This document shows positions 1-64,000 of a stretch of DNA of 64,000 nt, in pieces. Source of the DNA: Stackebrandtia nassauensis DSM 44728 (GTDB lineage Bacteria; Actinomycetota; Actinomycetes; Mycobacteriales; Micromonosporaceae); NCBI RefSeq assembly GCF_000024545.1, contig NC_013947.1, positions 2,728,001-2,792,000 of the forward strand, read 5' to 3'. The translations under genes were made by a program, and so were the position numbers. Within the stretch, counting starts at the first letter, position 1; each line of letters begins with the position of its first letter. The notes under the pieces are model-generated. The model was not told the origin of the DNA. It saw only the letters and a program-made list of their open reading frames with translations, and did no database searches.

Positions 1-918
1 GACGTGGTCAGCCGGTCGCTGCTGAAGCGACGGCGACTGCTCGACCCGATCCGGTAACTCCCGGCGGGGTTTCGAGACCGGCGGCCACTGGTTCGGCTCA
101 TGGTCGGCGGTGGCGTCGGTGAAGTTCACGGTGCCGTGAAACTTGGCTTGGTCAAAGGAAGTCGTGCCACTGAAATGGGCGGACTCGAAGTTGGCGCCGT
201 GCAGTTCGCATCCGTTGAGGTCCAGGTTGATCAAGACCGCGCCGGTCAGATCCAGCGCCTTGTGCGTCCAGAAACTCGGACCGTTCCTCAAGTGTCGCAA
301 GAGGACTCGCTGCGCCGTCAGCCGTACCTGCCGTTCGACCCGTGAATAGGCGTCGATGTCGCCGTCATCGTCTTCGCCTGGCGCATATGGCATCCGCAGA
401 TAAGCGCAGATCTCCGACAACACCAACGGCCGCAACTCCGGATGATCCTCACCCAGCCGCTCCAGGTTGTGCAGCCCGCCGATCCGCACCGGCGCCTTGT
501 CCGAACCCAGTTGCTCCACCGCCTGGATCCGCATCTCCGTGATCCGGCGATGCGCGGCGTCCTCCTCGACATGCCGGGCCGCGCGCTCCCGCTGCTCGTA
601 GTCGAGCTTCGTCGTCTGCTCGTGGTGGTACTGCTGTCCCTCGTAGAACTTGTGCTGCCGTTCCACGAACTGCTGCCGCCGAAACGCCAGCAGCAGCGCC
701 GCGACGCCACCCAGCCCCGCGCCCACCGTCAGCGCGTTGCGGATGATGTCCACCTGAACCTGGGCGGCCTTCGGATTCGGGGCCTCGGCGGCAGCCGCCG
801 ACAGCCACTCGTAGACGCCCCAGATGGACACGACGATCGCGGCGATGCCGCAAACCGCTATCCACCAGGAGATCGGGCGCAGCTGCTTCGGGGGTGAGGC
901 GGGGTCCTCGACAGGCAT
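1..918 (-). CDS. Pentapeptide-repeat membrane protein (3' end outside window)
   Basis: Translation from the ATG at 918 stays open to the window edge, giving 306 residues without a stop. Two hydrophobic helices lie near residues 17-40 and 55-77, followed by a charged, coiled-coil-like linker rich in Q, E, R and H (about 80-130). From about residue 215 there is a pentapeptide-repeat stretch (ALDLTGAVLINLDLNGCELH, then HGANFESAHF), the right-handed beta-helix signature A(D/N)LXX. This architecture is common in actinomycete membrane-anchored proteins of unknown role. The start lies 7 bases after the stop of the upstream acyltransferase-like gene, so it is probably the last visible gene of that operon. 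Function is not known. Confidence 0.8.
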   Translation of the reverse strand, partial: MPVEDPASPPKQLRPISWWIAVCGIAAIVVSIWGVYEWLSAAAAEAPNPKAAQVQVDIIRNALTVGAGLGGVAALLLAFRRQQFVERQHKFYEGQQYHHEQTTKLDYEQRERAARHVEEDAAHRRITEMRIQAVEQLGSDKAPVRIGGLHNLERLGEDHPELRPLVLSEICAYLRMPYAPGEDDDGDIDAYSRVERQVRLTAQRVLLRHLRNGPSFWTHKALDLTGAVLINLDLNGCELHGANFESAHFSGTTSFDQAKFHGTVNFTDATADHEPNQWPPVSKPRRELPDRVEQSPSLQQRPADHV

Positions 919-925
919 GTCGTCA

Positions 926-2344
926 CTATAGGACCGCCTTGCGCCGCACCGCGAACACCAGTGCCAACGCCGTCATGCCGAGGCTCACCCACACCAGCCA
1001 GTCCCCGAACCGCGAGTACACCGTGGACGCGCCGTTCGTGCCGACCTCCGCGACCGCGACCTCGGCATCCTCCGCCAGCACCCGCCCGTACTGGTCGCTG
1101 ACCGTCACGAGCCCCTTCTGCCCGGCCCGCACCAGCGACACGCCCTGCTCGACGCCCCGCGTCACCGCGACCCGGCTGTGCCACCAGCCGTCGGTGTCGA
1201 AGTCGAGCGCCGGAGCGAAGATGATCGTCGCCCCCGCCTCCCGGTACCGTGCGACGAAGTCCACAAAGTCCAGATCCTTGCAGATCGCCAGCGCCCAGGA
1301 GTCCGGTCCCGGCACGAACGTCAGCTCGTCCGAGGGCTTCAGGTAGCTCTCCAACCCCGGGATCATGTGGTGCTTGCGGAATATCGTCGGCTCGGAACCG
1401 TTGGCCGGGAACCACACCGCCGCGTTTGACACGTGGTCCTGCTCCTCCAGCTCCATACCCAGCACCACATTGATCTTCGCGCCCCGCGCGACCTTCCCCC
1501 ACTGCGCGAAGTAGTCGTCCTTGTGCTTCTTGTCCACGATGACCAGTTTCTCCGGCAACACGACGGTCACGACGTCCTCGGCGGCCAGGTCCCGCACCCC
1601 GTCGCGGTACTGCTCGAAGACCCGCTGGTGTTCCGGCGTTCCCACCTTCGCCGAGCCGTCGTCGCGCGGATAGGCCAGCGCGGCGGTTCGGGTCGCGTCG
1701 TCGCTCGGCTGTGGCCGCGCGAACCCGTATCCCAGCGCGGCGGCCAGCAGAACCGCCACACCGCCGCCGACCCACGCCTGGGCCGAAACCGTTGCCCCGG
1801 GGGCGAAACAGACCGCGACCGCCGCTGGGACGACCATCAACAGGAACGCGATCCCCGCCGTGCCCGCCAGCGACGCCGTTTGCAGCACCGGAAGCAGGTC
1901 GGCCTGCGTGTACGCGATGCTGTACCAGTTTCCGGCCGCCTCCCGGTTCAACAGCGACATCAGGTACTCGAAGGCGACCCACGCGGACGCGAAACCCACC
2001 GCCGCCAACGCGAAGTGCCGCCGCAGCACCAGCGCCCGAAACAACAGCACACAGGCGGCGAAACCCACCGACGTGCTCACCGCGATCGCCAGCAACGCCG
2101 GGACGGGGAACTGGATGGCGTCGTAGAAGTACCAGTACAGCCGCAGACCACCCAAAAGCCACGCCACCGCCGACGCCGTGACCACACTCCACACCCCAAG
2201 CCGGGGCGCCAGCAACAGCATCGGCAGCGGCGCGATCCACACCAACCACGGCAACGGATCCAGCGCGAACCCGAAGGCGTACAGCGCCGCCGTCGCCACG
2301 ACGGCCGCGATCGTCAGCAAGAGATTAAGCCTTGACGAGTTCAT
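926..2344 (-). CDS. Apolipoprotein N-acyltransferase-like protein (copy 1)
   Basis: The 472-residue protein has several N-terminal membrane helices, a periplasm-facing nitrilase (CN-hydrolase) domain and one C-terminal helix, the Lnt layout. The nitrilase-type triad is visible as E265 (VVLPEKL), K324 (FRKHHMIP) and C355 (AICKDLD). Lnt adds the third acyl chain to the N-terminal cysteine of lipoproteins. The family also includes related acyltransferases and amidases, so the substrate is inferred. It overlaps the start of a second Lnt-like gene by 20 bases and is probably translationally coupled to it. It is slightly shorter than E. coli Lnt (about 510 residues). Confidence 0.8.
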   Translation of the reverse strand: MNSSRLNLLLTIAAVVATAALYAFGFALDPLPWLVWIAPLPMLLLAPRLGVWSVVTASAVAWLLGGLRLYWYFYDAIQFPVPALLAIAVSTSVGFAACVLLFRALVLRRHFALAAVGFASAWVAFEYLMSLLNREAAGNWYSIAYTQADLLPVLQTASLAGTAGIAFLLMVVPAAVAVCFAPGATVSAQAWVGGGVAVLLAAALGYGFARPQPSDDATRTAALAYPRDDGSAKVGTPEHQRVFEQYRDGVRDLAAEDVVTVVLPEKLVIVDKKHKDDYFAQWGKVARGAKINVVLGMELEEQDHVSNAAVWFPANGSEPTIFRKHHMIPGLESYLKPSDELTFVPGPDSWALAICKDLDFVDFVARYREAGATIIFAPALDFDTDGWWHSRVAVTRGVEQGVSLVRAGQKGLVTVSDQYGRVLAEDAEVAVAEVGTNGASTVYSRFGDWLVWVSLGMTALALVFAVRRKAVL

Positions 2345-3842
2345 GGTCTCTGTCCTTTTGCGAACTTATAGGGGTGGTGCGGCGCACGGCCGCCACGAGG
2401 CTGCCCGCCAACAGCGCGACGCAGAGCCAGGCGAACCAGTCGCCGAGCCGGGAGTAGACGGTGGTGACGCGCTCGGTCGACACCGAGCCGACGGCGGTGC
2501 GGGTGTCCTCGGCGAGGATCCGTCCGTAGGCGTCGCTGACGGTCATGACGCCGAACTGAGCCGAGCGCACCAGCGACATGCCCTGCTCGACGCCCCGGGT
2601 TATCGCCGCGCGGCTGTGCCACCACGCGTCGACCTGCGGGTTCTTGCGGTTCTCCAGCGATGGTCCCAACAGGACGGCCGCACTGCCGTCGCGGAACGCG
2701 GCGGCCACGTCGGGGTGGTCCAGGTCGCCGCACACGATGAGCCCGAGCCGGTTGTCGCTGCCGGGGACGTACTTGGGTTCGTCGCCGAGCTTGAGCCACG
2801 GGCCGACCCCCGGCCCGGTGCGCATCTTGTAGTACTTCACCGGATCGCCGCCGTCGGCGGGAAAGTAGACCGCCGCGTTGTAGGCGTAGTCGTCGTGCGG
2901 GTTGCCCTCCCCGGGCGGGTCGGCCTTGACGGTGGCCAGCCGGATCCCGGCCACGACGTCGATGCCGTGTTCGCGGGCCAGCTCGCCCCACTTGTCGAGG
3001 TAGCCGGGGATGTCCTTCGGATCGTCGACCCGGAACGCGATCTCGGGCAGCACCGCCAGCGCGACCCCGTCGTCCGCCAGCTCGGCGAGTTTCCCGTCGT
3101 ACCTGCCGAACAGCTTCTCGGCCTCGTCGGCGTCATACTCAATGGACACCGACCCGGTGTCGGACAGCCCGATGGCGGCGGCCCGCAGCTGCCCGTCCTG
3201 TGTGTCCATCCGCACCAGACCGAAGACCAGCGTGCCCGCCAGCAGCACCGCGACGGCACCGCCGACCCAGGAACGGACCCGCACCGTCACGCCCGGCGCG
3301 GTCACCACCGCTGCGGCGGCCGGAACGGCCAGCAGCAGGAAGGTCACGCCCCAGGTGCCGGTGACCGACACCAGTTGCAGCACCGGCAACACGTCCGCCT
3401 GCGTGTAGGCCACGGAAGTGTTGGAGCCCATGACATCCGAGGCGGCCAACGTGTACCCGAACTCCATCGCCACCCACGCGGCGGGCGCGAAGACCGCCGC
3501 CGCGACCGGGTGACCGCGGCGCAGCATCCAGCCGAAGCCGCCGGTGACGACGCCCAGCATGATCGCGGCCAGCGCGAACATCCCCAGCACCGCCGGCAGC
3601 GGCACGTTGATGGTCGCCAGCAGGTACCACCACGTCGGGATGCCACCGACGGCGTAGGCCAGGCCGCCGGTGACGGCCGCCGAACGGGGCCGTACCCGCG
3701 CCGCCAGCGCCAGCACCGGCAGCGCCGCGATCCAGGTCAGCCACGGCACCGGCTCCAGGTTGGTGCCGAACCAGAACAGAACGGTTGAGGTGAGCCCGGC
3801 GCCAAGCGTCCAGGGCAGGGTTCTAACGAGGGGCGAGTCCAT
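2325..3842 (-). CDS. Apolipoprotein N-acyltransferase-like protein (copy 2)
   Basis: This 505-residue paralogue of the neighbouring gene has the same membrane-nitrilase-membrane layout. Its triad is E267 (VLPEIAFR), K339 (YYKMRTG) and C371 (IVCGDLD). The two copies share lines such as the VAYTQADVLPVLQ region and GRxLAEDxxxAV near the C-terminus, so they arose by duplication, but they are clearly diverged. The start overlaps the end of the TetR gene by 20 bases and the end overlaps copy 1 by 20 bases, so tetR and both copies look like one mRNA. One copy may be the housekeeping Lnt and the other specialised; sequence alone does not tell which. Confidence 0.8.
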   Translation of the reverse strand: MDSPLVRTLPWTLGAGLTSTVLFWFGTNLEPVPWLTWIAALPVLALAARVRPRSAAVTGGLAYAVGGIPTWWYLLATINVPLPAVLGMFALAAIMLGVVTGGFGWMLRRGHPVAAAVFAPAAWVAMEFGYTLAASDVMGSNTSVAYTQADVLPVLQLVSVTGTWGVTFLLLAVPAAAAVVTAPGVTVRVRSWVGGAVAVLLAGTLVFGLVRMDTQDGQLRAAAIGLSDTGSVSIEYDADEAEKLFGRYDGKLAELADDGVALAVLPEIAFRVDDPKDIPGYLDKWGELAREHGIDVVAGIRLATVKADPPGEGNPHDDYAYNAAVYFPADGGDPVKYYKMRTGPGVGPWLKLGDEPKYVPGSDNRLGLIVCGDLDHPDVAAAFRDGSAAVLLGPSLENRKNPQVDAWWHSRAAITRGVEQGMSLVRSAQFGVMTVSDAYGRILAEDTRTAVGSVSTERVTTVYSRLGDWFAWLCVALLAGSLVAAVRRTTPISSQKDRDHELVKA

Positions 3843-4401
3843 TGACGAGCAACTCCGTATTGTCGTGACAAAGCTGCCGGAAGTCGTCTCCCGACAGGTT
3901 GATGCGGCCGCCGATGTACATCTGGGTCAGGCCGTGGATGAGCGCCGTGTAGGCCAGCGCGATGCGCCAGTGCTCGATCGGCCGCAACCTGCCGTCCGCG
4001 ATCGCGGCGGCGACGTGCCCGCCGAGCAGTTCGAAGGTGGGGGACTCGCCGGTCTGGAAGTCGTCGGGGAACCGGCGGGCGCCCTGGCGTTCCTCGATGA
4101 ACATGAAACTGAACAGGCCGGGGCTCTCCAGTGCCACGTCGACGAACAGGTCGACGATCACCTTCGAGCCCTCGAGGATGTCGTCCGGCAGCCGCACCGT
4201 GGCCCATTTCGCGGCGGTCTCGGTGAAGCACTCGTCGGCGACGGCGTCCAGCAGCGCCTCCCGGTTGGGAAAGTGGCGATATACGGCCATGGGCGTTACG
4301 CCCACAATCGCGCCGATTTTTCGCATGCTCACGGCCTGACTGCCGTCGGTGACGACCATTTCCTTGGCCGCGGCGAGTATCCGATCCCTGGTCCCCAGCA
4401 T
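3823..4401 (-). CDS. TetR-family transcriptional regulator
   Basis: The protein is 192 residues when started at the ATG at 4401. An upstream in-frame extension to 4437 is open, but it would run through the promoter-like TATACG box and the palindrome at 4403-4421. The N-terminal helix-turn-helix (MRKIGAIVGVTPMAVYRHFP) is typical of TetR, and the C-terminal part resembles TetR_C ligand-binding domains. It is the first gene of an operon with two Lnt-like genes, so it probably controls these and itself. The ligand is unknown. There is no clear Shine-Dalgarno sequence, and the -10-like box 7-8 bases before the ATG suggests a leaderless transcript. Confidence 0.85.
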   Translation of the reverse strand: MLGTRDRILAAAKEMVVTDGSQAVSMRKIGAIVGVTPMAVYRHFPNREALLDAVADECFTETAAKWATVRLPDDILEGSKVIVDLFVDVALESPGLFSFMFIEERQGARRFPDDFQTGESPTFELLGGHVAAAIADGRLRPIEHWRIALAYTALIHGLTQMYIGGRINLSGDDFRQLCHDNTELLVNGLAPR

Positions 4402-4402
4402 G

Positions 4403-4421
4403 TTTACACCGTATACGTGAA
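4403..4421. promoter_or_regulatory. Imperfect palindrome, likely TetR operator
   Basis: The 19-base sequence has outer half-sites TTTAC and GTGAA around a GTATAC core. It overlaps the -10-like box just upstream of the TetR start codon. Position and symmetry fit autorepression; this is inferred. Confidence 0.4.
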
Positions 4422-4502
4422 TCGGGCCGACCGCCACCCCGGACCGGATTCGTTCCGAAACTGTGTCGTAGTCAGACCTGTACCTGACTTCGGTTCTGTG
4501 CC

Positions 4503-4508
4503 TAAACT
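4503..4508 (+). promoter_or_regulatory. -10 box of leaderless rpe promoter
   Basis: TAAACT lies 6 bases before the GTG start of rpe, leaving no room for a Shine-Dalgarno site. Transcription would begin at or beside the start codon. No convincing -35 box is visible. Confidence 0.45.
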
Positions 4509-4514
4509 GTCATC

Positions 4515-5192
4515 GTGCGCACCACAGGAACAGTGATCGCTCCGAGTCTGTTGGCAGCGGACTTCGCGCGACTGGCAGAGGCCTGCTCCGCCGTGTCCGA
4601 GGACGCGGACTGGTTGCATGTGGACGTCATGGACAACCACTTCGTCCCGAACCTGACCATCGGCACGCCGGTGGTGAAGTCCCTCAAGGCGGCCACCGAC
4701 CTGCCGCTGGACTGCCACCTCATGATCACCGATCCCAAGCGCTGGGCCGTCGGCTACGCCGAGCTGGGCGCCTACAACGTCTCCTTCCACGCCGAGGCCT
4801 GCGACGATCCGGTCGGGCTGGCGCGGGACCTGCGGGCCGCGGGCACCAAGGCCGGACTGGCCATCGACCGCGACACCCTCATCGAGCCCTACCTGGACAT
4901 GCTGCCGGAGTTCGACACGCTGCTGATCATGACGATCAAGGCCGGTTTCGGCGGCCAGGCGTTCATGCCCGAACTGCTCGACAAGGTCCGCACCGCCCGC
5001 AACGCCGTCGAGTCGGGGCATCTGGAGTTGCGCATCGAAGTCGACGGCGGTATCGCGGACGACACCATCGCCGCGGCCGCCGAGGCGGGCGCCGATGCCT
5101 TCGTCGCGGGAACCGCCGTATACGGGGCCGCCGATCCGGCAGCGGCCATCCAGCGACTGCGTGCCCTGGCGGCACATGTGGGAGGTGACTGA
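4515..5192 (+). CDS. rpe: Ribulose-phosphate 3-epimerase
   Basis: This 225-residue cytoplasmic TIM-barrel enzyme interconverts ribulose 5-phosphate and xylulose 5-phosphate in the pentose phosphate pathway. Family motifs are clear: [11 protein letters not shown] at the N-terminus, the metal-site LHVDVMD, CHLMI, and EVDGGI near the end. The phosphate loop reads [10 protein letters not shown] where most homologues have MTVNPGFGGQ, a mild deviation. The start is GTG at 4515, directly after a -10 box. The stop is followed immediately by the GTG of the receiver-GGDEF gene, so the two are probably coupled. Identification is firm. Confidence 0.95.
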
Positions 5193-6215
5193 GTGACCGG
5201 AGCCCCCGACACCCCATCCGAACTCGTCCTCGTCGTCGACGTGGACACCGAAATGGCCGAATACCTGGCCGGACAGCTGCGCGACAACGGTTTCGACACC
5301 TCCGTCGCGCGGGACGGCTACCAGGCCCTGGCCCAGATCGCGCGGCGCCGCCCCGACCTGGTGCTCATCGAGGTGGATCTGCCCCTCATCGACGGCTTCG
5401 AACTGACCCGCCAGTTGCGCGGCGACCCCATGACGGCGAGCCTGCCGATCATCATGGTCACGGCCCGGGGACTGTCGTCCGACCGGATCGCCGGTCTGAC
5501 CGTCGGCGCCGACGACTACATCGTCAAGCCGTACGACGCCGCCGAAGTGGTGGCCCGGGTGCGCTCGGCGCTGCGCCGCCACCGCGAGATCCGCGAGGTC
5601 TCACCGCTGACCGGTCTGCCCGGCAACGCGCGCATCCTCGCCGAGATCGCCGAATGGGTACGCGGCGGCAAGCAGTTCGCGCTGGGCTACATCGACATCG
5701 ACGCGTTCAAGAGCGTCAACGACGCCTACGGCTTCGTCCGGGGCGACGAGTTCATCCAGTCGCTGGCCGGATCCCTGCACCGGGCGGTGCTGGCGGCCGG
5801 GCCGCCGCACGCGTTCATCGGTCACGTCGGCGGCGATGACTTCATCTTCATGTGCGACCTGCTGCTGGTCGCGCCCATCACCCGGCACGCCATCGCCGAG
5901 TTCGAGACCCGGGCCGCGGCGCTGTGCGACGAACGCGACGCCCAGCAGGGGTACATCGAGTCCACCGACCGGCAGGGAAATCCGGTGCGGGCAAGGCTTC
6001 CGACCCTGTCCATCGGAGTGGCACTGTCGGGACAACGGCATTTCACCGACCCCAGAGAGGTGGTGGCGGTTGCCACGGAGATGAAGAGTGTGGCCAAATC
6101 CCATCCAGGGTCCTATGTGGCCTACGATCGACGGCACGAGATCCGCAACGCCGACTGGTCCGAGTTGGCCAACCTCGGTTACGTCGCCGACGACCGGCAA
6201 CCCCGGGCTGCATAA
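5193..6215 (+). CDS. Receiver-GGDEF protein with altered catalytic and phosphoacceptor residues
   Basis: The 340-residue protein has a CheY-like receiver (about 10-130) and a GGDEF-type domain (about 138-320). In the receiver, T90 and K112 are in place. The residue aligning with the phosphoacceptor aspartate is E60 (LVLIEVDLP), and the acidic pocket reads D16-V17-D18 rather than a direct D-D pair. The GGDEF domain keeps the fold motif YIDIDAFKSVNDAYG, but its signature is GGDDF (213-217) and no RxxD inhibitory site precedes it. It may therefore be a phosphorylation-independent or non-catalytic c-di-GMP-type protein. It starts one base after rpe. A weak hairpin (6257-6274) follows the stop. 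Confidence 0.85.
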   Translation: MTGAPDTPSELVLVVDVDTEMAEYLAGQLRDNGFDTSVARDGYQALAQIARRRPDLVLIEVDLPLIDGFELTRQLRGDPMTASLPIIMVTARGLSSDRIAGLTVGADDYIVKPYDAAEVVARVRSALRRHREIREVSPLTGLPGNARILAEIAEWVRGGKQFALGYIDIDAFKSVNDAYGFVRGDEFIQSLAGSLHRAVLAAGPPHAFIGHVGGDDFIFMCDLLLVAPITRHAIAEFETRAAALCDERDAQQGYIESTDRQGNPVRARLPTLSIGVALSGQRHFTDPREVVAVATEMKSVAKSHPGSYVAYDRRHEIRNADWSELANLGYVADDRQPRAA

Positions 6216-6256
6216 GCAATCCGCACAACCAATGGTCGCCGAAAGCGTAGATTCTG

Positions 6257-6274
6257 AGTGTTTCTCACACTTTT
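6257..6274 (+). terminator. Weak hairpin plus T-run after the GGDEF gene
   Basis: AGTGT and ACACT pair across a five-base loop and are followed by TTT. It lies about 40 bases past the stop. The stem is only 5 bp, so this is tentative. Confidence 0.25.
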
Positions 6275-6360
6275 GGTGGGTCAAGTCCGCAATCATGTAC
6301 AGGCAGCGGTGGTGGGGTGGTTCAACTGCCGCTGGACGATTCTTCTTGGTGGAGGAAGAA

Positions 6361-6546
6361 ATGGACGATAACGGCGGTTCGCGTTACCCCAGTTGGTTTC
6401 GCCTTGAGCCCGACGGCCCGCACAAGAAGTCGGGCGGTCTGGGAACCGACGGCTACAACTACGAGTTCTACTGCGCCAAGGACGGTGAGCCGTGGCCGTG
6501 CGCGACCGAACGCGAGCACAGCCGCGCGCGGGCCAAGACTCACTAA
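6361..6546 (+). CDS. Small hypothetical protein, 61 residues
   Basis: An ATG preceded by a good Shine-Dalgarno site (TGGAGGAAGAA) opens a 61-codon frame. The product is hydrophilic and aromatic-rich (SRYPSWFRLEPDGPHK, YNYEFYCAKDGEPWPC), with two cysteines and no signal peptide or membrane segment. The same frame is open further upstream, but the ribosome-binding site places the start here. It converges with the SDR gene and overlaps its end by 4 bases. I do not recognise the family; the cytoplasmic location is inferred. Confidence 0.6.
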   Translation: MDDNGGSRYPSWFRLEPDGPHKKSGGLGTDGYNYEFYCAKDGEPWPCATEREHSRARAKTH

Positions 6547-7316
6547 CTGACCGAGAAACCCCCGTCCACGAACAAGGTCTGTCCAGTCACATAGGACGAA
6601 GCCGGGCCCGCGAGGAACACCGCCATGCCGGCGAAGTCCTCCGGTTGACTGTTGCGGCCGATCATGGTGCGCGCGGCCATCTGTTCCGAACGACCGGGGA
6701 TCGCCACGGCGGCAGCCGTCAGCGGAGTGTGCACGAAAGCGGGGGAGATCGCGTTGCAGCACACTCCCGACGCCGACCACGCCTCGGCCTGCGAGCGGGT
6801 CAGCCCGCAGATCGCGGCCTTGGAGACGCCGTAGCCGCCGCTGTTGCCGAACGCCCGCACCGCCTGCTGACTGGCGATGTTGATGATGCGCCCGTAACCG
6901 CGTTCGGCCATGCGGGACCCGAACCGTTGCCCCAGCAGGAACGGCGCGGTCGTGTTGACCTCCAGGGCCAGATCCCAGTCCTCGGTCGTCAACTCGGCCA
7001 GCGGCGGCCGGGGGTTGACCCCGGCCGCGCACACCAGGATGTCCGGTTCCCCGAAGTGATCCGCCGCCGTGTCGCACACCCGCGCGACGTCGGCCCGGCT
7101 CGACAGGTCGGCGGAGATCGCGGCGGCCCGGCCGCCGACCTTGGTCAGCGCGGCCACCGCGTCGTCGAGCCCGGACTGGGTCCGGGCCACCAGCACCACC
7201 GCGGCACCGGCGCGGGCCAGCGCCTCGGTGATGCCGAATCCGATTCCGGAACTGCCGCCGGTGATCAGCGCGACCTTTCCGTCCAGGTTGAAAAGGGAAC
7301 GCAGATAGTCCGACAT
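6543..7316 (-). CDS. SDR-family NAD(P)-dependent oxidoreductase
   Basis: This 257-residue classical short-chain dehydrogenase has the Rossmann motif TGGSSGIG (19-26), the NxAG-like CAAG, and catalytic S149, Y162 and K166 (YGVSK). The C-terminus VTGQTLFVDGGFSVS is typical of FabG/gluconate 5-dehydrogenase-like members. D70 (SADLS) is the adenine-contact position. The substrate cannot be told from the sequence. It lies downstream of the Erm-type gene on the same strand with a gap of only 19 bases, so they may be co-transcribed. Confidence 0.88.
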   Translation of the reverse strand: MSDYLRSLFNLDGKVALITGGSSGIGFGITEALARAGAAVVLVARTQSGLDDAVAALTKVGGRAAAISADLSSRADVARVCDTAADHFGEPDILVCAAGVNPRPPLAELTTEDWDLALEVNTTAPFLLGQRFGSRMAERGYGRIINIASQQAVRAFGNSGGYGVSKAAICGLTRSQAEAWSASGVCCNAISPAFVHTPLTAAAVAIPGRSEQMAARTMIGRNSQPEDFAGMAVFLAGPASSYVTGQTLFVDGGFSVS

Positions 7317-7335
7317 GACCGCAGATCATATGCGC

Positions 7336-8172
7336 TCAGCCGTGCCCCGGCCCAGTCGTGCCGAGCCGGGGCACCGCCACCGATAAGCCGCAGAGCTGCG
7401 TGAACAGCTCGATCCACTGCGGCGGCGTGACGAAGGCGACAACAGCCGCCGGATGCACCTCCGCGCGAGCGAACGCCCGCCGCACCGCCCGGTCGCCGAA
7501 CTCGCGTCGCAGACTGGCCGCCAGGCTGCCACCGACTCCGGTGAAGCCCAGCGCCACGAACCGCTGGTAGTCGGCCATCGCGGAACCCGGCAGCAGCGCG
7601 GTCTCGCGCCGTTCCAGCCGCAGGATCCCGGAATCGACGCGCGGCACCGGATCGAACTTGTACCGGTCGACGCGGCCGAGAAGCCGCCACTCGAACCGGG
7701 GCCAGGACTCGACCGTCACCTGGCTCCAGCGTCCGTAGTCGCCGGAGCGCTTGCGCGCGTACTCCAGCTGGGTTATCAGCGTCGCCGCGTCGAGCTCCCG
7801 CGCCTTGAGGCACCACTCCACGATCGCGGACGTGCGGGCGTACGGAATATTGGCCACGATGGAGAAAGGCTCACGTGGCGGCGAGGTCGACAGGAAGTCC
7901 CGGTGCACACAGTGCACCCGGGGATCGTCGCCGTAGCGTGCGGCCAATCGCTTGGCCAGCACCGGATCCAGCTCGTATGCCAGCACCCGGCCCGCCTTGC
8001 GCGCGATCGCCTGCGTCAGGATGCCCCGCCCCGGTCCGATCTCGACGACCAGATCGGCACGGGTGACACCGGACAGCCGCACCACGGCGGCGGCCACCCT
8101 CGGTTCGGTGAGGAAGTTCTGGGAGAGCCGCCGCCGTTTGGGCGCGCGGACAGGGGAAGAGGAACGTGCCAT
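7336..8172 (-). CDS. erm: Erm-type 23S rRNA adenine N6-methyltransferase
   Basis: This 278-residue SAM-dependent methyltransferase belongs to the KsgA/Erm superfamily. Motifs seen are SQNFL (17-21), motif I VVEIGPGRG (42-50), the acidic ribose-binding YELDP, and motif IV NIPY (108-111). NIPY rather than NLPY, and the divergent C-terminal domain, favour Erm (A2058 of 23S rRNA, macrolide-lincosamide-streptogramin resistance) over KsgA (16S rRNA). The Shine-Dalgarno site AAGGA lies 9 bases before the ATG. A candidate leader ORF and hairpins upstream (8300-8504) would fit inducible expression. Resistance is inferred from the family. Confidence 0.82.
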   Translation of the reverse strand: MARSSSPVRAPKRRRLSQNFLTEPRVAAAVVRLSGVTRADLVVEIGPGRGILTQAIARKAGRVLAYELDPVLAKRLAARYGDDPRVHCVHRDFLSTSPPREPFSIVANIPYARTSAIVEWCLKARELDAATLITQLEYARKRSGDYGRWSQVTVESWPRFEWRLLGRVDRYKFDPVPRVDSGILRLERRETALLPGSAMADYQRFVALGFTGVGGSLAASLRREFGDRAVRRAFARAEVHPAAVVAFVTPPQWIELFTQLCGLSVAVPRLGTTGPGHG

Positions 8173-8299
8173 CGCTGAAAGTCCTTCGCGTCGAAGCTCG
8201 GACAGACAGCGGGCACCGGGACCCGATGAGAAACTGGCGCGGCCTGTCCGAAATGGATAGATGCTCGATGCGAGACATCGGCCGCGAGGGACGAAAAGG

Positions 8300-8317
8300 A
8301 CGGCACCCGGGTGCCGT
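8300..8317 (-). terminator. Perfect 18-bp palindrome, possible attenuator hairpin upstream of erm
   Basis: ACGGCACCCGGGTGCCGT is a perfect palindrome. On the minus strand it is followed by CCTTTTCG, and a CCGC-UUCG-GCGG tetraloop hairpin (8325-8336) precedes it. It lies between the candidate leader ORF and erm, where an antibiotic-responsive attenuator would sit. It could instead be a protein-binding operator. Confidence 0.4.
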
Positions 8318-8345
8318 AACAGAACCGCCGAAGCGGGAGGATTCG

Positions 8346-8468
8346 TCAGATGTGGAAGCGGAGCGGACCGAGATCTCGCGCCGCCGCCCAGGGACGTTTC
8401 ACCGAGGTCAGTACCCCGGTCGCGAACTGGACGACGATCGCCGTCCAGCCGCCAATTATTCCGGACAT
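8346..8468 (-). CDS. Candidate erm leader peptide, 40 residues
   Basis: The ATG at 8468 opens a 40-codon frame beginning MSGIIGGWTAIVVQF and ending PLRFHI. A promoter-like pair (8476-8504) places transcription start at or next to the ATG, so it would be leaderless. It ends 10 bases before the first of two hairpins upstream of erm. Leader peptides control many erm genes through macrolide-stalled ribosomes, but I see no known arrest motif such as IFVI or a clear +X+ element. Coding status is uncertain. Confidence 0.35.
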   Translation of the reverse strand: MSGIIGGWTAIVVQFATGVLTSVKRPWAAARDLGPLRFHI

Positions 8469-8475
8469 GACCGAC

Positions 8476-8504
8476 AGGCTAAGCCACCGCGGCCACCCTG
8501 GCAA
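8476..8504 (-). promoter_or_regulatory. Promoter of the erm leader region
   Basis: On the minus strand TTGCCA and TAGCCT are separated by 17 bases, close to the sigma-70-type (HrdB/SigA) consensus. The -10 box ends 7 bases before the ATG of the 40-codon leader ORF, so the transcript would be nearly leaderless. Confidence 0.5.
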
Positions 8505-8584
8505 CCGAGATAGAAGCCTGTGAATTTTGACACCACAGTGGCCGGGCGACCGCACCCCGTGGCAGACTGAGCGGTGACCAGCAT

Positions 8585-8713
8585 GCGCGCTGGCGGGGTC
8601 GGTGAAATTCCGAGCCGGCGGTGAGAGCCCGCGACCCGTCCACAGCCGGTGGACGGTTGACTTCGGTGAAATTCCGAGGCCGACGGTTAAAGTCCGGATG
8701 GTAGTTAGCGCGC
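8585..8713 (+). promoter_or_regulatory. FMN riboswitch (RFN element)
   Basis: The conserved RFN core is plain: GGGGTCGGTGAAATTCCGAG, CCGGCGGTGAGAGCCCGCGA, then TCGGTGAAATTCCGAGGCCG and ACGGTTAAAGTCCGGATG. The closing P1 helix pairs 8585-8591 with 8707-8713 over 7 bp. It sits directly upstream of ribE-ribBA-ribH, whose products make riboflavin, so FMN feedback on this operon is expected. Confidence 0.96.
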
Positions 8714-8758
8714 GAGTGTACGCCTGGGAACCGACGTTCCCCTGTGTACGCGACTCGC
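8712..8758 (+). promoter_or_regulatory. Expression platform of the FMN riboswitch
   Basis: GCGAGT (8712-8717) can pair with ACTCGC (8753-8758), enclosing the stem GGGAAC-CGAC-GTTCCC (8726-8741). The outer strand overlaps the last two bases of P1, so ligand-bound P1 and this extended hairpin could compete. No U-run follows, so whether control is at termination or translation is unclear. Confidence 0.5.
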
Positions 8759-8810
8759 TGTTTCCCCGCCTGCCGTGTGACCATTACCGCAGGTAAAGGA
8801 AGCACGAGGA

Positions 8811-9392
8811 ATGTTCACAGGAATAGTCGAAGAGCTCGGCGAGATCGTCGCCACGGCCCCCGCGAGCCTGTCGATACGCGGAAAGCTCATCACCTCCGAC
8901 GCCCACCACGGCGACTCGATCGCCGTCAACGGCGTCTGCCTCACCGTCACCGCCGTCACCGACGACGTCTTCACCGTCGACGTCATGGGCGAGACCTACA
9001 AACGCACCGCCTTGGACACGCTGAAACCCGGCGACCAGGTCAACCTGGAACGCGCCGCCACCCTGTCGACCCGCATGGGCGGGCATCTCGTCCAGGGCCA
9101 CGTCGACGCTGTCGGCGAGATCCTGCGCCGCGAACCCGAAGCCGAATGGGAGACCGTCACCTTCCGGGTCCCCGAGGCGCTCACCAAGTACATCGTCGAA
9201 AAGGGATCGATCACGATCGACGGTGTCTCGCTGACCGTCGTCGCGGTCAAGGGCGAGGAGTTCAGCGTCGGCCTCATCCCCACCACCATGCAACTGACCA
9301 CGTTGGGCCGCAAGCGACCCGGCGACCCGGTCCACATTGAAACCGACATCATCGCCAAGCACGTGGAAAAGCTGTTGGAGGCCAAGTCATGA
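8811..9392 (+). CDS. ribE: Riboflavin synthase, alpha subunit
   Basis: This 193-residue enzyme dismutates two 6,7-dimethyl-8-ribityllumazine molecules to riboflavin, the last step of the pathway. It shows the internal duplication typical of the family: [10 protein letters not shown] with ...[12 protein letters not shown] in the first barrel and GHVDAVGEI with ...[12 protein letters not shown] in the second. The ribosome-binding site is the AAAGGAAGCACGAGGA region. It is the first gene after the FMN riboswitch, and its stop overlaps the ribBA start by 4 bases (ATGA). Confidence 0.96.
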
Positions 9393-10606
9393 GCATGCTG
9401 GATTCCGTCCCCGACGCTATCGCCGACATCGCCGCCGGACGCCCCGTCGTGGTCGTCGACGACGAGGACCGCGAGAACGAAGGCGACCTCATCTTCGCCG
9501 CCGAGAAGGCCACCCCGGAACTGCTGGCCTTCATGGTCCGCTACACCTCCGGCTACATCTGCGCCCCACTCACCGAAGCCGACGCCGACCGGCTCGAACT
9601 GCCGCCCGCCCACACCGTCAACCAGGACCCGCGCGGCACCGCGTACACGGTCACGGTCGACGCGGGCAGCGGCATCACCACCGGAATCTCCGCGGCCGAC
9701 CGGGCCCGCACCATCCGGCTGCTGGCCGACCCGGAAACCAAACCCACCGACCTGCGCCGCCCGGGCCACATGGTCCCGTTGCGCGCCAAGGACGGCGGCG
9801 TCTTGCGCCGTCCGGGCCACACCGAGGCCGCCATCGACCTGGCCGTCCTGGCGGGCCTGCGCCCCGCGGGCGTCCTGTGCGAGATGGTCAACGACGACGG
9901 CACCATGAAGCGCCTGCCCGACCTGCGCGCGTTCGCCGACGAACACGACCTGCGCGTCATCAGCATCGCCGACCTCGTCGCGCACCGCCGCCGCACCGAG
10001 AAGCAGATCACCCGGGTCGCCGAAACCCGCCTGCCCACCGAACACGGCCAGTTCACCGCCGTGGGCTACCGCGCCGACCTCGACGGCTCCGAACACGTCG
10101 CCCTGGTGTGCGGCGACATCGGCGACGGCACCGACGTCCTGGTGCGAGTCCACTCCGAATGCCTCACCGGCGACGCCTTCGGCTCACTGCGCTGCGACTG
10201 CGGCCCGCAACTCCACTCCGCCATGCGCGCGGTCGCGACCGAAGGTCGGGGCATCGTCCTCTACATGCGCGGCCACGAAGGCCGGGGCATCGGCCTGCTC
10301 CACAAACTGCGGGCCTACGAACTCCAGGACCAGGGCCGCGACACGGTGGACGCGAATCTGGACCTGGGTCTGCCCGCCGACTCCCGTGACTACGGCACCG
10401 GAGCCGAGATCCTGGCCGACCTCGGTGTCAAGTCGATGCGCCTGCTGACCAACAACCCCGCCAAACGCGCGGGGATCGAAGGCTTCGGCCTCTCGGTCAC
10501 CGGTAGGGTTCCGCTGGCCGGAGCCGTGCGCCCGGAAAACCTTGCCTACCTGCGCACCAAGCGCGACAGGATGGGCCACCTTCTCGACGACCTGGAGAGT
10601 GTGTGA
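9389..10606 (+). CDS. ribBA: Bifunctional DHBP synthase / GTP cyclohydrolase II
   Basis: The 405-residue fusion has an N-terminal 3,4-dihydroxy-2-butanone 4-phosphate synthase domain (about 1-200, with [15 protein letters not shown]) and a C-terminal GTP cyclohydrolase II domain (about 205-405). The zinc site is seen as [18 protein letters not shown]. Together the domains start both branches of riboflavin synthesis, from ribulose 5-phosphate and from GTP. The stop TGA overlaps the ribH ATG. Both domains keep their key motifs, so both are expected to be active. Confidence 0.96.
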
Positions 10607-11073
10607 TGGCTGGACACGGATCGCCTGACCTTGAGACCGTCGACGCCGCTGGCCTGCGCCTCGGTATCGTCGCGACCCGCTGGCACGGCGAGCTCGTCGG
10701 ACAGATGACGGAGCGCGCTCAGGCTGCGGCCAAGGCGTGCGGGGTCTCGGACGTGACGGTTGTGCATGTCGCGGGATCGGTGGAGCTTCCCGTTGTGGCC
10801 CAAGCGCTCGCGCGCAACTATGACGCTGTGGTCGCGCTCGGCGTGGTGGTGCGTGGCGATACCGCGCACTTTGACTACGTGTGCAAGTCCGTCACGGAGG
10901 GGCTCACTCGAGTGGCGCTGGACGCGTCTACTCCCGTGGCTCACGGTGTGCTGACGGTGGACAACGACGCTCAGGCCATCGATCGGGCCGGGTATCCGGA
11001 TTCGTCCGAGGACAAGGGGTGGAGCGCTACCGTCGCGGCTTTGGACGCGGCGTTGGCGATTCGGGCTTTGTGA
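10606..11073 (+). CDS. ribH: 6,7-dimethyl-8-ribityllumazine synthase
   Basis: The 155-residue protein condenses the products of the two ribBA branches into the lumazine precursor; family members assemble as pentamers or 60-mer shells. The substrate loops are visible as ATRWHGELV and GVVVRGDTAHFDYV, which contains the catalytic histidine. The ATG at 10606 overlaps the ribBA stop (TGATG); a GTG one codon earlier is possible. A strong hairpin at 11096-11132 probably ends the operon. The standalone ribD-type deaminase/reductase is not in this operon. Confidence 0.95.
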   Translation: MAGHGSPDLETVDAAGLRLGIVATRWHGELVGQMTERAQAAAKACGVSDVTVVHVAGSVELPVVAQALARNYDAVVALGVVVRGDTAHFDYVCKSVTEGLTRVALDASTPVAHGVLTVDNDAQAIDRAGYPDSSEDKGWSATVAALDAALAIRAL

Positions 11074-11095
11074 TGGGCTGATATCCGCTAGCTGT

Positions 11096-11132
11096 GTTCG
11101 GGGCGTTCCGGCTTGGCCGGGGCGCCCCGAAC
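11096..11132 (+). terminator. Terminator of the rib operon
   Basis: A perfect 10-bp stem (GTTCGGGGCG with CGCCCCGAAC) encloses a GC-rich loop 22 bases past the ribH stop. The U-tail is weak (GTTAC), as is usual for actinobacterial terminators. Confidence 0.6.
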
Positions 11133-11240
11133 GTTACTTCAGCGATGGCCGACCCATCCCACCGTAACCAGCATCGACAGACGTCACTTCCGCCAAACCG
11201 CCTGGCATCCCATCCAGTGGTCTTGACAGAATGTCGCCTC

Positions 11241-11504
11241 GTGAAGTCTTTTGAGCAGCTGTTCGCCGAGCTGTCCGCCAAAGCGGAGGCTCGGCCCGCG
11301 GGTTCGGGAACCGTCGCAGCGCTGGACGCCGGGGTCCATACGATCGGCAAGAAGGTGGTCGAGGAGGCCGCCGAGGTGTGGATGGCCGCCGAGCATGAGG
11401 GCCGCGAGCGCACCGCCGAGGAGATCTCGCAGCTGCTGTACCACCTGCAGGTGCTGATGCTCGCCACCGGACTGTCCCTTGACGACATTTACAAGCACCT
11501 GTGA
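11241..11504 (+). CDS. hisE: Phosphoribosyl-ATP pyrophosphatase
   Basis: This 87-residue protein hydrolyses phosphoribosyl-ATP to phosphoribosyl-AMP, the second step of histidine synthesis. The MazG-like motifs [14 protein letters not shown] and [14 protein letters not shown] are conserved. The GTG at 11241 gives the usual family length and begins VKSFEQLF; the frame is open further upstream but that part has no family resemblance. hisG follows 9 bases after the stop, the usual actinobacterial arrangement. Confidence 0.94.
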
Positions 11505-11513
11505 GGACGACTG

Positions 11514-12359
11514 ATGCTGCGTATCGCTGTACCCAACAAGGGTTCTCTTTCCGAGGCCGCCACCCAGATGCTGGTGGAGGCCGGTTACCGGCAGCGTCGG
11601 GCCGCGCGCGACCTGACCGCCACCGACACCGCCAACGACGTTCAGTTCTTCTACCTGCGGCCCCGCGACATCGCCACCTACGTCGCCTCCGGCGACCTCG
11701 ACCTGGGCATCACCGGACGCGACCTGCTGGTCGATTCCGCCGCCGAGGCCGAGGAGACGATGGCCCTGGGCTTCGGCGGCTCGACCTTCCGGTACGCGTG
11801 CCGTCCCGGTACCGCGTCCACCGTCACCGACCTGGAGGGCAAGCGGATCGCGACGTCGTTCACCGGCGTCGTGCGCGCCAACCTGGCCGCCAACGGGGTC
11901 AGCGCCACCGTCGTGCACTTGGACGGCGCGGTGGAGAACGCCGTCGGGCTCGGGGTCGCCGACGCGGTGGCCGACGTGGTGTCCACCGGCGCCACCCTGC
12001 GGCAGGCGGGCCTGGAGATCTTCGGGGAACCGTTGATGGAGTCCGAGGCCATCCTGATCCGTCGCCGTGGCGGCAGCTCGAACGGGGCCCAGGACCAGCT
12101 GCTGCGGCGCCTGCACGGCGTCATGGTGGCCCGCAGTTACGTGATGCTCGCCTACGATGTGCTCGCCGAGGATCTGGAGCGGGCTTGCGCGTTGACGCCG
12201 GGGATCGAGTCGCCGACGATCTCGCCGTTGCACCGTGAGGGGTGGGTGGCGGTGCAGTCGATGACCGAGCGCGCCGAGGTGCACCGGATCATGGATGACC
12301 TGTATGAGTTGGGGGCCAGGGGAATCCTGGTGACCGACATTCACGCGTGCCGGATATGA
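11514..12359 (+). CDS. hisG: ATP phosphoribosyltransferase, long form
   Basis: The 281-residue protein catalyses the committed step of histidine synthesis, joining ATP and PRPP. It begins LRIAVPNKGSLSE and has the phosphate-binding region DVVSTGATLRQAGLE. Its length includes the C-terminal ACT-like domain of the long form, which gives histidine feedback without HisZ. Its stop overlaps the ATG of the next transporter gene (ATGA). Confidence 0.95.
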   Translation: MLRIAVPNKGSLSEAATQMLVEAGYRQRRAARDLTATDTANDVQFFYLRPRDIATYVASGDLDLGITGRDLLVDSAAEAEETMALGFGGSTFRYACRPGTASTVTDLEGKRIATSFTGVVRANLAANGVSATVVHLDGAVENAVGLGVADAVADVVSTGATLRQAGLEIFGEPLMESEAILIRRRGGSSNGAQDQLLRRLHGVMVARSYVMLAYDVLAEDLERACALTPGIESPTISPLHREGWVAVQSMTERAEVHRIMDDLYELGARGILVTDIHACRI

Positions 12360-13357
12360 CGACCGTCCCGCGACCGCGTGGCGCCCCGTCTCGGCTTGTC
12401 GTGCCGGTGTGGGCGGCGTTGGCGTTGGTGGTCGCGGGGGGTGCTTGTGCCGCTGGGCAGGCGGCGATCAACGGGGAGCTGGGGCAGCGGCTCGACTCGC
12501 CGTTGACCGCCGCCGCGATCAGCAACTCGCTGGGCGGGGTGTTGTTCGTCGTGTCGCTGGCGACGGTTTCCCGGGTGCGGGAGGGCTTGCGGCGGGCTTG
12601 GCGGCAGCGGTTGCCACTGTGGATGTACACCGGGGGACTGTTCGGCGCCGTGTACGTGTTCGCCGGGTCCCTGACGGTTCCGCTCATGGGCGTCGCTTTG
12701 TTCACTGTGGCGCAAGTCTGCGGTAACACCATGGGGGCCTTGGGAACCGACGCGGTCGGTTTGGGTCCGTCGGGTCGGTTGCGGGTTACCCGGCCTCGGC
12801 TCGCCGGGGCGGCGTTGGCGATCGTGGCCATCGCGGTGGCTCAGGTCGGCCGGGACCTGGCCACCGGTTTGTGGTGGCTGGTGCCGTTCGTGGTCGTCAT
12901 CGGTGCGGGTTTGGCGTTGCAGGGCGCGTTCAACGGCCGGGTCAACGAGGTGACCGGCAATCCGTTGTCGACCGGCATGGTGAACTTCGTGGCCGGAACC
13001 AGCGTCCTGTACCTGATCGTCGGTGTCGTCGCCGTGGTCGACGGACTGCCGTTGTCGCGGTTGCCGTCGGAGCCGTGGCTGTACCTGGGTGGACCGCTGG
13101 GGTCGTTGCTGGTGGTGTTCTCGATGCTGGCCATCAAGGTGATCGGGGTGCTGCGCATGGCGCTGGGCATCCTCACCGGTCAGCTGGTGGGCGCGTTGGT
13201 CATCGACGTGGTCGCGCTGGGTGTGACGCCGTCCCCGTGGCTGGTGGCCGGGCTGGTGCTGACGGCCGCGGCGGTGGCGATCACCGGTCGCGGCAAGGCA
13301 AGGGCCGAGGCCACGCCGGACGCCGACATCAGCGCGGCCGCCGCGAAACGCGACTGA
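12356..13357 (+). CDS. YdcZ/DUF606-type DMT membrane transporter
   Basis: The 333-residue protein has about ten hydrophobic helices in two homologous halves; both halves carry a QxAxNG motif (GQAAINGELGQ near residue 33, LQGAFNGRVNEVTGNPLS near 188). This is the two-repeat form of the YdcZ family in the drug/metabolite transporter superfamily. The ATG at 12356 overlaps the hisG stop; a GTG at 12347 is also in frame. Substrate is unknown. Co-transcription with hisG is suggested by the overlap but may not mean a role in histidine metabolism. Confidence 0.8.
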   Translation: MTTVPRPRGAPSRLVVPVWAALALVVAGGACAAGQAAINGELGQRLDSPLTAAAISNSLGGVLFVVSLATVSRVREGLRRAWRQRLPLWMYTGGLFGAVYVFAGSLTVPLMGVALFTVAQVCGNTMGALGTDAVGLGPSGRLRVTRPRLAGAALAIVAIAVAQVGRDLATGLWWLVPFVVVIGAGLALQGAFNGRVNEVTGNPLSTGMVNFVAGTSVLYLIVGVVAVVDGLPLSRLPSEPWLYLGGPLGSLLVVFSMLAIKVIGVLRMALGILTGQLVGALVIDVVALGVTPSPWLVAGLVLTAAAVAITGRGKARAEATPDADISAAAAKRD

Positions 13358-13382
13358 CCGCGAGGACGCCTACTGGTTCGGG

Positions 13383-14207
13383 TCACTCCCACACTGCCGT
13401 GGCCGGGTCGACGCCGTTGGCTCGCGCGTTGGCGAACAACACCTCGCGCAGCCACACCGCCAGGCCGGGCGCGAGCTTGTCGTAGTGCTCGGCGAAACCG
13501 GGGTCCTCGACGAACATCCGACCCATGCACACCTGCATCGCGTGGGTGCAGTCGAAGTACGTCGACATCAGGGCTCGATGCCGTTCCGCCAGCGCGTTGG
13601 CCGCCGCCGTTCCCGGCTCGACGCCCGAACGCTTCGCGTCCGACAGGTCCGCCTCGAACGCCCTGGTCTCGGACGCGACCTGCTCCCACTCGGCCGTCGA
13701 CAACGCCGCCGCCCGCTCGGAGTACTGCGCCCACTGCGTCGTGTCGCCCCAGCGCTGTCGGGCTTCGTCGACCCATTCGGGCCGCCAGTCGGTTCCGAAG
13801 ATCTCCACCTGCTGTTCGGGTGTGAGTCGCATGCCCTCGCGCGCGGCGGCCAGCATTCGGTCCACCGAGCCCACCATCGAGCGGAGTCGATCGATCTGCT
13901 CGACCAGCTGGCCGCGCTGTCGACGCAGGTGCTCGGTCGCGTCGACTCCACGATCGTCCAGGATCCGGCCGATCTGGGCCAGTTCGAAGCCCAGCTCCCG
14001 GTACACCAGCACCCGGTGGATCCTGGCGATGTCCTCGTTGGAGTAGACCCGGTATCCGGCCCAGGTGCGGTCGCTGGGGCTGACCAGGCCGATCGAGTCC
14101 CAGTGGTGGAGCGTGCGGATGCTGACCCCGACCAGGTTCGCGGTTCGGCCGACGGTGAGGCCGTCGGTGTCGGCGGGCGGTCCGCCTCGGGTGTCGTCAC
14201 CGGTCAT
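13383..14207 (-). CDS. MerR-family regulator with TipAS-like ligand domain
   Basis: The 274-residue protein has an N-terminal MerR winged helix (LTVGRTANLVGVSIRTLHHW, then GYRVYSNEDIARIHRVLVYR), a coiled-coil dimer helix (about 90-125) and a C-terminal TipAS-like domain (about 140-270, with the EDPGFAEHYDKLAPGLAVWL region). TipA-type regulators bind thiopeptide and other antibiotics and activate promoters with long spacers. The ATG at 14207 fits the start of the MerR domain; further upstream the frame is open but meaningless. It lies downstream of a VOC-family gene on the same strand. Confidence 0.88.
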   Translation of the reverse strand: MTGDDTRGGPPADTDGLTVGRTANLVGVSIRTLHHWDSIGLVSPSDRTWAGYRVYSNEDIARIHRVLVYRELGFELAQIGRILDDRGVDATEHLRRQRGQLVEQIDRLRSMVGSVDRMLAAAREGMRLTPEQQVEIFGTDWRPEWVDEARQRWGDTTQWAQYSERAAALSTAEWEQVASETRAFEADLSDAKRSGVEPGTAAANALAERHRALMSTYFDCTHAMQVCMGRMFVEDPGFAEHYDKLAPGLAVWLREVLFANARANGVDPATAVWE

Positions 14208-14266
14208 CGCACCAGTGTCGCTCACCAGACCGGGCCGCACCGCCGACATCGGCCAGCCGACGCTTG

Positions 14267-14761
14267 TCACGGGTTCTCCGGGATCGGGATGCCCACGGCG
14301 CGCCAGTCGGCGGCCATCTGGCTGTTCGGGTCGATGGGTCGCGCGGCGGTCATGACGATCCGTGCGTTCTCCGGCGTGATGACGGTCAGTTCGACGGAGT
14401 TCCACGGCATCTCGCGCGGGCCGTCGGTGCAACCGGGGACCAGCTTCTCGCAGCGCTGCCGGACCTCCTCGATCTGGCTGAGCACGCACGCGAAGTTGAG
14501 GCTCTGCGCCGGTGCCTCGGCCGGGGGTTCGCCCGGAACCAGCAGCACGTCCTGAAACGCCCACCGCCGCAGGTGGGTGACCCCGCCGGGGATGCTGAAC
14601 AGGTCGATGAAGCCCAGTCCGTCGAGCCAGAAGTCCTTGGACGCCTCGAGATCAGCCGTCGGCACGATGGTGAACATCGGCATGCCGTAGATCTCGCGGT
14701 AGACGTCGGGGGCGACCGCGTCGAGGGCCGGGTTCGGGACCGGTGTCTTGAATTCGCTCAT
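14267..14761 (-). CDS. VOC (glyoxalase/bleomycin-resistance) superfamily protein
   Basis: This 164-residue cytoplasmic protein has the paired beta-alpha-beta-beta-beta layout of the vicinal-oxygen-chelate fold (MFTIVPTADLEASKDFWLDG, then SLNFACVLSQIEEVRQRCEK). Such proteins bind or modify antibiotics, or are dioxygenases or isomerases. Metal ligands are not obvious, so a binding role is possible. It is 59 bases upstream of the TipA-like regulator on the same strand and could form an antibiotic-sensing pair with it; that is inference. Confidence 0.75.
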   Translation of the reverse strand: MSEFKTPVPNPALDAVAPDVYREIYGMPMFTIVPTADLEASKDFWLDGLGFIDLFSIPGGVTHLRRWAFQDVLLVPGEPPAEAPAQSLNFACVLSQIEEVRQRCEKLVPGCTDGPREMPWNSVELTVITPENARIVMTAARPIDPNSQMAADWRAVGIPIPENP

Positions 14762-14820
14762 GCCCTGAATCGTCGGGGCTCACGTCGCGTGAGGGTCAAA
14801 CCGATGTGGAGTGACGTCGG

Positions 14821-15180
14821 TCACACGGCGAGGTTGACGGCGGTGATCACCGTGGCGGCCAGCGCGACCGCGCCGAGCCACACGGCGGGCAGAGCGGTCC
14901 TGATGTCGATGCCCGCCCACAACTGGGCCCGCAGTGCGCCGATCATGAGGGTGAACAGGCCCAGCGAGGCGACGAGGCTGACGGGTTCCCAGAAGAAGCC
15001 GACGATGAGGCCCAGGCACGCGGCGATCTCCAGGCCACCGATGATCCGGCAGGCTCTCATCGAGAAGCCGAGCGCGGTGACGTGCTCGACGACCGAGGGC
15101 GCCAGCACCAGTTTGGCGCCGCCGAGCGAGCCGAAGAAGGCGATCAGGGCGATGGAAAGGATGGTGGACGCGATCGTCAT
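14821..15180 (-). CDS. DoxX-like four-helix membrane protein
   Basis: The 119-residue protein has four hydrophobic helices and the DoxX-type features GGAKL in helix 1 and IGGLEIAACLGLIVG in helix 2. The ATG at 15180 is preceded by an AAGG ribosome-binding site; an upstream start at 15228 is less likely. It may be an accessory membrane protein of redox systems, but DoxX-like proteins are poorly characterised. A similar protein lies at 17916-18287. Confidence 0.7.
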   Translation of the reverse strand: MTIASTILSIALIAFFGSLGGAKLVLAPSVVEHVTALGFSMRACRIIGGLEIAACLGLIVGFFWEPVSLVASLGLFTLMIGALRAQLWAGIDIRTALPAVWLGAVALAATVITAVNLAV

Positions 15181-15283
15181 GGCTGGCCTTGCTTGCCGGT
15201 TGGTCACTGAAAGTTGACGGGGATCCAAGAATTATTCAGCAGTGACGAATTCACGACTCATCGCACCCGGTGTCCGTCGCGAC

Positions 15284-16120
15284 TCAGGCGCGGTCGAGGA
15301 AGTCGCGCAGCCGCCGCGTCAACGGCTCGGAGTTGCGGGCCCAGGTGAAGTGGTCGAGCCGGGCACCGGCCTCGTCGTGCCGGTAGTGGTGGGTCTCCAG
15401 TTCGGCGGCGGCCAGTTTGCCGGTCAGGTGCCGCGAGGTCACCGGGGGAGTGAGCGGGTCGCCCTGGACGGTGATCGCCAGTACCGGCAGTTTCAGCTCC
15501 GCCAGCGCCGCCTCGGTGTCGCGGCCGTCGAGGTCCGGGAATCGTCCAGTTCGGACGGTGTGGGCCCAGTCGCGGATGAGCCGCCGGGGCTGCCGTCCGG
15601 CGAAGCCGTAACCGGGCCAGTGGCCCAGGATCGCCGAGGCGGCCGACATGCCCGAAGCGATGGCGTACAACGGAATCGAGCGCCGCCCGTACAGCGCGTG
15701 GTAGGGGAGCCCGGACGCGATCAGCGCGGCGGCCCTCACGTCGATGCCGGCGCTGCCGCGCAGCGCCTGGTGCAGCAGGCCCAGCTGGCCGCCGAGACTG
15801 TGTCCCAGCAGCAGCACCGGACGGCCGTCGACGTCGGGGGCGAGCCGTTCGTAGAACGCCGAGATGTCGTTGACGAGGTCGCCGTAACCGAAGTTGACGC
15901 GCCGGGCGGGTTTGGGGGTGCTGGAGCCGGTGCCGCGCAGGTCGACGATGCTGACGTCGCAGTCGAACTCCCGCAGTTGCAACGCGAACCGTCGGTAGTA
16001 CCCGGCGGGCACGCCCATGGCGGGCAGCATGATCACCGCGCGCTCGGCGGCGCTGGGGTACCGGTGCACGCCCAGCCGGTACCGGTCACCGTCGATGTAG
16101 TGCTGCTCGTAATCGGCCAC
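15284..16120 (-). CDS. Alpha/beta-hydrolase
   Basis: The 278-residue protein has the nucleophile elbow GHSLGG (S108), acid D221 (VQGDPLTPP) and H257 (RLDHFTW), a complete hydrolase triad. An oxyanion strand is seen at MLPAMGVPAGYYRRF. It resembles YheT/serine aminopeptidase-like hydrolases. No signal peptide is present, so it is cytoplasmic. Substrate is unknown. It is followed on the opposite strand by the csaA-like gene, with their starts about 100 bases apart. Confidence 0.82.
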   Translation of the reverse strand: MADYEQHYIDGDRYRLGVHRYPSAAERAVIMLPAMGVPAGYYRRFALQLREFDCDVSIVDLRGTGSSTPKPARRVNFGYGDLVNDISAFYERLAPDVDGRPVLLLGHSLGGQLGLLHQALRGSAGIDVRAAALIASGLPYHALYGRRSIPLYAIASGMSAASAILGHWPGYGFAGRQPRRLIRDWAHTVRTGRFPDLDGRDTEAALAELKLPVLAITVQGDPLTPPVTSRHLTGKLAAAELETHHYRHDEAGARLDHFTWARNSEPLTRRLRDFLDRA

Positions 16121-16184
16121 GCCGCCATGTTACCCGCGAGTAATGACTTGTGGTCCGGCCGACGTCCCGTCCGTCGAAAACCGG

Positions 16185-16215
16185 TTGCCGCTCGCGGGGC
16201 GATCGCTCCTAGACT
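16185..16215 (+). promoter_or_regulatory. Promoter of the csaA-like gene
   Basis: TTGCCG and TAGACT are spaced 19 bases apart, and the -10 box ends 8 bases before the ATG at 16224. The transcript would be leaderless or nearly so. Confidence 0.4.
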
Positions 16216-16223
16216 CGGTCCCC

Positions 16224-16574
16224 ATGAACGAACCGGTCGCGCCGCAGGTCACCATCGACGATTTCACCGCCCTGGACATCCGGGTGGGCACCGTGACCCG
16301 GGCCGAGCCGTTCCCCAAGGCCCGCAGACCCGCCTTTCGGCTGTGGATCGACTTCGGCGAACTCGGCACCCGCAAGTCCAGCGCCCAGATCACCGCGCTG
16401 TACCGCGTCGAGGAACTCGTGGGACGGCAGGTCCTGGCGGTGGTGAACTTCCCGCCCCGGCAGGTGGCCGACTTCATGTCCGAGGTCCTGGTGCTGGGAC
16501 TGACCAACGCCGACGGCGAAGTCGTTCTGGTGCAACCCGACCGCGACGTCAAACCCGGCCTGCGACTGTCCTGA
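16224..16574 (+). CDS. csaA: CsaA-like tRNA-binding domain protein
   Basis: This 116-residue protein is a single OB-fold tRNA-binding domain. It has the family start FTALDIRVGTVTRAEPFPKA, then KSSAQIT and VVNFPPRQVADFMSEVLVLG, matching CsaA, a small dimeric chaperone-like protein linked to export in Bacillus. The ATG at 16224 gives the usual family length; the upstream open frame is not family-like and would cross the promoter. Role in actinomycetes is not established. Confidence 0.85.
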   Translation: MNEPVAPQVTIDDFTALDIRVGTVTRAEPFPKARRPAFRLWIDFGELGTRKSSAQITALYRVEELVGRQVLAVVNFPPRQVADFMSEVLVLGLTNADGEVVLVQPDRDVKPGLRLS

Positions 16575-16628
16575 GGGCGGCACAGATCACAGGGGCGCCG
16601 CACCCGAATTCGCATAGGGTGAGCCCTC

Positions 16629-17909
16629 GTGAGCCAATCGACGAGACCCCGCGGCGCCCGAAAAGCTCTCAGCGCCATCATCGTCGACACCCGGCCGCTG
16701 CGAATCCCCGCGTTCCGTCGACTGTGGATGTCGACGATCGTCACCGGCTTCGGCAGCCAGCTGACCGCCGTCGCCGTCCCCAAACAGATCTTCGACATCA
16801 CCGGTTCCTCCGGCTGGGTCGGCCTCACCGGAGCGGTCGCGCTGGTGCCGCTGCTGATCTTCGGACTGTGGGGCGGCGCGATCGCCGACGCGATGGACCG
16901 GCGCAAACTCCTGCTGATCGGCAACGCCGGAATCGCCGTGGTGTCCGGACTGCTGTGGCTACAGACCTTCCTGGGCCTCGACTCGGTGTGGCTGGTGCTG
17001 GTGCTTTTGGCCTGCAACCAGGCGTTCTTCGGCATCACCATGCCCACCCGCAACGCCGTGGTCGCCCGGCTCGTCCCCGCCGAACTGCTGCCCTCGGCCG
17101 CCGCCCTGAACGGCTCGATGTTCATGTTCTCCGCCGTCTTCGGCCCGTTGGCGGCCGGGGCGCTCATGCCCGTCATCGGACTATCCACACTATACGGAAT
17201 CGATACGATAACGCTGCTGCTTACCATGATCGCGGTATGGCGCCTTCCCGCGCTGCCGCCGCTGTCGGGCACGTTCGGGCGCGCGGGCATCCGTGACGTC
17301 CTGGACGGCTTCCGCTATATGGCGGTCAAGAAGGTCCTGCTGGCGTCCTTTGTGGTCGACATCATCGCGATGGTCGCCGGTATGCCCAGGGCACTGTTCC
17401 CCGAGATGGCCGAGCGCACCTTCGGTGACCCGCCCGGCGGCGGCCTGGCCCTTGGCTGGCTGTTCGCGGCCATTCCGATCGGTTCCCTTGTCATCACCCT
17501 GCTGTCCGGCTGGGTGTCCAAAGTGCGCCGACAGGGCGTCGCGGTCACCATCTCGATCGCGGTGTGGGGTCTCGCCGTAGCCGGTTTCGGTTTGTCCGGC
17601 AACCTGTGGCTGGCAGCGATGTTCCTGGTGATCGGCGGCGCCGCCGACATGGTCAGCTCCATCTACCGGCAGGCGATCCTCCAAACAGCGGCCACCGACG
17701 AGATGCGCGGCCGGATGCAGGGTGCCTTCACCGTCGTGGTCGCCGGAGGCCCCCGCATCGCCGACCTCACCCACGGCTGGGCCGCCGCCGGTGCCGGAAC
17801 CGCCGTGGCCGCGACCGGCGGCGGCATTCTCGTCGTCATCTGCGTGTTCGCGGCCGTGGCCCTGCTGCCGTCCTTCTGGCGGTACCGGGCCCCGTCCGAC
17901 GAGAAATGA
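16629..17909 (+). CDS. MFS transporter (EntS/MFS_3-like)
   Basis: This 426-residue protein has about 12 membrane helices. The loop 2-3 motif reads GAIADAMDRRKLLL (GxxxDxxxRR). Its sequence is of the enterobactin-exporter/MFS_3 type (LPSAAALNGSMFMFSAVFGP). It probably exports a small molecule by proton antiport; the substrate is unknown. The GTG start at 16629 is 54 bases after the csaA-like stop, and the two may share a transcript. Confidence 0.82.
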   Translation: MSQSTRPRGARKALSAIIVDTRPLRIPAFRRLWMSTIVTGFGSQLTAVAVPKQIFDITGSSGWVGLTGAVALVPLLIFGLWGGAIADAMDRRKLLLIGNAGIAVVSGLLWLQTFLGLDSVWLVLVLLACNQAFFGITMPTRNAVVARLVPAELLPSAAALNGSMFMFSAVFGPLAAGALMPVIGLSTLYGIDTITLLLTMIAVWRLPALPPLSGTFGRAGIRDVLDGFRYMAVKKVLLASFVVDIIAMVAGMPRALFPEMAERTFGDPPGGGLALGWLFAAIPIGSLVITLLSGWVSKVRRQGVAVTISIAVWGLAVAGFGLSGNLWLAAMFLVIGGAADMVSSIYRQAILQTAATDEMRGRMQGAFTVVVAGGPRIADLTHGWAAAGAGTAVAATGGGILVVICVFAAVALLPSFWRYRAPSDEK

Positions 17910-17915
17910 CGGTGA

Positions 17916-18287
17916 TCAGAACGCGTACGCGCCGAACCGTCCCCAGGCGACGAACCCGGCCAGCGCCAGCAACACCACGTTGACGACGACCGCACTGGCC
18001 TCCCCGCGCCGGACGTGAACGACTGCCGCCAGCAGCATCGTCACCGCCAGCCCCACGGCCGCGGCCGGGACCAGCATCGTGGCGACACCGGTGACCGCGG
18101 GCCCGATCAGCCCCACAGCGGCAAGCAGTTCGACGGCGCCGATGAAGCGCACGGTCGCGGGGGAGAAGTCGGCGACCCACGGCATCATCGGGGCGAGCTT
18201 GTTCTTTGGCCGGGTGGTCTTCAGGGCACCGATCGCGGCGAACGCGACGGCGAGAACTATCTGGACGATCCACAGTGCAAGGTTCAT
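17916..18287 (-). CDS. DoxX-family membrane protein
   Basis: The protein has 123 residues and four predicted helices, with FIGAVELLAAVGLIGPA as the family's central motif. It follows the ABC-2 permease at 18322 by 34 bases on the same strand and may belong to the exporter operon. It converges with the MFS gene, with only 6 bases between them. Function is unknown. Confidence 0.72.
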   Translation of the reverse strand: MNLALWIVQIVLAVAFAAIGALKTTRPKNKLAPMMPWVADFSPATVRFIGAVELLAAVGLIGPAVTGVATMLVPAAAVGLAVTMLLAAVVHVRRGEASAVVVNVVLLALAGFVAWGRFGAYAF

Positions 18288-18321
18288 GGCTATTCCGTTC
18301 TGGTGAGGGTTTGTCGACGGT

Positions 18322-19143
18322 CTAGTAGCGGCCGAGGGTGCCGCGGCGTTTGGCGATCCGTTCCAGGCGTGAGAAGACGAGCACCCCCGCTCCGGCGATC
18401 AGCAGCGGTTGCAGCAGCAGCCATCCCGGGCCCCAGCCGGTGGACAGCCCGGCCAGCGAATCGCCGTCGAGCAGGATGTCGCGCATCGCCTCGATACCCG
18501 GCGCGATCGGCACCGCGAGCCTGGCCACGACGGCGGTCCACCCGGGCATGTCGGTCAGCGGAACCAGCGTCCCGCCCGCGATCGCGTAGACCGCCACCGA
18601 CACCTGGGTGATGATCTGGATCCGCTTGTACACCAGCGTCAACCCACACAGGACCAACGCCAGCCCACAGGTGCCCACGGCGATGGCCGCCAACGGCACC
18701 ACCACCCGTGGATCGAAGTGGACACTTCCCCCGTTCGCCACGATCGCGACGTACCCCGTCGCCCCCACCGAAAGCGCTGTGGGCAACGCGGCCACGATGG
18801 ACGCGATCTGGCGTCCCAGGATCAGCACCCACGACGGCAGCGGCGTGAGGTAGGTCTGTTCGAGCACACCGGACTGGATATCGCCCTGGTAACTCCAGAA
18901 CATCCGGTTCACCTGCTCGTGGATGAACGTCAACGCCACCATGCCGATGCCGACGGGCAACAGCAGCTCGGCCCGCAGCTGCCCGCGTCCCATGAACAAC
19001 ACGATGAGCAGGTAGAACAACGGAAAGGTGATCATCTGAACGGCCAGGCCACGCCAGCCCGCGACCAGGTCGGCCAGCCCCTTGCCGATCTCATTGCCGA
19101 AACCGCCCAGCAACCGGGGCCGCGTCGAATAAACGATGGACAT
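18322..19143 (-). CDS. ABC-2 type exporter permease
   Basis: The 273-residue protein has six predicted helices and the ABC-2 features GDIQSGVLEQTYLTPL after helix 2 and the PIAPGIEAMRDILLDG loop near the end. It is homologous to the adjacent permease at 19156, and the pair presumably forms a heterodimer driven by the ATPase at 19964. The gap to that permease is 12 bases, consistent with an operon. Cargo may be a drug, lipid or peptide. Confidence 0.85.
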   Translation of the reverse strand: MSIVYSTRPRLLGGFGNEIGKGLADLVAGWRGLAVQMITFPLFYLLIVLFMGRGQLRAELLLPVGIGMVALTFIHEQVNRMFWSYQGDIQSGVLEQTYLTPLPSWVLILGRQIASIVAALPTALSVGATGYVAIVANGGSVHFDPRVVVPLAAIAVGTCGLALVLCGLTLVYKRIQIITQVSVAVYAIAGGTLVPLTDMPGWTAVVARLAVPIAPGIEAMRDILLDGDSLAGLSTGWGPGWLLLQPLLIAGAGVLVFSRLERIAKRRGTLGRY

Positions 19144-19155
19144 GTCTAATCCCTC

Positions 19156-19971
19156 TCAGTACTGGCCGAGGCTGCCGTCACGGACGGCCCGGCGATGGTT
19201 GCGGGAGAACAGAACGGCGCCGATCCCGACGAGCACCGCCGTGTGGACGACCAACAGCGGCAGGCTCCCCGACGTCCACAGTCGCGCGAGCGTGGCGCCG
19301 TCGAACAGCACCTCGTTGACCGCCTCGATGCCCATAGTGGTCGGAAGTAGCCGCGCCACCGCCGCCAGCCACTCGGGATACAGCGACAGCGGCAGGAACG
19401 CGCCGTTGAGCAGCAGAATGAGCGCGGTGAACAGGGACTGGAGCACACCGACCATGGGCGTCCGAATCGCGACGGCGGCCAGGATGTACGTGAACGCCAG
19501 GATCCCGATGAGCAGCAACGCATAGGGCACCAGCGCCGCCCAACGCCACGGGATCGCGATACCCGCGATCGCGGCGGGCACCGCCGAAGCCGCCACCGCG
19601 ACGACCAGACCGAACACCGACGCGGTCACCAGCCGTCCGACCATGAGCAGCCACGGCGGCGCCGTCGACATCTGCGACTGCGCGAAGGTGCCCGCGTTCT
19701 TCTCCTCCACCAGGTCCGACACCATCACCAGCGCCGAGTACTGGAGAAACCAGTAGCCACCGATGGCGATGAGGGTCTGGGGCAGCAGATCGGCGCGCAA
19801 CTGCCCCTGCCCCAACACGAACTGCAAACCCAGGTACATCGTCATACCCACGACCAGGCTGATGACATGACCCAGCGGATGCGCCAACTGCGAGGTCAGT
19901 CCCTTGCGGACCTCAGCGGCCAGTATGGACAACCAACCGACGCTTCGCCGCGCGACAAGTGCCTCAGACAT
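19156..19971 (-). CDS. ABC-2 type exporter permease
   Basis: This 271-residue protein has six predicted helices, the motif EEKNAGTFAQSQMSTAPPW after helix 2, and MGIEAVNEVLFDGATLARL near the end, matching the neighbouring permease. The ATG at 19971 (MSEALVARRS) overlaps the end of the ATPase gene by 8 bases, so it is translationally coupled; an upstream start inside the ATPase gene is less likely. It is the second membrane half of the exporter. Confidence 0.85.
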   Translation of the reverse strand: MSEALVARRSVGWLSILAAEVRKGLTSQLAHPLGHVISLVVGMTMYLGLQFVLGQGQLRADLLPQTLIAIGGYWFLQYSALVMVSDLVEEKNAGTFAQSQMSTAPPWLLMVGRLVTASVFGLVVAVAASAVPAAIAGIAIPWRWAALVPYALLLIGILAFTYILAAVAIRTPMVGVLQSLFTALILLLNGAFLPLSLYPEWLAAVARLLPTTMGIEAVNEVLFDGATLARLWTSGSLPLLVVHTAVLVGIGAVLFSRNHRRAVRDGSLGQY

Positions 19972-20908
19972 GGGCGGGCTCCTCGACGAGACTGAGGAAC
20001 ACGTCCTCCAGGCTCGGCTGTGCCTGCGCCAGCGACCGCAGCACGATGCCGCGCTCACCAAGCCGCTCCAGCAGCTGATAGACGACCCGCGGATCGTCCA
20101 CCCGCCCGGCGATCACGGTCGAATCGCCACTCTCCTCGGCGGTGAACCCGCCCGGCAGCGGCGGCAACGCGGGAACACCCTCAATGTGGACCTCGTAGCT
20201 GTCACGACGCCGGAACCGCGACAACAGCTCCCCGGTGGCCTGATCCGCGACGATGGTCCCCTCACGGATCACCGCCACCCGATCGCACAACTCCGCCACC
20301 ACGTCGAGCTGATGCGTGGTCAGCAGAATCGTCTTGCCCCGGTCTTCCGACAGCGTCGCGATCCAGTTCCTGACGGTCCGGGTGGCGGCCACGTCGAGCC
20401 CCAACGTCGGCTCGTCCAGCAACACGATCGGCGGATCGGCGATCAGCGCCGCCGCGATGGCGACCTTCTGCTGCATACCGCGCGAGAAGTCGCCGACCCG
20501 GTCATGGCGCCGATCCCACAAGCCCAGATCGGTGAGCAACTCGGTGGCCTGACCGCGAGCCTCCGCCTTCCGCAACCCCTTCAACCGTCCGAAGTAGATG
20601 AGGTTCTGCCAGGCCGTCAGTGTCCAGTACACATTGCGCGATCCCTCCAGGACGGCGCCGATCTGCGCCATCGCCGCCGACCGCCGGGCGGCAACGTCAT
20701 ATCCGTTGAGCCGCACGGTTCCGGCGCTGGCGGCGAGCAGGCCCGCCGCGATCTTGATGGTGGTGGTCTTCCCGGCCCCGTTGGGCCCCAGGAATCCGAA
20801 AACGGTGCCCGGCTGAATCCGCAGGCTGACGTCGTCCACGGCGGGCCGGGCGCCCGAGCCGTACGTCTTGGTCAACCGCTCGATGTCGATGGCGGGGGTG
20901 GAGTTCAC
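19964..20908 (-). CDS. ABC exporter ATP-binding protein
   Basis: The 314-residue ATPase has Walker A GPNGAGKT, the signature FSRGMQQKV (an LSGGQ variant usual in DrrA/CcmA-like exporters), Walker B IVLLDEPT and the switch histidine in TTHQLD. A C-terminal DUF4162-like extension (about 225-314) is typical of drug and antibiotic exporters. It is first in an operon with two ABC-2 permeases and is divergent from a TetR gene, with a large palindrome between them, so TetR repression and ligand-induced export are likely. Confidence 0.92.
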   Translation of the reverse strand: MNSTPAIDIERLTKTYGSGARPAVDDVSLRIQPGTVFGFLGPNGAGKTTTIKIAAGLLAASAGTVRLNGYDVAARRSAAMAQIGAVLEGSRNVYWTLTAWQNLIYFGRLKGLRKAEARGQATELLTDLGLWDRRHDRVGDFSRGMQQKVAIAAALIADPPIVLLDEPTLGLDVAATRTVRNWIATLSEDRGKTILLTTHQLDVVAELCDRVAVIREGTIVADQATGELLSRFRRRDSYEVHIEGVPALPPLPGGFTAEESGDSTVIAGRVDDPRVVYQLLERLGERGIVLRSLAQAQPSLEDVFLSLVEEPAHV

Positions 20909-20923
20909 TGTGACCTCATTTCG

Positions 20924-20953
20924 CTAGAGTTACTCACTAGTGATGAACTCTAG
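20924..20953. promoter_or_regulatory. 30-bp palindrome between ABC exporter and tetR, likely TetR operator
   Basis: The two 15-base halves match at 13 positions, with outer arms CTAGAGTT and AACTCTAG and centre ACTAGT. It fills the 60-base space between divergent starts at 20908 and 20969. A further half-site-like CTCTAG follows at 20961-20966. Size, symmetry and position fit a TetR site repressing both directions. Confidence 0.7.
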
Positions 20954-20968
20954 TTATACACTCTAGAA

Positions 20969-21607
20969 ATGACCATCGGCAAGGGCAAAGGCAAACGAGC
21001 CGAGAAAGCCCAGCGCACCCGGGCCAAGATCCTCACCGCCGCCCGCGACCTGTTCGTCGAACACGGCTACGGCACCACCGCGCTCCAGGACGTCGCCGAC
21101 CGCGCCGAAGTGGCGGTCCAAACGATCTATTTCACCTTCCGCAACAAACGCACCCTCCTCAAAGAAGTCGTCGACGTGGCCATCGCGGGCGACGCCGAAC
21201 CGGTGGCCACGATGGACCGCGACTGGTTCAAGGAATCCCTGGCCACCCCCACCGCCCGCGAACAACTCGACATCCACGTCGACGGCAGCCGCCGCATCCT
21301 CGAACGCGTCGCCCCCATCACCAAGGTCCTGGCCACCGCCGTGGCCATGGACCCCGAGATCGCCACCATGTGGCCCCAGACCACCGACCCCCGCTACACG
21401 GTCCAACTCACCGCCGCCGAAACCCTCATCACCAAACCCGACGCCCAACCCACCCTCACGGCCACCCGAGCCGCCGACCTCCTCTACTGCCTCCTCAGCC
21501 CCGAGCTCTTCCTCGTCTTCACCGCCGACCGAGGCTGGCCCCCCGCCGACTGGGCCGCCTGGGTCACCACCACGCTGCGAACCCAACTGTGCGAACCGTC
21601 TGGATAG
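20969..21607 (+). CDS. TetR-family regulator of the ABC exporter
   Basis: The protein has 212 residues. The helix-turn-helix is at about 35-60 (TTALQDVADRAEVAVQTIYF, then TFRNKRTLLKEVVD). The N-terminus is very basic (GKGKGKRAEKAQRTRAK), which may add DNA contacts. Divergent placement from the ABC exporter across a 30-bp palindrome makes it the likely local repressor. The ligand is unknown. The Sir2 gene starts 10 bases after its stop, so those two are probably co-transcribed. Confidence 0.88.
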   Translation: MTIGKGKGKRAEKAQRTRAKILTAARDLFVEHGYGTTALQDVADRAEVAVQTIYFTFRNKRTLLKEVVDVAIAGDAEPVATMDRDWFKESLATPTAREQLDIHVDGSRRILERVAPITKVLATAVAMDPEIATMWPQTTDPRYTVQLTAAETLITKPDAQPTLTATRAADLLYCLLSPELFLVFTADRGWPPADWAAWVTTTLRTQLCEPSG

Positions 21608-21617
21608 GGTTGAACCC

Positions 21618-22364
21618 ATGGATGTCAACCGGGTCCGCGACTGGATCGACGCAGCCGACACCGTCACGGTGCTCACCGGAGCCGGAGTGTCCACAGAGTC
21701 CGGGATCCCCGACTACCGGGGCCCCAACGGGGCCTGGACCAAGGACCCCGACTCGGCCAAATACGTCGACATCGACTACTACGTCCGCGACCCCGCCATC
21801 CGCCGCCGAGCCTGGATCCGCCGCCGCGAACACGAAGCCTGGACCGTCGAACCCAACCCGGCCCACCACGCCCTGGTCACCCTCGAAGCCCGGGGCAAAC
21901 TAACCAAACTCATCACCCAGAACATCGACGGCCTCCACCAAAAGGCCGGCCAGACCCCCACCAACGTCCTGGAAATCCACGGCAACATCTTCGGCGTCGA
22001 ATGCCTGGGCTGCGACGCCACCACCACCATGCGAGCCACCCTCGACCGCGTCGCGGCGGGAGAGGACGACCCCGCCTGCCTCTCCTGTGGAGGAATCCTC
22101 AAATCCTCCACCATCTTCTTCGGACAACAACTCAAAACCGACGTCCTCTACGCCGCCGCCGAATCAGCCCAAAGCTGCGACCTCTTCCTGTCGGTCGGCA
22201 CCTCCCTCACGGTCCACCCCGCCGCGGGTCTGGTCGACATCGCCCTGCAATCCGGCGCCAGACTCGTCATCTGCAACGCCGAACCCACCCCCTACGACCA
22301 CCGCGCCGACGCCGTCCTCACCGATCCGATAGGACAAACCCTCCCGGCCATCCTGAACAACTAA
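21618..22364 (+). CDS. Sir2-family NAD-dependent protein deacetylase
   Basis: This 248-residue sirtuin has the NAD-binding GAGVSTESGIPDYRG (21-35), TQNIDGLH (100-107), catalytic H121, and a zinc site C129-x2-C132 and C154-x2-C157. Later motifs GTSLTVHPA and ICNAEPTP complete the NAD pocket. All catalytic parts are present, so deacetylation (or deacylation) of protein lysines is expected. It probably shares an mRNA with the upstream tetR, though a functional link is not obvious. It is cytoplasmic. Confidence 0.93.
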   Translation: MDVNRVRDWIDAADTVTVLTGAGVSTESGIPDYRGPNGAWTKDPDSAKYVDIDYYVRDPAIRRRAWIRRREHEAWTVEPNPAHHALVTLEARGKLTKLITQNIDGLHQKAGQTPTNVLEIHGNIFGVECLGCDATTTMRATLDRVAAGEDDPACLSCGGILKSSTIFFGQQLKTDVLYAAAESAQSCDLFLSVGTSLTVHPAAGLVDIALQSGARLVICNAEPTPYDHRADAVLTDPIGQTLPAILNN

Positions 22365-22390
22365 GCTCCCCCAGCTTCTTCTTTTTCTCC

Positions 22391-22522
22391 CCGGCGCTCA
22401 CCCACGCGGGGACCTGGATGTTCGTCCTGGGCAGCGCCCAGCTCCTCATCCGCCAGATCCACCTGACCCAGCTGCACGCACGCGCTGGTGGGCACTACGG
22501 CCTCTCCAGCTCTGAAACCTAA
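22391..22522 (+). pseudogene. YrhK-like gene remnant in a 300-base gap
   Basis: Between the Sir2 stop and 22665 there is no intact gene. One frame reads THAGTWMFVLGSAQLLIRQI followed by HLTQLHARAGG and a stop at 22522. This resembles the GTW(L/M)F(V/I)xGSxxxL segment of YrhK-like membrane proteins, but there is no start codon, ribosome-binding site or preceding helix. It looks like a decayed 3' fragment. I see nothing in 22523-22650 beyond the ribosome-binding region of the next gene. Confidence 0.35.
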
Positions 22523-22664
22523 GTCGTCTCGGCATGCTCTCGTCCGTCTTCGGTCAGGATGGTCGGTGAACGACGTCGCTGGCGAGTGTGCACGGCATTA
22601 CTAGACTGCCCAGTTCGCGGGCGGGTCCGGAAGTGCCAGGTCCGCTGTCGATAGGGGGCCGAGC

Positions 22665-22913
22665 ATGACGACGCGGTGTGAACTTTGCGATCTGGAGATA
22701 GGGCAGGGGTGCGCCTGCGAGGACGGTCGCCCGGAGCGGGCTTACGTGACCGCGGGTGGAAGCTCGTACCACCGGCGGCGCGACTGCGAATGGCTGGCGC
22801 GGGGGCAGGCGGACGCTCACGCGAAGGGCCTGCGCGTTCACCCTGTCACTTCCACGCTTGTGCAGAACGTCGAGCTCAAGCGTGGCCGGTGCGAATACTG
22901 CTACGAGGGCTAG
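22665..22913 (+). CDS. Small Cys-rich protein, possible zinc binder
   Basis: This 82-residue protein has C5-x2-C8, then CAC at 16-18, and a C-terminal CEYC pair, plus HRRRDC in the middle. The spacing suggests one or two zinc sites. An AGGGGG ribosome-binding site precedes the ATG. No signal or membrane segment is seen. It overlaps the convergent membrane-protein gene at 22910 by 4 bases. I do not recognise the family. Confidence 0.6.
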   Translation: MTTRCELCDLEIGQGCACEDGRPERAYVTAGGSSYHRRRDCEWLARGQADAHAKGLRVHPVTSTLVQNVELKRGRCEYCYEG

Positions 22914-23428
22914 CCCTCGGGCTGGGCGGTGTCGTACCACTCCTTGGTTTGGCGGGACAGGAGCATGACGATGACGGCCATCGCGGGGAGGATCAGGGCG
23001 CAGCCGATCGTGGAGAGTTCCCAGAGGCTGAAGGGGATGAGTAGGCCCTCGGCGATCACCGTGACCAGGCGGACTGGTTTTTGGCGGAACTTGAGTTTGA
23101 GTGCGCAGTAGATGAGCACGATCATGAGGACGACCAGCAGGGCCGCCAGGAGGTAGAGGAGGGGGTAGTTGAACAGGTCCTGGGTGGGTGGGTCGTCCTT
23201 GAACTGCTTGTTGTAGACCTTGGCGGTCAGTCGCTCTTTGAGGAGCTTGGCCAGTTCGGTGTTGGACAGCTGGGACTGTTGGTAGGTGCCCAGCAAGATG
23301 AAGGCGCTCAGGAGCAGGCCGATGGCCGCTTGGACCCACAGGAGGACGCGGCTGATGCGGACCTGTTTGGGCAGGTTGGAGCCGCCGCTGGAGCCGGAGG
23401 CGAACTTGTCGCCGGATAGAAGACTCAT
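22910..23428 (-). CDS. Hypothetical four-helix membrane protein
   Basis: The 172-residue protein starts MSLLSGDKF at 23428. Helices are predicted near residues 28-48, 90-112, 122-142 and 145-160, with a charged extracytoplasmic loop between helices 1 and 2 (KLLKERLTAKVYNKQFKDD). An upstream extension of the frame lacks a plausible start. It follows another small membrane protein by 14 bases, suggesting an operon of two. No family is recognised. Confidence 0.65.
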   Translation of the reverse strand: MSLLSGDKFASGSSGGSNLPKQVRISRVLLWVQAAIGLLLSAFILLGTYQQSQLSNTELAKLLKERLTAKVYNKQFKDDPPTQDLFNYPLLYLLAALLVVLMIVLIYCALKLKFRQKPVRLVTVIAEGLLIPFSLWELSTIGCALILPAMAVIVMLLSRQTKEWYDTAQPEG

Positions 23429-23442
23429 GTGTGTGGGCCGCC

Positions 23443-23850
23443 TTAGTGGTGGAACCAGCGGCGGCAGCGCCGCGCGTTGAGGGTGAGGAGGGCGATGAGG
23501 GAGACGAAGCTCAGCGCGATGGCGAGGAACCAGTTGACGCCCTTGACGCCGCACCAGATGAGGCCTGCGATGCTGGCCAGCTCGATGAGGAGGAGCAGGA
23601 TCCAGAGCCAGCGCCACTGGTAGCGCATGAGGAAGGTGAGGAGGAGGAGCACGACGGCGCCGATGGCCAGGCCCGCCGCGACGCGGTAGACGCGGTCGTC
23701 GACGAGTTGGGGGATCCAGGTCTGGAACTTGTTCCAGCGTTGGGCCGCGGCGAGGGCTCCGCCCAGTAGGAGGGCGATGAGCACCTGTATCCAGAGGGTG
23801 CGCCGGGCTGCCTTGGCCGAAGGCGGCATCGGATTGAGCTGTTTGGCCAC
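23443..23850 (-). CDS. Hypothetical four-helix membrane protein
   Basis: The protein is 135 residues, with a short basic N-terminus (AKQLNPMPPSAKAARR), four hydrophobic helices and a basic end (NARRCRRWFHH). It is just upstream of the 172-residue membrane protein on the same strand, and the two share a similar topology (long loop after helix 1). The role is unknown. Confidence 0.65.
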   Translation of the reverse strand: MAKQLNPMPPSAKAARRTLWIQVLIALLLGGALAAAQRWNKFQTWIPQLVDDRVYRVAAGLAIGAVVLLLLTFLMRYQWRWLWILLLLIELASIAGLIWCGVKGVNWFLAIALSFVSLIALLTLNARRCRRWFHH

Positions 23851-23927
23851 GAATGCTCCTCGAAAAGGTGTTCTGGTGCGGTCAGCAGGTTAGCCGGTGC
23901 CGACCTGGGAAGCGTATGGGACCCGGG

Positions 23928-24593
23928 TCACGAATCGGACTCGAGGCGGCTGCCGGTGCGTCCCGCGACCAGTGCGGCCAGGATCGCGTCGATCGCGAAC
24001 GCGGTGGCGTGGGGGAGGTCCACATTGATGTCGTCCAGCAGCCACTGGACCTGGAGACCGTCCATGACGCCGATGATCGCCGAGGCGGCCGTGTCGAGGG
24101 CGGCGGAGGACGGCATCGCGTCGGGCTCGCAGATCTGGGACAGGGAGCGGGCGATCATGGCGCGCAGTTCGGTGAACCGGTCGCGGAAGTAGTCCTGGGC
24201 CGGGTGGTTGTCGGTGACCGAGTCGGCCGACAGCACCGCGTAGGTCTGGACGATGCCCGGGCGGGTGGAGTTGAGGCGGGCGGTGTCGACCAGGTGCTTG
24301 AACAGGTCCATGCCCTCGGGCGGGTGTTTGCCCTCCAGGTCCTGGACGTCGGCTTCGTCGCGGTAGTCGAGGACCGCCAGCAGCAGCTGGTTCTTGGATC
24401 CGAAGTGGTGCAGGATGCCCGCGTGGGTCATGCCGACCTGTTCGGCGATCTCGGTCAGTGAGCCGCTCTTGTAGCCCCGGTTGCCGAATATCTCGGTGGC
24501 CGCGCGCAGGATGTCCTCGCGGCGTTTGGCGGTGCGCCGTTGCCGGAGGCTCTTGTTGTCATCGCTCGTGGGACTGGTGTGGGCGTGCGGCAT
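23928..24593 (-). CDS. TetR-family regulator of the beta-glucan locus (inferred)
   Basis: The 221-residue protein has an N-terminal helix-turn-helix (SLTEIAEQVGMTHAGILHHF) and an all-helical C-terminal domain with DGLQVQWLLDD, typical of the BetI/TetR_C_6 type. It is the last gene in line after the importer genes, 48 bases past the ATPase, so it may be transcribed with them. Related palindromes upstream of GH64 (35129) and GH3 (32871) look like TetR sites and make this protein the natural candidate. An oligosaccharide-derived inducer would be expected. TetR control of sugar genes is less usual than LacI or ROK control. Confidence 0.8.
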   Translation of the reverse strand: MPHAHTSPTSDDNKSLRQRRTAKRREDILRAATEIFGNRGYKSGSLTEIAEQVGMTHAGILHHFGSKNQLLLAVLDYRDEADVQDLEGKHPPEGMDLFKHLVDTARLNSTRPGIVQTYAVLSADSVTDNHPAQDYFRDRFTELRAMIARSLSQICEPDAMPSSAALDTAASAIIGVMDGLQVQWLLDDINVDLPHATAFAIDAILAALVAGRTGSRLESDS

Positions 24594-24641
24594 GGACTCA
24601 CTTTACGGGTCGAGAGTTGGTCAGGATTTTATCGCCGCTCG

Positions 24642-25688
24642 TCACGACCCCAATCTGGCCGACAATGTGTCGGGAATCAGGGGTGGATCGGCGTCGTGAT
24701 GGAAGCAGGCGACGCGGCGCAGCGGTTCGTCGGGGCCGAAGGCGGTGGCCGACAGTGCCGGACGGTCGGTGCCGCAGCGGTCGAAGGCGAGCTGGCAGCG
24801 GGGCTGGAACGCGCAGCCGGACGGGAGTGCCTGCAGGTCCGGGGGAGAACCCGGTATCCCGCCCAGCAGGCGTTTGGGGCCGTGCAGCGGCGGGAAGGAG
24901 TGCAGCAGGCCGCTGGTGTACGGGTGGCGCGGCGCGTGGTAGACCTCGGCGGCGGTGGCGTCCTCAATGATCTGTCCCGCGTACATGATCGCGATCCGGT
25001 CGGCGATCTCGATCAAAAGGGACACGTCGTGGGTGATGAAGATGACCGCGAAACCCAGCCGGGTCTTCAGCTCGGTGATCTGTTCCAGGATCTGCCGCTG
25101 CACCACCACGTCCAGGGCGGTGGTGGGTTCGTCCATGATGATGACGCGGGGTTCCAGCGCCAGCGCCATCGCGATCATGACGCGTTGCCGCATGCCGCCG
25201 GACAGTTCGTGCGGGTAGGCCCGCAGCCGGTCGGCGGAGATGCCGACGTGGTCCAGCAGCTCCACGGCTCGGTCGCGCGCGGCGGCGCGGCCGGTCTTGG
25301 GACGGTGCGCGGCGATGACGTCGGTGAGCTGCTTTCCGATGCGGTACACCGGGTTGAGCGAGTTCATGGCGCCCTGGAAGACGATGGCGATCTCCTCCCA
25401 GCGCACCGCCCGCAGTTCGTCGTCGCTGGCCCCCAGCAGGTCGAGCGTGCCGCCGTCGGCGGTGGAGAACAGCACCCGGCCGCCGGTGATCAGGCCCGGT
25501 GGCGGCAGCAGCCGGGTGGCCGCGTACGCCAGTGTGGACTTGCCGCAGCCGGACTCGCCCGCCAGCCCCAGCACCTCGCCGGAGTGGAGGGTCAGGCTGA
25601 CCTCGCGCAGCGCGTGGACGGCCCGGGAGTCGTAGCCGTAGTCGACGCTGAGTTTGTCGATGCGCAGCACCGGGGTGGCCTCGTTCAT
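24642..25688 (-). CDS. ABC importer ATP-binding protein, DppD/OppD type
   Basis: The 348-residue ATPase has Walker A GESGCGKS, signature LSGGMRQRV, Walker B VIIMDEPT and the switch histidine FITHDVS. The C-terminal Opp/Dpp extension (HPYTSGLLHSFPPL...GCAFQPRCQLAFDRC) carries the cysteines that bind an iron-sulfur cluster in this family. The ATG at 25688 overlaps the upstream permease stop (ATGA). It is one of two ATPases of a five-component importer in the beta-glucan locus, likely for laminari-oligosaccharides. Confidence 0.92.
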   Translation of the reverse strand: MNEATPVLRIDKLSVDYGYDSRAVHALREVSLTLHSGEVLGLAGESGCGKSTLAYAATRLLPPPGLITGGRVLFSTADGGTLDLLGASDDELRAVRWEEIAIVFQGAMNSLNPVYRIGKQLTDVIAAHRPKTGRAAARDRAVELLDHVGISADRLRAYPHELSGGMRQRVMIAMALALEPRVIIMDEPTTALDVVVQRQILEQITELKTRLGFAVIFITHDVSLLIEIADRIAIMYAGQIIEDATAAEVYHAPRHPYTSGLLHSFPPLHGPKRLLGGIPGSPPDLQALPSGCAFQPRCQLAFDRCGTDRPALSATAFGPDEPLRRVACFHHDADPPLIPDTLSARLGS

Positions 25689-26647
25689 CGTTTCTCCTGC
25701 CTCAGTACCGGGGTGAAACCGACCCTGGCGCGGATACGTTTGGCGCGCAACAGTTTGGCGTCCCGGCCGGTGGTGCGCAGCCGGGGGTTGACGAATTCGT
25801 CGATACCGAAGTTGATGAGGGTCAGGGCGGTGCCGACGCCCGCGATGCACAGGCCGGCGGGTACGAACCACCACCAGGCGCCCTGGGCGAGCGCTTGGTT
25901 GCTCTGCGCCCAGAACAGGATCGTGCCCCAGTTCCATTCCGAGATGCTGGTGACGCCGATGAAGGCCAGCGCGATCTCGGACAGGATCGCGAAGATCACG
26001 GTGCCGACGAAACCGGCGGCGATGACGGCGGTCAGGTTCGGCAGGATCTCGAAGATCACCAGCCGCCACATGGATTCGCCGTTGGCGCGGGCGGCCTCGA
26101 CGAAGTCGCGGCGCCGCAGCGACAGCGTCTGGGCGCGCAGCACCCGCGAACCCCAGGCCCAGCCGGTCAGCGAGATCACCACCGCGACGGTGATGCCGCC
26201 CGCCTCGGGCAGCAGCCCGGCCACGATGATGATCAGCGGCAGCGCCGGGATCACCAGGAAGATGTTGGCCACCAGGGAGAGGATCTCGTCGCCGACGCCG
26301 CCCAGGAACCCGGCGGTGACGCCGACGATCACCGACAGCACCGTGGCCGCCAGCCCCGCCAGCAGTCCCACGAGCAGGACGCCCCGGGTGCCGACCAGCA
26401 GCTGCGAGGCGATGTCCTGTCCGGTGTTGGTGGTGCCCAGCCAGTGCTGCGCCGACGGCGGTTGCAGTACGTCCGGTGAGGTCTTGGACGGGTCGTAGGG
26501 CGCGATCCATTCGCCGACGATCGCCATCACGACGAAGAAGCCGAGGATGCCCAGCCCGATGAGGGTCTTGCGGTTGCGGAAGAACAGCAACCGGTTGGCG
26601 GCCCGCCGTTCGGCGTCGCCGGGGGCGGTGACGGTGGGGGTGGTCAT
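25685..26647 (-). CDS. ABC importer permease, DppC/OppC type
   Basis: This 320-residue permease has an N-terminal helix (about 27-48) and five further helices. The EAA loop, contacting the ATPases, is EAARANGESMWRLVIFEILP. The N-terminal region LGTTNTGQDIASQLLVGTR matches the conserved LGTDxxGRDxxSR segment of OppC/DppC. It overlaps the DppD-type gene by 4 bases and follows the DppB-type gene by 4 bases. Substrate is assigned by context only. Confidence 0.92.
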   Translation of the reverse strand: MTTPTVTAPGDAERRAANRLLFFRNRKTLIGLGILGFFVVMAIVGEWIAPYDPSKTSPDVLQPPSAQHWLGTTNTGQDIASQLLVGTRGVLLVGLLAGLAATVLSVIVGVTAGFLGGVGDEILSLVANIFLVIPALPLIIIVAGLLPEAGGITVAVVISLTGWAWGSRVLRAQTLSLRRRDFVEAARANGESMWRLVIFEILPNLTAVIAAGFVGTVIFAILSEIALAFIGVTSISEWNWGTILFWAQSNQALAQGAWWWFVPAGLCIAGVGTALTLINFGIDEFVNPRLRTTGRDAKLLRAKRIRARVGFTPVLRQEKR

Positions 26648-26651
26648 GGGG

Positions 26652-27628
26652 CTAGCCCTCCCTTCGGGTGCGGGGATCCAGGAACGCGTAGATCAGGTCG
26701 GCCAGCATGTTGGCCACCAGCACCGACATGGTGATGATGAGGAACACGCCCTGCATGAGCGGGTAGTCCTTGGCGTCGACGGCCTTGAACAGGATGTAAC
26801 CGATGCCCGGATACGAGAACACCATCTCGGTCAGCAGCGTGCCCGACACGATGAACCCCAGTGACAGCGCGAAACCCGAAACGTTGGGCAGCACGGCGTT
26901 GCGGGCGGCGTAGCCGAACATGACGGTGCGTTCCTTGAGGCCCTTGGCGTGCGCGACCGTCACGAAATCCTCACTGGACACCGTCACCATCATATTGCGC
27001 ATGCTCAGGATCCAGCCCGCGACCGAGGAGATCACGATCGTCAGGCCCGGAAGGACACTGTGGGTGATCAGCGAGCCGATGAACTCGCCCGAGAAGGACG
27101 GCACCAGCGCGGTGTCCCAGCCGCCGGAGGCCGGGAACAGCTGCCAGGCCTCGGCGAACACGGCGATGGCGATCAGCCCGATCCAGAAGTACGGGATCGC
27201 CGAGAAGAAGTTCGTCACCGGCAGCAGCGTGTCGGCCCAGCTGCCGCGCCGCCAGCCCGCGATCACACCGGCCAGCGTGCCGAGCGCGAAACTGATCACC
27301 GTGGACACGCCGACCAGCCCCAGCGTCCACGGCAGCGACTGCGCGACGATCTCCGACACCGGGGTGGGGAAGAACGTGAACGACAGCCCGAAGTCGCCGG
27401 TGAAGATGTTGCCCCAGTACTCCAGGTACTGCTGCCACAGGCTGGTCTGCTCGTCCAGTCCGAACAGGACGTACAGCGAGCGGGTGGCCTCGCTGGTGAG
27501 CTGACCCTGGTACCGGTTCAGCAGCGACTGCACCGGATCGCCGGGCAGCATCCGGGGGATGAAGAAGTTCAGGGTGATGGCCGCCCACGCCGTCAGCAGG
27601 TAGAACCCGGCCCGTCTGAGCAGGAACC

Positions 27629-27632
<4 letters not shown>
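26652..27632 (-). CDS. ABC importer permease, DppB/OppB type
   Basis: This 326-residue permease begins [20 protein letters not shown] and has the family's [12 protein letters not shown] periplasmic segment. The EAA loop is [20 protein letters not shown]. The GTG at 27632 overlaps the stop of the upstream ATPase gene by 4 bases, which supports this start over one 108 bases further up inside that gene. It pairs with the DppC-type permease. Confidence 0.91.
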
Positions 27633-28648
<1,016 letters not shown>

Positions 28649-28672
28649 GCAACTCCTGTTGACGAAACGGAA

Positions 28673-30316
28673 CTAGGCGGGTTTGAGCCGGGTGAGGATC
28701 AGCGAGGAGGACGGCTGAGTCGGCTGCGACATCGAGTACGGGTTGTCGTCATCGGGCCAACCGACCCAGTGCTTTGTGGAGAACACGGCGCCGATGGGCC
28801 CGGCGACCAGCGGAATGACCGGCACCTCCTCGACCATGATGTCCTGCAAGGTCTCCAGAGCCTTCTTGCGGGTGTCCTCGTCGTCGGTGTCGGCATAGGT
28901 CGACAGCGCCTCGGTGGCTTCATCGCTCTTGAACCGGCCGAAGTTCCACGAGGCCTTCTCGCCGATCTCCTTGTAGTGCGCGCCGTCCATGATGTTGGAG
29001 AACAGGTCCCAGGGCGTGGAGCCGGTGTTCGTCCAGTGCAGACTGGCGTCGAAGTCGCCGGTGAACAGTTTCTCGTTCCAGTCGTCGACGGTCACGCTGT
29101 CGACCTCGGCCTTGATGCCGATGGTCGACAGGTTGTCGGCGATGATCTGCAGGCTCGCCAGGTAGTCCGACCAGCCGGTCGGGTCGATGAGCTTCATCGT
29201 GACGGCCTTGCCGTCGGGCGTCTCGAGCTTGCCGCCCTTGAGCGTGTACCCGGCATCCTCCAGGATCTTCTTCGCCTTCTTGACGTCCACCTTGTGCTTG
29301 ACGTTCTTGTACTTGTCGGCGATGTAGTCGTCGCCGACCGGGCTGGGAATGCCGGTGGGGCTCTCGACCAGCGGGTACAGTCCGGACTCGCCCTGCTTGT
29401 GCACGGCCTCCCGGTCGACGACCAGGTTCATGGCCTTGCGCAGTTCCGGGTCGTCGAAGGGCTTGCGGGCGTTGTTGATGAACAGGACGTGGATGCCCAG
29501 GCCCGAGGGGAACCACAGTCGGTGGTTCTCGGGGTCCTTCTTGATGAACACCTTCTTGTAGTCCGGCATGAACACATAGGACCACTGGCATTCGCCGTTG
29601 CCCAGCGCGGTGGTCTGGGCGCTGTTGTCGTTGTAGGAGACGTAACGCATCTCCTTGACCTTGGGCTTGTCGCCCCAGTAGTCGTCCCTGACCTTGAGCG
29701 TCACCGCCTGCGAGGTCCACGAGGACAGCGTGAACGGGCCGCTGCCCACCGGCTTCTTCACGGTGTCCTTGGTCGGGTCCTTGACCTTGGACCACACGTG
29801 TTCGGGGACGATCGGGGTGAAGCCGATGATGCGGGTCTGGTTGACGTACTGGGGCGACTTGAAGGTCAGCTCCACGATCCGCCCCGTCGCGGTGGCCTTC
29901 TTGTAGGGGATCGCGTCGAGGTTGAGGGCCTCGGTGTCCTTGACGAGGTTGTACGTGAACGCGACGTCGTCTGCCGTCAGGTCCTTGCCGTCCGACCACT
30001 TGACACCGTCGCGGATGGTCAGTTTGACCGACTGGAAGTCCTTGGACCACTCCCACTTCTCCGCCAGCCACGGCAGCGGCTCGTTGGTCGGTTCCAGCAG
30101 GTTCACCTGCGCCAGCGGCTCGTACAGCACCCACCGGTAACCCAGCGAGTTGGACGCCGAGGTGGGGCTGAACGGGTTGTTGTTCTCGGTGAGCGGGCCG
30201 TTCGGCATGCCGACGGTCAGCACCGATCCGGAGGCCGTGCCGCCACCGCAACCGGTGCCCATCAGGGCCGTCGCCGCGGCACCGCCCAACAGGGCGAAGG
30301 TGGAGCGTCTTTTCAT
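28673..30316 (-). CDS. Extracellular solute-binding lipoprotein, family 5
   Basis: The 547-residue protein has a lipoprotein signal ([20 protein letters not shown]) with lipobox MGTGC, so C23 would be lipidated and the protein anchored outside the membrane. The SBP_bac_5 fold is clear: [30 protein letters not shown] and the [10 protein letters not shown] segment. Family 5 proteins bind peptides but also beta-glucosides and oligosaccharides. Placement between GH3 and importer genes, and next to beta-1,3-glucanases, points to laminari-oligosaccharides; this is inference. Confidence 0.9.
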
Positions 30317-30345
30317 CGGGTTTCTCCTAGTGAGGGACTAATAGG

Positions 30346-32808
30346 TCATAGGTGCAGGTCCAGGGTGAGCCGCGTGTCTTGGATGGAACGTCCTATGTGA
30401 AGCCGATAGCCGCCCGACGGGATCCGCCAGTCCCCGGCGGCGGTGTCCCAGATCTCGAAGGCCCGGCGCGCGATCGTCACCGGCACGCTGGTCTCCGAGC
30501 CCGCGTCGACGTCGGCGACGGCGAAACCGGCCAGCCAGCGCGCCGGTCGCTCGGGCCCGTCGGCCTCGGCGCTCAGATACACCTGCACCACTTCGCGACC
30601 CGCGCGCGGACCGGTGTTGGTGATCGTCACGGTGACCTCGGCGCCACCGTCGGCGGTCTCGGCGACTGCCGCCGCGCGGTAGTCCCAGTCGGTCCAGCCC
30701 AGCCCGTGCCCGAAGGCCGCCGCCGGGGTGATCCCGTCGCGCGCGTAGGCGCGGTACCCGATGTGGATTCCCTCGGCGTAGTCGACGATGCCGTCGCTGG
30801 GGATCGCGTGCGGCACCGGGACGTCGGCGGGCGAGGCCGGAAGCGTCCACGGCAGCCGCCCGGACGGTTCGACGCGACCGAACAGGACGTCGGCGAGCGC
30901 GTCGCCGCATTCCTGACCCGGGAACCAGTTCCACAGCACACAGTTGACTTCGGACAGCCACGGCAGCAGCACCGGAGAGCCCGCGTTGACGACCACGACC
31001 GTGTTGGGGTTGGCCTCGGCGACCCGGCGCACCAGTTCGTCCTGCCGTCCCGGCAGTTCGAGGTGCGGCCGGTCCCAGCCCTCGGACTCCACCTGGTCGT
31101 TGGTGCCCACCACGACCACGGCGAGGTCGGCGGCCCGCGCCGCGGCCACCGCCTCGGCGATCTCCTCGTCCACAGTGGGTCCCGGACGCTGGTGGCGCAA
31201 CGCGGCCCGCACGAACCGGCCCCAGCCGTAGGCGTCGACGATCTGAAGCTCCGCCTCGATCTCGACCAGCCGTGGCCGCTCGATGTCCACCGGGTGGTCG
31301 ACGCTGGGCGGCGCGTTGACGCTGGAGTCCAGGATCACCGCTTCGCTGGCGGCCTCCACCCCGGAGGCGACCAGGCGCCCGTCGATGCGGATGCGATGCA
31401 CCCCAACGGTTCCCACACCCAGCCAGTGCCGGCCCGGTTCCGAGAGCCGCACCCGGGTGCGCAGCCGCGCGCTGGCGGCGGCCTCGGGCACGACGTGACG
31501 CACCCAGCCGTTGAAGTCGACCCGCCGCAGCGTCTCCACGACCGTGCCGTTCTCGTCCAGGAACTCCACCGCGATACCGGGTTCGACCAGGTCGGGCTGG
31601 ACGGTCAGGTCCAGATCGAGTTCGGGCAGGTGCGGCCGGGCGTAACCGCCACGGTGCACCGACAGTGTCGCCGAGGTGCCCAGCGCCGAACGCATCCCCT
31701 GCTCCGGCGTGACGATGTGGTCGGGCCGCACGTAGCAGCTGCCGCCGCCCTGCAGGAACGCGTCGACGGCGTTGGGACCGATGAGCGCCACCGAGTCCAG
31801 CTCGGCGATGGCGCGCGGCAGCACCCGCTCGTCGTCCTTGAGCACCACGATGGACCGGGCCGCCAGCTCGCGCAGCGCGGGGGTGGCGTCGAGCCGCGGC
31901 ACCTCGGGCGGCCGGGGCGCGGAGTTGACGGCACCGCGCCGGTGCGCCAGCCGCAGGATCCGCCGCACCTTGTCGTCGATGACGTCCTCGCCGACCTCGC
32001 CGCGCTGCACCGCCTTCAGCAGTGCGTCCTCCCACGGTCCGCCCGGACCGGGCATCACCAGGTCCAGTCCCGCGTTGGCGGACTCCGACGTCGAGGTCGC
32101 CGCGGTCCAGTCACTGACCACCACACCGTCGAAACCCCACTCCCGCTTGAGCAGGCCGGTCAGCAGGTTGTGGTGTTCGGTGGCACTGTTGGACTCCACC
32201 CCGTCGTCGACGCCGTTGTAGGCGGCCATGACCGTCCACACTCCCGCGTCGCGCACCACCGCCTCGAACGGCGCCAGGTACACCTCCCGCAGCGTGCGCT
32301 CGTCCACCCGGGCGACGTACTCGGTGCGGGCGGTCTCGGAGTCGTTGGCCACGAAGTGTTTGACGCAACCGCCGATGCCGTGCTCCTGCATCGAGGCCAC
32401 CAAAGTCGCCGCGATCCGGGCGGTCAACAGCGGATCCTCGGAGAAACACTCGAAGTGGCGCCCGCCCACGGGGGTGCGCTGCAGGTTCACCACCGGCCCC
32501 AGCACCACGTCGACGCCGTGCCGCTCGCCCTCGGAGGCGAACACGACGCCGAGCCGCTCGGCCATCCCCACGTCCCAGGTCGCCGCCAGTGCCGTGGGGG
32601 ACGGGAACGAGGCGCCGGTCTCGGCCTCGGAGTCGGTCACACCGCGCACGCCCGCCGGTCCGTCCGAGACCACCAGCTGCCGCAGACCTATGGCCTCAGC
32701 CGCATGCAGACGCCACGAAGACGCACCGGTCAGTAGTCTGACCTTGTCCGCGAGCGACAAAACCGCCAGCTGGGTGGTGATGAGCGTTTCACGATCGAGA
32801 TCATTCAT
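30346..32808 (-). CDS. Glycoside hydrolase family 3 beta-glucosidase
   Basis: The 820-residue enzyme has the GH3 N-terminal barrel, the C-terminal alpha/beta sandwich and a fibronectin III-like end (TNTGPRAGREVVQVYLSAEA). The catalytic nucleophile is D233 (VVVSDWTA), with the substrate-binding KHFVANDSETAR motif earlier. An inserted PA14-like segment (about 380-510) recalls the beta-glucosidase class containing K. marxianus BglI. No signal peptide is seen, so it is cytoplasmic and would cleave imported oligosaccharides to glucose. The ATG at 32808 has an AGAGGAAT ribosome-binding site. It heads the operon with the importer. Confidence 0.93.
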   Translation of the reverse strand: MNDLDRETLITTQLAVLSLADKVRLLTGASSWRLHAAEAIGLRQLVVSDGPAGVRGVTDSEAETGASFPSPTALAATWDVGMAERLGVVFASEGERHGVDVVLGPVVNLQRTPVGGRHFECFSEDPLLTARIAATLVASMQEHGIGGCVKHFVANDSETARTEYVARVDERTLREVYLAPFEAVVRDAGVWTVMAAYNGVDDGVESNSATEHHNLLTGLLKREWGFDGVVVSDWTAATSTSESANAGLDLVMPGPGGPWEDALLKAVQRGEVGEDVIDDKVRRILRLAHRRGAVNSAPRPPEVPRLDATPALRELAARSIVVLKDDERVLPRAIAELDSVALIGPNAVDAFLQGGGSCYVRPDHIVTPEQGMRSALGTSATLSVHRGGYARPHLPELDLDLTVQPDLVEPGIAVEFLDENGTVVETLRRVDFNGWVRHVVPEAAASARLRTRVRLSEPGRHWLGVGTVGVHRIRIDGRLVASGVEAASEAVILDSSVNAPPSVDHPVDIERPRLVEIEAELQIVDAYGWGRFVRAALRHQRPGPTVDEEIAEAVAAARAADLAVVVVGTNDQVESEGWDRPHLELPGRQDELVRRVAEANPNTVVVVNAGSPVLLPWLSEVNCVLWNWFPGQECGDALADVLFGRVEPSGRLPWTLPASPADVPVPHAIPSDGIVDYAEGIHIGYRAYARDGITPAAAFGHGLGWTDWDYRAAAVAETADGGAEVTVTITNTGPRAGREVVQVYLSAEADGPERPARWLAGFAVADVDAGSETSVPVTIARRAFEIWDTAAGDWRIPSGGYRLHIGRSIQDTRLTLDLHL

Positions 32809-32870
32809 GAGTATTCCTCTTAGGTGGAGTGAAAGTCTCATGACGGGCGGGTGCCCGACACGGTAGCACT

Positions 32871-32890
32871 GTGACTGACAGGTCAGTAAG
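32871..32890. promoter_or_regulatory. TetR-like operator upstream of GH3
   Basis: ACTGAC-AG-GTCAGT forms a palindrome. The surrounding 20 bases match the perfect palindrome upstream of GH64 (35129-35148) at 15 of 20 positions. It lies 63 bases before the GH3 start. A shared regulator is inferred. Confidence 0.55.
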
Positions 32891-32944
32891 AGTCATAGAT
32901 CACAATATTGTTACGGACCTTTCTCGTTGAAGTGGTGGACCCAA

Positions 32945-32993
32945 ACGCGCCATAAGGGACAGATGTGCCGGTCACCTGTCCCTTATGGCGCGT
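32945..32993 (-). terminator. Strong hairpin after GH16
   Basis: Two perfect 18-base arms (32945-32962 and 32976-32993) enclose a 13-base loop. On the minus strand the stem begins 4 bases after the GH16 stop and is followed by TTTGG. It probably ends the GH64-GH16 transcript and separates it from the GH3 promoter. Confidence 0.75.
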
Positions 32994-32997
32994 GCTC

Positions 32998-33849
32998 TCA
33001 GGCCTCGACGCGCACGTAGTCGACGACCATGCTCTGCGGGAACTGAGTGTCGTCACCGGGAGGACCGGGCCACGCCCCGCCCACGGCGACATTGAGGATG
33101 AGGAAGAACGGCTGGTCGAACGGCCACGCGTTGCCACCGGCGTCGGCCGGGGTCTTGCGCTGGTACTCCTTGCCGTCGACCGACCAGGCGATGTACTCCG
33201 GCGTCCAGTCCACCGCGAAGGTGTGGAAGTCGTCGGCGAAGGCCTGACCGTCGGGCAGCGAGAAGGACCCGGTGATCGGGTTGCCGCCCGAATAGCCCGG
33301 ACCGTGCAGACTGCCGTGCACGGTGGACGGTTCCGAACCGATGTTCTCCAGGATGTCGATCTCGCCGCAGTCGGGCCACGGCGTCGAACCGAAGTTGGAG
33401 CCCAGCATCCAGAACGCGGGCCACATGCCGGTACCCCGGGGCACCTTGATCCGCGCCTCGAAGTGTCCGTACTTCTGCGTGAACGTCTTGGCGGTGTTGA
33501 GCCGGGCCGAGGTGTACTCGCACCGGCCGTAGTGGCACTGGTAGTCGGCCGGGTTCTCCTTGCGGGCGGTGATGACCAGGTTGCCCTCGCCGTCCAGCGC
33601 CGCGTTGTCGGTGGAGTCGGTGTAGTACTGCAACTCGCCGTTGCCACCGCCGTCGCCGTTGACCTCGTGGGTCCACTTCGACGCGTCGGGGGCGGTACCG
33701 GCGGCGCCCTCGAACTCGTCGGACCAGGCCAGTTTCGGTTCGCGGTCCTCGGACGGGGATTCGGCGGAGGCGGTCGCGGTGACCGCCAGACTCGCTGCGG
33801 CAGCGGCGGCGATGACACCGGCCAGCACGCCGCGGGTCAGACGTCTCAT
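32998..33849 (-). CDS. Secreted GH16 endo-beta-1,3-glucanase (laminarinase-like)
   Basis: The 283-residue protein has a cleavable signal peptide (VLAGVIAAAAAASLAVTATA, then SAE) and a single GH16 jelly-roll domain. The catalytic ExDxxE motif is CGEIDILEN (E163, D165, E168) with the bulge form typical of laminarinases. KWTHEVNGDG and GMWPAFWML are family landmarks. It would cut beta-1,3 (and mixed-linkage) glucans outside the cell. The gene is 12 bases after GH64 and co-transcribed with it. It has no carbohydrate-binding module. Confidence 0.93.
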   Translation of the reverse strand: MRRLTRGVLAGVIAAAAAASLAVTATASAESPSEDREPKLAWSDEFEGAAGTAPDASKWTHEVNGDGGGNGELQYYTDSTDNAALDGEGNLVITARKENPADYQCHYGRCEYTSARLNTAKTFTQKYGHFEARIKVPRGTGMWPAFWMLGSNFGSTPWPDCGEIDILENIGSEPSTVHGSLHGPGYSGGNPITGSFSLPDGQAFADDFHTFAVDWTPEYIAWSVDGKEYQRKTPADAGGNAWPFDQPFFLILNVAVGGAWPGPPGDDTQFPQSMVVDYVRVEA

Positions 33850-33861
33850 GATGCTGTCCTC

Positions 33862-35052
33862 CTATCCGGCCCGCACGGTCCAGCGACGGGGGTTGCCGTC
33901 GTGGGCCGCGCCGGACTGGTCGGGATGGCCGTCGCCCTGCACGTCGTCGTACGGGAACGCGTAGCCGATGGGGGAGTTGGCGTGCACGATGCGCGCCCAG
34001 TGGTTGGTGATGTCTCCCTTGTAGAAGTCCTCCGGCTGCGGCTCGCTCGGCTGCTCCGGGAAGTCCAATATGGTCGACCGGTTGAACGCCGCGGCGAGCC
34101 GTGCCAGGATGCCCTTTTTGGCGTCGGGGTCGTCCGGGTTGTTGGCGAACGGCCCGGAGTTGCAGGTGAAGATGTCGGTCGCGACCGGCTTGGAGAAGGT
34201 GTGACCGTCGTTGAAGGTCAGCGTGTCACCCTGGACCCGGCCGGTGAAGACACCGCCGCCGCCCTGGATGTCGACCTTGAGGTCCTCGCCGGCGTACTTC
34301 TCCCACACCTGGTTCACGTAGGAGTCCCAGTAGCCGGAGAAGGCGTCCTCGCCGAGGCCCTGCGGCGCGATGCAGCGCAGCACGCCGCCGTCACCGGCCA
34401 GCACCAGCTTGTCCCAGGGCTGTCCGTCCGCCGAGGCCTGCGCCTTGAGGTCCTCGGCGATCTTCTCGACCGCTCCCTCCGGGAGCGGGTCCACCGTCGT
34501 GCTCGTGTCGCCTTCGAGGGTGAGCCCGATCGGCAGCGCGGTCACGAGGTCGACGTAGCTGATGTTGGAGTAGAGCTGCTGGTCGTTGAAGGTGAACTCG
34601 CAGAACGACCAGATCTTGGGGAAGTTGGCGTCGGACTCGTTGGCGAAGGACGGCTCCACCAGCGCCGGGCCGGGGTTGACGAAGAACTCGAGGGTGTCCT
34701 CGCGGACGAAGTACACGCGGGCGCCGTACATGCGCGGCAGCGTGATCGTCGTGGACGACTCGACCGGAATCGAGCAGTCCTCCGGGAGCGGCGTGTTGGG
34801 ACCGCCGGGTTCCTCCAGGAGGTACTTGGAACTGTCGGCCTTGACCAGCATCCACTTGTCGGTGCCGAATTCATGGCCGGTGATATAGGCGTTGAGTTTG
34901 CCGCCACCGGTGTTCTCCAGGACGAGCTCGCAGGTCTCGGGTGCCTTGACCTCCTTCGCCGAGGCGGTGAAGGCGCCCGACCACCACGGCGACGTCGCCG
35001 CGGCGATGCCGGTGGCGCCGGTCACGGTCAGGAGTGAACGACGGGAAAGCAT
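33862..35052 (-). CDS. Secreted GH64 beta-1,3-glucanase (laminaripentaose-producing type)
   Basis: The 396-residue protein has a Tat-like signal (MLSRRSLLTVTGATGIAAAT). The GH64 domain has the putative catalytic pair E152 (FCEFTF) and D168 (NISYVDLV), with the same 16-residue spacing as E154/D170 of the Streptomyces matensis laminaripentaose-producing enzyme. Other landmarks are ITLPRMYGARVYF and GQPWDKLVLA. Such enzymes release pentasaccharides from beta-1,3-glucan, for example fungal walls or callose. A perfect palindrome upstream (35129-35148) probably controls it. Confidence 0.92.
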   Translation of the reverse strand: MLSRRSLLTVTGATGIAAATSPWWSGAFTASAKEVKAPETCELVLENTGGGKLNAYITGHEFGTDKWMLVKADSSKYLLEEPGGPNTPLPEDCSIPVESSTTITLPRMYGARVYFVREDTLEFFVNPGPALVEPSFANESDANFPKIWSFCEFTFNDQQLYSNISYVDLVTALPIGLTLEGDTSTTVDPLPEGAVEKIAEDLKAQASADGQPWDKLVLAGDGGVLRCIAPQGLGEDAFSGYWDSYVNQVWEKYAGEDLKVDIQGGGGVFTGRVQGDTLTFNDGHTFSKPVATDIFTCNSGPFANNPDDPDAKKGILARLAAAFNRSTILDFPEQPSEPQPEDFYKGDITNHWARIVHANSPIGYAFPYDDVQGDGHPDQSGAAHDGNPRRWTVRAG

Positions 35053-35128
35053 TGAAGCCTCCAGATAGTTCGATTTATTTGGGGGACTCGTCGCGGTGAG
35101 GCGATGAGGTTTCGGTCACGTTAACATC

Positions 35129-35148
35129 CTTACTTACATGTAAGTAAG
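35129..35148. promoter_or_regulatory. Perfect 20-bp palindrome upstream of GH64, likely TetR operator
   Basis: CTTACTTACATGTAAGTAAG is perfectly symmetric and lies 77 bases before the GH64 start in the 174-base gap between GH64 and pdxT. Sites of this form are common for TetR regulators. A related site precedes GH3. Confidence 0.7.
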
Positions 35149-35226
35149 TCCTTCGTACCTTAAATTTTCACTGTCGGACACGCCGTCCGGCATAGGTTCG
35201 ACACAGATACGAAGGGGGGAACCGAC

Positions 35227-35859
35227 ATGCCCGTCATCGGAGTGCTGGCCCTGCAAGGCGACGTCCCCGAACACCTGGCCGCGCTGGAACGCCAGCACGT
35301 CAAGGCGGTGCCGGTGCGCCGCGTCGAGGAACTCGACGCCGTCGACGCCCTGGTCATCCCCGGCGGTGAGTCCACCGCCATCAGCAAACTGCTGGTCGCC
35401 TTCGACCTCCTCGAACCGATCCGCGAACGCCTCACCCGCGGCATGCCCGCGCTGGGCTCGTGCGCGGGCATGATCATGCTGGCCAGCCGGGTGCTCGACG
35501 GCCGCGACGACCAGCAGAGCCTGGGCGCCCTCGACATCACCGTGCGCCGCAACGCCTTCGGCCGCCAGGTCGACTCCTTCGAGACCGACGTGGTCCTCGA
35601 CGGCATCGACGGCGGCCCGTTTCGCACCGTCTTCATCCGGGCGCCGTGGGTCGAGGACACCGGCGACGACGTCGAGGTGATCGGTCGCGTGAGCGGAGGA
35701 GCGGCGGACGGTAAGATCGTCGCGGTGCGCGCCGGAACCGTCATGGCCACCGCGTTCCACCCGGAAGTGACGGGAGACGATCGCATCCACAGTGCCTTTG
35801 TCGACCTTGTCCGTGCCGCCACCGCCACCGCAGCCGAGAAGCAGAAAGAGGACCGATGA
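35227..35859 (+). CDS. pdxT: Glutaminase subunit of pyridoxal 5'-phosphate synthase
   Basis: This 210-residue class I amidotransferase supplies ammonia to PdxS for vitamin B6 synthesis. The triad is C79 (LGSCAGM), H178 and E180 (AFHPE), and the N-terminal [11 protein letters not shown] and PGGEST motifs match PdxT. The partner pdxS, usually directly upstream, is not in this window; the beta-glucan locus lies there instead. yebC follows with an ATGA overlap. A purine-rich GAAGGGGGGA site precedes the ATG. Confidence 0.95.
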
Positions 35860-36611
35860 GCGGCCACTCCAAATGGGCGACCACCAAGCACAAGAAGGCC
35901 GCCATTGACGCCAAGCGCGGCAAACTGTTCGCCAAGCTCATCAAGAACGTCGAGGTAGCGGCCCGCACCGGCGGCGGTGACCCGGACGGCAACCCGACGC
36001 TGTACGACGCCATCCAGAAGGCGAAGAAGAACTCGGTCCCCAACGACAACATCGACCGCGCCGTCAAACGCGGATCGGGCGCCGACGGCGGCGGAGTCGA
36101 CTACCAGACCATCATGTACGAGGGCTACGCGCCCGGCGGCGTCGCGGTGCTCATCGAGTGCCTCACCGACAACCGCAACCGGGCCGCCGCCGAAGTCCGC
36201 ACCGCCCTGACCCGCAACGGCGGCCAGCTCGCCGACCCCGGCAGCGTCGCCTACAACTTCAACCGCAAGGGCGTCGTCATCGTCCCCAAGACCGACGGCC
36301 TCACCGAGGACGACGTCCTGATGGCGGTCCTGGACGCGGGAGCCGAAGAGGTCAACGACCTCGGCGAGTCCTTTGAGGTCATCAGCGAGGCCACCGACCT
36401 GGTCGCGGTCCGCACCGCCCTGGTGGAAGCCGGGAACGACTACGAGTCCGCCGAGGCCAGCTTCGTCCCCAGCGTCACCGTCCCGCTGGAGGAGGACGGC
36501 GCCCGCAAGATCCTCAAGGTCATCGAGGCGCTGGAGGACTCGGACGACGTCCAGAACGTCTGGGCGAACTTCGACGTCTCCGACGAGGTCATGGAGAAAC
36601 TGGACGCCTGA
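35856..36611 (+). CDS. yebC: YebC/PmpR-family protein
   Basis: The 251-residue protein starts [20 protein letters not shown], the unmistakable family N-terminus. YebC proteins act as transcription regulators or, for a subset, as ribosome-associated factors easing proline-rich stalls. Length and all three domains look intact. Its start overlaps pdxT by 4 bases. The ruvCAB genes that usually follow in actinobacteria are replaced by a convergent EamA-family gene, which overlaps its 3' end by 23 bases. Confidence 0.95.
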
Positions 36612-37518
36612 GCCCGGGCAGTCGTCCCTGGGTCAAGGCCAGAAAGGCGCCGGTGAGCAGTACGCATGCCCCGGCCGCTTGCAGCCAGCCGAGGGACTCG
36701 CCGAGGATCAGCGTGGCGCACAGCGTGTTGACGACCGGGACACTGAACATCATCAGGGAGGCCCTGGCCGGGCCGACAGCCGCGACTCCCCGGTAATAGA
36801 GGAGGTTGGCCACCGCCGCGCCGCCGATCGCCAGGTAGCCGACGTTGGCCCACACAAGCGACGGCAGTGCGGTCCAGTCCACTGTGGCCATGTCGGGGAC
36901 CGCCAGGGCGCCCAGCATGACGGCACCGGCACAGGTGGCGTACGTGGTCGCGCGCAGTGGCGCGATTCCGGCCATCACGCGGGGTCCGGCGAGGGTGTAC
37001 GCGGCCCAGCACACCGCGCTGAGCAGGAACAGCGCGTCCCCCGGCAACCGTTGTGGGCCAGCCGACGTGGCTCCACCGGCGCCGAGGAAGAAGATCACCG
37101 CGCCGACGAGTCCGAGACTGAGGCCCACGACCCGGGCACGGTTCGCCTTTTCCCGTCCGGACACCAGCAGGAACGCGGTGGTGAGCACCGGGCTCAGGAC
37201 GGGGATCAGGATTCCCGCGTCGAGGGACGGCGCTAGCGACAGTCCCCAGAAGAAGAAGGCGTTGTACGCGAAGACACCGAGCACACCCGCGGCCGCTCCC
37301 AGCCACAGCTTGCGAGCCGGGACCGGCGTCTGACGTCGGTCGTACAACCGGACGACCACCAGCAGGGCGAGGGCGCCACCGCCGAACCGCAGGAAGGCGC
37401 CCACCGTGTGCGGGACGGCGTCCACCACGACCTTGGAGCTCGAGAACGCGCCGCCCCACAGCATCATGGTCGTCATCAGCAGCAGGTACGGATTCGCGGC
37501 CGTTGTGTCGGTTCGCAT
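36589..37518 (-). CDS. EamA/DMT-family transporter
   Basis: This 309-residue protein has ten predicted helices in two EamA repeats ([17 protein letters not shown] in the first, [18 protein letters not shown] in the second). It probably exports a small metabolite or drug. Its 3' end overlaps that of yebC. It is divergent from an AraC-type regulator with 67 bases between starts, so that regulator may control it. Confidence 0.82.
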
Positions 37519-37585
37519 GGATCAGACTGTGCCCAGCGCGGGCGGCCGCTGGCTTGAACGCTGGTGCGCGAGCAAGAATGGGCCG

Positions 37586-38434
37586 ATGTCGACCGGGAAG
37601 AACAGCGTGCGGTACTGGCGGGACGGTGTCCGTCCGCTGGAGGCCATGCAGGCGAACTTCCACGATCACGTGTACTGCCCGCACAGCCACGACGCCTACT
37701 CCTTCGGCATCACCGACGCCGGGGCGCAGCGGTTTCGCTGTCGGGGCGCCCAGCACGTCAGCGCGGCCGGGATGGTGATGTCCTTCAATCCCGACGAGGC
37801 GCATGACGGTCGAGCGGCCGCGGAGCTGGGCTACCACTACCGCATCGTGCACATCGGTCAGTCGGTGGTCCGGGACATCCTCGCCGACGCCTCGGACGGC
37901 CGGTCACCGGCGCTGCCACTGTTCGCCAGCCCGGTGCTGACCGACCGCACCCTCACCGAAGCGTTGGGGCGCCTGCACTCCGCACTGCTGGGATCGGCCA
38001 GCGACCTCGTCCGGGAAGAGCTTCTGACCACGGCCGTGCTGACGATGGCCGAGCACGGCGCGACCCGCGCCCCCCGCCTGCGCACCCTCGCGGGGACCCA
38101 GCAGCGCGCAGCCGCCCGACGGGCCCGGGCCGTCCTGGACGAGGCACCGCTCGAGCCCGTGTCAGCGCGGCAACTGGCCGAGGCCGCCGGTTACAGCCGA
38201 TTCGCCGTCTACCGGGCCTTCCGGGCTGAGTACGGCATGGCCCCGAGCGACTACCAGCGCCTCGTGCGCCTGCGGCGAGCCAGGCGTCTGCTGACCGACG
38301 GCGTACCACCGGGACGCGCCGCGGCGTCGTCGGGCTTCGCCGACCAAGCGCACTTCAACCGCTGGTTCAAGCGCGCCTACGGCCTCACCCCGGCCATCTA
38401 CCAACGTTCGGCGGGGCACCGGAACCATTCCTGA
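37586..38434 (+). CDS. AraC-family transcriptional regulator
   Basis: The 282-residue protein has an N-terminal AraC-binding cupin (HSHDAYSFGITDAGAQRFRC, then FNPDEAHDG) and two C-terminal helix-turn-helices (SARQLAEAAGYSRFAVYRAF, then GFADQAHFNRWFKRAYGLTP). This pattern is usual for AraC regulators of exporters or catabolic genes. The ATG at 37586 is chosen because it begins just before the cupin; upstream in-frame starts would extend into the EamA promoter or gene. It is probably the regulator of the divergent exporter. Confidence 0.86.
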   Translation: MSTGKNSVRYWRDGVRPLEAMQANFHDHVYCPHSHDAYSFGITDAGAQRFRCRGAQHVSAAGMVMSFNPDEAHDGRAAAELGYHYRIVHIGQSVVRDILADASDGRSPALPLFASPVLTDRTLTEALGRLHSALLGSASDLVREELLTTAVLTMAEHGATRAPRLRTLAGTQQRAAARRARAVLDEAPLEPVSARQLAEAAGYSRFAVYRAFRAEYGMAPSDYQRLVRLRRARRLLTDGVPPGRAAASSGFADQAHFNRWFKRAYGLTPAIYQRSAGHRNHS

Positions 38435-38534
38435 CGCGATCCGCACCGCGACGTGGCCCTCAAGTTTTCCGCAAGCCCGCCACAAGGGTCGGTCCGCACA
38501 ATGACTTCACACCGAGAGGGTGAGGAGGGGCCAG

Positions 38535-38699
38535 GTGAAGCAGCGGATGGGAACCACTGATTCCCACCGCATCCTGGCGGGCACCGGGATGACCACCGAG
38601 TCGCTGTCGACCGAAGTGCTGCGGTCGCCGCGGATCGATGTCCGCGAGCGGCTCGGCGCGGATCCTGCCGCCGCCGTCATCACGGTGCCCGCCGCCTGA
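38535..38699 (+). pseudogene. Hsp70/DnaK-like fragment, 54 codons
   Basis: A GTG with a good ribosome-binding site (GAGGAGGGGCCAG) opens a 54-codon frame. Its second half, LSTEVLRSPRIDVRERLG then ADPAAAVITVPAA, closely resembles the Hsp70 ATPase segment around residues 105-145 of DnaK (LSAxVLRxLKxDAExxLG, xxAVITVPA) and stops just there. The rest of an Hsp70 is absent on either side, so it is best read as a remnant or a deletion-joined relic. A small real peptide gene is the alternative. The remainder of the 323-base gap holds the inverted repeat at 38710-38757. Confidence 0.45.
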
Positions 38700-38709
38700 G
38701 TCCTTCCTT

Positions 38710-38757
38710 GCCAAACCCTCCTGAATTCATTTAGTGTTGAATTCAGGAGGGTTTGGC
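38710..38757 (+). promoter_or_regulatory. 20-bp-arm inverted repeat over the monooxygenase promoter and ribosome-binding site
   Basis: Perfect 20-base arms (38710-38729 and 38738-38757) enclose an 8-base loop, ending one base before the ATG. Inside lie TTGCCA (38708-38713), TAGTGT (38732-38737, 18-base spacing) and the Shine-Dalgarno AGGAGG (38745-38750). Each arm also contains the self-palindrome TGAATTCA. It could be a repressor operator or, if transcribed from upstream, a hairpin that hides the ribosome-binding site. Confidence 0.7.
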
Positions 38758-38758
38758 C

Positions 38759-40006
38759 ATGGAATCGACCACCTGTTGCATCGCCGGCGGCGGGCCCGCC
38801 GGAATGGTTCTGGGGCTGCTGCTGGCTCGGGCGGGCGTCGAGGTCACCGTTCTGGAGAAGCACGCCGACTTCCTGCGGGACTTCCGCGGCGACACCGTCC
38901 ACCCCACGACCCTGGAACTGCTGGACGACCTCGGGCTCGGGGAGCGGTTCGCGGCGATCCCGCACAGCCGCCTCACCGAGGTCGTCGTGCCGGTGGCGGG
39001 AAGCCTCCAGCGCATCGGCAACCTGAGACACTTGCCGGGCAGGTACCAGTACATCGCCATGGTTCCACAGTGGGATCTGTTGAACCTGTTGGCCGAGGCG
39101 GGCGCGGAGGAACCCACCTTCACCCTGCGCCTGAACACCGAGGCCACCGACCTGCTCCGGGAGGGCGGGCGGGTCACCGGGGTGCGGTACCGCACCCGCG
39201 ACGGGGACGAGGGCTCGATCGCCGCCTCGCTCACCATCGCCTGCGACGGACGTCATTCGGCGTTGCGGGCCGCGGCCGGACTGCCCAAAAGCGAATGGCC
39301 GGTTCCCTTCGACGTGTGGTGGTTCAGGATTCCCCGCAAACCCGACGAACCCGCCGCCCTGGTCCCCGTCATCGGCGAACGACACCCGTTCCTGCTCATC
39401 AACCGGGGCGAGTACTGGCAGGTGGCCGCGATCATCCCCAAGGGCGCCGATTCTCGGCTGCGCCGGGAACCGGTGTCGCGGTTGCTGACGCCCGTGGCCG
39501 CGGTGGTGCCGTGGCTGGCCGACCGTGTCGACTCGGTGCGGTCCTGGGACGAGGTGAAGCTGCTCGACGTCCGCCTGGACCGGTTGCGGCGCTGGCACCT
39601 CGACGGCCTGTTGTGCCTGGGAGACGCCGCGCACGCCATGTCGCCGGTCGGGGGAGTCGGCATCAACCTCGCCGTGCAGGACGCGGTCGCCGCCGCACGG
39701 CTGCTGGCCGCGTCGCTGCGACGCGGGATGGTCCGGCCCGCGGACCTGGCCAGGGTGCGGCGGCGGCGCCTGCCCGCCACCGTCCTGGTCCAGACCATGC
39801 AGCGCTTCCTGCACGAGAAGGCCCTGGGACCGGCACTGGCGGGCAGGTTCGACGTCGCCGGCGCGGGCAGGCTGCCGCTGCCGATGCGCCTGGTGCGCGG
39901 GTTCCCCTGGCTGCAACGGATTCCGGCTTACCTGGTCGCCCGGGGTTTCCGGCCCGAGCGGGCCCCGGCGTTCGCCAGGCGGGCCGGACCCGCATCAGGT
40001 TCATAG
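38759..40006 (+). CDS. FAD-dependent monooxygenase (PHBH-like)
   Basis: This 415-residue flavoprotein has the dinucleotide motif IAGGGPAGMVLGLLLARAG, the DG motif ACDGRHS, and the GD motif LGDAAHAMSPVGGVGINLA. These mark class A flavin monooxygenases such as p-hydroxybenzoate hydroxylase and polyketide hydroxylases. The likely job is hydroxylation of an aromatic compound, either catabolism or detoxification. The ATG at 38759 follows AGGAGG. A large inverted repeat spans its promoter. The C-terminus lacks the thioredoxin-like domain of some relatives. Confidence 0.9.
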   Translation: MESTTCCIAGGGPAGMVLGLLLARAGVEVTVLEKHADFLRDFRGDTVHPTTLELLDDLGLGERFAAIPHSRLTEVVVPVAGSLQRIGNLRHLPGRYQYIAMVPQWDLLNLLAEAGAEEPTFTLRLNTEATDLLREGGRVTGVRYRTRDGDEGSIAASLTIACDGRHSALRAAAGLPKSEWPVPFDVWWFRIPRKPDEPAALVPVIGERHPFLLINRGEYWQVAAIIPKGADSRLRREPVSRLLTPVAAVVPWLADRVDSVRSWDEVKLLDVRLDRLRRWHLDGLLCLGDAAHAMSPVGGVGINLAVQDAVAAARLLAASLRRGMVRPADLARVRRRRLPATVLVQTMQRFLHEKALGPALAGRFDVAGAGRLPLPMRLVRGFPWLQRIPAYLVARGFRPERAPAFARRAGPASGS

Positions 40007-40078
40007 GACGTCACGCTGGCCGCACTGTCGTCTAACATCGTTTGCTGTCGAAAGCCCGCCCAAAGACAAGGTGTCACA

Positions 40079-40864
40079 GTGTCCGAAAAGTCATACGACG
40101 GTCACCGCATGCAGTCGCGGGTGGGCGTCACCCTCGACCCCGAGCACGTGGCGGTCATCGTTCGCAATATGCGGATCATCGGCGCTTGCGCCGGTGCCGT
40201 ACTCATCGTGGTTTCGGTGGTCCTGCCATCGATGAACGGCGGTTTCGAGTGGACGAGCTACAACCAGACCCGCAGCGGGAACGGGACCGGATTGTCCTAC
40301 GAGGGCCTGGGTGTCGTGTTCGGGCTCGTCTTCATGGTCGGCCCGCTCGGCACGGGATACGCGTTCAAGGCGGCGGCGGGCAACCTGCTGTACCTCAACG
40401 GCACCCGGCTGACGGTGGTGAAGCCGGGCGGCCGCGAAGCCAAGGAGTTCGACCTCACCCGTACTCGGGCACAGGTGCGACTGGACAAGGTGTCGGGTTC
40501 GAGGCCGGGCAGCGCCAAGGTGCGCGAGGAGGTCGGAACCCACCGGCCGGTGCTGGTGCTGTTCGCCGACTCGGACGGCCGCGAAACGATCATCGAACTG
40601 GCCAACCAGCGCACCCGGAACATGCGTTACAGCCAGGAGACCCGGATGCTCGAAGCCGCCATGCGGTCGGCCACCGATCCCGCGATTCAGCACGCGGCGG
40701 GTCAACTGCGTACGGTGGCACGCTGGAAGAAGCTGCCGGTGGTCCACGACGCCGCGCCGGACGCGATTCCGGCGAGTCCGGTGGAGGATCCGATCCAGGT
40801 GCCGCGGACCCCGGTCAGGATCGGCGTCGCGGCACCCGAGATCGAGATCGTGGCAGCGAACTGA
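40079..40864 (+). CDS. Conserved membrane protein (paralogue at 54219)
   Basis: The 261-residue protein has two helices (about 30-52 and 76-98), then a soluble domain. It shares with the protein at 54219-55052 the stretch LYLNGTxLTxV...DLTRxRAxVRLD, the end motif DPAIQHAAGQLRTxARW, and a proline-rich tail. The order, two helices plus a beta-rich domain, is reminiscent of bacterial PH-like membrane proteins, but I cannot confirm that. The start is GTG at 40079 with an AAGG site. It converges with the lipoprotein gene, 6 bases apart. Function is unknown. Confidence 0.7.
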   Translation: MSEKSYDGHRMQSRVGVTLDPEHVAVIVRNMRIIGACAGAVLIVVSVVLPSMNGGFEWTSYNQTRSGNGTGLSYEGLGVVFGLVFMVGPLGTGYAFKAAAGNLLYLNGTRLTVVKPGGREAKEFDLTRTRAQVRLDKVSGSRPGSAKVREEVGTHRPVLVLFADSDGRETIIELANQRTRNMRYSQETRMLEAAMRSATDPAIQHAAGQLRTVARWKKLPVVHDAAPDAIPASPVEDPIQVPRTPVRIGVAAPEIEIVAAN

Positions 40865-40870
40865 ACCCGG

Positions 40871-41560
40871 TCAGCTCCGCGCGTCCAGCTTGGGGATCGC
40901 GACGCAGTTCTCGTGGTCCGTGAATATCGCGTCGTTCTCGCGGGGGGCGCAGAACACGGTGTCGTCGGCGATCTCGGTGGAGTCGGGGAGCTCGAAGCCG
41001 ATGACGCCGATGAGCGTCTGGCCGGGTTCCAACGGGACACCGCCGCCGTCCCCGTTGTGCCAGTCGTGTTCCCGCCACTGGTCGTCGGCCACCTTCTCGA
41101 GTTGGCCGGTGACCGAGGCGTTACCGAGGCAGATACCGTTCTCCGGCTGCTGGTTCCCGTTCAGGGCCTTCTCGCAGTCCTGTGCGCTGGCTCCGCTGCG
41201 CAGCCCCAGGGTCAAGGCGTGGAACTTGGCGTCGTCCAGGCCGCGGTCGTCCAACTCGGTGTTCACCGCGACGTAGACGGCGAGGATGTGGTTGCCCGCC
41301 TGCGCCGTCGAATCGGCCAGTTCGGTCTGCCACGCCGCGTCCACGACCTTCGTCCGCAAGCCCATCGGCGCCGCCAGGTCGACGGCCACGATCTCCTCGC
41401 CGGGAAAGTCGGCGAACTCGGTGTACTTGGGACCGGCGGAGGACGAGGACGACTCCGAGGCAGACTTCCCGCCGGAGGAGTCGCCATCACCGCCACCGGA
41501 GCACGCCGCCAACGCCAGCAGCGAACCCAGGGCGAGCACGGACAAAGAACGAACAGACAT
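40871..41560 (-). CDS. Secreted lipoprotein of unknown function, possible SARP target
   Basis: The 229-residue protein has a lipoprotein signal with lipobox LAAC (MSVRSLSVLALGSLLALAAC), then a Gly/Ser-rich linker and a globular domain (about 45-229) with four cysteines (DCEKAL, GICLG, VFCAP, ENCVA) that could form two disulfides. It faces outside the membrane. Its promoter region carries an 11-bp direct repeat (41622-41641), also present before the secreted-protein gene at 45494, and it is divergent from the SARP gene. Confidence 0.75.
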   Translation of the reverse strand: MSVRSLSVLALGSLLALAACSGGGDGDSSGGKSASESSSSSAGPKYTEFADFPGEEIVAVDLAAPMGLRTKVVDAAWQTELADSTAQAGNHILAVYVAVNTELDDRGLDDAKFHALTLGLRSGASAQDCEKALNGNQQPENGICLGNASVTGQLEKVADDQWREHDWHNGDGGGVPLEPGQTLIGVIGFELPDSTEIADDTVFCAPRENDAIFTDHENCVAIPKLDARS

Positions 41561-41621
41561 GAGGAATCCTTAGGATCGGCCGGACGGTCCCCGGCACCGC
41601 TGCCGGAGATTGTGCCGCGTA

Positions 41622-41641
41622 CCGGCTTCAAACCGGCTTCA
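41622..41641 (-). promoter_or_regulatory. 11-bp-period direct repeat, candidate SARP box upstream of the lipoprotein
   Basis: On the minus strand TGAAGCCGG occurs twice with a period of 11 bases (41633-41641 and 41622-41630), followed 7-8 bases on by a -10-like CACAAT. SARP regulators bind such same-face direct repeats just upstream of the -10 box. The site lies in the gap shared with the SARP gene. Confidence 0.6.
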
Positions 41642-41682
41642 TCGCCGGAATCGGGGCGTGGTGGCTCGGCTAAGGTGTCCGG

Positions 41683-44469
41683 GTGCGTGACGGAGTCGAG
41701 TTCGGAGTGCTTGGTCCACTGCGTATCTCGGCCGCCGACGCGGAGTTGGCGATCACCTCGCCGCGATCGCGCACCTTCCTCGCGCTGCTGGTCCTCAACG
41801 CCGGACGGCAGGTCAGCCTGTACGAGTTCGCCGACGCCATCTGGGGCGCGGCGCTGCCGCAGAACCCCCGCCGCGCGGTGCAGCTGTGCGCGGTCCGGGT
41901 GCGGGCGCAACTGGAACGGATCGGCTCGGGCGAGCTCGTGGTGACCTGCCCCGATGGTTATCGGCTGGACGTCGCTTCGGAGCACACCGACGTCGGGCGG
42001 GTCGCGGCGCTGGTGCGCGACGCCGACGCGGCGTCCGACTCCGACGCCGAGTTGAAGGCGGTGACGGCGGCACTGGCCCTGTGGCGGGGCGAACCGCTGG
42101 CCGACGTCCCGTCCGAAGCGCTGCAACGCGAAGTGGTGCCGGGGCTGCGCGAACAGCAGCTACAGCTGACCGAGCGGCGCGTCGACATCCTGCTGCGTTC
42201 GGAGTCCGCTGCCGACCTGGTGGACGAGTTGGTGACGCTGACCGCGCGCCATCCGTTGCGGGAACGGCTGTGGGGCCAGCTGATGCGGGCACTACAGCAC
42301 CTCGGCAGGCGCGGCGAGGCCCTCACCGCCTTTCACACGTTCCGCCGCCGACTGCGCGACGAACTCGGCATCGACCCCAGTCCGGACCTGAAGGCGCTGC
42401 ACGCTTCCATCCTCACCAGCCAGTCCGAACCCGGTACCGAAGCCGCGTCCCCGTCGCTGCGGGTGCCTCGGGAGCTGCCGACGGATCCGGCGGCGTTCGC
42501 CGGTCGGGTCGCCGAACTGTCCGAACTGGACCTATTGTTGGCCGCCAGCGAGGCAACCCCGCAGCCCGCCGTCGGCGTGATCACCGGTACCGCCGGGGTC
42601 GGCAAGACCTCGCTGGCGATCCACTGGGCCCGGCGGGTGGCCGACGACTTTCCCGACGGGCAGCTGTTCGTCAACATGCGCGGCTACCACCCCGAGCAGG
42701 CCCTCACTCCGCAACGGGTGCTGGCCCGGTTCCTGCGGACCCTGGGCGTACGCGGCCAGGACCTCCCCGAGGACATCGACGAACTGACCGCCATGTATCG
42801 CTCCGTCATGGACGGACGACGCATGCTCATCGTGCTGGACAACGTCAACCACAGCGACCAGGCGCGACCGCTGCTGCCCGGCGCCGCCGGGTGCCTCGTC
42901 GTGATCACCAGCCGCGACGTGCTGTTGAGCCTCATCGCCGCCGACAACGCCAGCCAGATCAGCCTCGACCTGCCCGACACCGCCGACGCCCGGCGGATGC
43001 TGGCCCGGCGGCTGGGTTCCGAACGACTGAGCTCCGAACCGGGAGCCGCCGACGACATCATCGCCGCCAGCGCGCGGTTGCCGCTGGCGCTCGCGATCGC
43101 CGCCGCCCGCGCGGTGATCAACAAGGACACCCGGCTCAGCGCTGTGGCCGAACAACTGCGCGCCGGTCTCGATGCCTTCGACACCGCGTCCCCCATGACG
43201 GACGTGCGCGCGGTGTTCTCGTGGTCGTACCAGGCGTTGAGCCCGGACGCAGCCCGGCTGCTGCGACTGCTGGGCCTGCATCCCGGCTCGGACGTGTCGG
43301 CGGCGGCGGTGGCGAGCTTCGCCGGTCTGTCGCCGAGCCACACCGACCGTCTGCTCGCGGAGTTGGTGCGGGCACATCTGGTGATCGGGGACGTTCCCGG
43401 GCGGTACGCGCTGCACGACCTCATGCGTGAGTACGCCGTGGAACTCGCGAATGCCGAGGATTCCGAAGCTGATCGAGACCTCGCTTTCCGCCGCCTACTC
43501 GATCACTACGTGCACACTGGACGCACGGCGGCGACTCTGCTCAACCCATACTGGCGCCCACTGGCGCTGGATGACGCGTTCGCCGGGGTCCATCCGGAAG
43601 ACCTCGCCGACTACGACGCGGCAATGGACTGGTTCGCCGCCGAACGCGACGTGCTGATCGCCGTCCTGGACTGGGCGGTGAGCGCCGGGTTCGATCGCCA
43701 GATCGTGCAGTTGGTGTGGGTCCTCGCCGGATATCTTGAGCGGCAGGGTCCCTGGACGCAATGGGCCAGCACTCATCGGGACGCGATCGCGGCCGCACAA
43801 CGGCTCGGCGAGCCGGTACTCGAAGCCCGAGCGCATCGCGGGCTCGGCCTGGCCAATCTCCGGATGTCCCGCATCGAGGACGCTCACCGTCACTTCGCGA
43901 GGGCCCTGGAGTTGTATCGCGACAGCGACGACCTGGAAGGCATGGCGCGTGCCGAGTCGGCGTTGGCGCTGGTGCGCGAGGAGCAGCGCCGGTATCCCGA
44001 GGCTCTCGAGCACGCACTGCGGGCCCTCGAGCATCAGAAGCGGATCGGTGGTGGTGTCGGTTACGCCAACGCGCACAACACGGTGGGCTGGTGCCATGCG
44101 CTGGTGGGTCAGTACGACGAGGCTCTCGACCATGGCGGACAGGCGCTCGCCGAGCATCGGGCAGTGGGCAACCCCGTAGGGGAGGCGGCCACTTTGGACA
44201 CGATCGGCTTCGCCCATCATCATCTGGGGCAGTTCGCCGAAGCCATCGACAGCTATCGCGAGGCTCTTCGGCTGTACCGGCAACTGGGGGACCGCTACTT
44301 CATCGCGTGCGCTCTCGACCATCTGGGCGACACCTATGAAGCCCTTGGGGATCGCGCTTCGTCGCTCGACATGTGGCGTGAGGCCGTGTCGACCCTGGAC
44401 GGTCTCACGCCCCCTGAGACGGAGCAGGTCCGCGCCAAACTGCGCGGCGCCGCCTTCGGGTCCGGCTAG
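41683..44469 (+). CDS. SARP-family regulator with NB-ARC and TPR domains (AfsR-like)
   Basis: This 928-residue regulator has an OmpR-like winged helix (about 5-95, FGVLGPLRISAADAELAIT, then SPRSRTFLALLVLNAG), a bacterial transcriptional activator domain (about 96-245), an NB-ARC ATPase (about 270-560; P-loop GTAGVGKTS near 302-310, Walker B MLIVLDN) and C-terminal tetratricopeptide repeats (about 690-910). This is the AfsR architecture. AfsR-type proteins activate transcription from direct repeats. There is no antibiotic gene cluster beside it; the nearest genes with candidate boxes encode two exported proteins. The start is GTG at 41683. Confidence 0.93.
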   Translation: MRDGVEFGVLGPLRISAADAELAITSPRSRTFLALLVLNAGRQVSLYEFADAIWGAALPQNPRRAVQLCAVRVRAQLERIGSGELVVTCPDGYRLDVASEHTDVGRVAALVRDADAASDSDAELKAVTAALALWRGEPLADVPSEALQREVVPGLREQQLQLTERRVDILLRSESAADLVDELVTLTARHPLRERLWGQLMRALQHLGRRGEALTAFHTFRRRLRDELGIDPSPDLKALHASILTSQSEPGTEAASPSLRVPRELPTDPAAFAGRVAELSELDLLLAASEATPQPAVGVITGTAGVGKTSLAIHWARRVADDFPDGQLFVNMRGYHPEQALTPQRVLARFLRTLGVRGQDLPEDIDELTAMYRSVMDGRRMLIVLDNVNHSDQARPLLPGAAGCLVVITSRDVLLSLIAADNASQISLDLPDTADARRMLARRLGSERLSSEPGAADDIIAASARLPLALAIAAARAVINKDTRLSAVAEQLRAGLDAFDTASPMTDVRAVFSWSYQALSPDAARLLRLLGLHPGSDVSAAAVASFAGLSPSHTDRLLAELVRAHLVIGDVPGRYALHDLMREYAVELANAEDSEADRDLAFRRLLDHYVHTGRTAATLLNPYWRPLALDDAFAGVHPEDLADYDAAMDWFAAERDVLIAVLDWAVSAGFDRQIVQLVWVLAGYLERQGPWTQWASTHRDAIAAAQRLGEPVLEARAHRGLGLANLRMSRIEDAHRHFARALELYRDSDDLEGMARAESALALVREEQRRYPEALEHALRALEHQKRIGGGVGYANAHNTVGWCHALVGQYDEALDHGGQALAEHRAVGNPVGEAATLDTIGFAHHHLGQFAEAIDSYREALRLYRQLGDRYFIACALDHLGDTYEALGDRASSLDMWREAVSTLDGLTPPETEQVRAKLRGAAFGSG

Positions 44470-44484
44470 AGACCCGAAGGCGGC
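44449..44484. terminator. Bidirectional hairpin between SARP and the convergent gene
   Basis: Perfect 14-base arms (44449-44462 and 44471-44484) enclose an 8-base loop that contains the SARP stop codon TAG. The stem therefore includes the last SARP codons. The convergent gene ends at 44493. It probably ends transcripts from both sides. Confidence 0.6.
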
Positions 44485-44492
44485 CACCGGCA

Positions 44493-45494
44493 TCAGACCG
44501 GAATGACGCTGATCAGCGCGTCCTCGGAACGTCCGTGAATGTAGTACGGATGGTAAGCCCGCAGCTGGTGCTTGGCGTAGATCGAGAACACCGGCACGCA
44601 ACCACTACCCGTGACCACCGGCACCTTGGCATTGTGCAGATACACCGGCTGGTGATGCACGTACTGCTGGATCCGGGTGTCATCGGAGACGGTGCTCGTC
44701 TTGCACACCGATCCGTCCTTCTTGAACTGTGTGGCCACCAGTGTCGTCCGCACCGACGAACCCTTCTTGTCGTTGGCCGTCTCCGGGCACGGCGGCTTGT
44801 CCTTGCCGTAACACGTGGTCAACTGGAAATCCCCGAAGACACTCAGACTCTTGGTGCCACTGGGGGCCTGCCACAACCCGGACTCCCCGGGCACCGAGGC
44901 ACTGCCCTTGACCGACGGCGTCCACGCCGGTTTCCCGGCCGAGACGAGCGCCCGGCTCGTGGTGGCCGCCTGCGTCGTACCCCGGTACTTCCCGGCGAGC
45001 TCGACGAAACCACTGGTGAGGCTGACCCGACCCGCGTCGCCCAGCGAGCGCGTCCACAGTGACAGGTCACAGCGGAAACTCGCGGCGGTCTTGGAGGGGA
45101 GCAGGAACCGGGTGGTTAGCGAGACCTTTGACAGCGAACCGCTGCCCGCCGCGTAGACGTTCTGGGCCCGCAGCAGTTTGCGCACCGACGTGCCCTTGCT
45201 GTTGAAGCACTCCAACTGGCTGTCGACCAGGATCCGGGTGGTGGCGTTGCCGAACCGCAGATTGCTGTTGACGTACGCGGCCTGCCCCGCCGACACGTTG
45301 ACGGTCAGCGAAGCCACCTTGACGTGCAGCATGGGCGCGTTGTAGGCGGGCGACCGGTAGGTGGCGGGTTTGACATCCACCCGCGAGGAGTCGGCGGTGG
45401 CCACCTGGGCCACCAGCACCCCGGTCGCCGCCACGACGATGGCGAGGACGGCGTACAACAACCGCCGCAAGCGCGGTCGTTTCGGTTTGATCAC
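44493..45494 (-). CDS. Secreted or membrane-anchored protein of unknown function, possible SARP target
   Basis: The 333-residue protein has a basic N-terminus and one hydrophobic segment (LLYAVLAIVVAATGVLVAQV) that is either a signal peptide or an anchor. The rest (about 35-333) is an extracytoplasmic beta-rich domain with six cysteines. I do not recognise a family. It is preceded by an 11-bp-period direct repeat (45537-45556) nearly identical to that before the lipoprotein at 41560, which links both to the SARP between them. Confidence 0.72.
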   Translation of the reverse strand: MIKPKRPRLRRLLYAVLAIVVAATGVLVAQVATADSSRVDVKPATYRSPAYNAPMLHVKVASLTVNVSAGQAAYVNSNLRFGNATTRILVDSQLECFNSKGTSVRKLLRAQNVYAAGSGSLSKVSLTTRFLLPSKTAASFRCDLSLWTRSLGDAGRVSLTSGFVELAGKYRGTTQAATTSRALVSAGKPAWTPSVKGSASVPGESGLWQAPSGTKSLSVFGDFQLTTCYGKDKPPCPETANDKKGSSVRTTLVATQFKKDGSVCKTSTVSDDTRIQQYVHHQPVYLHNAKVPVVTGSGCVPVFSIYAKHQLRAYHPYYIHGRSEDALISVIPV

Positions 45495-45536
45495 GTGAGC
45501 TCCTTAGCGATGAGCGAACCGCCATCCTGATCGGGT

Positions 45537-45556
45537 CCGGCTTCAGATCGGCTTCA
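45537..45556 (-). promoter_or_regulatory. 11-bp-period direct repeat, candidate SARP box upstream of the secreted protein
   Basis: On the minus strand TGAAGCCGA and TGAAGCCGG occur with an 11-base period, 43 bases before the start codon, with CAGGAT 7 bases further on in the -10 position. The arrangement copies that at 41622-41641. Confidence 0.6.
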
Positions 45557-46354
45557 TCACCCGCGAGCGGGCATCCCGTAGACGTATTCCCTGCCGTGGA
45601 CGGTGAACCCGGCCCGGCGCAGGATCGGCCCGGAGGTGCCGGTCCTGGCCTTCACCAGCGCCAGGTCGGCCCCGAGCGCCGCGGCCTCGTCCATTCTGGT
45701 CTTCAAAAGCGCCCGGTAGACGCCGCGCCCCCGGTGCGACTCGACCACGCTGCCGCCCCATAGCTTCGCGACCCCGTCCTCCAAAGTGGTACCCGCCGCG
45801 CCCACCGGTTCACCGTCGGCATAGGCGACGTACCGGAAGATCACCCGCGCCGGGCCCGATGCCACCTGCTTACGAACGTCGGCGGCCTCCCGCTCCTGGA
45901 ACTCCGCGGTGGGCAGCGGAGTACCGAAGACGGCGCTGCTCACCTGGTGTGCGTCGGGCAGCAACGCCGGGTCGTCGATACGACGCACGTCCACATCGGT
46001 GGGTGCGTCCAGTTGCGAATCGGGATCGGGCAGCCGCAGCGCCACCACGTCGAGTTCCTCCTCGACCTTGGCCCCGACCCGCGCCAGGACTTCGGCGAGA
46101 TCCGGCGGTTCGGTCGCCGCGTGGATCGGCCACATCACGGTGCAGTCGGGATCGGCCTCGGCGGCCAACTCACGGACCCGGGACACCAGCGCTTCGGCAC
46201 CGCCGGGTTCGGCCTCGGCGCGCAGGACGGTGGCCCGGCCGTTGGACACAACGACCTTCACGTGCTCGTCCTCCCGCACGACCGCGTCGAACGGCGTCCA
46301 CTGCCATTGGGCGGATATCCGCAGGATGTCGTCGGTCGTCAGCGTCCTGGCCAT
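45557..46354 (-). CDS. GNAT-family N-acetyltransferase
   Basis: The 265-residue protein has a C-terminal GNAT domain (about 125-265) with the acetyl-CoA loop VESHRGRGVYRALL (R-x-x-G-x-A-like) and PILRRAGFTVHGRE. The N-terminal half (about 1-120) is a partly degenerate GNAT-like or unique domain. Many such proteins acetylate antibiotics, peptides or metabolites; the substrate is unknown. It is cytoplasmic and appears to be monocistronic. Confidence 0.85.
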   Translation of the reverse strand: MARTLTTDDILRISAQWQWTPFDAVVREDEHVKVVVSNGRATVLRAEAEPGGAEALVSRVRELAAEADPDCTVMWPIHAATEPPDLAEVLARVGAKVEEELDVVALRLPDPDSQLDAPTDVDVRRIDDPALLPDAHQVSSAVFGTPLPTAEFQEREAADVRKQVASGPARVIFRYVAYADGEPVGAAGTTLEDGVAKLWGGSVVESHRGRGVYRALLKTRMDEAAALGADLALVKARTGTSGPILRRAGFTVHGREYVYGMPARG

Positions 46355-46458
46355 GGTCTTGTGGACCTCTCATCTCCGGTACGGGTGGTCGCGGCAGATG
46401 ATTCCACACTCGCCGGTCGCTGACCGGGTATTTTCCCGGAGCGTGGGCCGGTCGGTCG

Positions 46459-48048
46459 TCACGCCGTGCGGCAGGCTTCGGCCGACTCCGGGACCCGCTC
46501 GGGTTCCGCCGCTTCGGGTTCGGCCTCACCGTCGCCCGTCCCGGCCTCCAGGTGCCGCAGTTTCGTCACGACCAGCACGGAGATCAGCGCGACCAGCACC
46601 GCGCCGATCCCGGCGCCCAGCGCCATGCCGGTGGAGAACGCCGAGCGCGCCGACTCCAGCAGCCCGGCGGCGGCTTCGCCCGGCAGGTCACGGGCCACCG
46701 ACACCGCACCGCCCAGTGTGTCCTCGACGGTCTCGGCCTGGACCGCGGTGGCGGCGTCCGGGACCGCGACGTTGGAGCGGTAGATGGCGGTGCCGATGCT
46801 GCCGAAGATCGCCACTCCCAGCGCCAGCCCGAGTTCGCCACTGGTCTCGGAGGCCGCCCCGGCCGCACCGGCCTTGTTCGGCGGCGCCGAACCGATGATG
46901 AGATCGGCGGTCAGCGACATCGGTGGCCCGAAGCCCAGGGACACGACGATGTGCCCGGCCACGATCAGCCACAGCTGACCGGAGGCGTCGACCTGGGTGA
47001 AGAACAGCATCCCGCCCGCCGCCAGCAGCGCCCCGAACCCGATCAGGTAAGCCGGACGCACCCAGCGCACCAGCCGGGGCAGCAGCAGCGTTCCCACGAT
47101 CCCGAACACCGTCCCCGGAACCATGACCAGGCCCGACTCCAAGGGCGACAGACCCGCCACCAGTTGCAGGTACTGCGCCATGAACAGCATCACCCCGCCC
47201 ATGGAGAACACGGCGATGGTCTGTGTGGACAGCGACACGCTGAACTCCGGGATCCGCAACAGCTTCAGGTCCAGCAGCGGATCGTCGAGCACCCGCTGCC
47301 GCCGCACGAACCCCACGGCGAGCGCGACACCCGCCAGCACGACCGCCACCGGGACCACGCCGACGCCGTCCTCGGCGACCGCCTTGAGACCGTAGATGAC
47401 CGCCAGGACCGCCAGCACCGACAACACCACGCTCAGCGGGTCGAGCCTGCCCGGCTTGGGATCGCGGTACTCCGGCAGCAGCCATGGCCCGACGGCAAGG
47501 AGCAGCAGCATCACCGGGACGCCGAGCAGGAACACCGAACCCCACCACAGCCGCTCCAGCATGATCCCGCCGACCAGCGGCGCCACCGCGCTGCCGCCCA
47601 TGAACGAGGTCATCCACACCGTGATCGCGGTGCGGCGCTGCCCCGCGTGGGCGAACATGTTGCGTATCAACGACATCGTGGACGGCATCAGCGTCGCACC
47701 GGCGATGCCCAGCAGCGCCCGGGCGACGATCAGCAGGTTGGCGTTGGGGGCGAAGGCCGCCAGCACCGAGGCCAGGCCGAACGCGGCCGCCCCGTACAGC
47801 AGCACCCGGCGGCGTCCGACGCGGTCACCGAGGTTGCCCATCGTGATGAGGAAACCCGCGATGAGGAACCCGTAGATGTCGATGATCCACAGCAGCTGCG
47901 AACTGCTGGGATTGAGGTCCTCGGTCAGACTCGGCACCGCCAGGTGCAGCACGTTCATGTCGAGCGCGATGAGGATCGTCGGCAGCGTCAGGACCGCCAG
48001 TCCGATCCATTCGCGGGGACCGGCCTTGTCGGGGGTCAGAGTTCTCAT
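46459..48048 (-). CDS. DHA2-family MFS drug exporter (14 helices)
   Basis: The 529-residue protein has 14 predicted helices, motif A GNLGDRVGRRRVLLYGA, helix 1 ALDMNVLHLAVPSL and a charged C-terminal tail (EAEPEAAEPERVPESAEA). It belongs with QacA/SmvA-like proton-driven exporters of cationic drugs. The ATG at 48048 has AAAGGGCG upstream. Its promoter has a 19-base spacer with a dyad, typical of MerR-controlled genes, so inducible drug export is likely. Confidence 0.88.
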   Translation of the reverse strand: MRTLTPDKAGPREWIGLAVLTLPTILIALDMNVLHLAVPSLTEDLNPSSSQLLWIIDIYGFLIAGFLITMGNLGDRVGRRRVLLYGAAAFGLASVLAAFAPNANLLIVARALLGIAGATLMPSTMSLIRNMFAHAGQRRTAITVWMTSFMGGSAVAPLVGGIMLERLWWGSVFLLGVPVMLLLLAVGPWLLPEYRDPKPGRLDPLSVVLSVLAVLAVIYGLKAVAEDGVGVVPVAVVLAGVALAVGFVRRQRVLDDPLLDLKLLRIPEFSVSLSTQTIAVFSMGGVMLFMAQYLQLVAGLSPLESGLVMVPGTVFGIVGTLLLPRLVRWVRPAYLIGFGALLAAGGMLFFTQVDASGQLWLIVAGHIVVSLGFGPPMSLTADLIIGSAPPNKAGAAGAASETSGELGLALGVAIFGSIGTAIYRSNVAVPDAATAVQAETVEDTLGGAVSVARDLPGEAAAGLLESARSAFSTGMALGAGIGAVLVALISVLVVTKLRHLEAGTGDGEAEPEAAEPERVPESAEACRTA

Positions 48049-48085
48049 GGCGCCCTTTCGATCCGTACTCGACGATGGACTCCTG

Positions 48086-48116
48086 ACGATAGGAGTTAAA
48101 CCAAGGTTCAAGTCAA
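48086..48116 (-). promoter_or_regulatory. MerR-type promoter of the MFS exporter
   Basis: On the minus strand TTGACT and TATCGT are separated by 19 bases rather than 17. The spacer has the dyad TTGAACCTTGGTTTAA, with one mismatch. Long spacers containing dyads are the hallmark of MerR-activated promoters. The regulator is not adjacent. Confidence 0.55.
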
Positions 48117-48173
48117 CGGATTTGGCGTGGCTCACATTCGCCGCCAGCGGACACCATATGGGACAGTGAGACC

Positions 48174-48737
48174 GTGACCAAGACGCTGTACTACACCGCC
48201 ACGAGCATCGACGGCTTCATCGCCGATGCCGACAACTCGCTGTCCTGGCTGTTCGCCGTCGACTCCGGCGGCGAGGGCGGTCCGCCCGACTTCGCGGGGT
48301 TCTTCGCGGGCGTCGGCGCGATGTGCCTGGGCGCCACGACATACCAGTGGATGCTCGACAACCACGGCTACCTCGACAAACCGGACGACTGGCGCGCCGT
48401 CTACGGCGACACGCCGTGCTGGGTGTTCACCCACCGATCGCTGCCGGTGATCCCGGGCGCCGACGTGCGGATGGTGTCGGGCGAGGTCGCGCCGGTTCAC
48501 GAGGCGATGACCGACGCCGCCGCCGACAAGAACATCTGGATCCTCGGCGGCGGTGAACTCGCCGGACATTTCGCCGACGCGGGACTGCTGGACGAGCTGA
48601 ACCTGATGCTGGCGCCGGTGACGCTCGGCGCCGGAGCACCGGTGCTGCCTCGGCGGCTGCTGTCGACCGACCTGCGACTGGTCGACATGACACGGCACGG
48701 GCAGATGGCACAGCTGACCTACGAGCTGCGGCACTAA
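48174..48737 (+). CDS. RibD C-terminal / dihydrofolate-reductase-like protein
   Basis: This 187-residue protein has the DHFR-like fold of the RibD_C family: LYYTATSIDGFIADADNSLS at the N-terminus, CLGATTYQWML, and the NADPH loop IWILGGGELAGHF. Stand-alone members are NADPH-dependent reductases of unknown substrate. It has no deaminase domain, so it is unlikely to replace RibD. The start is GTG at 48174. It lies in a gap between oppositely oriented genes and converges with the response regulator. Confidence 0.85.
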   Translation: MTKTLYYTATSIDGFIADADNSLSWLFAVDSGGEGGPPDFAGFFAGVGAMCLGATTYQWMLDNHGYLDKPDDWRAVYGDTPCWVFTHRSLPVIPGADVRMVSGEVAPVHEAMTDAAADKNIWILGGGELAGHFADAGLLDELNLMLAPVTLGAGAPVLPRRLLSTDLRLVDMTRHGQMAQLTYELRH

Positions 48738-48743
48738 AGCGGC

Positions 48744-48759
48744 CGGTTCACCCGAACCG
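48744..48759. terminator. Small hairpin between convergent genes
   Basis: CGGTTC and GAACCG pair across ACCC in the space between the reductase stop and the last codons of the response regulator. The stem is short, so this is tentative. Confidence 0.3.
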
Positions 48760-49410
48760 ATTCGACGCCTGAAGGTACGCCAGCACCGCCAACACCCGCC
48801 GGTGCCCGGTCTCGCTCTGCGGCAGGTCGAGCTTCGCGAAGATGTTGCGGATGTGTTTGCTCACCGCGGTTTCGGTGATGACCAACGTCGCGGCGATACT
48901 GCCGTTGCCGTAGCCCTCGGCCATCAACCCCAGCACCTCGTGCTCGCGCGCGCTGAGTTTGCCCAGCACCCGTCCGGACGACTTCTGGCCCGCCAGCAGC
49001 TGCGAGATCACCTCCGGGTCGATCGCGGCACCGCCGTCCACGACGCGGCGGATCGCGTCGAGGAACTCCTCGACCTTCCCGACCCGCTCCTTCAACAGAT
49101 ACCCGACCCTGCCGTCGCCGTCGGACAGCAGCTGGGTGGCGTAGTCGTGTTCCACATGCGCCGACAGGACCAGCACCGGCAGTCCCCTGTGGCGCCGCCG
49201 CGCCTCGACCGCGGCGCGCAGTCCCTCGTCGCGGAACGTGGGCGGCAGCCGCACGTCCACCACGGCGATGTCGGGACGCTCCCGGTCGACCGCTTCGAGG
49301 AACTCCTCGGCGGTGGTCGTGCTCGCCGCGACCTCGAAACCCTCCGACTCCAACAGCAGCGTCAGACCCCGGCGCAGCAGCGCGTCGTCCTCGACGATCA
49401 CCACTCGCAC
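48748..49410 (-). CDS. NarL/LuxR-family response regulator
   Basis: The 220-residue protein has a receiver (about 1-120, phosphoacceptor D52 in VVDVRLP, acidic pair E7-D8-D9) and a LuxR-type helix-turn-helix (about 148-205, LSAREHEVLGLMAEGYGNGS). The linker is normal. It overlaps the 3' end of the histidine kinase gene by 13 bases. The pair is divergent from a MacB-like ABC exporter, and a 20-bp palindrome between them (50710-50729) is its probable target. Confidence 0.92.
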   Translation of the reverse strand: MRVVIVEDDALLRRGLTLLLESEGFEVAASTTTAEEFLEAVDRERPDIAVVDVRLPPTFRDEGLRAAVEARRRHRGLPVLVLSAHVEHDYATQLLSDGDGRVGYLLKERVGKVEEFLDAIRRVVDGGAAIDPEVISQLLAGQKSSGRVLGKLSAREHEVLGLMAEGYGNGSIAATLVITETAVSKHIRNIFAKLDLPQSETGHRRVLAVLAYLQASNRFG

Positions 49411-50678
49411 GGCAGCACCGCCTCGATCACGGTCGGCCCGCCCGGCGGACTGTCGAGCGTGAACCGTCCCCAGTGGGCCTCGACGCGGCGGCGCAGCCCG
49501 AGCAGCCCGGTGCCGCCGGTCGCGTCGGCACCGCCGTCGCCGTTATCGGTCACGGTGACCATGAGATCGCCTTTCCCGCCGGAGACACTGACCTCCACCC
49601 GGGATGCTCCACTGTGCTTCACCGCGTTGGTGAGCGACTCGGCGACGATGAAGTACCCGGTCGCCTCCAGGGCCGCCGGAATCGGCGGCAGGTCCCCGAT
49701 TCGCAGGTCACACGATATCGGGCAGCGGGCCGCCAGCGCCGCCAAGGCACCGCCCAGCCCGCGGTCGGCCAGGATCGGCGGATACACCGCCCGCACCACC
49801 TGCCGCAGCTCGGCCAGCGCCTCCACCGCGGTCTCCTGGACCTCGCGCACCAGCGGCAGCGCGGTCGCGGGCCGCGACGGCTCCCGCGACAGCGCCCGTT
49901 CGACCATCCCCAGGTGCATGGTGACGGCGACGAGCCGGTTCTGGACCCCGTCGTGCAGATCGCGTTCGATGCGGCGCAGCTCGATGCCATGGGCGTCAAG
50001 GGCCGCGGCCCGGCTGGCGGTCAGCTCGGCGACCTGCTCGGCCAGGTGCTTGCGGCGGCGCGTCGGCGAGGTCAGCAACCGGCGTCCGGCCCGGGCGTGC
50101 CAGCGCGCCAACGGCGGCGCGGCCAGCATCGCGATGCCGAAGAGCCCCACCGCCAGCCCCAGCATGCCGACGGCGTCGGGCCACGAGTCGACCGGATACA
50201 GCATGCTGACCGGACGGCCCTCCGGAACCAAGTACCACCACAGTGGAACCGAGGCGGCGAACAACACCGCCACCGACAACGCCAACCCGAACAGGCTCAC
50301 CACCAGCCCGGCGGTGGCCTGGAACAGCAGCCACAGCAGGTCGCGACCGGTGGCGCCGTCGGTCAGCGCGATCCGCAACCGGGTCGACGCCGGTCCCTCG
50401 ATACGGCGATACGCGGCCGGGGCGTCGCGGCCCAGATAACGCGACAACCGTCGCCGCTCCCGCCCGGCCAGCACCCGGATCCACAGCACCAGGTACGGCA
50501 GCCCGAACACCCCGATGAGCAGCACACTCATCGAAACGGTCAGCAACGGCAGCAGCCCGAGCGTGACCAGCGCGGGCAACGCCGTGGCGATACCGCCGAC
50601 CAGGTGACCGCAGGCGCGCACAGTGATGCGCACCCGACGGCCGAACATCCCCGGCCCGCTTGTGTTGTCGCTGTTCAC
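49398..50678 (-). CDS. Sensor histidine kinase (HisKA_3 family)
   Basis: The 426-residue membrane kinase has an N-terminal sensor region with two pairs of helices (about 20-58 and 105-170), a HisKA_3 dimer domain with H242 (RRIERDLHDGVQNRL) and a HATPase domain (ESLTNAVKHSG, VTDNGDGG, GLLGLRRRVEAHWG). There is no large outside domain, so it may sense membrane stress or membrane-bound drugs. The GTG at 50678 is chosen because the frame further upstream crosses the palindrome at 50710. It signals to the adjacent NarL regulator. Confidence 0.9.
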   Translation of the reverse strand: MNSDNTSGPGMFGRRVRITVRACGHLVGGIATALPALVTLGLLPLLTVSMSVLLIGVFGLPYLVLWIRVLAGRERRRLSRYLGRDAPAAYRRIEGPASTRLRIALTDGATGRDLLWLLFQATAGLVVSLFGLALSVAVLFAASVPLWWYLVPEGRPVSMLYPVDSWPDAVGMLGLAVGLFGIAMLAAPPLARWHARAGRRLLTSPTRRRKHLAEQVAELTASRAAALDAHGIELRRIERDLHDGVQNRLVAVTMHLGMVERALSREPSRPATALPLVREVQETAVEALAELRQVVRAVYPPILADRGLGGALAALAARCPISCDLRIGDLPPIPAALEATGYFIVAESLTNAVKHSGASRVEVSVSGGKGDLMVTVTDNGDGGADATGGTGLLGLRRRVEAHWGRFTLDSPPGGPTVIEAVLPCEW

Positions 50679-50709
50679 GATCGCTGACCTCGTCGCTTCC
50701 CGCCGCCGC

Positions 50710-50729
50710 GGGTATAGCTGGCTATACCC
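50710..50729. promoter_or_regulatory. Perfect palindrome in the divergent promoter of kinase and ABC exporter
   Basis: GGGTATAGC and GCTATACCC flank a 2-base centre. A further half-like GGCTAT follows at 50736-50741. It lies 32 bases before the kinase start and 86 bases before the ABC start. A dimer of the NarL-type regulator is the likely ligand. Confidence 0.6.
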
Positions 50730-50814
50730 CGAAACGGCTATCCCACCATATTGTCCACTGCCGGTTCGGCTCCATAGTCTCGGCGCCATCACGAGGCGTC
50801 AAGGAGAGCCGACA

Positions 50815-51552
50815 ATGGACACAATCGGGCGCACGGACACCGAGGTGGTGCGCGTCGAAGCCGTTACCAAGGACTACGGCACGGTGAAGGCACTGCGAGG
50901 CGTCGACCTCGACCTGCCCGGCGGCGGCTTCACCGCCGTGATGGGGCCCTCGGGCTCGGGCAAGAGCACACTGTTGCACTGCGCCGCCGGACTCGACCGG
51001 CCCAGCTCCGGCTCGGTGTGGCTGGGCGCCACCGACCTGGCGACGCTGTCGGAGACGGCACTGACCGAGTTGCGCCGCACCAGGATCGGCTTCATCTTTC
51101 AGGCGTACAACCTCATCGGATCGCTGACCGTCGAACAGAACATCACGCTGCCGCTGCGGCTGGCCGGGGCCCGCGCCGACCCGGACTGGCTGGCCGAGAT
51201 CGTGACGCAGGTGGGGCTGGACCAGCGCCTGACGCATCGTCCGGCGCGACTGTCCGGCGGCCAACAGCAGCAGGTCGCCATCGCGCGGGCCCTGATCACC
51301 CGACCCGCCGTCGTCTTCGCCGACGAACCGACCGGCGCACTCGACACCCGCACCGGCCAGCAGGTGCTGGAACTGTTGCGGCGCATGGTCGACACCTTCG
51401 GGCAGCGGGTACTGATGGTGACCCACGACCCGGTGGCCGCCTCCTGGGCCGACCGGGTGGTGTTCCTCGCCGACGGGAAACTCGCCGGGGAACTGCGCCG
51501 GCCCGATCCCGAACAGGTGGCCGCGCGGCTGACCACGTTGGGGGAGTGGTGA
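50815..51552 (+). CDS. ABC exporter ATP-binding protein, MacB/LolD type
   Basis: This 245-residue ATPase has Walker A GPSGSGKS, signature LSGGQQQQV, Walker B VVFADEPTGALD and the MVTHDP switch. The GALD after Walker B is typical of MacB/LolD/BceA ATPases that serve FtsX-type permeases. The ATG at 50815 has AAGGAG upstream. It precedes the large permease gene by 3 bases and is divergent from a two-component system. Antimicrobial-peptide or envelope-stress resistance is the usual role of this combination. Confidence 0.93.
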   Translation: MDTIGRTDTEVVRVEAVTKDYGTVKALRGVDLDLPGGGFTAVMGPSGSGKSTLLHCAAGLDRPSSGSVWLGATDLATLSETALTELRRTRIGFIFQAYNLIGSLTVEQNITLPLRLAGARADPDWLAEIVTQVGLDQRLTHRPARLSGGQQQQVAIARALITRPAVVFADEPTGALDTRTGQQVLELLRRMVDTFGQRVLMVTHDPVAASWADRVVFLADGKLAGELRRPDPEQVAARLTTLGEW

Positions 51553-51555
51553 ACC

Positions 51556-54114
51556 GTGCTCACCCTCGCCTGGCGCACGATCCGGGGCCGCATGGGCGGC
51601 TTCGTCGGCGCGTTCATCGCCCTGCTGACCGCAGCGGCCCTGATCACCGGGTGCGGCATCCTGCTGGAGTCGGGCCTGCGCTCGAACCTGCCGCCGCAGC
51701 GCTACGCCGGTGCCGAGGTCGTCGTGGCCGCCAACCAGTCGCTGGAACTGCCCAACGTCCCCGACGTCTCCTACGGCGACCGGGTTCGGTTGCCCGCCGA
51801 CCTGGTGCCGGTGATCGAGAACGTGCCCGGCGTGGAGGCCGCCGTGGCCGACCACTCGGTGCCGGTGAGCCTCGCGTCCGGCGACGGCGTCACCGAGATC
51901 GCCGGACGCCCGATCACCGGACACGGCTGGGACTCGGCGAGCCTGGCACCGCTGGACCTGACCCGGGGCCGGGCCCCGGAAACGTCCGACGAGGTGGTGC
52001 TCGACAGTAGGGTCGCCGCACACGCGGACGCGGAAACCGGTGACCGGTTGGAGATCGCGGTCGGATCCGCGCCACGCTCGTACACAGTGGTGGGTGTCGC
52101 GTCGCGGTCGGGCGGCCTGCGGGAACCGTCGGTGTTCTTCACCCCCGAACAGGCCGAGACACTGTCCGGGCACCCGGGCCAGGTCGACGCCATCGGCGTC
52201 ATCGCCGCCGACGGCCAGACCGCCGCGACCCTCGCGCCCCGCGTCGAAACCGCCGTTTCCGCCCACAGCCAGGACGCCCGCGTCTTCACCGGCGCCGACC
52301 GCGGCTCCATCGAGTTCCTCGACATCGGCACCGCCAAGAACACCCTGGTCGCGGTGGCCGGGTCCTTCGGCGGGATCGCCTTCATGGTGGCGCTGTTCAT
52401 CGTCATCAGCACGCTGGCACTCCAGTTGCAGCAGCGGCAACGCGAACTGGCGCTGCTGCGCGCCATCGCCGCCACGCCACGGCAACTGCACCGGCTCATC
52501 GGCGCCGAGACCCTACTGGTGTCGGCGACGGCGGGCATCCTCGGCGCCGGACTCGGCGTGCTCCTCAGTTCGCTGCTGCGCGACGCCTTCGCCGGGATCG
52601 GCCTGGTACCAACGGATCTGCCGTTGACGATCGGCGCCGTCCCGATGCTGGTCGCGGTGGTCCTGTGTGTCGCGGCGGCCCGGTTGGCCGGGTGGGTGTC
52701 GGCGCGCAAGGCGGTACGGATCCGCCCCGTGGAAGCGCTGGGGGCCGCGGCGGTGCAGACGCCGCGACTGGGCCGGGCCCGCGCGGTGTCCGGCGTCGTG
52801 ACCCTGCTGGCCGGACTGGCGATGTCGATGCTGCCGATCCTCGTCGATGGCGACACCGCGACCGGGGCGGCGGCGATGTCGGTTGTCGTGCTGGTGATCG
52901 CCGTCGGCCTGCTGGGACCACGGATCGCCGCCGCGTCGATCCGGCTGCTGGGGCCGGTGCTCAGCCGCGGCCTGGGAGTCAGCGGATACCTCGCCGCCGC
53001 CAACACCCGAGGCAACGCCCGACGGTTGGCCGCCGCCATCACCCCGCTGGTGCTGGCCGTCGCCATCGCCTCGGTGCAGATCTTCACCGGCACCACCCGC
53101 GCGGCGATCGCCGCCGACCAGGCCGAAACCGGGGTGCGAGCCGACTTCGTGGTCTCCGGCGACAGCGGCCTGGATCCCGGGCTCGCCGCGAAGATCCGTG
53201 ACCTCGACGGCGCCTCCGCGACCCCGCTGGTGCGACAGCAGGTGCGCGGCGAACACCATGTCGGCGGCTCGAAGAACCCCACCACCCGGGTCTTCGCCGC
53301 GCAGGGCCTCGACCCGAACGGCCTGGCCGACACCGTGAACCTCGACGTGCGCGACGGCCGGACCGACCGGCTGCGCGGCGAGACGGTGGCGCTGAGCCTC
53401 GCCGCCGCCGACATCCTCGGCACCCGCGTCGGCGACCGGGTCCGACTGCACCTGGCCGACGGCACCGCCATCCGTCCGAAGGTCGTGGCCGTCTACGGCA
53501 ACGGGCTCGGCTTCGGCGACATCACGCTGCCGCACCGGCTGCTGCTGGCACACACCCCCAACGGCCTGGACGAGTCAGTACTGGTGGCCGCCGAGGACTC
53601 CGCCGATCGCGACCGGCTCGACACCGCGCTGCGCCACCTGACCGGGCGATACGTCGGCGTCACCGTGCGGACCCCGGAATCCGTGGGCGCCGCCGGACAG
53701 GACCAGGCCGCGACACAGGGCCTGGCGACACTGCTGCTGTTGGCCGCCGTCTTCGGGTACATCGCGATCGGCGTCTCCAACACGCTGGTGATGGCCACCT
53801 CGCAACGACGGCGCGAGTTCTCGCTGCTGCGGCTGGTCGGCACCCGACGGCGGCAGGTACTTGCCATGATGCGGGTCGAGACCGTGGTGGTGATCGCCGT
53901 GGCGACGGTGCTGGGTTCCCTGCTGGCGCTGCCCCCGCTGGTGGGGGTGAGCCTGGGGCTGACCGAACGCCGCGACGCCATCCCGGCGATCTCACTGCCC
54001 ATCTACCTGGGCATTCTCGCCGTCGCGGCGCTGATCGCCACCGCCTCGATCATGCTCACCACCCGGCTGGCACTGCGCACCCGCCCGGTCGAGGGTATCG
54101 GCATCCGGGAGTGA
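51556..54114 (+). CDS. FtsX-like ABC permease
   Basis: The 852-residue permease has an N-terminal helix (about 16-38), a large extracytoplasmic domain (about 40-260), one FtsX core (about 265-385), two central helices, a second outer domain (about 515-710) and a second FtsX core (about 720-848). The two-core form is common in actinobacteria. It pairs with the preceding MacB-type ATPase and probably expels or senses lipophilic peptides. The start is GTG at 51556. Confidence 0.9.
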   Translation: MLTLAWRTIRGRMGGFVGAFIALLTAAALITGCGILLESGLRSNLPPQRYAGAEVVVAANQSLELPNVPDVSYGDRVRLPADLVPVIENVPGVEAAVADHSVPVSLASGDGVTEIAGRPITGHGWDSASLAPLDLTRGRAPETSDEVVLDSRVAAHADAETGDRLEIAVGSAPRSYTVVGVASRSGGLREPSVFFTPEQAETLSGHPGQVDAIGVIAADGQTAATLAPRVETAVSAHSQDARVFTGADRGSIEFLDIGTAKNTLVAVAGSFGGIAFMVALFIVISTLALQLQQRQRELALLRAIAATPRQLHRLIGAETLLVSATAGILGAGLGVLLSSLLRDAFAGIGLVPTDLPLTIGAVPMLVAVVLCVAAARLAGWVSARKAVRIRPVEALGAAAVQTPRLGRARAVSGVVTLLAGLAMSMLPILVDGDTATGAAAMSVVVLVIAVGLLGPRIAAASIRLLGPVLSRGLGVSGYLAAANTRGNARRLAAAITPLVLAVAIASVQIFTGTTRAAIAADQAETGVRADFVVSGDSGLDPGLAAKIRDLDGASATPLVRQQVRGEHHVGGSKNPTTRVFAAQGLDPNGLADTVNLDVRDGRTDRLRGETVALSLAAADILGTRVGDRVRLHLADGTAIRPKVVAVYGNGLGFGDITLPHRLLLAHTPNGLDESVLVAAEDSADRDRLDTALRHLTGRYVGVTVRTPESVGAAGQDQAATQGLATLLLLAAVFGYIAIGVSNTLVMATSQRRREFSLLRLVGTRRRQVLAMMRVETVVVIAVATVLGSLLALPPLVGVSLGLTERRDAIPAISLPIYLGILAVAALIATASIMLTTRLALRTRPVEGIGIRE

Positions 54115-54218
54115 CCCCCGCCCGATTCACTGTGGACGACGGCCGCCGGTGTTCTACAATCCCGGAACCAGCGCCGCCGCCACAGCCCGTCGCGGCCACC
54201 AGGCACGAAAGGCCCCCA

Positions 54219-55052
54219 GTGACCACCTCGCCCTACCGTGGCCATGAGATGTCCCCGCGCGTCGAGGACGCCGCCGCGCTCAAGAAGCAGCTGGCCTCGG
54301 CGCGCCGGTTCAAGATCGTCGCGTTGGTCATCGGACTCGGGTACCCGGTCTTCTACTTCCTGATCACCTACCAGGCGCGTCCCGAAAGCGGCAACGACTG
54401 GGCAGCGTTCATTACCGGTGCCGTCTGCGGAACCGCGCTGTTCGTCTCCATTCCGCTGGCCGTCGGCATCAACAAGGGTCGCAAGGCCGCCGAACGGCTG
54501 TACCTCAACGGCACCCAGCTGACGATCGTGGGCATGCCGCGAAAGACCGAGACCGTCCTCGACCTCACCCGCGCCCGAGCCGAAGTGCGGCTGGACTGGC
54601 TGGTGGACAGCGACCTCGTCAACTCCAAGGCGCTGACCGAGGCGCAGCGCCAGACCAGGATCGAGATGGTCCACAAGGCTCTCGACAAGCAGATCGCCAA
54701 CGGCACCGCGCCGTGTGTGTACGTTCCAGTGCTGCTGCTGTACCGCGACGACGGACACAAGTTCCCGATCCTGTTGGCCGACAACAAGACCCGCCAGATC
54801 CGCGCCGTCGGCGAGATCCACATGCTCGAACGCGCCATGCAGTTCGCGGCCGACCCCGCGATCCAGCACGCCGCCGGTCAACTGCGCACGATCGCGCGCT
54901 GGCAACGGCTCCCGGCCATCTACGAGGCCCGGCCCGACACGATCCCGGCCACCCCGACCGACCACCCGGCCACCGCCCCACCGCCACCCACCCCCGTCAT
55001 ACGCGGCGAACCCGCCCCCGAGACCACCGTCACCGGCCCACCCCAACCGTGA
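54219..55052 (+). CDS. Conserved membrane protein (paralogue of the gene at 40079)
   Basis: The 277-residue protein has a charged N-terminus, two helices (about 33-50 and 65-88), then LYLNGTQLTIVGM, LDLTRARAEVRLDWL and the end motif DPAIQHAAGQLRTIARWQRL also found in the paralogue. The C-terminal 45 residues are proline-rich. The start is GTG at 54219, supported by GAAAGG upstream. It is about 100 bases past the FtsX gene and may be transcribed with it. Function is not known. Confidence 0.7.
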   Translation: MTTSPYRGHEMSPRVEDAAALKKQLASARRFKIVALVIGLGYPVFYFLITYQARPESGNDWAAFITGAVCGTALFVSIPLAVGINKGRKAAERLYLNGTQLTIVGMPRKTETVLDLTRARAEVRLDWLVDSDLVNSKALTEAQRQTRIEMVHKALDKQIANGTAPCVYVPVLLLYRDDGHKFPILLADNKTRQIRAVGEIHMLERAMQFAADPAIQHAAGQLRTIARWQRLPAIYEARPDTIPATPTDHPATAPPPPTPVIRGEPAPETTVTGPPQP

Positions 55053-55099
55053 CCCCCACCCCGTCCGAGCCGTAGCCCCGGCCCGACGGCCGCGTTGGC

Positions 55100-55134
55100 C
55101 CCAGCCCAGCCCAGCCCAGCCCAGCCCAGCCCAG
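55100..55134. repeat. Seven tandem copies of CCCAG
   Basis: A 5-base unit repeated exactly seven times lies in the 158-base gap between the membrane protein and the DUF1028 gene. Nothing suggests coding. Such repeats can vary in copy number by slippage. Confidence 0.9.
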
Positions 55135-55210
55135 CCGCCAGCCTGTGGCCCGAGCTAGGCCAGGCCAGCCAAGCCCTCGTCGACCGCTGCCAGGCCGGTA
55201 TCGTCCGGAC

Positions 55211-56101
55211 ATGACGTTCTCGATCGTGGCCCGCTCCGACGACGGCAAGCTGCACGGAGTCGCCGTGGCCAGCAAGTTCCTCGCCGTCGGCGCGGCCGTG
55301 CCCGCCGCCGAGGCGACCATCGGCGCCGTGGCCACCCAGTCCTACGCCAACCTCGCCTACCGGCCGCAGGCCCTCACCATGCTGCGCACCGGCGTCACCG
55401 CCGCCGGGGCCGTCGCGGGCCTGACCGCCGCCGACGACGAGCGGGACCATCGGCAGTTGGGCATCGTGGGTGCCTCCGGCGACGGCGCCACCTACACCGG
55501 CGCCGCCTGCCACGCCTGGGCCGGTGGCCACTGCGGCCCCGGCTACGCCGTCCAGGGCAACATCCTCACCGGCCCCGACGTCGTCGACGCCATGCGCGAC
55601 GCCTGGCTCGACACCGACGGCGACTTCGCCACCCGGCTGCTGGCCGCGCTGGCGGCCGGGGACCAGGCCGGGGGCGACAAACGCGGCCGCCAGAGCGCCG
55701 CCATCCACATCGTGGGCAAGAACACCGGCTACGGCGGCACCAGCGACGTCGCCATGGATCTGCGGGTCGACGACCACACCGACCCGGTGACCGAACTGAC
55801 CCGGCTGGTGCACGCGCACCGGCTGTACTTCGGCAAACCCGACCCCGCGCTGGTGATGGCCTTCGACGCCACCCTGTCGGCCGAGGTCGGCCAGCTGCTG
55901 GCCCGGCTCGGGCACGCCGGGGAGGTCGAGACCGCCCTGCACTCCTGGGCCGGGATCGCCAATCTGGAAGAGCGTATGGTGCCTGGAGGTATCGACCCGC
56001 TGGTGCTGGCCGAGCTGCGCCGGGCGGTGGCGGGAATAGCCCCCGGGACGAACGAGTTACACATACCCGTGGGTGGTATCTCCCATATCGGACGACTATG
56101 A
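55211..56101 (+). CDS. DUF1028-family protein (Ntn-hydrolase-like)
   Basis: The 296-residue protein starts MTFSIVARSDDGKLHGVAVA and has the DUF1028 landmarks AVGAAVPAAEATIGAVATQS, RQLGIVGASGDGATYTG and VQGNILTGPDVVDAM. The fold resembles Ntn hydrolases but the reaction is not established. The C-terminal part (about 235-296) fits the putative peptidoglycan-binding extension found in longer members. The ATG at 55211 matches the family N-terminus. It is followed 15 bases later by thioredoxin. Confidence 0.88.
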   Translation: MTFSIVARSDDGKLHGVAVASKFLAVGAAVPAAEATIGAVATQSYANLAYRPQALTMLRTGVTAAGAVAGLTAADDERDHRQLGIVGASGDGATYTGAACHAWAGGHCGPGYAVQGNILTGPDVVDAMRDAWLDTDGDFATRLLAALAAGDQAGGDKRGRQSAAIHIVGKNTGYGGTSDVAMDLRVDDHTDPVTELTRLVHAHRLYFGKPDPALVMAFDATLSAEVGQLLARLGHAGEVETALHSWAGIANLEERMVPGGIDPLVLAELRRAVAGIAPGTNELHIPVGGISHIGRL

Positions 56102-56116
56102 AGGAGCGCACGGGCC

Positions 56117-56479
56117 GTGGCCACAATCGAACTCACCGAAGAGACCTTCAACTCCACCATCGAAGCCGACGGCATCGTCCTCGTCGATTACTGGGCGGAA
56201 TGGTGTGGTCCGTGCAAGCGCTTCGGGCCGGTCTTCGAAGCCGCCAGCGACAAGCACGAGGACGTCGTCTTCGCGAAGGTGGACACCGAGGCCGAGCAGG
56301 GCATCGCCCAGGCCGCCAACATCACCTCCATCCCGACGCTGATGGCGTTCCGCGACGGCATCCTGGTGTTCGCGCAGCCGGGCGCGCTTCCGGCCACCGC
56401 CCTCGACGAGATCATCGGCAAGGTCCGTGACCTCGACATGGACGAGGTGCGCGCCCAGATCGCCGCCGAGGACAACTGA
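56117..56479 (+). CDS. Thioredoxin
   Basis: This 120-residue protein has the active site WCGPC (29-33) in VLVDYWAEWCGPCKRF and the cis-proline loop SIPTLMAF. It reduces protein disulfides in the cytoplasm, probably with thioredoxin reductase encoded elsewhere. It starts with GTG after a GAAGGAG site. It has a short acidic C-terminal extension. A strong hairpin follows (56495-56533). It is probably co-transcribed with the DUF1028 gene. Confidence 0.95.
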   Translation: MATIELTEETFNSTIEADGIVLVDYWAEWCGPCKRFGPVFEAASDKHEDVVFAKVDTEAEQGIAQAANITSIPTLMAFRDGILVFAQPGALPATALDEIIGKVRDLDMDEVRAQIAAEDN

Positions 56480-56494
56480 CACCCGCACCGGTCA

Positions 56495-56533
56495 GTGCCG
56501 GTCGGCATGGCAAGATCGGTTGCCGACCGGCAC
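56495..56533 (+). terminator. Terminator after thioredoxin
   Basis: Perfect 13-base arms (56495-56507, 56521-56533) enclose a 13-base loop, 15 bases past the stop. There is no U-run, as is common in actinobacterial hairpin terminators. Confidence 0.6.
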
Positions 56534-56613
56534 GTACACGCGGGAAACGGGGGTACCGCTATTACAGTGCTCATTGTCGGCTCACAAGTTCGCCGAGCTA
56601 CAAAGGACCCACA

Positions 56614-57096
56614 TTGGACGTTGAACGGACCGCTCTCCCGGGCATCGGGCTTCGCTACGAGTTCGGCACCGAGCGCGGCCGCCGCATGGGCGTGGTGACG
56701 CACCGGTCCGGCCGTCGCGAACTGATCGTCTACGACCCCGACGACCCCGACTCCACCAGTGAGTGTGTGGTCCTGTCCGGTGAGGAGGCCAACGTGCTGG
56801 CCGAACTGCTGGGCGGCGCGCGGATCGTGGAGCGGCTGGCCGAACTGGAGCGGCAGGCCGACGGCCTGGTGTCGCGGCAGGTGCGCATCCACGACGGTTC
56901 CCCTTTCGACCACCGCACCCTCGGTGACACGCAAGCCCGATCCCGCACTGGAGCGTCCATAGTGGCGGTCGTTCGGCACGGCGAGGTGATCGCCAGCCCC
57001 CGTCCCGACTTCCGCTTCGAGACGGGCGACGTCGTGGTGGTCATCGGCACCGAGGACGGCACCAACGCGGTCGAATCGCTGCTGGCCAACGGATAG
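56614..57096 (+). CDS. KhtT-like regulatory subunit (TrkA-C domain) of a K+/H+ antiporter
   Basis: This 160-residue soluble protein has an N-terminal domain (about 1-75) and a TrkA_C/RCK_C domain (about 80-158; GASIVAVVRHGEVIASPRPD, then FRFETGDVVVVIGTED). It resembles KhtT, which gates the KhtU antiporter in Bacillus. The start is TTG at 56614 with AAAGGA upstream; no ATG or GTG is available nearby in frame. The transporter gene follows 9 bases later, so they form one operon. Confidence 0.85.
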   Translation: MDVERTALPGIGLRYEFGTERGRRMGVVTHRSGRRELIVYDPDDPDSTSECVVLSGEEANVLAELLGGARIVERLAELERQADGLVSRQVRIHDGSPFDHRTLGDTQARSRTGASIVAVVRHGEVIASPRPDFRFETGDVVVVIGTEDGTNAVESLLANG

Positions 57097-57105
57097 GGCC
57101 GCCAA

Positions 57106-58317
57106 GTGGAAACGGCTATGGTGCTGTTCGAGCTGGGCGGAGTCATCCTCGGGCTGGGCGTGCTGTCGGCGGTGGCCGGGCGGTTCGGCATCTCGCCGAT
57201 CCCGCTGTACCTGCTGGCCGGGCTCGGCTTCGGCCTCGGCGGAGTGGCACCGCTGGACGCCGCCGAGGGCTTCATCGAGGTGGGCGGCGAGATCGGCGTC
57301 GTGCTGCTGCTGTTCGTCCTGGGCCTGGAATACACGGTCGGCGAACTGTTCGGGACGATGCGCAAGGGCGCCCCGGTCGGGGTGCTGGACCTCGTCATCA
57401 ACGCCGCCCCCGGCGTCGGGATCGCGCTGCTGTTGGGCTGGGGCCCGGTGGCCGCCATGGTCATGGGCGGCGTCACCTACGTGACCTCCTCGGGTGTGAC
57501 CGCCAAGGTCCTGGGCGACCTGGGCTGGCTCGGTAACCGCGAAACTCCCACGGTCCTGTCCATCCTGGTGATGGAGGACCTGGCCATGGCCCTGTACCTG
57601 CCGATCGTCACCACCCTGCTGGCCGGTCTGGCACTGGCGCAGGCCAGCCTCGGCCTGGCCATCGCCGCGGCGGCGGTCACCGTCGCGCTGCTCATCGCCG
57701 CGAAGTTCGGTGGCATCGTGGAGGCGTTCCTGCGCAGCCCCAGCAACGAGATCCTGGTGCTGAAGGTGCTGGGTCTGGTGCTGCTGATCGCGGGCCTGGC
57801 CGAGCACGTCCACGTCTCGGCGGCCGTGGGCGCCTTCCTGGTCGGCATCACGCTGTCGGGGGAGCTGGCCCACAGCGCCCGCGAACTCATCGCCCCCCTC
57901 AAGGACGTGTTCGCGGCGATCTTCTTCGTCGCCTTCGGTCTCCAGACCGATCCCGAGACACTGCCGCCGGTGCTGGGCATCGCGGTGGCGCTGGCCGTCG
58001 TCGGCATCGCCACCAAGATGACCACCGGCTGGGTCGCCGCCCGCCGCGCCGGAGTCGGATCCACCGGTGCGCTGCGCGCCGGAACCCTGCTGATCCCGCG
58101 CGGCGAGTTCAGCATCGTGATCGCGGGCCTGGCGGTGACCTCGAAGATGGTCGACCCCAAACTCGGTCCGTTGGTCGCCGCGTACGTACTGGTGCTCATC
58201 GTCCTGGGCCCGCTGCTGTCGCGGCTGGTGGAGCCGGTGGCCAAGGGCCGCAGGCGCCGCAAACGCAAGGCCGCCGCGAAGCAGCGGCAGGATTCGCTCG
58301 CCGAAAGTATTGGTTAA
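57106..58317 (+). CDS. CPA2/Kef-family K+/H+ antiporter (KhtU-like)
   Basis: The 403-residue protein has about 12 helices with no C-terminal nucleotide-binding domain. The CPA2 core is seen in LLLFVLGLEYTVGELF, YVTSSGVTAKVLGDLGWLGN and AVGAFLVGITLSG. The lack of a fused regulatory domain and the preceding KhtT-like gene support a KhtTU-type two-part system for K+ or NH4+ efflux and pH control. The start is GTG at 57106. The basic C-terminal tail (KGRRRRKRKAAAKQR) is cytoplasmic. Confidence 0.88.
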   Translation: METAMVLFELGGVILGLGVLSAVAGRFGISPIPLYLLAGLGFGLGGVAPLDAAEGFIEVGGEIGVVLLLFVLGLEYTVGELFGTMRKGAPVGVLDLVINAAPGVGIALLLGWGPVAAMVMGGVTYVTSSGVTAKVLGDLGWLGNRETPTVLSILVMEDLAMALYLPIVTTLLAGLALAQASLGLAIAAAAVTVALLIAAKFGGIVEAFLRSPSNEILVLKVLGLVLLIAGLAEHVHVSAAVGAFLVGITLSGELAHSARELIAPLKDVFAAIFFVAFGLQTDPETLPPVLGIAVALAVVGIATKMTTGWVAARRAGVGSTGALRAGTLLIPRGEFSIVIAGLAVTSKMVDPKLGPLVAAYVLVLIVLGPLLSRLVEPVAKGRRRRKRKAAAKQRQDSLAESIG

Positions 58318-58338
58318 CACAATTTACTGTTCTATGAT
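58310..58338 (+). promoter_or_regulatory. Promoter of the lactonase-family gene
   Basis: TTGGTT and TATGAT are 17 bases apart, close to consensus. The -10 box ends 6 bases before the ATG at 58345, so the transcript is leaderless. The -35 box overlaps the end of the antiporter gene. Confidence 0.6.
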
Positions 58339-58344
58339 CGCCCG

Positions 58345-59331
58345 ATGCGTTTGATCCTGGGCAGCCACACCGCCGTCGGCGTGGCCGACACGGCCACCGG
58401 CGCCGTCACCGCGCGCCGCGAACTACTGCAACCGACCTTCGTCGCCGCCGCGTCGGACCGCTCGTGGCTGTACGCGGTCAGCGAGGACCCCGACGGCCCC
58501 GGCAAGCTGCTGGCCCTGCGCCACAACGGTTCCGACCTCGACGGCGAGATCGTCGCGCGCCTCAGCGGCGACACCGGCCCGTGCCACGTCAGCCTCCACC
58601 CCGACGGCCGCCACGCGCTCGTGTCGCACTACACCGGCGGCAGCCTCGGCGTGGTCCCACTGGCCGCCGACGGAACCCCCGGTATCGGGGCCAGCGTCGT
58701 CCGCCACTCCGGTACCGGCCCGGACCCGCAGCGCCAGGAGGGCCCACACGCTCACCAGGCCGTCACTGACCCCAGCGGACAGTGGATTGTGGCCTGTGAC
58801 CTCGGCGCCGACGAGGTGGTCGTGTACCGCCTCGACGAGTACCGACTCCGCCGCCACTCCGTCGCGGCGTTCCCGCCGGGGCACGGCGTACGGCACCTGG
58901 CCTTCGCGCCCGACGCCCGGCACGCGTACGTCGCCGCCGAACTGAGCTCCCAACTGGTGATGTGCGACTGGGACTCGGGCTCCGGCGTCCTGTCGCCCGG
59001 CAAGTCGATCGACACCAGCCACGGCCGGGTCCGCAACTATCCCGGCGCCGTCCTCGTGTCGCCCGACGGCGCGAACGTCTACGTCACCAACCGGGGCGAG
59101 GACTCGATCGCCGTCGTCGACACCGCCGACTTCACCCTGCGTGAAACCGTCGACTGTGGTGGCATCTGGCCCCGCGACGCCTGCCTGTCCCCGGACGGTC
59201 AGCGGCTGTACGTCGCCAACGAACGCTCCGGAACCGTCACCGGTTTCGACCTCGACGACGGCATCCCGGTACCGTCCGGTCCCGTCATCGGCTTCGACGG
59301 CGTCACCAGCGTGCTGGCGTTGTCGGACTGA
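58345..59331 (+). CDS. Lactonase-family beta-propeller protein
   Basis: The 328-residue protein is a seven-bladed propeller of the 6-phosphogluconolactonase (Pgl/YkgB) family, with GPCHVSLHPDGRHALVSHYT, EGPHAHQAV and NERSGTVTGFDLDDG. E. coli Pgl of this type acts in the pentose phosphate pathway, but most actinobacterial members have no proven substrate. No signal peptide is present. A leaderless promoter serves it. It converges with the molybdopterin oxidoreductase, with one base between them. Confidence 0.85.
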   Translation: MRLILGSHTAVGVADTATGAVTARRELLQPTFVAAASDRSWLYAVSEDPDGPGKLLALRHNGSDLDGEIVARLSGDTGPCHVSLHPDGRHALVSHYTGGSLGVVPLAADGTPGIGASVVRHSGTGPDPQRQEGPHAHQAVTDPSGQWIVACDLGADEVVVYRLDEYRLRRHSVAAFPPGHGVRHLAFAPDARHAYVAAELSSQLVMCDWDSGSGVLSPGKSIDTSHGRVRNYPGAVLVSPDGANVYVTNRGEDSIAVVDTADFTLRETVDCGGIWPRDACLSPDGQRLYVANERSGTVTGFDLDDGIPVPSGPVIGFDGVTSVLALSD

Positions 59332-59332
59332 C

Positions 59333-60862
59333 CTACTCGACGGTGACCTTCACCGAGTGCAGGCCGGTCGCCCCGTCGGGCGCCACCGGCGCCACCTTCT
59401 CGGTCTGGGTCTCGCCGTCGCCGTCGACGGCGCGCACCGTCAGGGTGTGCGTTCCGGGTTCGGCGTCCTTCCAGGTCCACTTCCACTGCCGCCACACGTC
59501 CGTGGACGCCTCGGCGGCCAGCTCGGCCTCGCGCCAGTCCTCATTGTCCACCCGAACCTCCACCGCTTCGATGCCCCGGTGCTGCGCCCACGCGACCCCG
59601 GCCACCGTCACCGTGCCCGCCTTGGCACTCGAACTTGGCGTGTCGATACGGGAGGTCGTCTTGATGGGGGAGGGGGTGGACCAGCCGCGCGGAATCCAGT
59701 ACGCGTCGAAGTCGTCGAAGCTGGTCAGCTGCAACTCCGTCAGCCACTTCGTGGCCGACACGTACCCGTACAGGCCCGGGACGATCATCCGCACCGGGAA
59801 ACCGTGGTCCACCGGCAGCGGCTCACCGTTCATGCCCACCGCCAGCATCGCGTCCCGGCCGTCGCGGCACAACTCCGTCGGCGCTCCGGCGGTGAAGCCG
59901 TCACTCGACCGGCCCACCAACTGGTCGGCGCCCTTGTGGGGTTTGACCTTGTCCAGGATGTCGGACAGCCGCACCCCCAGCCAGCGGGCGTTGCCCACCA
60001 ACGGGCCACCGACCTCATTGGAGACACAGCTGATGGTGATGTCGCGCTCGATGAGCGGCATGTCGAGGATGTCCTGGTAACTGAGGTCCAGTTCCCGTTC
60101 CACCCGGCCGTACACCCGCAGCCGGTACTGCGCCGGGTCCAGTTTGGGCACCGTCAGCGCCGTGTCGATGCGGTAGAAGTCGCCGTTGGGGGTGTGCCAC
60201 GGCGTGATCCCCTTGACCTTCAGCTTCGTCGACGCCGGCAGCCCCGGAGCCGGGTCGGCCGGTGCGGGCAGTTTGATCTCGCCGCGCGCCTGCTCGACCA
60301 TCGAACCCTGGCCCAGCGTCCGGGCCGCGAAGCCGCCCACCCCCGCCGCCGCGACGGCGGCACCGGCGGTCACCATGAACCGCCGCCGCCCGAACATCCG
60401 GGGATCCTCGGCCGCCGGTTCCTGACCGGCGGGCAACTCCAGCAGCAGGTACAGCAGCACCGCGGCTCCCGCCCCGCCCATCACCGACGGCAGCGCCGCC
60501 AGCGCCTCGGCGGTCGGACGGGTGACCGCCGACAGCACGCCGATCGCGGTGAACACCACGATCCCGGCCATGCCGTAGGCGAGCCGACGCCGGGCCAGAA
60601 TCCCGATCCCGGCGGCGAACACCCCCAAAAGCACCAGCGTCCCGCCCAGCAGCAGCGGTTTGTCGGCGGTGCCGAAAGTCTCCTTCGCCCAGCGGTCCAG
60701 CCCTTCCGGCGAGATCGCGATGACGGCGTCACCGACGGCCGACAGCGGCGCCGACAGTGGCGTGATGAAGGCGGCGACAATTTCCCCGAGTCCCAAAGCC
60801 GTTGCGGCGGCGGCGATCCCGGCAATGGCCGCCCGGCGCGTTGTGATGGTCACGCCATCCAT
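59333..60862 (-). CDS. Membrane-anchored molybdopterin-dependent oxidoreductase (sulfite oxidase family)
   Basis: The 509-residue protein has an N-terminal membrane region of about four or five helices (about 10-150, beginning TTRRAAIAGIAAAATALGLG), then a basic MFGRRRFMV junction and an oxidoreductase domain (about 200-410). The molybdenum ligand is the cysteine in TISCVSNEVGG, followed by NARWLGVRL. The C-terminal dimer/Ig-like domain (about 420-509) matches sulfite oxidases. The active part faces outward. The start at 60862 begins MDGVTITTRR. Electron acceptor and substrate are unknown. Confidence 0.88.
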   Translation of the reverse strand: MDGVTITTRRAAIAGIAAAATALGLGEIVAAFITPLSAPLSAVGDAVIAISPEGLDRWAKETFGTADKPLLLGGTLVLLGVFAAGIGILARRRLAYGMAGIVVFTAIGVLSAVTRPTAEALAALPSVMGGAGAAVLLYLLLELPAGQEPAAEDPRMFGRRRFMVTAGAAVAAAGVGGFAARTLGQGSMVEQARGEIKLPAPADPAPGLPASTKLKVKGITPWHTPNGDFYRIDTALTVPKLDPAQYRLRVYGRVERELDLSYQDILDMPLIERDITISCVSNEVGGPLVGNARWLGVRLSDILDKVKPHKGADQLVGRSSDGFTAGAPTELCRDGRDAMLAVGMNGEPLPVDHGFPVRMIVPGLYGYVSATKWLTELQLTSFDDFDAYWIPRGWSTPSPIKTTSRIDTPSSSAKAGTVTVAGVAWAQHRGIEAVEVRVDNEDWREAELAAEASTDVWRQWKWTWKDAEPGTHTLTVRAVDGDGETQTEKVAPVAPDGATGLHSVKVTVE

Positions 60863-60992
60863 CTTGCACCGTCGCGTGACGAAAACCCACAACGGTAATC
60901 GGACCGTAAGGTTCACGGCAGTCGGACAAATGTCTGCGTTCGGCGAATGCTGATGCCAGGATGGGGGGAAGTTTCTCGTGAAGGAGGTCGAA

Positions 60993-61856
60993 ATGCTGTC
61001 TCGCCCGTGGCGCCTGTTCCTCGTCGGTCTCGCCTCGTGTGTGTTGCTGGCCTCGGCACAGGCACCCGCCGGAGCCACCGGCGACGTCCCCTCCTCGATG
61101 GCGGCGCTCGGCGACTCGCTGACCCGCGGCTTCAACTCCTGCGGCTGGCTGTTCGACTGCACCGTGCGGTCGTGGAGCACCGGCGACAGCGAACAGGTCG
61201 CCTCGCACTACTCCCGCATCCTGGCCGTCAACCCCGAGATCCAGGGCAACGTCTACAACAACGCCCAGACCGGCGCCGACTCCAACCAGCTGGTCAAACA
61301 GGCCCAGAAGGCGGTGCGGCAGCAGGTCGAGTACGTCACGATCCTGATCGGTGCCAACGACGTGTGCGCGCTGTACGAGGAACGCGTCACCCCCACCGAC
61401 AAGTACCGCTCCAACGTGGACGCGGGCCTGGCGGTGCTGAGACAGGGACTGCCCGACGCCGACATCCTGGTGCTGAGCGTCCCGGACGTGGTGCGGCTGT
61501 GGGAGATCGGGCGCGCCGACCCCGAAGCGGTGCGCACCTGGAAGCTGGCCAAGATGTGCGAGACGGTGCTGGCCAACCCCACCTCGGACGCACCGGTCGA
61601 CGTCGACCGCCGCGAACGCATGGGCCGCCAGGTCGACGAGTACAACGTCCAGCTGGAAGAGGCGTGCCGCGACTACGGCCCCAAGTGCCGCTTCGACGGC
61701 GGCCTGGTCCACAACTATCCGTTCACACTGGAACAGATGTCGAAGTGGGACTACTTCCACCTCAACGCCGCCGGGCAGGCCGCGATCTCGCAGGCCACCT
61801 ACCAGTGGTTAATACGCCCGCGGGATCACCGCCGCCCGACTCGGTTAACCTCGTGA
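60993..61856 (+). CDS. Secreted SGNH-family hydrolase
   Basis: This 287-residue protein has a signal peptide (LFLVGLASCVLLASAQAPAG) and a full SGNH set: block I ALGDSLTRG, block III IGANDVC and block V WDYFHLN (Asp-x-x-His). Cysteine pairs suggest disulfides, as in Streptomyces lipases/esterases. It probably cleaves ester bonds in lipids or polysaccharides outside the cell. The ATG at 60993 is fixed by a perfect AAGGAGG site; an upstream GTG at 60978 is weaker. A DUF998-like gene follows 3 bases after. Confidence 0.9.
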   Translation: MLSRPWRLFLVGLASCVLLASAQAPAGATGDVPSSMAALGDSLTRGFNSCGWLFDCTVRSWSTGDSEQVASHYSRILAVNPEIQGNVYNNAQTGADSNQLVKQAQKAVRQQVEYVTILIGANDVCALYEERVTPTDKYRSNVDAGLAVLRQGLPDADILVLSVPDVVRLWEIGRADPEAVRTWKLAKMCETVLANPTSDAPVDVDRRERMGRQVDEYNVQLEEACRDYGPKCRFDGGLVHNYPFTLEQMSKWDYFHLNAAGQAAISQATYQWLIRPRDHRRPTRLTS

Positions 61857-61859
61857 CGC

Positions 61860-62483
61860 GTGACACGACGTCAAACCCTCCACGTCGTGGCGATCGCCGG
61901 AGTCGTCCTGGCCGCCGCGAGCTTCGTCTTCATGTTCGTGGCGATGCCCGAGGTGGACTTCCTGCGCCATCCGGTGTCCATCTACGAGAACAAACAGCCC
62001 GGCTTCACCGGTTACATCATCGCCACCGCCGGTATCGCGGTGTCGTGCACCGCGCTGGCCCTCACGACCACCGGCTGGCCCCGGCTGGTGCTGGCCACCG
62101 CGGCGCTGGCCTTCGTGGTCGCGGCGGTCTTCCCCACCGACCCGGGCACCGGCGTCGACACCGTCGCCGGGTACATCCACCGCTACGCCTCCGGCACCGG
62201 CTTCGGCCTGGTCATCATCGCCGGGTTCCTGGCCTTCGCCACCACCACGGGCTGGCGCCGCCCGGCACTGCTGTGGCTGTCGGTCACCAACGTGGTGCTC
62301 ATGGCCCTTGTGGTCATCAACACCTTCTTCCCGACCTTCGCCGACGGCCGCGACTGGCGGGGCCTGCCGCAGCGGCTGCTGCTGTTCACGCTGGCAGCGG
62401 TGCTGGTGATGCTCGCCTCGAACCGCGCCTCGACGGCCGGATCCCGGCGACCACGCGAGGCCGACGCCGCGACGCGCTGGTAG
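61860..62483 (+). CDS. DUF998-like six-helix membrane protein
   Basis: The protein has 207 residues and six predicted helices with short loops (VDFLRHPVSIYENKQPGFTG, VFPTDPGTG and the HRYASGTGF loop), the pattern of DUF998 membrane proteins. Function is unknown. The start is GTG at 61860, 3 bases after the SGNH hydrolase stop, so it is likely in the same operon; the M20 peptidase starts 9 bases after its end. Confidence 0.75.
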   Translation: MTRRQTLHVVAIAGVVLAAASFVFMFVAMPEVDFLRHPVSIYENKQPGFTGYIIATAGIAVSCTALALTTTGWPRLVLATAALAFVVAAVFPTDPGTGVDTVAGYIHRYASGTGFGLVIIAGFLAFATTTGWRRPALLWLSVTNVVLMALVVINTFFPTFADGRDWRGLPQRLLLFTLAAVLVMLASNRASTAGSRRPREADAATRW

Positions 62484-62492
62484 GAATGGGGA

Positions 62493-63824
62493 ATGACAGA
62501 CACCGACTCGCAAACCCCGGTCCCGACCGCCGCCGATGAGGTCGTCGAGCTGTGCCGTGACCTGATCCGCATCGACACCACCAACACCGGCGACACCAAC
62601 ACCTCCGCCGGGGAACGGACCGCGGCCGAGTACGTGGCCGCCAAGCTCGCCGAGGTCGGTCTGGAGCCGAAGATCTACGAGAGCGCGCCCGGCCGGGCCA
62701 CCGTCGTGGCCCGTTACGAGGGCGCCGACTCCTCCCGTCCGGCGCTGCTTTTGCACGGCCACCTGGACGTGGTGCCCGCCGACGCCAGCGAGTGGAGCGT
62801 GCACCCGTTCTCGGGGGAGGAGAAGGACGGCTACATCTGGGGCCGGGGCGCGGTGGACATGAAGGACTTCGACGCGATGCTGCTGGCGGTGGTGCGGCAG
62901 TGGAAGCGCGAGGGCCGGGTGCCGCCGCGCGACTTCGTGCTGATGTTCCTGGCCGACGAGGAGGCCGCCGGCGGCTACGGCGCCCACTTCATGATCGACG
63001 AGCACCGCGAGGTCTTCGACGGCGTCACCGAGGCGGTCGGCGAGGTCGGCGGCTTCTCGGTGTCGGTCAACAACGACCTGCGGCTGTACATGATCGAGAC
63101 CGCCGAGAAGGGTTTGGACTGGCTGCGGCTGACCGTCAACTCCCGGCCCGGCCACGGCTCGATGATCCACGACGACAACGCCGTCACCCAGCTGAGCGAG
63201 GCGGTGGCCCGGGTGGGACGGCACAGGTTCCCGATCGAGCTGACCCCCACGGTGCGGGCCTTCCTCGAAGAGGTCGCCGAGGTCCTCGACATCGAGATCG
63301 ACTACGACAATCCCGAAGCCGCGATCGCCAAACTGGGCCCGATCGCGCGCATCATCGGCGCCACCATCCGGCACACCGCCAACCCGACCCGGCTGGAGGC
63401 CGGGTACAAGGAGAACGTCATCCCCGGCAAGGCCACCGCCACCATCGACTGCCGTCCGCTGCCGGGCCGCACCGAGGAGTTCCTGGCCCAGCTGCGCGAG
63501 ATCATCGGCCCCGACATCGAGATCGAGCACGTGCACCAGCAGCCCGGACTGGAGACCACTTTCGACGGACAGCTCGTCGACGCGATGGCCGAGTCGTTGC
63601 GGCACTTCGACCCGGGCGCGCGACCGGTTCCGTACATGTTGTCCGGTGGCACCGACGCCAAGGCGTTCCACCGGCTCGGCATCCGCGGCTTCGGTTTCGC
63701 GCCGCTGAAACTGCCAGCCGACCTTGACTTCTCGGCGCTGTTCCACGGCATCGATGAGCGGGTTCCGACCGATGGACTACGGTTCGGTGTGCGAGTGTTG
63801 GACCGGTTTCTTTCCCAGACCTGA
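62493..63824 (+). CDS. M20-family metallopeptidase
   Basis: The 443-residue protein has the two-zinc M20 centre: HGHLDVVP (H, D), GRGAVDMKD (bridging D), the catalytic pair in ADEEAAGG, and a final histidine in LFHGIDER. The dimerisation domain (about 195-330) is complete. It resembles actinobacterial M20 dipeptidase/ArgE-DapE-like enzymes; the exact substrate (acyl amino acids or dipeptides) is unknown. No signal peptide, so it is cytoplasmic. It follows the DUF998-like gene closely. Confidence 0.9.
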   Translation: MTDTDSQTPVPTAADEVVELCRDLIRIDTTNTGDTNTSAGERTAAEYVAAKLAEVGLEPKIYESAPGRATVVARYEGADSSRPALLLHGHLDVVPADASEWSVHPFSGEEKDGYIWGRGAVDMKDFDAMLLAVVRQWKREGRVPPRDFVLMFLADEEAAGGYGAHFMIDEHREVFDGVTEAVGEVGGFSVSVNNDLRLYMIETAEKGLDWLRLTVNSRPGHGSMIHDDNAVTQLSEAVARVGRHRFPIELTPTVRAFLEEVAEVLDIEIDYDNPEAAIAKLGPIARIIGATIRHTANPTRLEAGYKENVIPGKATATIDCRPLPGRTEEFLAQLREIIGPDIEIEHVHQQPGLETTFDGQLVDAMAESLRHFDPGARPVPYMLSGGTDAKAFHRLGIRGFGFAPLKLPADLDFSALFHGIDERVPTDGLRFGVRVLDRFLSQT

Positions 63825-63835
63825 ATGGGGGTCTT

Positions 63836-64000
63836 ATGTCGGACGAATTGACCGCTGCCCTGGAGGCCATGATCGACGCCGCCCGCACCCATCTGGAGCG
63901 GGTGCGCGCGGCGGCCGGCCGGGTCGACGACGAGTCGGTGTGGCACGCCTATGTGGACTTGAACAACGCCGCGTGCCGCTACGACGAGATCCTGCGGACC
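63836..64000 (+). CDS. Hypothetical protein, cut by the window end
   Basis: An ATG at 63836, 11 bases after the M20 stop, with a GGGGG ribosome-binding site, opens a frame that runs to the window edge (55 residues seen). The visible part is helical and charged (LTAALEAMIDAARTHLERVR, then VWHAYVDLNNAACRYDEILR). No family is recognised. It is likely in the same operon as the M20 peptidase. Confidence 0.7.
   Translation, partial: MSDELTAALEAMIDAARTHLERVRAAAGRVDDESVWHAYVDLNNAACRYDEILRT

What the first reader, a model, noticed from the sequence alone, without database searches (positions are those of the whole stretch)
41622..45556. A SARP apparently controlling two exported proteins through matching 11-bp direct repeats
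TGAAGCCGG-TT-TGAAGCCGG before the lipoprotein (41560) and TGAAGCCGA-TC-TGAAGCCGG before the secreted protein (45494) have the same period, orientation and distance to a -10-like box (CACAAT, CAGGAT). SARPs bind direct repeats of 11-bp period near the -10. The SARP gene sits between the two targets. Most described SARPs control antibiotic clusters or, for AfsR, afsS; an exported-protein regulon would be new. Both targets are uncharacterised.
Basis: partly seen in the sequence, partly recalled or inferred. Interest (0 to 1): 0.75.

Follow-up and report, generated by a model that had tools for sequence, protein, structure and literature searches.

The report
AfsR-type activator of exported-protein genes
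In a soil actinobacterium and its relatives, a regulator from a family best known for switching on antibiotic genes appears, from conserved DNA signals alone, to switch on a small scattered set of genes for proteins sent to the cell surface or outside.

Summary
TGAAGCC-N4-TGAAGCC repeats lie 7 bp upstream of xAnnnT (-10) boxes before the lipoprotein and secreted-protein genes. They are the only sites with at most one mismatch to the 18-base pattern in the 6.84-Mb genome (length equal to Stackebrandtia nassauensis). The gene between them encodes a 928-aa AfsR-like SARP (BTAD, NB-ARC, TPR).

Seven other genomes were found with orthologues (60-64% identical, one clade, 100/100): five of the Glycomyces genus, Phytomonospora, Actinorhabdospora. 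All 8 keep the box between SARP and lipoprotein gene (a remnant in Actinorhabdospora). The secreted-protein gene sits on another contig in Phytomonospora yet has its own box. Of 49 near-matches in the 8 genomes, 14 have a correctly spaced -10 and lie outside a Glycomyces dispersed repeat; all 14 precede genes of four unrelated exported families. Homologues of two families in genomes where no orthologue was found nearly all lack the box (0 of 21; 1 of 15). The recognition helix is invariant in 8 of 8 and differs from AfsR at one of two base-contacting residues.

So: a classical SARP mechanism driving a small, rewired exported-protein regulon. Binding and expression are untested; target functions unknown. 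EmbR is a precedent for SARPs outside antibiotic control.

The parts
41683..44469 (+). Large SARP regulator, 928 aa: N-terminal ODB/BTAD, NB-ARC, TPR (AfsR architecture); GTG start
   Evidence: Pfam BTAD 1.6e-35, NB-ARC 9.1e-9, TPR_12 8.1e-29; best NCBIfam match AfsR, 549 bits against a cut-off of 1430; aligns to AfsR 8hvr/8k60/8jke and EmbR 2fez
41622..41641 (-). SARP box 1, TGAAGCCGG-TT-TGAAGCCGG, read toward the lipoprotein gene
   Evidence: conserved in 8 of 8 genomes found with the SARP
41609..41614 (-). -10-like box CACAAT, 7 bp after box 1
   Evidence: sequence
40871..41560 (-). Lipoprotein gene (229 aa, lipobox ALAAC), target 1; homologue(s) beside the SARP orthologue in all 7 relatives found, in Actinorhabdospora only as a remnant
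   Evidence: no Pfam or NCBIfam family above cut-off; low-certainty model with a hint of an Ig-like fold
45537..45556 (-). SARP box 2, TGAAGCCGA-TC-TGAAGCCGG, read toward the secreted-protein gene; starts directly after the stop codon of an acetyltransferase gene
45524..45529 (-). -10-like box CAGGAT, 7 bp after box 2
   Evidence: sequence
44493..45494 (-). Secreted protein gene (333 aa, GTG start), target 2; close homologue (79%) in Phytomonospora on another contig with its own box
   Evidence: no Pfam or NCBIfam match
41671..41676 (+). Possible -10 (TAAGGT) of the SARP gene itself, six bases before its GTG, so possibly a leaderless transcript; inferred
   Evidence: sequence; a similar stretch is seen on the other strand in several relatives

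Best explanation
The gene at 41683-44469 encodes a large, AfsR-type SARP that directly activates a small set of genes for exported proteins. Two SARP protomers bind side by side on two TGAAGCC repeats 11 bp apart. The repeats lie on one face of the DNA in place of a good -35 box, 7 bp from a weak xAnnnT -10, and the protein recruits RNA polymerase as AfsR does at afsS. The NB-ARC and TPR parts presumably hold the protein inactive until a signal arrives. In S. nassauensis the targets are the neighbouring lipoprotein and secreted protein and probably a second lipoprotein at genome 3903635. In relatives they are the lipoprotein, the secreted protein and a small secreted protein family. Shown: box anatomy, rarity, conservation, association with the SARP clade, export signals. 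Inferred: binding, activation, sensing, and any common function of the targets.
For: Only two sites with at most 1 mismatch in the genome, flanking the SARP. Box at the SARP/lipoprotein junction in 8 of 8 genomes of a monophyletic SARP clade, support 100/100; mean column identity 96% in the box and 55% in the flanks. All 49 near-matches (14-base core, up to 1 mismatch) in the 8 genomes were read: 19 have xAnnnT at the fixed offset; 5 of these belong to the Glycomyces dispersed repeat by their context; the other 14 all precede exported-protein genes, 13 intact and 1 remnant. 13 sites match the core exactly; 11 have the -10 and the 2 that lack it (G178) have the dispersed-repeat context. Chance of xAnnnT is about 2%. 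The four target families show no similarity to each other by BLAST (best E 0.74). Crude export rate of other genes in the loci: 79 of 534. Small secreted family: box in 3 of 4 copies in SARP-bearing genomes, 0 of 21 elsewhere; secreted protein: 2 of 2, and 1 of 15 elsewhere. Spacing agrees with published SARP promoters (PMC10936776, passages and section 7). Recognition helix RRAVQLCAVRVRA identical in 8 of 8; AfsR R92 and R94 kept, T88 changed to Leu.
Against: No binding or expression data. The same repeat occurs in genomes where no orthologue was found, so other SARPs may read it, and S. nassauensis has other SARP-like proteins (15 matches including this one; 14 of 116 candidates scored). A third small-secreted paralogue in Actinorhabdospora has no box, and a paralogue of the 3903635 lipoprotein in S. 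nassauensis has none. The Actinorhabdospora lipoprotein gene is decayed. The 14 of 14 figure was reached after requiring the -10 and setting aside the dispersed repeat by eye. Eight of the 14 are one orthologous lipoprotein promoter. The third S. nassauensis target rests on one genome: no other family genome has a close homologue. Most genomes counted as 'elsewhere' were not themselves searched for the SARP, because one search failed.
Confidence: 0.8

Rival explanations
1. The repeats are real SARP boxes, but another SARP of the genome binds them; the adjacent SARP is a bystander or shares the sites.
For: Similar boxes occur in genomes where no orthologue was found (67 of 354 family genomes, the clade included, have a hit at up to 1 mismatch; some next to other SARP genes). 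Several SARP-like genes per genome.
Against: The box stays beside this SARP in 8 of 8 genomes, and two unlinked target families carry it almost only where this SARP was found. The recognition helix is invariant in these 8. Whether some other SARP is also shared by the 8 was not tested.
Confidence: 0.12
2. The repeats are operators of another OmpR-type regulator that also uses 11-bp direct repeats, such as PhoP, which shares AfsR sites in Streptomyces.
For: PhoP recognises the AfsR repeats at afsS (PMC10972967, passage).
Against: The 14 boxes sit at one fixed distance from a -10, and none of the genes that they precede looks like a phosphate gene. They follow presence of the SARP, whereas PhoP is expected to be near-universal in these bacteria (recalled). 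No PhoP test was run.
Confidence: 0.04
3. The repeats are a dispersed DNA element or chance, without regulatory role.
For: Glycomyces genomes do carry a dispersed repeat that imitates the box.
Against: That element has a different context (CCTGAAGC...GCTGAAGC), and 5 of its copies pass the -10 test only in varied surroundings. S. nassauensis has only two close copies of the box; shuffles give 0.01; the box is a conserved island in 8 genomes.
Confidence: 0.02

Closest known systems
AfsR / afsS of Streptomyces coelicolor
   Same: Same domain order (ODB-BTAD, NB-ARC/NOD, TPR); two 11-bp direct repeats overlapping the -35 region of a promoter with a poor -10 (afsS CACTGT, here CACAAT and CAGGAT); the Arg that contacts the first T of the repeat is kept
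   Different: 549 bits against an equivalog cut-off of 1430, so not AfsR itself; repeat TGAAGCC instead of CGTT(T/C)ATCGNN; Thr88 replaced by Leu; predicted targets are exported proteins, not AfsS
EmbR of Mycobacterium tuberculosis
   Same: SARP-family protein acting outside antibiotic clusters; deletion changes secretion-related genes in RNA-seq (PMC9239209, abstract and passages)
   Different: Carries an FHA domain instead of NB-ARC/TPR (PMC10936776); the passages seen give no direct-repeat regulon of small exported proteins
Pathway SARPs (ActII-ORF4, DnrI, CcaR, PimR)
   Same: Heptameric repeats, commonly of 11-bp period, at the target promoter (PMC10972967, passages)
   Different: Targets are biosynthetic genes or their regulators; TCGAGC-like heptamers (recalled) differ from TGAAGCC

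Membership tests
SARP family | N-terminal OmpR-type DNA-binding domain followed by BTAD | tested here: met
   BTAD 1.6e-35; Trans_reg_C 22.4 bits, just below its cut-off of 26.2; aligns with AfsR and EmbR structures over residues 5-248
SARP family | Target promoters with direct repeats of 11- or 22-bp period a fixed short distance from the -10 | tested here: met
   Period 11 and 7-bp gap to xAnnnT at both window sites and at 11 of 13 exact core matches in 8 genomes; rule as stated in PMC10936776. The gap agrees with the published 8 bp to within about 1 bp, depending on where a repeat is said to end
SARP family | Binds the repeats and activates transcription | not testable with these tools
   needs protein and DNA
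Large SARP of AfsR type | C-terminal NB-ARC/NOD and TPR domains | tested here: met
   NB-ARC 9.1e-9; TPR_12 8.1e-29, three stretches
AfsR (orthologue) | Score above the NCBIfam equivalog cut-off for AfsR | tested here: not met
   549.4 bits, cut-off 1430
AfsR (orthologue) | DNA-contact residues of AfsR (S46 Q48 W74 P79 S80 Q81 R87 T88 S91 R92 R94 K95) | tested here: not met
   Window protein keeps S46, W74, P79, R92, R94; changed: Q48R, S80Q, Q81N, R87Q, T88L, S91V, K95A

The most novel reading that the evidence does not exclude
Large STAND-type SARPs of this bacterial family form a regulator class for cell-surface and exported proteins. Unrelated exported genes are recruited or lost by gaining or losing one portable 33-bp promoter module (two TGAAGCC repeats plus -10), while the regulator and its neighbouring lipoprotein stay fixed. 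In the genus of a sister SARP the same module precedes type VII secretion substrates (EspC-like, with a WXG100-like partner), so the class may reach from Sec-exported to ESX-exported proteins.
Probability: 0.35. Interest if true: 0.7.

Novelty: new variant of a known kind. Interest (0 to 1): 0.55.

Why it matters
SARPs are studied mostly as switches of antibiotic clusters, and targets of most large SARPs are unknown (recalled). Here one has a predicted regulon that can be tested with a few promoters, and the predicted targets are uncharacterised exported proteins. It suggests a box-to-helix pairing (TGAAGCC with Q67-L68 in place of AfsR R87-T88) that could be used to predict targets of other SARPs, and a case where one promoter module stands before unrelated genes in different genomes.

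Tried and rejected
Structure of the secreted protein: a single-sequence model had mean pLDDT 40 and was not used. Lipoprotein model: pLDDT 73, pTM 0.70. Its Foldseek hits are weak (none at E <= 0.001; best 1.1e-3); among the top eight are a YxkC-DacA model, a S. aureus putative lipoprotein, a Clostridium beta-sandwich protein and B. subtilis YjhA. This is taken only as a hint of an Ig-like lipoprotein fold (fold name recalled). Profile searches of the PDB with the small-secreted and lipoprotein alignments gave nothing usable. Pfam found no family above cut-off for the lipoprotein, a small secreted protein and the second lipoprotein.

Most Glycomyces pattern hits outside the SARP locus were set aside as a dispersed repeat. 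A first upstream scan was wrong because minus-strand loci were not turned round; one search replaces it. In one search the scan starts from the first matched residue, so for two partial secreted-protein matches (L042, L099) it hardly reaches, or does not reach, the promoter. A family-wide search for SARP orthologues failed, so the clade may be larger than the 8 genomes found by searching 61 genomes, 22 genomes of the Glycomyces-like genus and the species collection by short peptide patterns (best 80 of 128 kept; it did not list G163's orthologue). The export rule is crude. In that call its gene picker missed the true gene after the box at L082 and the remnant at L080, which were judged by reading; the boxes at L076 and L079 (2 mismatches) were outside its threshold and were judged. 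The window scan for PDB relatives used only the first 256 residues of the SARP.
Full report
WHAT IS THERE. Two direct repeats, TGAAGCCGG-TT-TGAAGCCGG (41622-41641) and TGAAGCCGA-TC-TGAAGCCGG (45537-45556), lie on the minus strand 7 bp upstream of CACAAT and CAGGAT and shortly before a 229-aa lipoprotein gene (start 41560) and a 333-aa secreted-protein gene (start 45494). Shuffles of the window give a mean of 0.01 such matches at up to 2 mismatches; the window has 2. The whole genome (6,841,557 bp, one contig; the same length as printed for S. nassauensis LLR-40K-21, PMC3035245, passages) has no other site with 0 or 1 mismatch to the 18-base pattern, two with 2 mismatches, and background at 3. 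The gene between the two targets encodes a 928-aa protein with BTAD, NB-ARC and TPR domains. Its best NCBIfam match is AfsR, far below the AfsR cut-off.

RELATIVES. Protein searches of 61 genomes, the own one included, of 22 genomes of a Glycomyces-like genus and of the species collection give seven orthologues at 60-64% identity, with a gap to about 45% below them: Glycomyces harbinensis, lechevalierae, albidus, terrestris, one more genome of that genus (G163, unnamed), Phytomonospora endophytica (G029) and Actinorhabdospora filicis (G010). With the window protein they form one clade among 30 rows, support 100/100. For the four other genomes of the window's own genus no orthologue-like match was listed (best SARP E-values 2.8e-88 to 1.7e-158) and neither target gave a match at E <= 0.001.

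All seven carry the box between the SARP gene and a divergent lipoprotein gene. Aligned on the box, 17 of 20 box columns are identical in all 8 genomes; mean column identity is 96% in the box and 55% in the flanks. The A and T of the -10 were used in that script to pick the site and are not counted as evidence there. In Actinorhabdospora the lipoprotein gene is an internally shortened remnant.

TARGETS ELSEWHERE. The closest homologue of the secreted protein (79%) is in Phytomonospora on another contig, and the box TGAAGCTGTTCTGAAGCCGG stands before it. Three further boxes, one in Phytomonospora and two in Actinorhabdospora, precede members of a small secreted protein family (62% and 47% identical to the first), of which S. 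nassauensis gave no match. In S. nassauensis a third box (core with 1 mismatch) with CAATAT at the right distance precedes a second lipoprotein whose ATG follows that -10 after six bases. The four target families show no similarity to each other (best BLAST E 0.74).

Reading all 49 sites with at most 1 mismatch to TGAAGCC-N4-TGAAGCC in the 8 genomes: 19 have A and T at the -10 positions of the fixed offset. Five of these 19 belong by context to a dispersed Glycomyces repeat and were set aside by eye. The remaining 14 precede exported-protein genes, 13 intact and the remnant. Without any choice by -10, 13 sites match the core exactly; 11 have the -10 and the two that do not have the dispersed-repeat context. 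xAnnnT occurs by chance at about 2% of positions. Eight of the 14 are the same orthologous lipoprotein promoter, so the independent evidence is four gene families, all exported, against 79 of 534 other genes in these loci by a crude rule.

ASSOCIATION WITH THE SARP. Small secreted family, 25 homologues in 18 of 354 family genomes: box within 420 bp in 3 of the 4 in SARP-bearing genomes and 0 of the 21 others; the chance that three boxes fall among those four is 0.0017 if homologues were independent. Secreted protein, 17 homologues read: 2 of 2 and 1 of 15; the exception is G189, 342 bases upstream. These 17 are 14 of the 15 family matches (L096 was not read) and three of G040. For L042 and L099 the scan hardly reached the promoter. 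Homologues are not independent, and most of these genomes were not searched for the SARP one by one (one search failed), so 'others' means that no orthologue was found.

DNA RECOGNITION. In the AfsR complex R92 contacts the first T of each repeat and T88 the third base pair; changing that T prevents binding, while one change at the third pair does not (PMC10936776, section 7). The window protein keeps R92 (R72) and R94 but has Leu for T88, Val for S91 and Ala for K95. The helix RRAVQLCAVRVRA is identical in all 8 orthologues. The repeat keeps the first T but differs at the next two bases (TGAAGC against TTCAGC in the afsS -35 region), which fits the changed residue but does not prove it. The nearest row outside the clade (97/97), from genome G035, also has Q-L at these places, and G035 has two boxes with 1 mismatch.

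HOW IT LIKELY WORKS. By analogy with AfsR, two protomers on the repeats take the place of -35 recognition and hold RNA polymerase on a weak -10. The NB-ARC/TPR half is expected to gate this by a signal that is not known. Binding, activation and signal are inferred. Common function of the targets is unknown: none tested has a Pfam family above cut-off, and only the lipoprotein gave a usable model, with a hint of an Ig-like lipoprotein fold.

WHAT IS KNOWN. The features of SARP promoters met here are taken from PMC10936776 (passages, section 7) and PMC10972967 (passages). That SARPs act outside antibiotic control has a precedent in EmbR, whose deletion alters secretion-related genes (PMC9239209, abstract and passages). 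Searches for a SARP regulon of lipoproteins or secreted proteins listed none that I recognised by title and start of abstract. They cover open-licence papers only; of their hits I looked into PMC9239209, PMC10972967 and PMC10768272 by passages, the last of which speaks of cluster SARPs only in the passages seen.

LIMITS. The same box is not confined to this clade: 67 of 354 family genomes have a hit at up to 1 mismatch (91 sites by my count, against 17 for the reversed control). Among rows outside the clade 15 have a correct -10: 5 precede genes that pass the crude export rule; 4 precede genes of one EspC-like kind (three tested by Pfam; the fourth by resemblance); the other 6 precede transporter-like or other genes, have no gene close by, or lie inside genes. 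So other SARPs probably read similar boxes.

Noticed in passing
L230, L232, L235, L243 (genomes G035, G367, G368, G371): The same box with CAnCCT at the -10 precedes a two-gene unit: an EspC-like protein (Pfam T7SS_ESX_EspC, 0.00047, 7.1e-7 and 1.8e-6 in the three tested, the first below its cut-off) and, in the one tested, a WXG100-like 251-aa protein (5.9e-5, below cut-off).
   Followed up: partly
L213, L216, L217, L224 and other Glycomyces loci: A dispersed intergenic repeat built of CCTGAAGCnn units, partly in inverted pairs about 120 bp apart, imitates the SARP box by its 11-bp period.
   Followed up: partly
L080 after 7819 (Actinorhabdospora): Lipoprotein gene shortened internally and apparently decaying, while its SARP box and -10 are intact.
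   Followed up: yes
L086 5066 and L083 5698 (genome G034): TGAAGCC boxes near two distant large SARP genes: 60 bp upstream of one (L086), about 800 bp upstream of the other with a further reading frame between (L083). Their recognition helix has His for AfsR R92.
   Followed up: partly
L084 7999-8028 (genome G034): Three consecutive 11-bp repeats before a 1397-aa exported protein with lectin-like (Laminin_G_3) domains.
   Followed up: no
L131, L132, L133, L136 and L134, left of the SARP gene: Two tandem lipoprotein paralogues next to the SARP in four Glycomyces and in Phytomonospora, one in S. nassauensis.
   Followed up: no
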